Below, piece after piece: positions 1 to 36,901 of a stretch of 36,901 bases of DNA; positions within the stretch are counted from its first letter, which is position 1; each line of letters begins with the position of its first letter. The notes beneath the pieces were generated by a model that worked only from the letters and a program-made list of their open reading frames with translations, did no database searches and was not told the origin of the DNA. Made by a program: the position numbers and the translations under genes. The stretch comes from Chitinispirillales bacterium. GTDB lineage: Bacteria; Fibrobacterota; Chitinivibrionia; Chitinivibrionales; Chitinispirillaceae. The stretch is taken from assembly GCA_031286265.1 (NCBI GenBank), contig JAITUP010000093.1:1-36901 (forward strand), given 5' to 3'.

Positions 1-672
1 TATTTGGTTCGGCCATAGATGCTTTCCATAGTCTCTGTATCCATAGCCTTCGTTTCATTTGTACCGCCATTTTTATTACGGTATTCTGCTTATTTTTTTC
101 TATAAGCGACGGTATCGCCAGAAATTTGTATCTCAGCGTTGCCAATCGATGCTTGACCTTTTCGGTCATAACCACCTGTCGAAACAAACTCATCAGATTA
201 TAAGCGATCGTCATCAAGACTAGTGTGGCTTCCGTCCCGTCGAAACTGGTTTGATTCATTTTATCTAAACCATAATCATATTTTAGTTCTTTGATCCTGT
301 TTTCGCTGTTTGCGCGCCCACGGTACAGTCGCCATATTTCTGCAGCACCGAGCGGAAGATTTGTAATGTAGCAACTATATCGATAGCCGTTGTAGTCGAT
401 TTCATCGCCAAACAGGCTCAACTGCTTGCCGGTAGCGCAAGGACGTTCTTGGATTTTTTGGCGCACAGCAATCATCCGACGCGAATGTTCCCACTTCTCC
501 CCTTGATAAGAAAATTCACAAATATCTATACCGCCGTCTATTCGCAACCAGTTATTTTCAGAGGCAATACGCCGCTGCACGGGATAACGCATTGGAACCG
601 CCATGATATAATGTACTGGCTCTTCGCGTTCCTCTAAATAATCAAATGTGGTATTACTATAAAAACCACAAA
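1..672 (-). pseudogene. IS1380-like transposase, C-terminal part only; N-terminal half missing and C-terminus runs off the window's left edge
   Basis: Minus-strand open frame reads ...CGFYSNTTFDYLEEREEPVHYIMAVPMRYPVQRRIASENNWLRIDGGIDICEFSYQGEKWEHSRRMIAVRQKIQERP...LYRGRANSENRIKELKYDYGLDKMNQTSFDGTEATLVLMTIAYNLMSLFRQ..., which resembles the C-terminal half of IS1380-type DDE transposases. No start codon and no N-terminal domain upstream. Confidence 0.75.
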
Positions 673-675
673 GCC

Positions 676-1108
676 TACTATACAGAAGCTTGAAGCCGGC
701 AATTACCCGCCGTCCGAGAAGATTACCGCGGGGCTTGCGGAGTTATTTCGTTCAGACAGATTCAGGAGCGAATTTCGGGCGCGGGTTGAGTCTGGGGATT
801 TGCACTCTGTCAAAGCGGCGTTTGGTGATTTGCTTGATCTTATAGATACGGAAAAAGAGGGGCCTTTATCCCTGGCTTCTATTGTACAGGCACCGGGCAA
901 TATAGCCGATGTTTACGCGGATTTGCGAAAAGACTATTCAGAATTTCGGGATATAGTACGATCTCAGCAGAATACGATTCAAACTTTATCCGAATCGACC
1001 AAAAATTTGACCGAATCCGGCAAAAACTGGTCCGAGTCACACAAAAACCTCTCCGAATCAATTAAAATATTGGCCGAAACCAATGCCTCCAAAAATCGTC
1101 GGTATTAA
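676..1108 (+). pseudogene. Truncated XRE/HTH-type regulator (probable antitoxin-like) with C-terminal heptad-repeat coiled coil
   Basis: The frame of ORF 800..1108 continues upstream as KPTIQKLEAGNYPPSEKITAGLAELFRSDRFRSEF..., resembling the end of a Cro/CI HTH domain. The N-terminus is lost at the transposase-remnant junction. Confidence 0.55.
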
Positions 1109-1261
1109 CTCGGCAATAAATGTTGACGTTGACTTTAAAGACTTTGATTTTAAAGATTTAAAAAAATGGCAAATATTATATTGATAGAAGAGTAACGGGC
1201 AAAAGCAACCCGATGTGGAGCAACCAACCGCCCCAAACATCAAAAAATGGAGACATTCCCC

Positions 1262-2692
1262 ATGTCCGATAATCAACATTACGATTATGACGTATTGGTA
1301 ATAGGCGCCGGCCCCGGCGGGTATGTGGCGGCGATACGTGCCGCGCAGCTTGGGCAGAAAGCCGCCGTTGTGGAAAAAGGCAACATCGGCGGAGTATGCC
1401 TCAATATCGGGTGCATACCTACCAAGGCCATCATACATCAGGCGGAAATCTACCGCGGACGCTCCAAACTCGCGGCGATGGGCGTGGCGGTCGACGATTC
1501 GGGCTTCAAATACGAAAACGTGTTCGCCGCCTCGCGCAAGGCGGCGGAAACGCTGTCGAAAGGCGTATCGTATCTCCTAAAAAAGAACGGCATAGACGTG
1601 ATCGCCGGAACGGCGCGGATAGTCTCAAATCACGAGGCCACCGTTGTCGGGAGCGACGCCGGGGTTTCTCGCACCGTTTCCGCAAAAGCGATAATCATCG
1701 CCACAGGCTCACGCCCAAAAGCGATCCCCGGCCTCGAATTTGACGGCAAGCGGATTTTATCGTCAGACGACGCGCTCATGCTTAAAGAGCTTCCGCGCCG
1801 GGCGCTCATTGTGGGCGGAGGAGTTATAGGGGTTGAGTTCGCACACATCATGAACGCGTTTGGAACCGAGACGCATATCGTAGAAATGATGGAACGGCTG
1901 CTGCCGTCCGTTGATGGAGAGGCAACGGCGGTGATAACGCGCGCGTTTACAAAACGAGGGATAAAAATATATACATCATCAAAGATAACATCACACAATA
2001 TTAATGGCGATTCAATAGACGTGGCAATCGACGGCCCTGGTGATTCGCGTATAAATATTTCCGTTGACAAAATTTTCGTAATGACCGGCCGCACGCCAAA
2101 CTCGGAAAATCTCGACCTCGAAAAATTAAGCGTCGGCATGTCAAACGGATTTATCAAAACCGGCGATTACTGCCAAACGAGCGTCCCGTCAATCTACGCC
2201 ATAGGCGACGTAGCGATGGCGTCGTCCCCGTTGCCGATGCTGGCCCACACCGCGTCCGCGGCGGGCGAATCGGCCGCGGAGCATATCGCCGGACACAAAC
2301 CCCAAACTGCCTGTATCGACCCGCTGTCCGTTCCCGCCGTGGTATACTGCGAGCCGCAGATAGCCTCATTCGGCCTCACCGAAGAGCAGGCGGCGGCACA
2401 GGGCATCCCATTCACCAAGGCTGCGTTTCCCTTCAGGGCCTGCGGCAAGGCGGTCGCGGTCGATACGTTTGACGGAATGGTGAAGGTGATGGCCGACCCC
2501 GCAACTAAAAAAATAATAGGTGCGCACATTGTCGGCGCGGGCGCGTCGGAGATGATCCACGAGCTGATGTTAGCCTATAGCGCAAACCTCGGCACAACCG
2601 TCATAGCAGAGATGATCCACGCGCACCCTACGCTGTCCGAGGCGGTTATGGAAGCGGCGCGGGCAATTGACGGGCGGGCAACCCATATATGA
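1262..2692 (+). CDS. lpdA: Dihydrolipoyl dehydrogenase (E3)
   Basis: Translation has the GAGPGGYVAAIRAAQLG FAD motif, the redox-active GGVCLNIGCIPTKA site and a C-terminal HAHPTLSEA motif. ATG at 1262 chosen over 1247. Confidence 0.95.
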   Translation: MSDNQHYDYDVLVIGAGPGGYVAAIRAAQLGQKAAVVEKGNIGGVCLNIGCIPTKAIIHQAEIYRGRSKLAAMGVAVDDSGFKYENVFAASRKAAETLSKGVSYLLKKNGIDVIAGTARIVSNHEATVVGSDAGVSRTVSAKAIIIATGSRPKAIPGLEFDGKRILSSDDALMLKELPRRALIVGGGVIGVEFAHIMNAFGTETHIVEMMERLLPSVDGEATAVITRAFTKRGIKIYTSSKITSHNINGDSIDVAIDGPGDSRINISVDKIFVMTGRTPNSENLDLEKLSVGMSNGFIKTGDYCQTSVPSIYAIGDVAMASSPLPMLAHTASAAGESAAEHIAGHKPQTACIDPLSVPAVVYCEPQIASFGLTEEQAAAQGIPFTKAAFPFRACGKAVAVDTFDGMVKVMADPATKKIIGAHIVGAGASEMIHELMLAYSANLGTTVIAEMIHAHPTLSEAVMEAARAIDGRATHI

Positions 2693-3615
2693 AAACGACT
2701 GCCGCCGGCAAGCCTAAAATCGGTCACTATTTTGAATATGCCGCTCTGCATTGCGTTAATGCCGTCGTCAATATCATCCCACGAAAACTCGCGCTTGTTT
2801 TAGGATCGATAGTGGGGCGGGTTTTGTACCGCCTTGGCATATATCAAAAGACCGTGCGGGCGAATTTTGATCACGTAGGCATTTGGGAAAATGACGAAAT
2901 CCGCAAAATCATTCCGAAACTATACAGGAACATAGGCCGCTACGCCATGGATTTTCTGCGCGGCGGCAGGCGGCTGCCGGTTTACCGGCTGCATGACTAT
3001 AACATCTACACCGAGGCCCGCGCTAAAACCAACGGAACGATAATCATCCTTGCCCACTTCGGAAACTGGGAACTTTTGGCCGCGATTTTCGGCCGGCAGG
3101 TCGACGATCTCAACGTTATAGCCAAGCCTATGAAAAATCCGCTCGTGGAAAAATGGCTGCTCAAAAAACGCACTGCCCTGTCGGTTGAAACGATCTACAC
3201 AAACAACGCGCTCCGCGGCATGCTCGCCGCGCTCAAACGTAACGGCATCACTGCCATCCTGATTGATCAATATCTCGGCCGCCAAATGGGAACTCCCGCC
3301 CCGTTCCTCGGCAAAATTGCGTCGACCGTAAGAACGGCAGCCGGGCTCGTGCGGAAAACCGGGGCGGCGGCGGTTCCGGTATATGCGATTATGAACGGCG
3401 ACGGGTCATACGATATACACTTTTTCGAAGCCGACCCGCCGGTAGTCATGCACAGTGACGTCAATGATAGCGCCCAAATCGATGAAGATGCGACCGTAAG
3501 CGCGATACAGGCTCAACACAACGACATAATATCAAGCTGGATCACAAAACACCCCGATCACTGGTTCGGCTGGTTTCACAAGAGGTTTAAAGAATATCTT
3601 GACTATAAGTCTTGA
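2689..3615 (+). CDS. LpxL/HtrB-type lysophospholipid (lauroyl) acyltransferase family protein
   Basis: HFGNWE motif and family-like flanking sequence. ATGA 4-bp overlap with lpdA. Confidence 0.85.
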   Translation: MKTTAAGKPKIGHYFEYAALHCVNAVVNIIPRKLALVLGSIVGRVLYRLGIYQKTVRANFDHVGIWENDEIRKIIPKLYRNIGRYAMDFLRGGRRLPVYRLHDYNIYTEARAKTNGTIIILAHFGNWELLAAIFGRQVDDLNVIAKPMKNPLVEKWLLKKRTALSVETIYTNNALRGMLAALKRNGITAILIDQYLGRQMGTPAPFLGKIASTVRTAAGLVRKTGAAAVPVYAIMNGDGSYDIHFFEADPPVVMHSDVNDSAQIDEDATVSAIQAQHNDIISSWITKHPDHWFGWFHKRFKEYLDYKS

Positions 3616-3724
3616 TGTTTGAGCCTCCATAATGAAAAAGCAAACAAGCTTTAACAAATAACGGTTATATTCTTTATTTTTTACAAAATTTTCGTCACAG
3701 GTATTATATTCCATAAATACAGAA

Positions 3725-3768
3725 AATATCTTGAACATGAAAGGCAGTGTGCTATGGAGACAGAAAAA
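3725..3768 (+). repeat. 44-bp direct repeat, copy 1 (contains the MNT start codon)
   Basis: aatatcttgaacatgaaaggcagtgtgctatggagacagaaaaa; 40/44 identical to 4361-4404. Confidence 0.9.
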
Positions 3769-4110
3769 CAAGCAGTAATAACGGAACGGATCGTTAAGGA
3801 AATTAAAGAGTATTTAGGAGACAAATTAGATAAAATCATTCTGTACGGATCCTACGCACGAGGTGACTACGATGAAGATTCAGACATTGATATTTTGATA
3901 CTCGCCAATATTGAGCACACGGCAACGCCAAAATACTATCCGAAATTACGGGATATATCACACGATATATCGCTGGAGAACGATGTGATTTTATCGCTCT
4001 TGTTCAATAGTGCGGATTTTTTCAACGCTAACGCGAAAACCCACGCTTTTTGTAAGAATGTAATTAGGGAGGGGAGGATACTGTATGGATCAGATAGTCG
4101 ATTTGGCTGA
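3754..4110 (+). CDS. MNT-type minimal nucleotidyltransferase (HEPN/MNT module antitoxin)
   Basis: ILYGSYARGDYDEDSDIDILI matches the GSxARGxxxxxSDxDL nucleotidyltransferase motif. Confidence 0.88.
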   Translation: METEKQAVITERIVKEIKEYLGDKLDKIILYGSYARGDYDEDSDIDILILANIEHTATPKYYPKLRDISHDISLENDVILSLLFNSADFFNANAKTHAFCKNVIREGRILYGSDSRFG

Positions 4111-4444
4111 TCAATACATAGGATTGGCAGAAAGATGTTTAGCTTCGGCACGGCTAATGCTGGAAGATGGCGATTTAAGAGGTTCGGTAAACCGTTCTTA
4201 CTACTGCGTTTTCAATTGCGCTCAAGCACTGCTTGCACATGAGGGTGTCGGGTACAGTAAGCACAAGGCAGTAATCTCGCATTTTAGGAAAAACTACGTA
4301 CACACGGGCATATTTGGCGCAAGATTTTCTAAAATCATAGGTGACCTATTTGATGATCGCAATATCTCGAACATGAAAGGCAATGCGCTATGGAGACGGA
4401 AAAAATCAAAGGCAGGGACAAGCGATAGATGCACAAAGCGATAG
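4085..4444 (+). CDS. HEPN domain protein, probably C-terminally truncated
   Basis: LAERCLASARLMLEDGDLRGSVNRSYYCVFNCAQALLAHEG is HEPN-like. Overlaps the MNT gene by 26 bp. C-terminus reads into the second direct-repeat copy. Confidence 0.78.
   Translation: MDQIVDLADQYIGLAERCLASARLMLEDGDLRGSVNRSYYCVFNCAQALLAHEGVGYSKHKAVISHFRKNYVHTGIFGARFSKIIGDLFDDRNISNMKGNALWRRKKSKAGTSDRCTKR
4361..4404 (+). repeat. 44-bp direct repeat, copy 2 (vestigial MNT start)
   Basis: aatatctcgaacatgaaaggcaatgcgctatggagacggaaaaa; 40/44 identical to 3725-3768. Confidence 0.9.
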
Positions 4445-5472
4445 TAATGTTTTCCGGCGGGCTTGATAGCGTTGTCGCCGCCCATGCCTTAAAATCGCAG
4501 GGGCTTGACGTTATCGCCTTACACTTTGTTCTCCCGTTTTACGCCGGTGTCGGCATTAGGCCTGCGCAGGCGGAGGAAAGCGCCGAAGCGCTTGGCGTTA
4601 CCTTGCGTGTTGAGGAAGAAGGCGAAGAGTTTTTGGAGATGGTCCGCAGCCCGAAATTCGGCTACGGCAAAAACGCCAACCCATGTATCGATTGCCGGAT
4701 ACACCGGGTGCAAAAGGCGGCGCGGATTGCGGAAGAGACGGGCGCGGTTTGTGTAGCGACGGGAGAGGTGGCGGGGCAGCGGCCCATGTCACAAAAAATG
4801 CACATGCTTCACAGGATAGAAAAAGCCGCCGGAGTAAAAGGTAAAATACTGCGCCCGCTGAGCGCGAAACTTTTACCGCCTACGGAAGTGGAATTGGCGG
4901 GAATTGTCGACAGGGAAAAACTGTTCGACATCTCGGGAAGAACTAGAGCCGTACAATTAGCCTACGCTAAAGAACACGGATTGATACACGCCTCACCCGC
5001 TGGCGGGTGTACGCTGACAAACTTGGAAACCGGCGCAAGATTCGCAGACTTGATGGCAAACAATCCGCTGTTTTCATTAATTGATTTCAAATTGATAGCT
5101 TATGGGCGGCATTTCAGAACATCGCCGAAATACCGCGTTATAATATCGAGGAACAGTGGAGAGAATGAGATTATTGAAAAACTTTACGCCTCATTGCAAG
5201 CGTCGTCACCGTCAAACGTATTTCAGATGTATCTGCGCGATGCCCCAGGCCCCTTGGCAATCGGGTTAGGCGAGCCGAGCGAAGACGATTTGCGTTTCAG
5301 CGCGGCGGCAACGGCGCGGTTTTCAAAAATACGCGACATGGAAAGCGTAGCGGTTATAATTAGCGGTAACAACTTCGATAACCGCGTGACAAACGTCAGG
5401 CCGGCGGAAGAATCTGAACTTGATAGATATAGGGTGTCGTCTGACAAAAAGGTCAAAACGCCCCTCCGCTAG
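4429..5472 (+). CDS. PP-loop ATP-binding tRNA thiolation-type enzyme (ThiI/MnmA-like)
   Basis: N-terminal MFSGGLDSVVAAHAL PP-loop, NPCIDCRIHR and GEVAGQRPMSQ segments. Confidence 0.75.
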   Translation: MHKAIVMFSGGLDSVVAAHALKSQGLDVIALHFVLPFYAGVGIRPAQAEESAEALGVTLRVEEEGEEFLEMVRSPKFGYGKNANPCIDCRIHRVQKAARIAEETGAVCVATGEVAGQRPMSQKMHMLHRIEKAAGVKGKILRPLSAKLLPPTEVELAGIVDREKLFDISGRTRAVQLAYAKEHGLIHASPAGGCTLTNLETGARFADLMANNPLFSLIDFKLIAYGRHFRTSPKYRVIISRNSGENEIIEKLYASLQASSPSNVFQMYLRDAPGPLAIGLGEPSEDDLRFSAAATARFSKIRDMESVAVIISGNNFDNRVTNVRPAEESELDRYRVSSDKKVKTPLR

Positions 5473-7003
5473 TCCACAGCTTTCGATCCATACTTCTATA
5501 CTGTATCGCCTCGGATATATGCACCGATTGAATTCTCTCGGATTTATCCAGATCGGCGGTTGTCCTTGCTACTTTCAATATTCTATCATAGGCCCTCGCC
5601 GATAATCCCAACTTTTCTATTGCTGTTTTCAACAATTCTTTGCTTGCGTCGTCCAGCTCACAGTATTTTCTTATGTGTTTTGATTCCATGTGAGCGTTGC
5701 AGAAGATGTTTTTGTATTTACTAAAGCGTTCGGTTTGGATGACGCGGGCGTTTTTTACTTCTTCACGCATGGATTCGGAATCACGGCCCGGGACTTTTTG
5801 CGTCAATTCTTCGTATGTTAAGGCCGGGACTTCGGTGTGGATATCTATCCTGTCGAAGAGCGGGCCGGAGATTTTGGCCATGTATTTCTGGATTTGCTCT
5901 TCTTTGCATGTACATTTGTGGCGTTTGTCCGTATAAAATCCGCATGGGCACGGGTTGAGCGCGGCGGCCAACATAAATCGCGCGGGGTATGACAGCGACA
6001 TCGCGGCCCGCGAGATTGTCACCTTGCCGTCTTCGAGCGGCTGCCTTAAATTTTCGAGAACGTTTTTATTGAATTCGGGGAGTTCATCGAGGAACAAAAC
6101 GCCGTTGTGGCTTAAACTGACTTCGCCGGGACGGGGGTACGATCCGCCGCCGATCAGCCCCGCGTCGCTGACTGTGTGGTGAGGGGCCCGGTATGGGCGG
6201 ACGGCCAAGAGCGGGGTCGACGGATCGAGTACCCCGGCTATCGAATGGATTTTCGTCGTCTCGAGAGCCTCGTTTAGAGATAAATCCGGCAAAATCGTCG
6301 GCAAGCGTCTCGCGAGCATAGTTTTGCCTGATCCCGGCGGCCCGACCATCAATATATTATGCCCACCGGCGGCCGCCACAAGGAGGGCGCGCTTGATATG
6401 CTCCTGCCCTTTGACATCTCGAAAATCTACATTATACATTCTTGAACGATTGAAAAGCTCGTTCAGGTCGGTGAAATGCGGCGTGATGTTTTTGTCTCCC
6501 TGCAAAAACTCAATCGCGTCGCCGAGTGTCTTGACCGGATAGATCGCCACGCCCTCGGCAACCGCCGCTTCCTGCGCGTTGTCTACGGGGACGATCATCC
6601 CCTTAATACCCATCTCCCGCGCGGTCACAGCCATAGACAGCATGCCCTTGACGCGCTTGACCGTACCGTCGAGGGACAGTTCGCCTACCATAACATAGTC
6701 GTCGGTTGAATCTGTAAATACCTGCGAAGACGCCATGAGCATCCCTATCGCGATGGGCAGGTCGAACGCCGAGCCCTCCTTTTTGATATCCGCGGGCGCC
6801 ATGTTGATCGTAATTTTGCGAGACGGAAACTGAAATCCGCAGTTTTTGACCGCCGACAGTACCCGCTCCCGCGACTCACGGACCGCACCGTCCGGCAGCC
6901 CGACAATGGTGAAACTCGGCATCATTTCACAAACATCGGCCTCAATGATAACTTCAAAGGCATCGATACCTAAAACGGCCATAGAACGTAATTTGGCTAG
7001 CAT
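5453..7003 (-). CDS. yifB: YifB/ComM-family Mg chelatase-like AAA+ ATPase
   Basis: GPPGSGKTMLARRLPTILP Walker A, FLDELPEF Walker B, CPCGF motif. Start placed at 7003 (MLAKLRSMAVLGIDA, preceded by AAGGAAG) rather than 7360. Confidence 0.93.
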   Translation of the reverse strand: MLAKLRSMAVLGIDAFEVIIEADVCEMMPSFTIVGLPDGAVRESRERVLSAVKNCGFQFPSRKITINMAPADIKKEGSAFDLPIAIGMLMASSQVFTDSTDDYVMVGELSLDGTVKRVKGMLSMAVTAREMGIKGMIVPVDNAQEAAVAEGVAIYPVKTLGDAIEFLQGDKNITPHFTDLNELFNRSRMYNVDFRDVKGQEHIKRALLVAAAGGHNILMVGPPGSGKTMLARRLPTILPDLSLNEALETTKIHSIAGVLDPSTPLLAVRPYRAPHHTVSDAGLIGGGSYPRPGEVSLSHNGVLFLDELPEFNKNVLENLRQPLEDGKVTISRAAMSLSYPARFMLAAALNPCPCGFYTDKRHKCTCKEEQIQKYMAKISGPLFDRIDIHTEVPALTYEELTQKVPGRDSESMREEVKNARVIQTERFSKYKNIFCNAHMESKHIRKYCELDDASKELLKTAIEKLGLSARAYDRILKVARTTADLDKSERIQSVHISEAIQYRSMDRKLWTSGGAF

Positions 7004-7379
7004 AAACGCTTCCTTTATTATATTTTGAAAGACAAAAATCAAAGGCTTTACAATAAGGTAAGGCCTCGCTGATACGGGAAAAACGGGAAAAATACGGTAC
7101 GACGCGAATGGCACAACGCAAAAGACAGAGGATAGGGGCGATTTTTGGCTATTATCGGGATAAATCTCTATCTTGGTATATAAAATAATTATCGGCACAG
7201 GCACCGTCAAGAAAAAAATATTAAAAAAATTTTGCCATTTTCTATATGGTACAATACTATATTTAGTATTCGTACCATGCCGCCGTGCGCACACATTATA
7301 ATGGGTACCTTCAAAAAACCTCGCCGTGTTACAGAGGGTATGAAAACAAAGGGGCCCCATTGTGTGGATTACGCGTCAT

Positions 7380-7448
7380 ATCCCCCGTATTTGGCTTTAG
7401 AATGCGGGTTTTGGGGTAGTTCGGTTGCAGGTGGGGCGTTACGGGGGC
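7380..7448 (+). repeat. Dispersed intergenic repeat (CCCCCGTATTTGG block), copy 1
   Basis: atcccccgtatttggctttagaatgcgggttttggggtagttcggttgcaggtggggcgttacggggg; similar to 35104-35174. Confidence 0.75.
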
Positions 7449-7529
7449 TGTCTCAAAAGCCGTCATTGCGGGCTTGACCCGCAATGGACGGGGTGGGCTG
7501 GGCGCTCGCAATGACGGCTTTTGAGACAG
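7448..7529. repeat. Perfect 23-bp inverted repeat with nested hairpin (MITE/REP-like)
   Basis: ctgtctcaaaagccgtcattgcg (7448-7470) and its exact reverse complement cgcaatgacggcttttgagacag (7507-7529). Confidence 0.85.
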
Positions 7530-7585
7530 TCCCGTCCTCGAAAAAAATCTAAAAAGATGTCGCTAGAACGGAGGTTTTACGCAAT

Positions 7586-8722
7586 ATGTCGACGACTGAT
7601 GAAGAAAAGGAAGTAACCGAAAAGCTCCTTGTGCTACTTAAGGACGACAGCCTTGTGGCCGACTATATCCGCCTGTTTGGGTTTGTTATCAACGCCAAAA
7701 ACCTGAAGGAGATCAGGGATCGTAAGCGGAAAAGCGAGGTGGAGGCGACCACCCAGTCTATGAATCCTGCGCTGGCCGCCCGAGCCGCCCGTCTCAACGC
7801 TATCAACGAGAGTAATGCGGCCGCTGCCGCCGCCGCTGCCGCCGCCGCTGCCACAGCCGCCAAAAAAACTCAGGTTAAAACAGTAGAGCCGCCGCCTGTC
7901 ATCGAGGAGCGAGACCCTATATTTGAAACGACCGTGACTTGCCCGGTCTGCGAACATCCGGGCATCATCGGCTACGAGCTTCGCGCAAAAAGCCAGCAGG
8001 TGCTCCAAACCGCATTCCTCGTCCCTATGTTTACGGGCGCGCCGGGCTTTAAAACATACGATTACAACCTAATCGCCGTGACTGTTTGCCCCGACTGCCT
8101 CTTTGCGTCGCCGGATAGAAAAAATTTCTCTTTCCCGGCGCTCTCGGGAAACGGCAACGAAAAGTCAACGCTGCCGGAAGGCGTGATTTTGGACCTCAAG
8201 GGAAACATCGGGGAAAGCATGGAGCTCCTACCGGCGGCGCTGAGCAACGAGGCCTACTTCAAGAGGGATCGCACACCGAAAGTCGCCATTGAAAGCTACC
8301 GGCTCGCCATAGCGCGGGCAATGGTGGAGGCAAGCCTTCTACAGCCCTACGGATACTACAAAATGGGCTCCTACACCCTCAAGATCGCACATATAATGAA
8401 AGCAAACAAAGAAGACGACACCGAGGCGCTGACCGAAGCGCTCGGCTATTTCGAAAAATCGTTCAGCCAATCGGAATGCACGGCCGACGAGATTGAAGCA
8501 CAGGTTCTCTACATCATCGTGGCGCTGTCCATTAAACTGAACAAATTAAAAAACGCCCACATGTATTTAGGCGTGTTCAAAAAACTGCTCGTCGAACGCC
8601 AGGAACGGATAAAGAGGGAGCCGGAACTCAATCTCAACACCAAATCGCTTGAAAAATGGGAATATCGGGCGCGATATATGTGGGATGACCGGGATAACCC
8701 AGATTTTGATAAATTGAGGTAA
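7586..8722 (+). CDS. DUF2225-like protein with CxxC motifs and a polyalanine tract
   Basis: VTCPVCEHPGI... and TVCPDCLFASPDRKNF pattern. Alanine-rich run AAAAAAAAAAAATAA near residues 75-90. Confidence 0.65.
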   Translation: MSTTDEEKEVTEKLLVLLKDDSLVADYIRLFGFVINAKNLKEIRDRKRKSEVEATTQSMNPALAARAARLNAINESNAAAAAAAAAAAATAAKKTQVKTVEPPPVIEERDPIFETTVTCPVCEHPGIIGYELRAKSQQVLQTAFLVPMFTGAPGFKTYDYNLIAVTVCPDCLFASPDRKNFSFPALSGNGNEKSTLPEGVILDLKGNIGESMELLPAALSNEAYFKRDRTPKVAIESYRLAIARAMVEASLLQPYGYYKMGSYTLKIAHIMKANKEDDTEALTEALGYFEKSFSQSECTADEIEAQVLYIIVALSIKLNKLKNAHMYLGVFKKLLVERQERIKREPELNLNTKSLEKWEYRARYMWDDRDNPDFDKLR

Positions 8723-8750
8723 TCCGCGTTTGATCGCGAGGTGTGGAAAT

Positions 8751-9743
8751 ATGAAATGCGGGAGACGGATAACGATGAGAATTTATTTGCGCATGGCGCT
8801 GTGCGTTATCGCGACAACCGTATTAGCCGTCGCACCAACAGCCCAAAGCGCGGAACCGTCGCCAACAGCAGACACTACGGAAATGCAAGACACCGCGAAC
8901 GACACTACACAAGCAAATGACCCCGGCTCAGCCGCCGCCGAAGAATTTATGAGCAGATACGGACAAGTGTCGGCCGATTCACTGGAACAAATACTCAGGG
9001 CCGACTACGCGCTGTGCACCGGTGACACGTCGAGAATCAGCCGCGACCGGCTGTTCAGATGGAAAGCGCAAATCGATTCGATGGTGATGGACAGAAGCTA
9101 CCCCGAAAAACTCAGAATATTCATAGCGTCTACCGGCATGAGGGCGCATGGGGTAAGACCGTGCGAACCGCTCGTCTTTGCCGAACGGCTCAACAGGCAG
9201 ATAAACGAAATGGACAGCATAATCTCGGCGCAAAGAATCGCAAGAGATAGAGTCCGCGACGATTCCACCATAGTAGCTCAGGAATTGAGCACGCACAAAT
9301 CCGGCCCTGCCGATATACTGAATATTCCGGCAGGAGTATCGAGGCAAGCGGTTCGGATAATTCTAAGCGACAACAACATCAGAACGATAAACATGCCCGA
9401 CCGCCTGCAAGCCAATCAGGTAAGATTCGAAAATCTCGTTACCACCATCGCCTTCTATTTTGACGCGGACGACAGATACACCGGCTACGAAGTGGAAACC
9501 GAAGCGCTGAAAGCCGAACGGCTCGACGATACGGTGAGAGGCTGGGCCGATCGATTAACGGCATCATTTGCAAAAAGAATAGGTCCGCCAACTTCCGTAA
9601 ACCGCGTAGCGTTCGGCGACATAAAACAGGGATGGCTCTCGGCCATCGCGAGATGGGACAGAGGGGAAAACAGACCAAAAACGTTCATCGGGCTGGCGAC
9701 GCATGATAATCTGTACTACGCCAAGGTAGTGGTAAATTATTAA
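8751..9743 (+). CDS. Hypothetical secreted/periplasmic protein
   Basis: Long ORF with signal-like N-terminus MRIYLRMALCVIATTVLAVAPTAQSAE. Start may be 8751 or 8775. Coupled TAATG to the next gene. Confidence 0.6.
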   Translation: MKCGRRITMRIYLRMALCVIATTVLAVAPTAQSAEPSPTADTTEMQDTANDTTQANDPGSAAAEEFMSRYGQVSADSLEQILRADYALCTGDTSRISRDRLFRWKAQIDSMVMDRSYPEKLRIFIASTGMRAHGVRPCEPLVFAERLNRQINEMDSIISAQRIARDRVRDDSTIVAQELSTHKSGPADILNIPAGVSRQAVRIILSDNNIRTINMPDRLQANQVRFENLVTTIAFYFDADDRYTGYEVETEALKAERLDDTVRGWADRLTASFAKRIGPPTSVNRVAFGDIKQGWLSAIARWDRGENRPKTFIGLATHDNLYYAKVVVNY

Positions 9744-10150
9744 TGCACAGCGTATCGGAGTCGTCAAGTAATTTTACGGAAACAATACGGCGATTCGGCG
9801 TCGCCGACGCTATCATCATAGCAATGATGACATGCGCCGTATTCCTTACGTCAGACATACTTAGATCGGGACGGCCGGACATCGTTACGATATTCAGACA
9901 AAATACCGTTATCGCCTCATATCCGCTCAATATCGACGCGATTATTAATATCAACGGCAAAATCGGCTCGCTTGATGTTGAGATAAAAGGTGAGACGGTG
10001 AAGATACTTCACGCAAACTGCCCTCGCCAAATTTGCAGGCGGTCAGGCGCAATTAGCGGCCGACGCGGGCAGCTTGTCTGTGCGCCAAACAATGTGTTGA
10101 TTCAGATTAAACCCCAAAAAACAGATGATGTCGATGCCGTCGCTTATTGA
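9743..10150 (+). CDS. NusG domain II-containing membrane-anchored protein
   Basis: One TM segment, then INGKIGSLDVEIKGETVKILHANCPRQICRRSGAISGRRGQLVCAPNNVLIQI, typical of NusG_II proteins. Confidence 0.75.
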   Translation: MHSVSESSSNFTETIRRFGVADAIIIAMMTCAVFLTSDILRSGRPDIVTIFRQNTVIASYPLNIDAIININGKIGSLDVEIKGETVKILHANCPRQICRRSGAISGRRGQLVCAPNNVLIQIKPQKTDDVDAVAY

Positions 10151-11327
10151 AAAAAATAATAACGCCGTCCTGCAAAAAACAATATGGTTGATGGCCGCGG
10201 TAGCGCTGAACGCCATTGAACTCGCCATCCCGAAGCTGCCGTTTTTCCCGTGGCTTAAACCCGGGCTTGCTAACGCCATTACCGTGATATGGATTATAAA
10301 ATATGGATTTACGGACGCGATTCTTTATACAGCGCTGCGAGTTTGGATTTCCGGTTTTTATTTCGGATTTTCGCTGTTTACGTTTTCGCTCGGCATTACC
10401 GGAGGATTATTGTCTACGATGATAATGTCCGTATTGTGGATGACGCTCGGTAAACGTAAATTGATGGGGACGGTAGGGATGGCGATAATTGGAGCGTTGT
10501 TTCATAATGCCGGGCAGCTTGCCGTTGTGTATTTTATGATGTCCGGTAATATTGCTATTTTTGGGCAAATCCCGTTTATGCTCGCCGCGTCGATATTATT
10601 TGGAGGCATCGTTGGAATGCTTGCTCCCGCGGCGGCTAAACTTTTTGATTGCGATAGGACCGCAATAAAACCTTGCGCCAAAAAAAACGAATCACCTCGC
10701 TTCGCTTACGATGGCAATCATTTTTACAGCCCGGAATTAACGGCAAAATTCATCGACAAAACCGTCATCATGCTAACATTCACCGTGTCGATTTCGTTGA
10801 TGTTTATTAACAATATCTATATCTTGATAGTCGCCGCTATTACATTTTCGTCAATATCATTAGTGCTGAATCCACAAAAAACAAGCGTCGTTTTCTATCC
10901 GATAAAATTTTATATGCTATTCATTTTCATAGCGTTCACCCATATATTTTTTTCTTATGGAACTTATATCGACACGCTCCCTTTCATAACCAAGGAAGGC
11001 TTATTCTCATTTATCAATCAATCCCTGCGTCTCTGGTGCTGGCTTCAAACCGCGCACATTTTCAAAAAATTCAAATTTAGCGAAATTTTCATATCAATCC
11101 TGAATAAATCTTTCCCAAATAAAAAAGAAACCATCAGAGCAGGAATGATAACGCTCGAACACTTTCCTGAAATCATGCGGTTCGCCAAACCAAATAAAAA
11201 GAAAGCAATCACTATGTTGCTGTTCAAGCCGAAAATATTTTTGACAAATTACATAAACGACGTCAGCCACAGAATTGAGGCGCTGCTGCTATCGAAACAT
11301 CAATTAAACTCAAATTTTCCGTTATGA
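10125..11327 (+). CDS. Gx transporter / heptaprenyl diphosphate synthase component I-like domain fused to an EcfT/CbiQ-like membrane domain
   Basis: N-terminus LNAIELAIPKLPFFPWLKPGLANAITVIWIIKYG... is Gx-transporter-like. The C-terminal ~200 aa is a second multi-TM region with EcfT-like layout. Confidence 0.65.
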   Translation: MMSMPSLIEKNNNAVLQKTIWLMAAVALNAIELAIPKLPFFPWLKPGLANAITVIWIIKYGFTDAILYTALRVWISGFYFGFSLFTFSLGITGGLLSTMIMSVLWMTLGKRKLMGTVGMAIIGALFHNAGQLAVVYFMMSGNIAIFGQIPFMLAASILFGGIVGMLAPAAAKLFDCDRTAIKPCAKKNESPRFAYDGNHFYSPELTAKFIDKTVIMLTFTVSISLMFINNIYILIVAAITFSSISLVLNPQKTSVVFYPIKFYMLFIFIAFTHIFFSYGTYIDTLPFITKEGLFSFINQSLRLWCWLQTAHIFKKFKFSEIFISILNKSFPNKKETIRAGMITLEHFPEIMRFAKPNKKKAITMLLFKPKIFLTNYINDVSHRIEALLLSKHQLNSNFPL

Positions 11328-11339
11328 TGCTTTTTTAAA

Positions 11340-11440
11340 ACCTTTTTTTAAAAAAGGTCCGCCTCACCCCTTGTCATAACTCGATAATGTTTGGGACAAC
11401 AAAGGGTCGTTTTAACGGATAGGGCGATGTTCATTCGGGC
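11340..11440 (+). repeat. Dispersed intergenic repeat (17-mer family), copy A
   Basis: Contains GTTTGGGACAACAAAGG at 11389-11405, followed by ...GGATAGGGCGATGTTCATTC. Confidence 0.85.
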
Positions 11441-11728
11441 GTTGTAGCGATGTTTTGTTTTTGATTTTAACATTTTTACCCTGATAGTATGCCCACATGT
11501 CCCCCGTAAGCGGTCGCCGCTTATGGGGGACCGCAGGGGGGCTATCGTATCGGGGCGTTACGGATGATAAACTATGCCCGAAGTGAGTGAGGATGTACAG
11601 TGTACATCCTGCCGTTTGATTGAAAGAGGGAACTTATGAGCCCCGTCCACAAAAGATTTTAAAGACTTTGATTTTGATATTACAAGCCAATAGATCGCCT
11701 TACGGCGCAACATTTAATTGGTGGTCTA

Positions 11729-13045
11729 TTACTCCCGAACTCGTGTAAATGAAAATGGTTGCCCAAATTGAACAAAAATCATCCCATCGGTTTCAGGCAA
11801 AAATTCTACGTTTATATTTACAGGCTCAAAAATAAATTTGGTAATATCAATCGCATCGAGCGGAAAAGCCGATTGCCCTGTCCCCTGCCCTTTCAATCTT
11901 CCATTTTCTATAAAAAAGGTAAACTTAATAGGAGTTTCCTGACTTTGATATACGCCCACATATTTGTTCAACACTTCCAAATCAAGAGATAACGGCTCAG
12001 GAAATTCCGGAAATTCATAGTCCATACCGAAATAAATACTTAAAACGCCGCCCACAATATCATTCGGAAATAGTATGACGCCGTTTGTGGTATAGGTTAC
12101 CGCCGTTTTTTCCGCGGGGAAGTAGACGGCCTTCGATTGAAACCCGTCTAAAAGGCCGGTATGTCCGAAGGCCGGCTTATCATTAAACGGCATGGCGACC
12201 AGCCCCAAGCCCGATCGTGTCATTTCATCCAGAGATTGCCTGGAGACAAGCCTCCCGTCGAATAAATGGTAGAAAAACTTATTAATGTCATAAGGGGTGG
12301 AGTGCAATCCGCCCGAACCGGTCAACAAGCTATTGTGCGTTTCTTCGGTTTGCGCCCATGTAAGTAATTTGTGGTGAGAATACGCCTCATTCTTTTGTGA
12401 ATTCGTCTGTTCGCCGGTACGGGTATTTGTCAAATCAACCGGTCCGAAAATCCGTCTTTCAAGTATCCGGTCGAAATCGCGCTCATCAAGCCTTTCGGCT
12501 ATCGAGGCAAGTAAAGCGTAATTTGAATTTGAAAGCTGCTCTTTTTCACCAGCCTCAAAAATCGGTTCATAGTCGGCAATTTTTCTCAACAGATCATTTT
12601 TTTTGATAGGGTCCAGCATCCAGTCAATAAAGGTTTCATCGGACATAAAATTAAAAATCCCGCTCCTGTGGCTCAAAAGATGCCTGATCGTAATTTTTTC
12701 GGAATTTTTAACCTGCGGATGAAACTCACTCAATTTTGTATCAAGATTGAGCTTGCCCTCCTCAATCATTTGCATGATAATCACAGCCGTAAACGTCTTT
12801 GAAACAGAACCGACCTTAAACTTCGTTTCTCCATCGATCTTTTTGTTCCGCGAAAAATCGGAATAACCTATCTGATAGCTATAAACCTCCGCACCGTCTT
12901 GAAATATCGAGACACTGCCAAAGCCCTTGTCGTGCGTTTCAAGGTAGTTGAAAAAGGCGTTAAGCTTCTCACGATCAAAATCCGCTCCATACAAGGCCGA
13001 GAACGATAAAAACATTATGAGCAACGATATTAAGCTTTTCTTCAT
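11729..13045 (-). CDS. Serine hydrolase, beta-lactamase/penicillin-binding-protein-like (class C fold), with signal peptide
   Basis: SVSKTFTAVIIMQMIEEGKLNLD (SxxK), NSNYALLA (YxN-type), FGHTGLLDG. Start MKKSLISLLIMFLSFSALYGA at 13045. Confidence 0.88.
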   Translation of the reverse strand: MKKSLISLLIMFLSFSALYGADFDREKLNAFFNYLETHDKGFGSVSIFQDGAEVYSYQIGYSDFSRNKKIDGETKFKVGSVSKTFTAVIIMQMIEEGKLNLDTKLSEFHPQVKNSEKITIRHLLSHRSGIFNFMSDETFIDWMLDPIKKNDLLRKIADYEPIFEAGEKEQLSNSNYALLASIAERLDERDFDRILERRIFGPVDLTNTRTGEQTNSQKNEAYSHHKLLTWAQTEETHNSLLTGSGGLHSTPYDINKFFYHLFDGRLVSRQSLDEMTRSGLGLVAMPFNDKPAFGHTGLLDGFQSKAVYFPAEKTAVTYTTNGVILFPNDIVGGVLSIYFGMDYEFPEFPEPLSLDLEVLNKYVGVYQSQETPIKFTFFIENGRLKGQGTGQSAFPLDAIDITKFIFEPVNINVEFLPETDGMIFVQFGQPFSFTRVRE

Positions 13046-13184
13046 TATCTCTACAGGTCCGTTTTTCAGATTTCTTCCCAAAATTACAGGCCGATAGGGC
13101 CACATATTGAAAATTAAATTATCGGCGGTGATATTTGATAATATTTTTATTTTTTTAACTCAAATTGTCCGTTAGGACACAGAA

Positions 13185-13310
13185 TGTTTTTTTTAAAATC
13201 TTTTTTAAAAACCATTTTTTTAAAATGTGTCACCTAACCCCCTGAGACCGCTCCGTAATGTTTGGGACAACAAAGGATCGTTTGAGCGGAAAGGGCGATG
13301 TTCATTCTTG
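13185..13310 (+). repeat. Dispersed intergenic repeat (17-mer family), copy B
   Basis: GTTTGGGACAACAAAGG at 13260-13276 with the flanking TTTTTTTAAAATGTGTCACCTAACCCC block. Confidence 0.85.
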
Positions 13311-13527
13311 CCATTGGCTTGTTTTTGGCTTCGCCGAGGTAAACAAGTTGATTTTAGCATTTATATCCTCTATAATACGCCAAGATGTCCCCCGTAACCA
13401 GTCGACGCTTATGGGGGAGCGTAGTGGATTCCACGATCAAATTTTGCACTGCGCCACCCAGCGGCGCTAACAAACACGCAATACAAAAGGCACGGCGCAA
13501 AAATTACAACACAAAGAACATAATTGG

Positions 13528-13553
13528 GCGACCATCACGGCCGCCCATTCTAA
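13528..13553 (-). terminator. Stem-loop just downstream of the LRR/YDG gene, terminator-like
   Basis: Minus strand GGGCGGCCGTGATGGTCGCCC hairpin followed by a moderately T-rich stretch. Confidence 0.45.
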
Positions 13554-13562
13554 TAACCTATT

Positions 13563-15758
13563 TTAACGCACGCCAATAATAACCGACACCCGCTCACGAC
13601 TTCCATCTGCGGTGGCGACCGTTCCACGCAATAAATACGTCCCGGCAGAAACCGGGCGGCCGTCTGTACTCGTCAAATCCCACGAACCGACAACGCGGGA
13701 TTGGATGAAATCCGTCCCCACATCGGCTATTCCGATTCTGTTGACGACATTGCCGAACGCGTCGAAAATTGTCAATACAGCATCGTTTACACGCCGCCCT
13801 TGACGGTAAAAATTGACAACGCCCGATAATCTGTCAACCGGGTTGGGACCAACGGTGAACTCACCCGATGATTGATTAGCGGGCGCGACGATTACTGCTG
13901 CCTCGTCCGGTTCGACGACGGGTATCTCGCGGTCGATGTCGGCTATGGAAACGTTGCCAATATTTATCGTTATTTCTGGCTGGGACAGCGTGTAATTGAA
14001 GGCATCAGGCCCTGTCAACACAATATTCGTGGTTACTGGTTGGATGCCAATCTCCGCTGAAGCGGCAATGCCGCTTCCGAGTGTAAAACCTACGTTATCG
14101 CCGTCTACTACGCCAACGAGCGTGCCACCGGAGAGCGTGACAGATGTTGTACCATCAGGGTCGCGGCCTATGGCGGTTACACCTGTGATGGTGATAACCC
14201 TTGGGATGATGTTCGCGGTAACATCCATGCTTGAAGGCTGAGACGTGAGAATATAGTTAGTGGCATCTGTGCCGGCAAGCGAAAAATCAGTGAACGCTAC
14301 AATAGGCTTGCCGGTTCCGACATTCATATCCGCAAACAATGCTATACCGCTAACTACAGTAACATCGTCTCCACTAACCATTCCATTGATTATTGCTTCG
14401 CCCCTAATATCAGTAGATGTCGTACCATCGTATTCCTTGTTAGCGGCGGCTACGCCAATGATGGTAACGGGGCGTGGGATAATAGTAACGCTTACGTCAA
14501 AACTTTGTGGCGTAATCCAGTCTATTCCAGCATTGCCACCTGTATTTGATGTTACAGAGGCTGTTACAGTAGCCGTGTATGTTCCGGGAGTGAGTCTTAA
14601 TCGAGGCGTTACCGTAAAAGTAGCGCTCTCGCCTAAGGCGACGGAAGGAATTGATGATTGATTAATGGTAAAAGCGGAGGTGTCACCGCTGGATAAAGCA
14701 ATGGATAAGGTACCTAACGGATAATTGGTATTGGCTAAAGTTACTGTTAGCGGCGGTGTATCACCGTATTGAACGGAATCGAAAGCATGTGTTTCCGATT
14801 GGGAAAGGGATAGGCCATGATACGGGACAAACGTAATCTGGCTTCTCCAGCTGGCCAGATTCGCGTCTCTTACGGTTGTGTTCTCATCAAAGCCGTAAAC
14901 TATTAGCGATGGAGACGCGTTAGATAAATGTAAGTCATCGAATGGAAATTCTCCCCTCGGGCCCATCTCAAATATTATTGGCTCCTGTTTCAAAAAATCC
15001 ATGCGATTGAGGTTCCTAATAGTTGAGAACGCAAAGGGTTGGACTGTTGTTACAGTACTTGGAATAATTAAAGTGCTTAATTTAGTAACATTGTTAAACG
15101 AGCGATTCCGGATTGTTCTTACACTACTTGGAATGATATAGGACAAATCGGCTCTGCCTTGTGGATATTGCACTAAAATCGTCCGGTCTTTGTTAAACAA
15201 TACGCCGTCAACTGAACTCATGTATGGGTTTGTCGGCGATACCTCTATGGAAATTAATTCATGGCTATTAGTAAACACAGTATTTGTTGATGGAAGTAAA
15301 AGGCCATCACCGATAGTCACGTGAGTCACATTAGAGCCGGCAAGTACAGTGTTAGCCACAAATGTCACGCTGTGAGGAATATCTATCGAAGTCAAATTCG
15401 TCCCACTAAACGCATAACCCAAAATACGATTCACACCTTCAGGAATGGTAATGGAAGTTAGATTATGGAGTTGACTAAATGCTCCTACGCCGATTGTTGT
15501 TATACCGCTTCCAACAGCCACAGTGTAAATCTGATCACTAAATGCCACCCATGGCCCACCACCCGTACTATTAAAATCCCTCATATCCCCAGTTCCCCTG
15601 ATAGTAAGGGTCTCTCCGTCCAACGTGGCAGTCACATTAGCGCTATCCGCATCAATACCAATATTCCACGTCTGCGCGTTCACAACCCCGGCAATCATCG
15701 CCACGGCAAAAACCGCCATGGTGATTTTGTTTGTCGTTTTTGCCTTGCTTTTTTTCAT
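13563..15758 (-). CDS. Secreted BspA-type leucine-rich repeat / YDG(MBG)-repeat protein with FlgD-like or T9SS-like C-terminal domain
   Basis: Signal peptide ending in NAQTWNIG, LRR_5-like SITIPEGVNRILGYAFSG repeats, NKEYDGTTS and PDGTTSVTLSGG repeats, C-terminal FTVGPNPVDRLSGVVNFYRQGRRV...AGTYLLRGTV. Confidence 0.85.
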   Translation of the reverse strand: MKKSKAKTTNKITMAVFAVAMIAGVVNAQTWNIGIDADSANVTATLDGETLTIRGTGDMRDFNSTGGGPWVAFSDQIYTVAVGSGITTIGVGAFSQLHNLTSITIPEGVNRILGYAFSGTNLTSIDIPHSVTFVANTVLAGSNVTHVTIGDGLLLPSTNTVFTNSHELISIEVSPTNPYMSSVDGVLFNKDRTILVQYPQGRADLSYIIPSSVRTIRNRSFNNVTKLSTLIIPSTVTTVQPFAFSTIRNLNRMDFLKQEPIIFEMGPRGEFPFDDLHLSNASPSLIVYGFDENTTVRDANLASWRSQITFVPYHGLSLSQSETHAFDSVQYGDTPPLTVTLANTNYPLGTLSIALSSGDTSAFTINQSSIPSVALGESATFTVTPRLRLTPGTYTATVTASVTSNTGGNAGIDWITPQSFDVSVTIIPRPVTIIGVAAANKEYDGTTSTDIRGEAIINGMVSGDDVTVVSGIALFADMNVGTGKPIVAFTDFSLAGTDATNYILTSQPSSMDVTANIIPRVITITGVTAIGRDPDGTTSVTLSGGTLVGVVDGDNVGFTLGSGIAASAEIGIQPVTTNIVLTGPDAFNYTLSQPEITINIGNVSIADIDREIPVVEPDEAAVIVAPANQSSGEFTVGPNPVDRLSGVVNFYRQGRRVNDAVLTIFDAFGNVVNRIGIADVGTDFIQSRVVGSWDLTSTDGRPVSAGTYLLRGTVATADGSRERVSVIIGVR

Positions 15759-15821
15759 ACAATTTTACTCCTTAGATTAAAAGTTAAAATTAAATTCAAA
15801 ACCAATATCAATACAATGGGC

Positions 15822-17654
15822 TTACCGAATCCCCAAAACCATCGACACCCGCTCACGATTTCCGTCTGCGGTGGCGACCGTTCCGCGCAATAAATACGTC
15901 CCGGCAGAAACCGGGCGGCCACCCGTGTCCGTCAAGTCCCACGAACCGACAACGCGGGATTGGGTGAAATCCGTCCCCACATCGGCTATTCCGATTCTGT
16001 TGACGACATTGCCAAACGCGTCGAAAATTGTCAATACAGCCTCATTTACACGCCGCCCCTGACGATAAAAATTGACAACGCCCGATAATCTGTCAATCGG
16101 ATTTGGACCGACGGTGAATTCACCCGATGATTGATTAGCGGGCACAACGATTACTGCTGCCTCATCAGGATCGACGACGGGTATCTCGCGGTCGATGTCG
16201 GCTATGGATGTGGTGCCAATGTTTACCCTCACGTTCCCAGGTTGCGCCAGTTGATAATTGGGAGCATCAGAACCTATCAACACAATATTTGTTGTTACCG
16301 GTTTGTCGGTGCCGGCATCCGGTGAAGCCATAGTGCCATTTCCAAGCACAAAACCAACAAGATCACCGCTTATTACGCCAACAAGCGTACCACCGGTGAG
16401 ACCAACCGATGTCGTGCCATCGGCATTACGATCTACGGCGCTTACACCTGTGATAGTGATGACCCTCGGATTAATGTTTGCGATAACGCTTGAAGGTTGA
16501 GACGAAAGCGTGTAGTTATTAACATCAAGACCGGCAAGCGAAAAGCCGCTGAATGTAACGGTTTTATCGTTTCCGGCACTTGGATCGGCAAACGACGCTG
16601 TGCCCTCAACCATACTAATGTTATCCCCATCAATTATTCCGTTGATTAGTGCCGAACCTCTAGGCAAAGCGGTCGTTGTACCGTCATACTCCTTGTTGAA
16701 AGCGGTCAGACCGGTAATGGTAACAAGACGCGGGTTTACCGTAATGTTCACGTTGAAAGTTCGCGGATTAATCCAGTCTGTTTCACCGCCTGCGCTCGGC
16801 GCTACTGATACCGTTATAGTAGCCGTGTATGTTCCCGGGGTGAGCCCTGATTGGGGCGTTATTCTAAAAGAAGCATTCTCGCCTAAGCCAACGCTGGATA
16901 GTGCCGACAGATCAAGCGTGAAAGCCGATGCGTTAGCGCCGGACAGGACAACTGATAAAACACTCAATGGATAGTTGGTATTTCTTAATGTTGCGGAAGT
17001 CCACTGCGGCGTGTTACCGTATCGTATAGAATTGTAAGTATACTCTCCAGAGCGGGAAAGGGATAGACCATGATATGGGACGAAGGTGATATCTGGATAT
17101 GTGCTTATGGTTGTATTTTCAGAAAAACCGTAGACTCTCAGCGACGGGGATGTGTACCCAAATACACCCAAACCAATTGATTCCATCGGTTCCCGCCTCA
17201 AAAAATCCACACGGTCTAGACTCGTAGAACCGTCAAACACCCCATCATCAATTCTTGCCACGCTTTTGGGAATGATTATGGAAGTCAGACTAATGCTACT
17301 CGCAAACGCATAATTTTCGATAGATGTTACAGTGTTAGGAATGGTTACAGAGATTAGATTTTCGAGGTTAGCAAATGCCCAATCTCCGATAGATGTCACA
17401 CCGTCCTTAATAATCACAATCTCAATGTCGCGCATAACGTTGTAGTTGTTACCCCATGGTGGGCCTCTATCATATCCCATATCTCCGGTTCCCTCAATAA
17501 TAAGCGTCTTTCCGATCAACGTTGCGGTTACGTCTGTTCGATCCGCATTAACACCAATATTCCACGTCTGCGCACTCACCCCCCCGGCAACCACCGCCAC
17601 AGCAAAAGCGGCCATGGCAATTTTCTTTTTAACTCCCATTTTTACTGATTTCAT
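15822..17654 (-). CDS. Paralogous secreted LRR/YDG-repeat protein with the same C-terminal domain
   Basis: Same architecture as 13563..15758. Start placed at 17654 (MKSVKMGVKKKIAMAAFAVAVVAGGVSAQTWNIG). Confidence 0.85.
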   Translation of the reverse strand: MKSVKMGVKKKIAMAAFAVAVVAGGVSAQTWNIGVNADRTDVTATLIGKTLIIEGTGDMGYDRGPPWGNNYNVMRDIEIVIIKDGVTSIGDWAFANLENLISVTIPNTVTSIENYAFASSISLTSIIIPKSVARIDDGVFDGSTSLDRVDFLRREPMESIGLGVFGYTSPSLRVYGFSENTTISTYPDITFVPYHGLSLSRSGEYTYNSIRYGNTPQWTSATLRNTNYPLSVLSVVLSGANASAFTLDLSALSSVGLGENASFRITPQSGLTPGTYTATITVSVAPSAGGETDWINPRTFNVNITVNPRLVTITGLTAFNKEYDGTTTALPRGSALINGIIDGDNISMVEGTASFADPSAGNDKTVTFSGFSLAGLDVNNYTLSSQPSSVIANINPRVITITGVSAVDRNADGTTSVGLTGGTLVGVISGDLVGFVLGNGTMASPDAGTDKPVTTNIVLIGSDAPNYQLAQPGNVRVNIGTTSIADIDREIPVVDPDEAAVIVVPANQSSGEFTVGPNPIDRLSGVVNFYRQGRRVNEAVLTIFDAFGNVVNRIGIADVGTDFTQSRVVGSWDLTDTGGRPVSAGTYLLRGTVATADGNRERVSMVLGIR

Positions 17655-18268
17655 ACAATTTCCCCTCCTCAAAAAGGATTTAAAGTTATTTTGAACCGCC
17701 GACATTATATCCGGCGGCGTTGATAAACACGCAACGCAGGAGGCGCGGCGTGAGAATTACAACGCAAAGGACACGACAAATCGGTACAACGCAATAGGGT
17801 ACAAAAAAATTGGTACAACGCAAAGGTACAACGCAAGGAATCGCGGGGACGGCCATGTAGGCCACCCACTTCTTACCTGCCTTCAAATAAAGCGAACAAT
17901 GCAATAAAAACCAAAGCTACCTATCAGCACACCTGTTTTAGCTAATACGACGTAAAAACGTCACCCCAGTACTAATATAATACAAAAATGAATCCGTACC
18001 AAATTTTTTTTGATTTTTTTAAAAATATTTTTTTTCCCCGTATCCGGCGACAACTTTTTTACGCGGAAACAGAAGCTAAATTCGCCGAAGCGCGGGCGCA
18101 AATAGAAAAATACAAAAAAGACACCCCTTCCGCCGGACGTGACGACTTGAAATTCACCGCGCTGGTGTTTAAAGGAAAAGGAGATGTGAGCGTGTGCCTT
18201 CAATGATGTCGCTCCACAGTATTTTTTTTCACTTCACGCCCCTCCCGTAATGTATATATGGTTATACG

Positions 18269-18823
18269 ATGAAAAATCTTGACCTAATAATGGACGGCCA
18301 TGCCCTCGACCTTACGCTGACCCGCATCGCGCATCAAATATTGGAGCGCAGGATGCCGCTTGATACGATGTGCATAGTCGGCATGCAAACGCGGGGAGTA
18401 TATCTCGCGCGGCGGATTGCGGCTAAAATCAATGCGCTGGGGGGAATGACGCTTAAAACCGGCGTTCTTGATACCACGCTCTACCGCGACGATTACCGGA
18501 TCGCGTTTCGGCAGCCGCAGGTGCGGGTAACGGATATTCCGTTTGACATCAACGGGAAAAACGTCGTGCTCGTAGACGATGTGCTCTTCACCGGGCGCAC
18601 GGTACGTGCCGCGCTCGACGCGCTTATGGATCACGGGCGGCCGCGCACCATACAGCTCGCCGTACTCGTCGACAGAGGGCATAGAGAGCTGCCTATCAGG
18701 GCGGATTATGTTGGAGAACAGATCACCACCTCGCCGGTACAGGAAGTCGCGCTCAAGGTTAGCGAAATTGACGGGGAGGACTCGCTTTGGCTCACGGAAA
18801 TTGAAGAGGGAGACGCGGGATGA
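18269..18823 (+). CDS. pyrR: Bifunctional pyr operon regulator / uracil phosphoribosyltransferase
   Basis: VVLVDDVLFTGRTVRAALDALMDHGRPR PRPP-binding motif; PyrR-like throughout; directly upstream of pyrB. Confidence 0.93.
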   Translation: MKNLDLIMDGHALDLTLTRIAHQILERRMPLDTMCIVGMQTRGVYLARRIAAKINALGGMTLKTGVLDTTLYRDDYRIAFRQPQVRVTDIPFDINGKNVVLVDDVLFTGRTVRAALDALMDHGRPRTIQLAVLVDRGHRELPIRADYVGEQITTSPVQEVALKVSEIDGEDSLWLTEIEEGDAG

Positions 18824-19749
18824 AGCTGCAAATTCAGCATTTGCTTGGATTGGAGGGAGTCTCGCGGGAGGATATCAACCTTATTCTCGATACGGCCGAC
18901 ATGTTTTACGGGGTGTTGCAACGGGACATAAAAGTTGTGCCGACGCTACGAGGGAAAACTATCGTCAATCTGTTTTACGAGAGCAGCACGAGGACACGGA
19001 TATCGTTCGAACTTGCGGAAAAACGATTATCGGCAAGCCCTTTAGGGTTCTCCCCATCGACAAGTTCCATCAGCAAAGGCGAAGGGCTTAAAGACACCAT
19101 CCGCAATATCGAGGCCATGAAAATCGACATGGTGGTGGTGAGGCATCCGTGCGCGGGAGCGCCGTATTTTCTTACACAGTGTACGGACGCGGTTATTGTC
19201 AACGCGGGCGACGGGCTGCATGAGCACCCCACTCAGGCCCTGCTCGACATGATGACAATCCGCCAGAAATTGGGGCGGCTTGAGGGGCTGAAAGTTGCGA
19301 TAATCGGCGATATATTTCACAGCCGCGTCGCGCGGTCAAACGCGTGGGGGATGAAGACGATGGGGATAGATGTAACGTTATGCGGCCCGCCCACATTGCT
19401 GCCGCAACATACGGACAGCCTCGGCGTAAACGTTACCGATAATATAGACGAAGCGCTTGACGGGGTAGACGTGGTGATGTTGCTGCGCGCCCAACTGGAA
19501 CGGCAATCAAGCGCGGTCTTCCCATCCATTCACGAATATCGCGAGCGCTACGGTTTTGATATCGACAGGTTAAACAAATTGAAAGAAGACGTGATTATTA
19601 TGCACCCGGGACCCATTAATCGCGGGGTTGAGCTGGCATCCAACGTTGCGGATTCAAAAAACTCTGTAATTTTGGATCAAGTTACGAATGGGGTGGCGGT
19701 GAGGATGGCGGTTCTTTACTTACTGGGTGGCGGCGGTGGAGAAATGTAA
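18820..19749 (+). CDS. pyrB: Aspartate carbamoyltransferase catalytic subunit
   Basis: FYESSTRTRISFELAEKRL, HPTQALLDMMTI, MHPGPINRGVE motifs. ATGA overlap with pyrR. Confidence 0.96.
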   Translation: MKLQIQHLLGLEGVSREDINLILDTADMFYGVLQRDIKVVPTLRGKTIVNLFYESSTRTRISFELAEKRLSASPLGFSPSTSSISKGEGLKDTIRNIEAMKIDMVVVRHPCAGAPYFLTQCTDAVIVNAGDGLHEHPTQALLDMMTIRQKLGRLEGLKVAIIGDIFHSRVARSNAWGMKTMGIDVTLCGPPTLLPQHTDSLGVNVTDNIDEALDGVDVVMLLRAQLERQSSAVFPSIHEYRERYGFDIDRLNKLKEDVIIMHPGPINRGVELASNVADSKNSVILDQVTNGVAVRMAVLYLLGGGGGEM

Positions 19750-19802
19750 GCTTTAAAAAACCATCGTCTCCAAAAAAATTTTAAAAAACTAAGGGTAAAA
19801 AA

Positions 19803-21143
19803 ATGATTAAAAAAGGCACAGGCACGGTTACCTACCCCCTAACCAACGAACGGCAATCAAAGCCGTTAGCAATAATCAACGGCCGCGTTATCGACCCCGC
19901 TCAAAAAATCGACGGGACGATGAATATCATTATTGATAACGGAATCGTCAAACACATCGGTAGCGGCATCCCGCCCGAATATAACAACGCCGAGACCATC
20001 GACGCCGTTGACAAGTGGGTTGTTCCCGGGCTCGTCGATATGCACGTCCATCTGCGCGAGCCCGGACGCGAGGATAAAGAGACCATCGCCACCGGCTCAT
20101 GCGCCGCCGCCGCGGGGGGGTTCACCGCGGTCGCCTGTATGCCGAATACCACCCCGGTCCTCGACGAAGAATCAAAGATCCGCTACGTCATCCAACGGGC
20201 CGCCGAGGGCTGCCCGTGCCGCATATACCCGATAGGCGCGATTACTAAAGAACTTATGGGTGAAGAGCTGGCCCCTATGGGTGAGATGGTGACGGCAGGC
20301 GCGGTCGCGATGTCGGACGACGGAAAGACCGTCGCCAAATCCAACATAATGCGTAACGCGTTCAACTACTCGAAATCGTTTGGTATCCCCGTAATCTGCC
20401 ACTGCGAAGACGCGGCGCTGTGTGCGAAAGGGCACATGAACGAAGGACACGTCTCCACGCGGCTTGGTGTGAGGGGGATACCGGTCATAGCGGAGGACAT
20501 TATTGTGGCGCGTGATATTTTGCTTGCCGAATACACCGGTGCGCGCGCGCACATCGCACACGTCTCGACGGCGGGATCGGTGCGGTTAATCAGGGAAGCA
20601 AAAACACGCGGAGTCAATGTGACGGCGGAAACTTGCCCGCACTACTTTACGCTAACGGATGAAGATATCGGGATGTATGATACAAACAAAAAAATGAACC
20701 CGCCGCTACGCACAGCCATCGACAGGGAAGCGGTTATCGCGGGTTTGGCTGACGGAACGATCGACGTAATAGCGAGCGATCACGCGCCGCACGTCTCCGA
20801 GGAAAAGGATGTCGAGTTTGACAACGCGGCGTTTGGCGTTATCGGGCTTGAAACCATGCTCGGCGTTGTGATGACGATTTTGGTGAATGAAAAATTGCTC
20901 ACCCCGACGCAAATGGTGGAGCGAATGAGCGTCGCGCCGAACAGGATTCTCGGATTGCCGGGGGGTGCGCTGAAAGTTGGAGCGCCGGGGGATGTTACGG
21001 TGATTGATCCGGCGATAAAATGGACTGTCGATCCGACGATGTTCTTCTCAAAATCAAGAAATACGCCGTTTTCCGGAATGGGATTGAAGGGGGCGGCGGC
21101 GGTTACGATTTTAGGAGGGATGATTACTTACAGAAGGGGGTAG
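19803..21143 (+). CDS. pyrC: Dihydroorotase
   Basis: DMHVHLREPGREDKETI, CMPNTTPV, ASDHAPH motifs. Confidence 0.95.
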   Translation: MIKKGTGTVTYPLTNERQSKPLAIINGRVIDPAQKIDGTMNIIIDNGIVKHIGSGIPPEYNNAETIDAVDKWVVPGLVDMHVHLREPGREDKETIATGSCAAAAGGFTAVACMPNTTPVLDEESKIRYVIQRAAEGCPCRIYPIGAITKELMGEELAPMGEMVTAGAVAMSDDGKTVAKSNIMRNAFNYSKSFGIPVICHCEDAALCAKGHMNEGHVSTRLGVRGIPVIAEDIIVARDILLAEYTGARAHIAHVSTAGSVRLIREAKTRGVNVTAETCPHYFTLTDEDIGMYDTNKKMNPPLRTAIDREAVIAGLADGTIDVIASDHAPHVSEEKDVEFDNAAFGVIGLETMLGVVMTILVNEKLLTPTQMVERMSVAPNRILGLPGGALKVGAPGDVTVIDPAIKWTVDPTMFFSKSRNTPFSGMGLKGAAAVTILGGMITYRRG

Positions 21144-21173
21144 CTTTTTTAATTAATTGATTATATTAACAAA

Positions 21174-22514
21174 ATGACCGATATCACTAAAATTCGATTC
21201 GATTCCGCCGTAAACATTGTAAAAACCCTCAGAAATGCCGGGTATGAGGCTTATTTTGCCGGTGGGTGGGTGCGAGATTTTGTTATGGGGGGGACTGACG
21301 GGGGCGATATAGACATTGCCACAAACGCTACGCCGGACGATATACGGCGCGTATTCCGGCGGACGGTAGGGGTCGGCGAACAGTTTGGGGTAATGATTGT
21401 CGTGGACGGCGGAGTGCCGTTTGAAGTGGCCACATTCAGGGCCGACGTGGGGATTAAGGACGGGCGGCATCCCGAGAGCGTGGTCTATACGGATGCCAAA
21501 AACGACGCGCTGCGGCGGGACTTTACCATCAACGGGATGTTCTACGATCCCATCGCCGAGGAAGTGATCGACTACGTTGACGGGCGGCGCGGGATTGATG
21601 AAAAGGTTATCAAAGCGATAGGCGACCCCACCGAGAGATTCCGTGAAGACTATCTGCGAATGTTGCGGGCTGTGCGATTTGCGGCGCGATTTGATTACGG
21701 CATTGATGAAGAAACGTTGAGAGCGATAAAGGACAGCGCGCACAACATCAAAAACATATCGGCGGAACGAATTTTTACGGAAACGACCAAAATGCTCACC
21801 GGCCCCAATCCGCAAAAAAGCATCGAAGTTTTGCATGATTCCGGTCTTCTAAAACAGATCCTGCCCGAAGTCGAAAACACGCGCGGCGTCGAACAACCGG
21901 CGCAGTTCCATCCCGAAGGGGACGTGTTTGTGCATACGCTGCTAACAATCGGGCATCTCCCGCAAAACCCCTCCCCCGCCCTAGCGTGGTCGGCGTTGCT
22001 ACACGATATCGGCAAGCCCCAAACCATGACCGTAACCGATCGTATTCGTTTCAACAACCATCACCACGCCGGCGCGAAGTTGACGGAAAATATCCTGAAA
22101 CGGCTACGCGCTCCAAACGCGCTGATCGACGCGACGGTATCGATAGTCGAAAACCACATGAACTTCATGAACGTATCCAGAATGCGTCTATCGACCCTGA
22201 AAAAATTCCTGTCAAGAGAGACCATACGCGACGAACTTGAGCTGCACCGAGCCGATTGCCTGTCGAGCCACGGCGAACTCGACAACTACGATTTCGTCAA
22301 GACGCGGTTAGAAACATTCAAAGCCGAAGAAATCAAGCCAACACCGCTCATCACCGGCAAAGACCTAATCGCTCTGGGTATGAAACCAGGCCCAATCTTT
22401 GGACGAATATTAGGTGAAGTCTATGATATGCAATTAGAAGACAGAATCACCACAAGAGAAGAAGCGCTCGTAGCGCGTGACAGTATCGCGAATAAATTCC
22501 GTAAGAGCCCTTAA
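21174..22514 (+). CDS. cca: CCA tRNA nucleotidyltransferase / poly(A) polymerase family with HD domain
   Basis: AYFAGGWVRDFVMGG...GDIDIATNATPDDI, RRDFTINGMFYDP, HDIGKP (HD). Confidence 0.92.
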   Translation: MTDITKIRFDSAVNIVKTLRNAGYEAYFAGGWVRDFVMGGTDGGDIDIATNATPDDIRRVFRRTVGVGEQFGVMIVVDGGVPFEVATFRADVGIKDGRHPESVVYTDAKNDALRRDFTINGMFYDPIAEEVIDYVDGRRGIDEKVIKAIGDPTERFREDYLRMLRAVRFAARFDYGIDEETLRAIKDSAHNIKNISAERIFTETTKMLTGPNPQKSIEVLHDSGLLKQILPEVENTRGVEQPAQFHPEGDVFVHTLLTIGHLPQNPSPALAWSALLHDIGKPQTMTVTDRIRFNNHHHAGAKLTENILKRLRAPNALIDATVSIVENHMNFMNVSRMRLSTLKKFLSRETIRDELELHRADCLSSHGELDNYDFVKTRLETFKAEEIKPTPLITGKDLIALGMKPGPIFGRILGEVYDMQLEDRITTREEALVARDSIANKFRKSP

Positions 22515-22564
22515 GTACCGATTAGATATCGATTTAAAAGATTTTGATTTTTAAAAGATTTTTA

Positions 22565-22593
22565 TTGACCGCCGTTCCCCATCAATGTATTAT
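22565..22593 (+). promoter_or_regulatory. Sigma70-like promoter candidate upstream of gap
   Basis: TTGACC (22565-22570), 17-nt spacer, TATTAT (22588-22593). Confidence 0.45.
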
Positions 22594-22616
22594 ATTTATA
22601 GCTCCATCACTATTGA

Positions 22617-23666
<1,050 letters not shown>

Positions 23667-23681
23667 GCATGTTCTAACCAT

Positions 23682-23716
23682 GTGCGTCCTTGAAATATGC
23701 CAAGGACGCACCCTTT
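23682..23716 (+). terminator. Rho-independent-like terminator after gap
   Basis: gtgcgtccttg / caaggacgcac 11-bp perfect stem followed by ccttttag. Confidence 0.7.
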
Positions 23717-23772
23717 TAGCATTTAAAGAAAGCTTCCTTAAAATCTAAAATAAACGTAAGGACAAATAAATC

Positions 23773-25050
23773 ATGGCCTTAAAGAAAAAAACCGTAAAAG
23801 ACGTAGATTTCAAAGGCAAGCGCGTAATTATGCGCGTAGACTTTAACGTCCCCATGGACAAAGGTATCATTCAGGACGACACGCGCATGCAGGCCGCGCT
23901 GCCGACCATCAAACACGTCCTCGAACAGGGCGCCAAAAGCCTTGTGCTGATGTCGCATCTCGGCGACCCCAAAAAGGAATCGGCGAAGATGAAAGAGGCC
24001 GCCGAGAAAGCCGGCCAGCCCTTTGACGAGCAGCAGTATTTGGCCGACAAGCACAAAATGGCCCCGCTTGCCAAACATTTGTCGACCCTGCTCGGTAAGG
24101 ATGTCGGCCTCGCTCCCGATTGCGTGAGCGACGAGACACAAGCAATGGTCGCCAAGCTCGACAACGGCGCCGTGTTGATGCTCGAAAACACACGTTTTCA
24201 TAAGGAAGAGACATCTAAAGACGCCGCCGAGCGCGAAAAAATGGCCAAAGTTATAGCCACGTTCGGCGATATCTATGTAAACGACGCATTTGGCACCGCG
24301 CACCGCGCCCATGCGTCCACCACGACCACGGCGCAATTCGTGCCCGTCGCCGTGGCCGGGTTCCTCATGGAAAAAGAGCTCGTCTTCCTGCAGGATAAGA
24401 TCGTTGATAATCCCGAAAAGCCTCTTGTCGCGATTATCGGCGGGGCAAAAATTTCCTCCAAACTCGCCGTTATCGAAAGTTTGCTCGACAAAGTCGACTG
24501 CCTGATTATCGGCGGCGGCATGTCCTACACATTCCGGAAAGTGATGGTTGGAAACAACAAAATTGGCGATTCGCTCTTTGAGGAAGATATGATGGATACA
24601 GCGAGGAAAATTCTGAAAACGGCTGAAGAAAAAGGAATTAAACTTCTTCTGCCCGACGACAACATCGTTACACAGAAATTCGCGCCGGACGCCGAATCTA
24701 AGCAAGTAACCGCGGGCACGATTGAAGACGGCTGGATGGGTATGGACATCGGCGAGCAGACGCGGGAAAAATTCAAAGCGGCGATTAAAGGCGCGAAGAC
24801 TGTCTTCTGGAACGGCCCGATGGGCGTGTTCGAGTTCCCAAGATTTGCGGTTGGTACGCAAATAATCGCCACCACGCTTGCGGAACTCGACGGCGCGATT
24901 ACGGTAATCGGCGGCGGGGACTCGGTCTCGGCGGTCAAAAAGGCCGGTGTGGCGAGCAAGATGTCGCACATCTCGACAGGCGGCGGAGCATCACTCGAGC
25001 TTGTTGAGGGTAAGGAATTGCCGGGAGTTGTGGCGTTGAATGATAAGTGA
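23773..25050 (+). CDS. pgk: Phosphoglycerate kinase
   Basis: RVDFNVPMDKG, MSHLG, LENTRFHKEE, GGAKISSK, WNGPMGVFE, GGGDSVSAV. Confidence 0.96.
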   Translation: MALKKKTVKDVDFKGKRVIMRVDFNVPMDKGIIQDDTRMQAALPTIKHVLEQGAKSLVLMSHLGDPKKESAKMKEAAEKAGQPFDEQQYLADKHKMAPLAKHLSTLLGKDVGLAPDCVSDETQAMVAKLDNGAVLMLENTRFHKEETSKDAAEREKMAKVIATFGDIYVNDAFGTAHRAHASTTTTAQFVPVAVAGFLMEKELVFLQDKIVDNPEKPLVAIIGGAKISSKLAVIESLLDKVDCLIIGGGMSYTFRKVMVGNNKIGDSLFEEDMMDTARKILKTAEEKGIKLLLPDDNIVTQKFAPDAESKQVTAGTIEDGWMGMDIGEQTREKFKAAIKGAKTVFWNGPMGVFEFPRFAVGTQIIATTLAELDGAITVIGGGDSVSAVKKAGVASKMSHISTGGGASLELVEGKELPGVVALNDK

Positions 25051-25078
25051 GTTGGAATTACGGGTATCGTGATTTTTT

Positions 25079-25103
25079 GTAAAGGGCGCGGTTTACCGCG
25101 CCC
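25079..25103 (+). terminator. pgk terminator hairpin; copy 1 of a 25-bp exact direct repeat
   Basis: gtaaagggcgcggtttaccgcgccc; stem gggcgcgg/ccgcgccc, with tttcctctttttt downstream. Confidence 0.7.
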
Positions 25104-25136
25104 GCCAAAATTTCCTCTTTTTTCCATGTGTTTTTT

Positions 25137-25409
25137 TCAATACAAATCGCTATGTGATCCCGTTCTAACAGCCGTTAAGATCAATTTATCGCTATCAATT
25201 TTGTAGATTAGCAACCAATCGGGATTTATGTGGCACCCACGATGGTTTTTGTAGTTCCCAATTAATTGATGATCTTTGAATTTTGGAGCCAACTTCTCGT
25301 TTTTCAATAATTTTTCAATGATAGCCCAAAGCTCATTGATCTTTTTTCCTTGTTTTTGAATTTTTTTGTAGTCTTTTTTGAACTGTTTTGATAATTGCAA
25401 ATTAAGCAT
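25137..25409 (-). CDS. YafQ-family mRNA interferase toxin (RelE/ParE superfamily)
   Basis: KQFKKDYKKIQKQGKK...HQLIGNYKNHRGCHINPDWLLIYKIDSDKLILTAVRTGSHSDLY. Confidence 0.9.
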   Translation of the reverse strand: MLNLQLSKQFKKDYKKIQKQGKKINELWAIIEKLLKNEKLAPKFKDHQLIGNYKNHRGCHINPDWLLIYKIDSDKLILTAVRTGSHSDLY

Positions 25410-25668
25410 TTAACCACCTTTTGGCATCTTCTATTGAATTAAATACCGGGCTTAAATTTTCCCCGTTTTCAACATCTTCAATCGCGGCGATTGTTTCTCT
25501 GTTCGGTTTGGCTTTTTGGATTTGGAATGGCAGACCGTTGTATATAACCGCTTGTCGCAGAAAAACGTTTATGGCGGTTGTCATATCCATTCCAAGTTCT
25601 CCAAACAATTCTTGCGCTTTTTTTTTAATTTCGCTGTCCATTCTGATATTCATGCTCACATGGGGCAT
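25402..25668 (-). CDS. RelB/DinJ-family antitoxin
   Basis: MNIRMDSEIKKKAQELFGELGMDMTTAINVFLRQAV. Overlaps the toxin gene by 8 bp. Start placed at 25668. Confidence 0.9.
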   Translation of the reverse strand: MPHVSMNIRMDSEIKKKAQELFGELGMDMTTAINVFLRQAVIYNGLPFQIQKAKPNRETIAAIEDVENGENLSPVFNSIEDAKRWLNA

Positions 25669-25722
25669 ATAATGCCTCCTTTTTATAGGCGTTAATAAAT
25701 GATGAATGTGGCTACTATACAC

Positions 25723-25738
25723 ATAATATACATATTAT
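25723..25738. promoter_or_regulatory. Candidate autoregulatory operator of the DinJ/YafQ cassette
   Basis: Perfect 7-bp inverted repeat ataatat-ac-atattat upstream of the antitoxin start. Confidence 0.4.
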
Positions 25739-25794
25739 ATGCGTATAAAACCAATATATTATATTTTTTTTTAATTTTTGCTTAATCGGTCGAA

Positions 25795-25955
25795 TTGGAA
25801 TTCTTATCTCGGCGGTCACCAATTCTCAGGCTTATCATAAGTGCTTTAGGCGCCCACAGGGCATATCAGAACTTTCCGCTGTCGGCAGGAATTATCGGCC
25901 GGTATCGACCCCCGCCGACAATTAGTAAAGGGCGCGGTTTACCGCGCCCTTTTTG
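25795..25955 (+). ncRNA. Candidate structured RNA with its own terminator (unknown class)
   Basis: Non-coding interval. Terminal pairing aatt...tcggcgg (25799-25815) with ccgccga...aatt (25912-25923). Immediately followed by a GC hairpin plus TTTTT. Confidence 0.3.
25925..25954 (+). terminator. Strong Rho-independent terminator; copy 2 of the 25-bp direct repeat
   Basis: gtaaagggcgcggtttaccgcgcccttttt. Confidence 0.75.
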
Positions 25956-25968
25956 CTATCAGTAGTTT

Positions 25969-26283
25969 TTACGCCAACTTATTCGCTTGATTTTGCATCA
26001 AGAACGGATTCAGCCAAGACAAGAAAACGAAGCAGAACACCAGATACAACACGCTATTATCAGTGCTGCCAAGTTTTGCAAGACGCTTGCCAGCCGCGTA
26101 TTGCCAATAGATAAAGTAAATACCAAAGGTGACAAATATCAACACAAGATGTCCCAGCCAGGTAAATCCTTCATCCGTTTTTTCCTTGAGCTGGTTTTGA
26201 AAACTACAGGTCCAGTACAAACCGTAAATGCCCAAGGTAACAATGTAAAGCACCACCATCATAACGATACTTCTGTTTTTCAT
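25969..26283 (-). CDS. DUF4234-like small membrane protein
   Basis: VVLYIVTLGIYGLYWTCSFQNQLKE... FGIYFIYWQYAAGKRL pattern. Confidence 0.72.
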   Translation of the reverse strand: MKNRSIVMMVVLYIVTLGIYGLYWTCSFQNQLKEKTDEGFTWLGHLVLIFVTFGIYFIYWQYAAGKRLAKLGSTDNSVLYLVFCFVFLSWLNPFLMQNQANKLA

Positions 26284-26388
26284 GCATTCCTCCTAAAAAT
26301 ATGGTTTATAGTTAAAAAACTAAACAAGCTATGGCTAAAGATAATAATTGCCACACTAAAAAGCAAATAAATATAAAGGGTTTTATTG

Positions 26389-26599
26389 TCAGTCTGTAAT
26401 GCCACAGCGGTCATCCCGCAGGCGTCGATGCCAGAGTACCGCATCATCATCGGCAGGGCACAACAAGCACTTCTTTACCCTCTCTATATCCCCGGTGAGT
26501 ATCATATATGGGTAGACCCACATAAAATACATCATCGGCGCGGCAATAATCGCGAAGGTGAAGAAAACTCTTGACCGAAAATATCGAATCCTTACTCAT
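26389..26599 (-). pseudogene. Frameshifted small membrane protein gene
   Basis: MSKDSIFSVK in one frame, then R/VFFTFAIIAAPMMYFMWVYPYMILTGDIERVKKCLLCPADDDAVLWHRRLRDDRCGITD* in another. ATG to stop is 211 nt, not a multiple of three. Confidence 0.45.
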
Positions 26600-26710
26600 A
26601 CGGCACATTCTCTCTTTTGTATGGCCCCGTTTAAGGCCACGTGTTTGAATATTGTTGGAGAGAATATAACATTTGGCACAGAGCGGTAGCATAAATTATT
26701 TCTCGGATAC

Positions 26711-27019
26711 TCAAAGAAAAATGTTTTTTGTGTAAAAAACCTGCCCGACCCTTTCAATATGCTCCGTCAGATTTTCATTTTTTATATCTTTGAAAATCGA
26801 CAAATCGCACATGTACGGTATCGGCAGCTCGTAAATCAGGCCAGAGATATGCATTTTATCGTTAAAGGAAATGTCGCCGTATATTGTCAGGTCGATATCG
26901 GACCCGTTCCTGTAGTCTCCTCTCGCCCTTGAGCCGTAGATTATGACTTTTTCAATTCCTGAATATTGGGAAAAAACTCCATTTATCATGTCTATCGTTT
27001 TATCAGGCAGCCCAAACAT
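26711..27019 (-). CDS. MNT-type nucleotidyltransferase domain protein
   Basis: IIYGSRARGDYRNGSDIDLTIYG. Confidence 0.88.
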   Translation of the reverse strand: MFGLPDKTIDMINGVFSQYSGIEKVIIYGSRARGDYRNGSDIDLTIYGDISFNDKMHISGLIYELPIPYMCDLSIFKDIKNENLTEHIERVGQVFYTKNIFL

Positions 27020-27450
27020 TACTTTTCCTCGGATTCTTGAGATTGGTATTTTCTCATCGTTTTCAGCAGTTTTTCCATCTCTTCAATATATGAATCTGAT
27101 ACACTGTTAACAACTCTTATCGCCACCTCTTCATCGTATGCGTGTACGGTTTCGTTTCTGCGCTCGATCATATCCATCCAAATTTCACCGTTTTCTATTA
27201 TATCGTTTTTAAATGCGTTACGAATTGCGTCTCTTGAACCCACGATACGGGAAATTCCCTTGTGATGCAAATAATCTTTCATCAAGTTCCAAGCCAATTC
27301 AAATGTGAACTCAAATGATTGAATAAGCCCCATCCTCTCCGCTTCTGTTAGCTCACGCTCTTCTTGGATGTTATGAACTCTCTCGAGTATGGCAAACGCT
27401 TTCGCGTAATTATCCAATCTCTGTATCCATCTTTTTTCGGGCAGCGCCAT
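27019..27450 (-). CDS. HI0074-type nucleotidyltransferase substrate-binding (HEPN-like) protein
   Basis: RLDNYAKAFAILERV...QSFEFTFELAWNLMKDYL...SRDAIRNAF...WMDMIERRNETVHAYDE. Confidence 0.88.
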   Translation of the reverse strand: MALPEKRWIQRLDNYAKAFAILERVHNIQEERELTEAERMGLIQSFEFTFELAWNLMKDYLHHKGISRIVGSRDAIRNAFKNDIIENGEIWMDMIERRNETVHAYDEEVAIRVVNSVSDSYIEEMEKLLKTMRKYQSQESEEK

Positions 27451-27592
27451 GATCCTTGTCCTTGTTTTTGATGTTTTGTAGTAGTTGTTACTTCAATAGC
27501 AATATAATATTTTGATTCTTCACTTCGCAAATTGTATTTTCTGAATGTTCGATACACAAACATCACCCTAAACACTGGAGTAAAGGATAATC

Positions 27593-28855
27593 GTGATGAC
27601 CAAGGTTTTGCCGTTTACTAATGATGAGATTGTTGAGTTGGCCAACAGCCACAAGACGCCGTTTCATATTTATGACGAAAAAGGGATACGCGAAAACGCG
27701 AGGCGGCTTATAAGGGCGTTTTCTTGGGCGCCGGAATTTTATGAATATTACGCTGTCAAGGCTAATCCTAATCCTTATTTATTGACGATTTTCAAGCAGG
27801 AAGGGATAGGCGCGGACTGCAGTTCTCTTGCGGAACTGTCGCTTGCGATACGGTGCGGCATTACGGGCGAAGACGTAATGTTTACATCAAACGCCACCCC
27901 GGCGCTTGAGTTCAAGGTTGCAAGCGCTATGAGCGCGATAATAAACCTCGACGACATCACCCACATCCCCTTTTTGGAGGAGTGCGCCGGATTGCCCGAT
28001 CTCATCTCCATACGCTACAACCCCGGCCCGCTGCGCACCGGCAATGCGATCATCGGCAACCCGCAAGAGGCGAAGTACGGGTTTACGCGGGAGCAGGTGT
28101 TTGAGGGTTACAAAATTCTGAAAAGTAAGGGAGTGTCGCGCTTCGGGCTTCATGCAATGATGGCATCAAACGAGTTGAACGGGCAATATTATGTCGACAC
28201 CGCCATCATGCTGTTTGAGCTTGCGGCGGAAGTCTCTAAGGAATTGGGAATAAAGTTTGACCTCATAAATTTCGGCGGCGGGATCGGCATCCCATACCAC
28301 CCCGAGCAAAAGGCCGTTTGCTTTGACGAAGTCTCCGCCGGAATAAAAGCCGCGTATGAAAAAATCATAGTTCCGGCAGGATTGCACCCGCTCAAAATTT
28401 GCATGGAGTTAGCCCGCGCGATGACCGGCCCATACGGATTCCTCGTATCAAAAGCTCTCCACATCAAAAAGACATATAAGAATTACGTAGGCCTCGATGC
28501 TTGTATGGCAAACTTGATGCGCCCTGCTCTCTACGGCGCATACCACCACATCACAGTTGTCGGCAAAGAAAATCAACCGGCGGATTATATGTATGACGTG
28601 ACGGGGTCATTATGCGAAAATAACGATAAATTCGCTATTGACAGGCGCTTGCCGGAAATCGTCCCCGGCGACATATTCGTAATTCACGATACCGGCGCGC
28701 ACGGCCATTCGATGGGGTTCAACTACAACGGAAAAACCCGCAGCGCGGAATTGCTACGCCGTGAGGACGGAAGCGTTTTAGAAATCAGGCGGGCGGAAAC
28801 GCTCAGTGATCTGTTCGCGACATTGGATTTTGAGGGGCTGGGAAAGTTTTGCTGA
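27593..28855 (+). CDS. lysA: Diaminopimelate decarboxylase family
   Basis: YYAVKANPNPYLL (PLP lysine), GGGIGIPYHPEQ, DVTGSLCENNDKFA, DTGAHGHSMGFNYNGKTRSAELL. Confidence 0.85.
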   Translation: MMTKVLPFTNDEIVELANSHKTPFHIYDEKGIRENARRLIRAFSWAPEFYEYYAVKANPNPYLLTIFKQEGIGADCSSLAELSLAIRCGITGEDVMFTSNATPALEFKVASAMSAIINLDDITHIPFLEECAGLPDLISIRYNPGPLRTGNAIIGNPQEAKYGFTREQVFEGYKILKSKGVSRFGLHAMMASNELNGQYYVDTAIMLFELAAEVSKELGIKFDLINFGGGIGIPYHPEQKAVCFDEVSAGIKAAYEKIIVPAGLHPLKICMELARAMTGPYGFLVSKALHIKKTYKNYVGLDACMANLMRPALYGAYHHITVVGKENQPADYMYDVTGSLCENNDKFAIDRRLPEIVPGDIFVIHDTGAHGHSMGFNYNGKTRSAELLRREDGSVLEIRRAETLSDLFATLDFEGLGKFC

Positions 28856-28909
28856 GCCAAAAAACATTTCGGCCTTGATATTTTTAATAAAAAATATTAT
28901 ATTGAAATT

Positions 28910-29170
28910 ATGCCAGAACTAAGTCGATTTTTAGGTATCGCGATATTGATGCACTTTGATGATCATAATCCCCCACATTTTCATGTGAGATATAATGATT
29001 TTCGTGCGATGATTTCCATTAAGGATTTGCTGTTAATGGAAGGAGAGCTACCGCCTCGCGTACAGGGGCTGGTTGTGGAATGGGCCAGACAGCACAAAGA
29101 TGAATTGTTGAAAAATTGGGATATGTTGCAAGAAACCGGAAAATATTTCAAGGTAAAACCATTAGTTTAG
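28910..29170 (+). CDS. DUF4160 domain protein
   Basis: MPELSRFLGIAILMHFDDHNPPHFHVRYND. Confidence 0.88.
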   Translation: MPELSRFLGIAILMHFDDHNPPHFHVRYNDFRAMISIKDLLLMEGELPPRVQGLVVEWARQHKDELLKNWDMLQETGKYFKVKPLV

Positions 29171-29182
29171 AGAGGTACGGCA

Positions 29183-29434
29183 ATGATTTGGGTTATTAAA
29201 GCGGAACTAAAAGATGGTTATAAGATTTTCGTGGAATTCAACGATGGCATAAATGGGGTTATTGATTTTAAGGAAAAACTGGATAATGATCATCGGCCGA
29301 TTATCAGAGATTTGCTGGATTTAGATAAATTCAAAACGGTTAAAGTTGACATGGATACGCTATGCTGGGATAACGGTGTGGATTTTGCGCCTGAATACTT
29401 GTATGAAAAAATTAAATTAACGAAAATTGCTTGA
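29183..29434 (+). CDS. DUF2442 domain protein
   Basis: IKAELKDGYKIFVEFNDGINGVIDFKEKL... DTLCWDNGVDFAPEYLYEKI. Confidence 0.85.
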   Translation: MIWVIKAELKDGYKIFVEFNDGINGVIDFKEKLDNDHRPIIRDLLDLDKFKTVKVDMDTLCWDNGVDFAPEYLYEKIKLTKIA

Positions 29435-29469
29435 TTGATGTATAAAAAACTATTAATTATGGAAGTAGA

Positions 29470-31002
29470 ATGTCAGCACAAAATAAAAAGGGAAAAACGG
29501 CCGTAACCCCCACCCGCCAAGAGGACTATCCCGAATGGTATCAGCAGGTGATAAAAGCAGCCGATCTTGCCGAAAACTCGCCTGTGCGCGGATGTATGGT
29601 GATTAAGCCGTGGGGGTACTCGCTGTGGGAAAATATTCAGCGCGTGCTCGACGGGATGTTCAAAGCCACGGGGCACAAGAACGCGTACTTCCCACTCTTC
29701 ATCCCCAAGAGTTTTTTGGAAAAGGAGGCAGAGCATGTCGACGGATTTGCAAAGGAATGCGCGGTCGTCACGCATCACAGATTAGAGGCCGGGCCGGACG
29801 GGAAGTTGATTCCCGCGGGCGAGCTTGAGGAACCGCTCGTCGTCCGCCCCACATCGGAGACGATCATCGGCGCGATGTTCGCCAAGTGGATACAATCATA
29901 CCGTGACTTGCCGCTGCTTATCAATCAGTGGGCAAACATAGTCCGCTGGGAGATGCGGACGCGGCTGTTTTTGAGGACGGCGGAGTTTTTGTGGCAGGAA
30001 GGCCACACCGCGCACAGCACACGGGAAGAGGCGGTCGAAGAGACGATGATGATGCTGAGCGTCTACTCAAAATTCGCCGAAGAGTACATGGCAATGCCGG
30101 TAATAATGGGCGAAAAAACGGAATCGGAGCGGTTTCCCGGGGCGCTGTCGACATACTGCATCGAGGCGATGATGCAGGACCGTAAGGCTTTGCAGGCGGG
30201 AACTTCGCACTTTCTCGGGCAAAATTTTTCCAAGGCTTTCGAAATAAAGTTCTTAGACGCGTCCGGGAAAGAGGAGCACGCGTGGACGACGAGCTGGGGG
30301 GTATCAACACGTTTAATCGGCGGGTTGATAATGACACATGGGGATGACGACGGCCTGATTATACCGCCGCGCCTTGCACCCTCGCACATTGTTATCCTAC
30401 CCATAGCTCACGACGACGAAGCGTCAGCGCAGGTATTGGAGTATTGCGACAAGCTCGCGGCAGAGTTGAGGGATATCCGGTATGACGACAGGCGCCTTGA
30501 GGTAGAGGTTGACAAACGCGAAGGGCGCGGCGGCGACAAAGTGTGGTCGTGGATAAAAAAAGGTGTCCCCATATATTTAGAAATAGGCCCGCGCGACATC
30601 GCCTCCGATTCGGTTTACGTCGGCAGGCGCGACAAGAGCCGCAAAGAGCGGTTTGGGATGCAACGTGCGGAGTTTGTCGGCAAGGTTACGGAAATTTTGG
30701 ATGATATCCAAAACAATCTTTTCGAGCGGGCAAAGGCGTTTCGGGACGGGAATATCAAGACCATCGATAATAAAGACGAGTTTTACAAATTTTTCACCCC
30801 CGCTAACAAGGAAAAGCCCGAAATCCACGGCGGCTTCGCGCTCAGCCACTGGGACGGATCGGCGGAAGTTGAAGCACAGGTGAAAAATGATTTGAGCGTA
30901 ACGATACGGTGCGTTCCGCTCGACATTGAACCGGAAGATGGAATTTGCATGTTTAGCGGGAAAAAATCATCGCGGCGGGTAATTTGGGCAAAATCATACT
31001 AA
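29470..31002 (+). CDS. proS: Proline--tRNA ligase, archaeal/eukaryotic-like (type 3) form
   Basis: YPEWYQQVIKAADLAENSPVRGCMVIKPWGYSLWENIQ, VVRPTSETIIGAMFAKWIQSYRDLPLLINQWANIVRWEMRTRLFLRTAEFLWQEGHTAH. Confidence 0.95.
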   Translation: MSAQNKKGKTAVTPTRQEDYPEWYQQVIKAADLAENSPVRGCMVIKPWGYSLWENIQRVLDGMFKATGHKNAYFPLFIPKSFLEKEAEHVDGFAKECAVVTHHRLEAGPDGKLIPAGELEEPLVVRPTSETIIGAMFAKWIQSYRDLPLLINQWANIVRWEMRTRLFLRTAEFLWQEGHTAHSTREEAVEETMMMLSVYSKFAEEYMAMPVIMGEKTESERFPGALSTYCIEAMMQDRKALQAGTSHFLGQNFSKAFEIKFLDASGKEEHAWTTSWGVSTRLIGGLIMTHGDDDGLIIPPRLAPSHIVILPIAHDDEASAQVLEYCDKLAAELRDIRYDDRRLEVEVDKREGRGGDKVWSWIKKGVPIYLEIGPRDIASDSVYVGRRDKSRKERFGMQRAEFVGKVTEILDDIQNNLFERAKAFRDGNIKTIDNKDEFYKFFTPANKEKPEIHGGFALSHWDGSAEVEAQVKNDLSVTIRCVPLDIEPEDGICMFSGKKSSRRVIWAKSY

Positions 31003-31040
31003 AATAAACTCAAAAACATATTTTAACAAAGGCTGTAGTA

Positions 31041-31859
31041 ATGCATCCAGTTTTGTTCACAATATTCGAATTTCCCGTCCCTTCTTACGGCACGATGCTT
31101 GCGCTGTCGTTTTTGTTAGGGATCTTTATCGCCGTGCGCTTGGCAAAAAAACGCGGGCTCAGCGGAGAGGTTATCGCTGACCTTGCCCTCTACGTGATAA
31201 TCTCCGCGGTCATTGGAGCGCGGATTTATTATGTAATGACGCATTTTGACGAATTTCGAGGCGATCTGTTCTCTATTGTCAATCCGTTTAGCGACGGACG
31301 TATCGGGATTAGCGGACTTGTAATGTATGGCGGATTTATTGCATCGATTATCGCGGCGACGACCTATTTCAAAATTAAGAAACTCCCGATTTTGACCTAT
31401 CTCGACGTATGCTCGCCAAGCGTCGGTGTGGGGATTGCGCTCACGCGGATCGGGTGTTTTTTGAACGGTTGCTGCTATGGCGCGGCGGCTAAGGCCGGGA
31501 GCTTTTTGTCGATAAATTATCCGCCGGTCGGCTCCCCGGCAGGGCATTATCAACGCTACATCGGGGCGGAAGGCCTTTTACCGTCTCAATTTTTTGAATC
31601 GATGGGCGGGCTCGCGATTTTTTTGATTTTGATTTTGGCGGGACGAAGCAAAAAATATTTCCACGGCCTGCAATTTTACTTGCTAATCGTGCTATACGCC
31701 GTGCTGCGGTTCTTTGTTGAAACGACCCGCTATATCGAAACTCAAAAAATCGGCCCATTTTCGCACAATCAGATAATCTGTATCGCTTTGTTTACGGTGT
31801 TTGGGTATTTGATCGTTAAAAATTTTATCGCGACGCGAAAACAGCTTCGTCCGCAATAA
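31041..31859 (+). CDS. lgt: Prolipoprotein diacylglyceryl transferase
   Basis: PSYGTMLALSFLLG, GISGLVMYGGFI, RIGCFLNGCCYG motifs. Confidence 0.93.
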   Translation: MHPVLFTIFEFPVPSYGTMLALSFLLGIFIAVRLAKKRGLSGEVIADLALYVIISAVIGARIYYVMTHFDEFRGDLFSIVNPFSDGRIGISGLVMYGGFIASIIAATTYFKIKKLPILTYLDVCSPSVGVGIALTRIGCFLNGCCYGAAAKAGSFLSINYPPVGSPAGHYQRYIGAEGLLPSQFFESMGGLAIFLILILAGRSKKYFHGLQFYLLIVLYAVLRFFVETTRYIETQKIGPFSHNQIICIALFTVFGYLIVKNFIATRKQLRPQ

Positions 31860-31891
31860 CGGCTTTCCGCGCTTAATCGGAGAATCATAAT

Positions 31892-32629
31892 ATGGGCAAA
31901 CAAAAAACGCCGCTGCCGTTTCTCAGGCGCTTGGAGGATTTTTTCATCCCGTCGATGTGCATAATCTGCGACGGCGCGCGTGATCGCGACGATAACTGGT
32001 TTTGTCAAATCTGCGTTGACGCTCTAGCCGTAAATTACAGCAGGCGCGACGCGTGCCCGCGCTGTTCCCAAAACCGCCGCAAACGCGAATGCGCGTGTGA
32101 ACTCGCGTGGGATTACCCGTTTGAGAAAGTCCTTTCGGCCTACGATTACGACGACACCGTCAGCGCCATCGTTCATCATATCAAATACAAAGGTAAAAGC
32201 CAACTGGCTTATCATATAGGCTTCATAACCGCACCGCTTCTGCCGCGCGAATTTTTCAGTGAGATAAATTTTTATATCCCGGTACCGCTGCACAAGGCAA
32301 GAGCGCAGCGCAGAGGCTACAACCAGGCGGAGTATTTTGCTCGCGGCCTGTTGCGGGGGCTCGGGCACGATTTGAAGATGCTACGAACGGATCTACTGGC
32401 ACGGGTAAAAAATACAGGAACACAAACCAAACTCGACAAAGACGAACGGCTAAAAAATTTGGACGGGGCGTTTACGGTTAGCCCGGGAAATATCATCGAA
32501 ATGACGGGGAAACGTGTAGCGCTGGTCGATGACGTGATGACGACGGGAGCTACGGCAGAAGCCTGCACGGAAGAGCTACTACGCGCCGGGTGCGCGTCTG
32601 TGCGAGTAGTGTCGCTGGGCAAACGCTAA
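31892..32629 (+). CDS. comF: ComF-family amidophosphoribosyltransferase-like protein
   Basis: Cys-rich N-terminus, YIPVPLHKARAQRRGYNQAEYFARGL, VALVDDVMTTGATAEAC. Confidence 0.92.
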   Translation: MGKQKTPLPFLRRLEDFFIPSMCIICDGARDRDDNWFCQICVDALAVNYSRRDACPRCSQNRRKRECACELAWDYPFEKVLSAYDYDDTVSAIVHHIKYKGKSQLAYHIGFITAPLLPREFFSEINFYIPVPLHKARAQRRGYNQAEYFARGLLRGLGHDLKMLRTDLLARVKNTGTQTKLDKDERLKNLDGAFTVSPGNIIEMTGKRVALVDDVMTTGATAEACTEELLRAGCASVRVVSLGKR

Positions 32630-32671
32630 TTCTACGCTCGCAACAACGACACTTCACACCCTCAACTAAAA

Positions 32672-32839
32672 CTACGCCTGACTGATCGCTTCGACCGGGC
32701 ATGAATCGACGCAAACGCCGCAATCGGTACACTTACCTTCGTCGATGGTGTAGGGCGTACCCTCAACGATAGCATCGGCCGGGCACTCAGGGATGCAGGC
32801 GCCGCAGGCAAGGCATGTGTCAGAAATCGTGTAAGCCAC
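32672..32839 (-). CDS. 2x[4Fe-4S] ferredoxin, 55 aa, GTG start (absent from the ORF track)
   Basis: Minus-strand translation VAYTISDTCLACGACIPECPADAIVEGTPYTIDEGKCTDCGVCVDSCPVEAISQA*; AGGAGG RBS upstream of the GTG. Confidence 0.92.
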   Translation of the reverse strand: MAYTISDTCLACGACIPECPADAIVEGTPYTIDEGKCTDCGVCVDSCPVEAISQA

Positions 32840-32954
32840 TAACTACCTCCTGAAAATTGGTTGAAAATAATGTTTTTCGCTTGAAAGCGATTTACATATA
32901 CACTAAGTATAACTTATGCGGCTGAAAAAAGGCAAGCACTATTTTAAAAAAACG

Positions 32955-34790
32955 CTAACTATCGACAAAACCTCTGTGCGACGCTACATCATATATCCGG
33001 CGATATTTTCCAATCGCCACATCCCACGTAAAATCACGCAGGCTCTCCATGCCGTTCAGCATCATCTGACCGTATTCCTCACAGTTGGCAAATACATCGG
33101 CGGCATTTTCCATAGCGATACACGCCTCGTCGACCATCGAGCGATATAGCGGGACATCCATGCGCTCCCCCACCGGGGCGTCGAGGATGCGCTTCCACTC
33201 ACCGCAGTCGATATCGTCGCCGCTTGCGCTCTCGTGATACAAAAATCCGGTGGACCCGTCGGCCGGCTCGGCCCTTACCTGCACCAGCAACCCGCCGGTC
33301 GCCCGCGCTATAACCGGAGTGCCGTGCATAAAACCCTCGGTAGCCGCGCCAAACGGCTCATAGAAAGACGGCATCAACAAAAAAGATGAACCGAGAACAA
33401 CGGAGGCATAATCTTCAGAAGCTATCCTGAATGGCCAAATAACAATATCACCGGGGCGCTCCGAGGCAATACCCCTGAAAAAAGCCAACTCCTCCGCATG
33501 CTTCGCCCCCTCGGCGCTGCTGGGGCAAAATATCAACCCAATCTTACCGGGAGGAAGTTTTTTGATCGCCTGAAATATAACATCAAACCCTTTTTGCATG
33601 AGATCAAGACGCCCGGACATGAAAAATATCGGCCGATCACAGTCAATTGTTTTCGAGGCGTCACCACTACCATCACTCCACAAATCCAACTTGCCAACAA
33701 CTTCCGGCCGATCCATCGCCTTCACTATTTCGAGCATCTTCTCCCTAAACCGCGTTTTCTGCTTCAGCAACGCGGTAAAATCACCCTGACGAGCACGCGA
33801 TAGCGCCGTGTACGTATACCGCAGATAGGGACGCCCGAACATGCCGTTTTCTATACCGACAGGCGGGTTTGCGGTGAACATATCCTGCAAGTGATTCGTG
33901 AACACGCTACGCTGCAACGGATCGGTGCGCAGTTCATCCGCAAACGGCGCGCTGACCGTCGTGAGCGGTCCGTTGAGCAACGGAATCGCGCACTGCAAAA
34001 CAGTGTCGCCGCGGATGCCGCCCCCGCCAGGCCGCTCGCGATCCGCCCCCGCAAAAAAATACTGCTCCTTCTTATCAACACTAACCCCGCTGTCAAACGA
34101 ATTATGCAGAGTAAGCACAGTCCGCGCATTCTCAAGAACCCCGTCAAGCACAGCCCGCTTGGAAGTGATCGCGATTGGCGCGGTCTCCCAGTCGTGCGCG
34201 TGGAATAATATGTCCCTCGTAAAACCAAGCCGCGCAAGCACGTGAGGCACAACGGCACAAAACGCGAGCGCGTCCTCAAGAAGATCGGCGCCGTCGGCAT
34301 AGGAATATGGATTCTGATCAGCCGTAAACCTGCCGTCTATACCTATAAAATACGCGCTGACCGGCATGTCGTCGTTGCGATAGCAACAATACGTCACCTC
34401 ATGAGGACAGGCAGCTTCCGGCGACACATGAATTGTCTCGCTATCAATAATCAGTTCCAAAGCCCCGCCGGCAACCGCCTCCCGGACTTTAGGGATATTG
34501 ACATAATGCGGTGTCATCAGAATTACGTCTTCGCCATATTTCTTCAAAAACGTCGGCAAAAACCGCATCACCGCCGCCAACCCCCCAAGCTGCGCAAACC
34601 TGTTTTCAAACGTCAAAGACACAATTTTGCGTTTCTCAGCCGAAAATCCGCGCTCCCGCTCATTAAGCGCGTCAAGCCCTTCCCGCCCAAACGCGTCAAG
34701 GAACCCCACATCAAGAAGCTGCCACGCATCCACTTTAGCGGCAAAAGAGGCGTCATAGGCGGTATATGGATTACGGTGTTGGATTTTCAT
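32955..34790 (-). CDS. glgA: Glycogen/starch synthase (GT5-type)
   Basis: ENRFAQLGGLAAVMRFLPTFLKKYGEDVILMTPHY, GIENGMFG, LLMPSFYEPFGAATEGFMHGTPVIARATGGL. Confidence 0.85.
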   Translation of the reverse strand: MKIQHRNPYTAYDASFAAKVDAWQLLDVGFLDAFGREGLDALNERERGFSAEKRKIVSLTFENRFAQLGGLAAVMRFLPTFLKKYGEDVILMTPHYVNIPKVREAVAGGALELIIDSETIHVSPEAACPHEVTYCCYRNDDMPVSAYFIGIDGRFTADQNPYSYADGADLLEDALAFCAVVPHVLARLGFTRDILFHAHDWETAPIAITSKRAVLDGVLENARTVLTLHNSFDSGVSVDKKEQYFFAGADRERPGGGGIRGDTVLQCAIPLLNGPLTTVSAPFADELRTDPLQRSVFTNHLQDMFTANPPVGIENGMFGRPYLRYTYTALSRARQGDFTALLKQKTRFREKMLEIVKAMDRPEVVGKLDLWSDGSGDASKTIDCDRPIFFMSGRLDLMQKGFDVIFQAIKKLPPGKIGLIFCPSSAEGAKHAEELAFFRGIASERPGDIVIWPFRIASEDYASVVLGSSFLLMPSFYEPFGAATEGFMHGTPVIARATGGLLVQVRAEPADGSTGFLYHESASGDDIDCGEWKRILDAPVGERMDVPLYRSMVDEACIAMENAADVFANCEEYGQMMLNGMESLRDFTWDVAIGKYRRIYDVASHRGFVDS

Positions 34791-34844
34791 AATATTAAAA
34801 TATAATCACTGCCGTCTCATAAGATTTTACCTTTTTTTTAAAAA

Positions 34845-34955
34845 ACCCTTTTTTTAAAATGTGTCACCTAACTCCCCGATACCATTCCGTAAAGTTTGGG
34901 ACAACAAAGGCTCGTATGAATGGATGGGGCGATGTTCATTCTTGCTTGGTTGGGG
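34845..34955 (+). repeat. Dispersed intergenic repeat (17-mer family), copy C
   Basis: GTTTGGGACAACAAAGG at 34894-34910. Confidence 0.87.
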
Positions 34956-34969
34956 TGCGATGTTTTTTT

Positions 34970-35085
34970 AAAAATCTTTTTTTTAAAATGTGTCGCCTAA
35001 CCTCCTGATACCGCTCCGTAATGTTTGGGACAACAAAGGATCATTTGAATGGATAGGGCGATGTCCTTCCATGCGCGGTTGGGAT
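34970..35085 (+). repeat. Dispersed intergenic repeat (17-mer family), copy D, tandem to C
   Basis: GTTTGGGACAACAAAGG at 35023-35039, 129 bp after copy C. Confidence 0.87.
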
Positions 35086-35103
35086 GCAAGGATTACAAAC
35101 CAC

Positions 35104-35174
35104 ATCCCCCGTATTTGGTTTTAGGATATGGGTTTTAGCGTAGGTCGGTTTTAGGTGGGGGGCGTTGCGGGGGT
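35104..35174 (+). repeat. Dispersed intergenic repeat (CCCCCGTATTTGG block), copy 2
   Basis: atcccccgtatttggttttaggatatgggttttagcgtaggtcggttttaggtggggggcgttgcggggg; similar to 7380-7448. Confidence 0.75.
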
Positions 35175-35245
35175 TCTCCCCCGCTCTGGGGGTAGCGGAA
35201 TAAAAATATTGCCAAAGGCAATATTTTTATGGAGCGTGGGGGAGA
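35175..35245. repeat. Long composite hairpin
   Basis: Inner perfect 14-bp arms ataaaaatattgcc-aaa-ggcaatatttttat (35200-35230). Outer tctcccccgctc / gagcgtgggggaga. Confidence 0.85.
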
Positions 35246-35264
35246 CTTCCCCCCTTAAAATATG

Positions 35265-35319
35265 TTTTGACTTTGAATTTGACTTTGATTTTGATTTTGA
35301 TTTTGACTTTGATTTTAAC
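35265..35319 (+). repeat. Low-complexity 6-bp repeat tract (GACTTT/GATTTT)n
   Basis: ttttgactttgaatttgactttgattttgattttgattttgactttgattttaac. Confidence 0.85.
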
Positions 35320-35384
35320 GTTTGTGTTTTAGAGTCGTTTGATTGAAAGAGGAAACTTCGAGCCCCGTCACCAAAGCTATGGAG

Positions 35385-36056
35385 TCACCCCACCCGCCCG
35401 CACTCCACGCCAAGCGGGCATCCCTCACAAAGCGCCTTTTTCCGACAATGCTTCGCGCCGTTGATAACAATAAGCGCATGGAAATTGTTATATACCTCAA
35501 CACTACGAGGAAGATTAGCCTCAAAATAAGCCTTAACTACCGCATACCCTTTACCGGCATCAATAGGATAGCGATCACAAAATCGGACGGTGTAGGCATC
35601 CACAACAAAAGTCGGAAAGTCGAAAGCATAGAGGAGAATCGAATCGGCAGTCTCCGGCCCCACGCCCTTTGTCGCGAGTAATTCACCGCGCAATTTTTCA
35701 AGCGGCTCACGCCGAACGGCCGCCGCATCAAAATCATACTTGGCAAACCACTCCGTCACCGTTTTTAAGTACACAGCTTTCTGATTAAAATATCCCGCAG
35801 GCCGGATCACCGCCGCCAAGTCAGGCAAATCCGCGCTTAGTATCGCTTCAGGAGACAGAGGTATGGATTGAGGGGACAGAGACAAATCATGAGCGTCGCC
35901 AAAATTAGCAATAGCTTTTTCCACATTCCCCCACGCGGTATTCTGCGTCAAGACAGCGCCGACGACAACTTCATACGGCGTCTTCGCGGGCCACCAGCGT
36001 GGATGGCCGTGGTGGGATAGAAGGCGATGATAGATGGATTCTATCGTGCTAATCAT
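35385..36056 (-). CDS. Endonuclease III-like HhH-GPD DNA glycosylase with FeS cluster
   Basis: VLTQNTAWGNVEKAI, LLATKGVGPETADSILLYAFDFPTFVVDAYTVRF, C-terminal CRKKALCEGCPLGVEC. Confidence 0.9.
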   Translation of the reverse strand: MISTIESIYHRLLSHHGHPRWWPAKTPYEVVVGAVLTQNTAWGNVEKAIANFGDAHDLSLSPQSIPLSPEAILSADLPDLAAVIRPAGYFNQKAVYLKTVTEWFAKYDFDAAAVRREPLEKLRGELLATKGVGPETADSILLYAFDFPTFVVDAYTVRFCDRYPIDAGKGYAVVKAYFEANLPRSVEVYNNFHALIVINGAKHCRKKALCEGCPLGVECGRVG

Positions 36057-36344
36057 TATTTATGCATCAATCCTTTCGGTTATCAATGCCCGTTCTACTA
36101 CCCTCTGATTTTAATATTATACTCATCGCCACACGTCTCCCTCTCCATCGTAACCAACGCCCATCCTCCGACTTTTTCGCCCTTGCCATAACACCTACCG
36201 CCTTTTTATGATGAAATGGACACGTCCGCATTCTTGGATACTAAGAAAATACAACAATTCCAGGATAAAAAGCAAGCATTTTTTTCACCCGGCAACGGAT
36301 GGTGGATTATCTACACGAAACAACAAAATGTCAATTTTTTATCA

Positions 36345-36489
36345 TTATTCTTCCTTAGCAACCACCCAATAACCCAACCTGTCAGACCCAACACGCCAAA
36401 TAACCCCAGCCTCACGAAGCCCCCGTATTTCACGTGAAATCGTGCGGATAGACAAATCGGTCTCCGCCGCTAAATTTTTCTTCGACTCG
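36345..36489 (-). pseudogene. C-terminal winged-helix/HTH remnant, RecG/AlbA_2-type regulator tail
   Basis: Minus frame ESKKNLAAETDLSIRTISREIRGLREAGVIWRVGSDRLGYWVVAKEE*, with an in-frame stop just upstream. Confidence 0.6.
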
Positions 36490-36901
36490 ACTTAGTTGTG
36501 GTGACAATCCCGTGCGCTTCCTCAAATTCCTTTGCCCATTCCGCGAGTTTTCTCTGCAACAACGCTTTCTGTGGTAAATACAGATCGTATTCAGAGGCAT
36601 AGATGTTAGAATCCACCGGCAACGTGAGTTCTACTATGCTGTCGCTTTTTTCCTTACATAAAAGAATACCGACTGTCGGTTTTTCATGCTCGGCTTTGAC
36701 GTAGCGGTCGAAATAGTTGACGTACATTTGCATCTGTCCCAAATCCTGATGACTGAGTTCCGTTGTCTTTAAGTCAATCAACACATAACATTGTAGCAAT
36801 CTATTGTAAAGGACAAGGTCAACAAAAAACGATTTTTCATCAAACGTAAACCGCTTCTGCCGAGCCTCAAAAAGGAAGCCCTTTCCAATTTCAAGCAAAA
36901 A
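36470..36901 (-). CDS. DUF1016/YhcG-type PD-(D/E)XK nuclease domain protein, C-terminal part; runs off the right edge
   Basis: IGKGFLFEARQKRFTFDEKSFFVDLVLYNRLLQCYVLIDLKTTELSHQDLGQMQMYVNYFDRYVK...PTVGILLCKEK. Confidence 0.88.
   Translation of the reverse strand, partial: FLLEIGKGFLFEARQKRFTFDEKSFFVDLVLYNRLLQCYVLIDLKTTELSHQDLGQMQMYVNYFDRYVKAEHEKPTVGILLCKEKSDSIVELTLPVDSNIYASEYDLYLPQKALLQRKLAEWAKEFEEAHGIVTTTKSSRRKI

Follow-up and report, generated by a model that had tools for sequence, protein, structure and literature searches.

A high-copy intergenic repeat with a near-invariant core in a Chitinispirillales genome, probably the internal module of MITE-like elements

The window analysed here is a stretch of 36,901 nucleotides (contig JAITUP010000093.1 of a Chitinispirillales bacterium), in which a 17-mer recurs within a similar intergenic setting, and the question is what kind of element it marks: a transcribed element, a regulator-binding repeat or a non-autonomous mobile element, the three options of the original prediction. 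A scan of the window bore out the exact 17-mer at all four positions, on the + strand and outside genes (Table 1), and gave no further match at up to three mismatches (0.09 in shuffled sequences). Genome-wide, 176 sites were found at up to two mismatches in 2.64 Mb, 89 on the forward and 87 on the reverse strand, whereas a reversed-pattern control yielded none. The single strand is thus a property of the window copies only, and the count of four holds for the window only. The original prediction was to fall if the copies were restricted to these four sites or belonged to a known repeat family; neither turned out to be the case, and the search returned a family of about 176 copies. Genome-scale statistics cover 1.34 of the 2.64 Mb, in contigs picked partly because they hold copies. 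None of the 162 copies within these 1.34 Mb lies in a gene as predicted by an ORF script. The ORF at 10125-11327, however, takes its last codons from the left end of copy 1, which derives from the repeat.

Table 1. Positions of modules, terminal repeats, tails and the transposase fragment in the window.
Feature	Position	Strand	Remark
IS1380-type transposase fragment	182..664	-	cut by contig edge; NF033539 E=4.8e-29, below curated cut-off; PF13701
Left terminal repeat type B (IS1380-like), copy 1	11307..11326	+	3 mismatches to AACCCAAATTTTCCATTAGG
105-bp module copy 1	11331..11436	+	alternative left half ATAACTCGATAAT; core 11389-11405
Right tail of another repeat family, type tA	11437..11640	+	GATTTTA..CCCCCGTAAGCGG..; right edge approximate
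Left terminal repeat type B, copy 2	13157..13176	+	3 mismatches
105-bp module copy 2	13202..13307	+	core 13260-13276
Left terminal repeat type A (IS4-family-like)	34807..34831	+	tandem pair; CACTGCCGTCTCATAAGATTTTACC
105-bp module copy 3	34836..34941	+	core 34894-34910
105-bp module copy 4	34965..35070	+	tandem with copy 3 (129 bp); core 35023-35039
Right tail type tD	35090..35360	+	GGATTACAAACCACATCCCCCGTA..; right edge approximate

Alignment of the copies on the core delimits a module of 105 bp, from -58 to +47 relative to the core, which is made up of a T/A tract, TGTGTCGCC or GGTCCGCC, CTAACCCCCTGATACCGCTCCGTAAT, the core, and NTCGTNTGAAYGG...GGGCGATGTTCATTC. Copy 1, with CCCCTTGTCATAACTCGATAAT, departs from the layout originally described in having a different left half; two types of left half occur, the alternative one with ..GCCATAACTCGATAAT in place of CTAACCCCCTGATACCGCTCCGTAAT. 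Regarding the 136 clusters of modules, 111 are single, 24 double and one triple, i.e., the end modules enclose varying numbers of internal ones as they do in BOX and BrickBuilt elements, and the spacing of tandem modules is mostly 127-130 bp. In one copy (L113:477-526) the central ~45 bp are inverted in place relative to their flanks.

The sequence upstream of the module contains blocks that recur from copy to copy and have sharply defined outer edges. In 76 of the 136 clusters a left terminal repeat lies no more than 150 bp to the left of the core, compared with about one expected. End A (CACTGCCGTCTCATAAG, up to four mismatches) is present in 28 clusters (0.3 expected from random stretches) and end B (AACCCAAATTTTCCATTAGG, up to six mismatches) in 51 (about one from random stretches), both at near-fixed distances from the core, mostly -95 to -101 or -84 to -87 for end A and -79 to -92 for end B. 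End A is close to both ends (CACTAGCGTCCCATAG and CACTACCATCCCATAG) of a 1166-bp element on another contig of the genome (L063, 10340-11505), which encodes a transposase of the IS4 family with 351 residues (NF033592, 232.6 bits, cut-off 115). End B agrees at 20 of 20 positions with the end next to an IS1380-type transposase (L099:11316). The window opens within an IS1380-type element, the end of which, as read on other contigs, is terminal repeat B. Between the module itself and either the IS4 element or the IS1380 fragment, no similarity beyond chance was seen. It is these left ends, which are the terminal inverted repeats of transposons from two families resident in this genome, that speak for the non-autonomous mobile element among the three options. 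The end modules have no fixed orientation relative to genes, and a role as gene-oriented promoters or terminators was rejected on this account.

On the right-hand side, a terminal repeat is present within 900 bp in 16 of the 136 clusters, on both sides in nine and on the right only in seven, a scarcity partly due to the many contigs that end there. Commoner than terminal repeats in this position are other recurrent blocks, the starts of which lie at constant offsets between +53 and +75; many contigs stop there, which suggests repeats left unassembled. In most cases the right end is gone or another intergenic repeat has taken its place. Complete elements with end A on both sides span 171-212 bp, and one of 171 bp (L098:209-379) lies between perfect 7-bp duplications (AATCAAA). 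Apart from this case, a strict scan of 18 paired ends gave a duplication-like flank at only one (L110, 5 bp, ATAAT).

Several further repeats were seen in these surroundings. A tD-type tail without module is found at 7366-7436, beside a 30-bp inverted repeat (GGGGCTGTCTCAAAAGCC.., 7444-7533) whose family has multiple copies in the genome. At seven loci (L048, L085, L093, L111, L114, L135 and L159) an A end on the right-hand side is succeeded by one and the same flank of ~25 bp and by the start of a similar ORF, which suggests a duplicated gene beside the element. Another repeat, with ends TTAACCCGGCGG..CCGCCGGGTTAA and apparently flanked by TA, inserts into or truncates modules (L051, L066, L075, L057, L058 and L084); a DDE_3 (IS630-type) transposase was not found in the genome. 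Elsewhere in the window, a 44-bp direct repeat with 91% identity (3725-3768 and 4361-4404) has its copies 636 bp apart, and the short palindromic repeat GGGCGCGGTTTACCGCGCCC occurs in near-identical form at 25076-25103 and 25922-25949.

Taken as a whole, the repeat is probably the internal module of non-autonomous, modular MITE-like elements which were moved in trans and later shuffled at T/A tracts and truncated. It has the short, non-coding and dispersed copies of a MITE (105-bp modules at 176 sites, none in predicted genes), terminal inverted repeats (on the left in 76 of 136 clusters and on both sides in nine, with most right ends missing) and ends in common with autonomous elements of the same genome (IS4-family, L063; IS1380-type, L099). 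A complete element would comprise an inverted terminal repeat (A or B), at least one T/A tract of ~14 bp, one to three modules of 105 bp placed 127-130 bp apart, a further T/A tract and an inverted terminal repeat. Since ends A and B resemble the ends of IS4-family and IS1380-type elements, the resident transposases of these two types probably moved the repeats in trans.

The mobile-element reading alone does not account for the invariant core. Over positions -34 to +47 in 127 copies the changes per site are strongly over-dispersed (dispersion 24), and GGGACAACAAAGG (core positions 4-16, 13 bases) carries eight changes in these copies against 168 expected, with a mean of 0.6 changes per site in the core against 5.2 at other low-variation sites. 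The 17-mer described as invariant is so in GGGACAACAAAGG, whereas GTTT varies slightly (T at +3 in 87%). In copies found by the right or left flank alone, the core is non-consensus at 0.6-0.8%; the invariance is therefore not caused by a search based on the core. Outside the core the sites vary freely and are almost unlinked: beyond 8 bp the mean r2 is 0.011-0.017 (1/N = 0.008), and tandem neighbours are 0.83 identical as compared with 0.85 for random pairs. The near-absence of linkage points to recombination among copies or to long independent evolution under constraint. Because linkage is missing and ends are mixed, recombination at T/A tracts and among copies may well have exchanged ends and scrambled alleles. 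An extreme constraint on 13 bases amid such sites is an oddity that lends itself to testing.

Some constraint would have to keep GGGACAACAAAGG near-invariant, and the simplest would be contact with a protein, for mobilisation or for the host. The regulator-binding repeat of the original prediction might hold: the core suggests that something reads it, but the repeat has no consistent orientation to genes. It is conceivable, though unlikely, that transposon-derived carriers spread GGGACAACAAAGG as a functional site of protein binding, which selection now maintains at well over 100 loci as a species-specific network. Quite unlikely, too, is a DNA site maintained by the host, with a chromosome-organising or regulatory protein binding the core and the flanking transposon ends being incidental. 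The rate of change in the core, its persistence in copies recovered without it and the strictly intergenic position are what such a site would lead one to expect; the near-fixed spacing to transposon ends is not, gene orientation is inconsistent, and the absence of the repeat from all congeners sets it apart from ordinary host sites. The sign of the contig GC skew agrees with the orientation of the element in 40 of 85 cases, and a replication-polarised (KOPS-like) motif was rejected on these grounds. Relative to neighbouring genes the orientation is mixed and follows no rule, and a tie to one neighbouring gene family was rejected as well, the neighbours being ordinary multi-copy families of which none is dominant. 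Two tandemly duplicated proteins with BspA-type LRR and YDG domains are encoded at 13563-15758 and 15822-17705.

A non-coding block conserved at fixed spacing would be in keeping with a transcribed RNA, either small or structured, and the BrickBuilt elements of Porphyromonas gingivalis, which are MITE-like, are able to drive transcription (PMC4596501). However, the Rfam scan gave no match, the folding of the module region was not beyond that of shuffled sequences (mean z -0.3 and -1.0 on the two strands), and pairwise association, and with it long-range covariation among copies, was absent beyond 8 bp. A consensus scan of 34780-35400 likewise gave no sigma-70-like promoter or terminator. With neither a covarying conserved fold nor an Rfam match, the transcribed element finds no support here, and an RNA function is regarded as very improbable. 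The same folding values mean that the module region lacks the strongly base-paired structure which is typical of MITEs but does not define them. A coding function was rejected for want of a three-base periodicity among the variable positions and because none of the copies falls within a predicted gene.

The module was not found in seven congeneric species, and the 17-mer is absent from the other 167 genomes of the phylum that were searched, except for one lone match with two mismatches. The plasmid and phage collections searched did not contain the repeat; seven 17-mer matches in viral contigs, none with the flanks, were put down to chance. The two genes that lie around 34.8-35.4 kb do not neighbour each other in congeners, where gene order at that site is not conserved. 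A scan of named genome contigs placed the module in two contigs (L195 and L196) filed under the Bacteroidales genome Spi319_bin22, a bin presumably of termite-gut origin. One protein per contig was compared with congeners of the window's genome, and the best matches share 61% and 68% identity, respectively, so that both contigs probably come from the window's organism or a very close one and were misbinned. That the family itself is an artefact of assembly or binning, a repeat collapsed or spread over contigs, might be thought of because many copies lie close to contig ends, 94 of the 162 lacking a downstream gene, in a genome of 278 contigs. It is nevertheless hardly credible: the copies are mutually diverged (mean identity 0.85), they lie inside contigs with different neighbours, and the module recurs in the two separately binned contigs. 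The repeat probably also explains why the assembly is in 278 pieces and why its contigs are open to misbinning.

Among known systems, the IS4Sa subgroup comprises elements of 1150-1750 bp with ends CA------T and duplications of 8-10 bp (PMC2266710). The resident IS in L063, with 1166 bp, CA------T ends and an IS4 transposase, falls within these printed ranges, whereas the repeats carry the ends only, without transposase, and the one clear duplication is 7 bp instead of 8-10 bp. REP/BIME repeats with their RAYT are likewise intergenic and of high copy number, and one Y1 transposase gene is present in the genome; in contrast to them, the module has no folding palindrome and its ends belong to DDE transposons, so that an identity with REP/BIME was rejected.

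Judged by description and not by sequence, the family may be classed as modular and MITE-like, in kind like BrickBuilt and BOX. BrickBuilt elements (PMC4596501) are also intergenic, with repeats in tandem that are enclosed by a leader and a tail, ends like those of resident IS elements (IS5 family in BrickBuilt) and few two-ended copies; their target duplications are irregular, as those of the present family may be too. They differ in an internal unit of 23 bp, as opposed to the ~129-bp spacing observed here, in having 19 copies against ~176, and in one end type against two. The BOX elements of Streptococcus (PMC3049150) share with the present family a composite build, in which end modules enclose internal ones in varying number, and the restriction to a species, and in S. 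suis the same internal module lies between different end modules, as it does here. BOX RNA, however, folds tightly (PMC3049150), which the present module does not do beyond shuffled sequences, and the ends of the present family, unlike those of BOX, were traced to resident transposons. The repeat thus offers a natural case of a species-restricted expansion in which one internal module sits between interchangeable ends of two resident transposon families.
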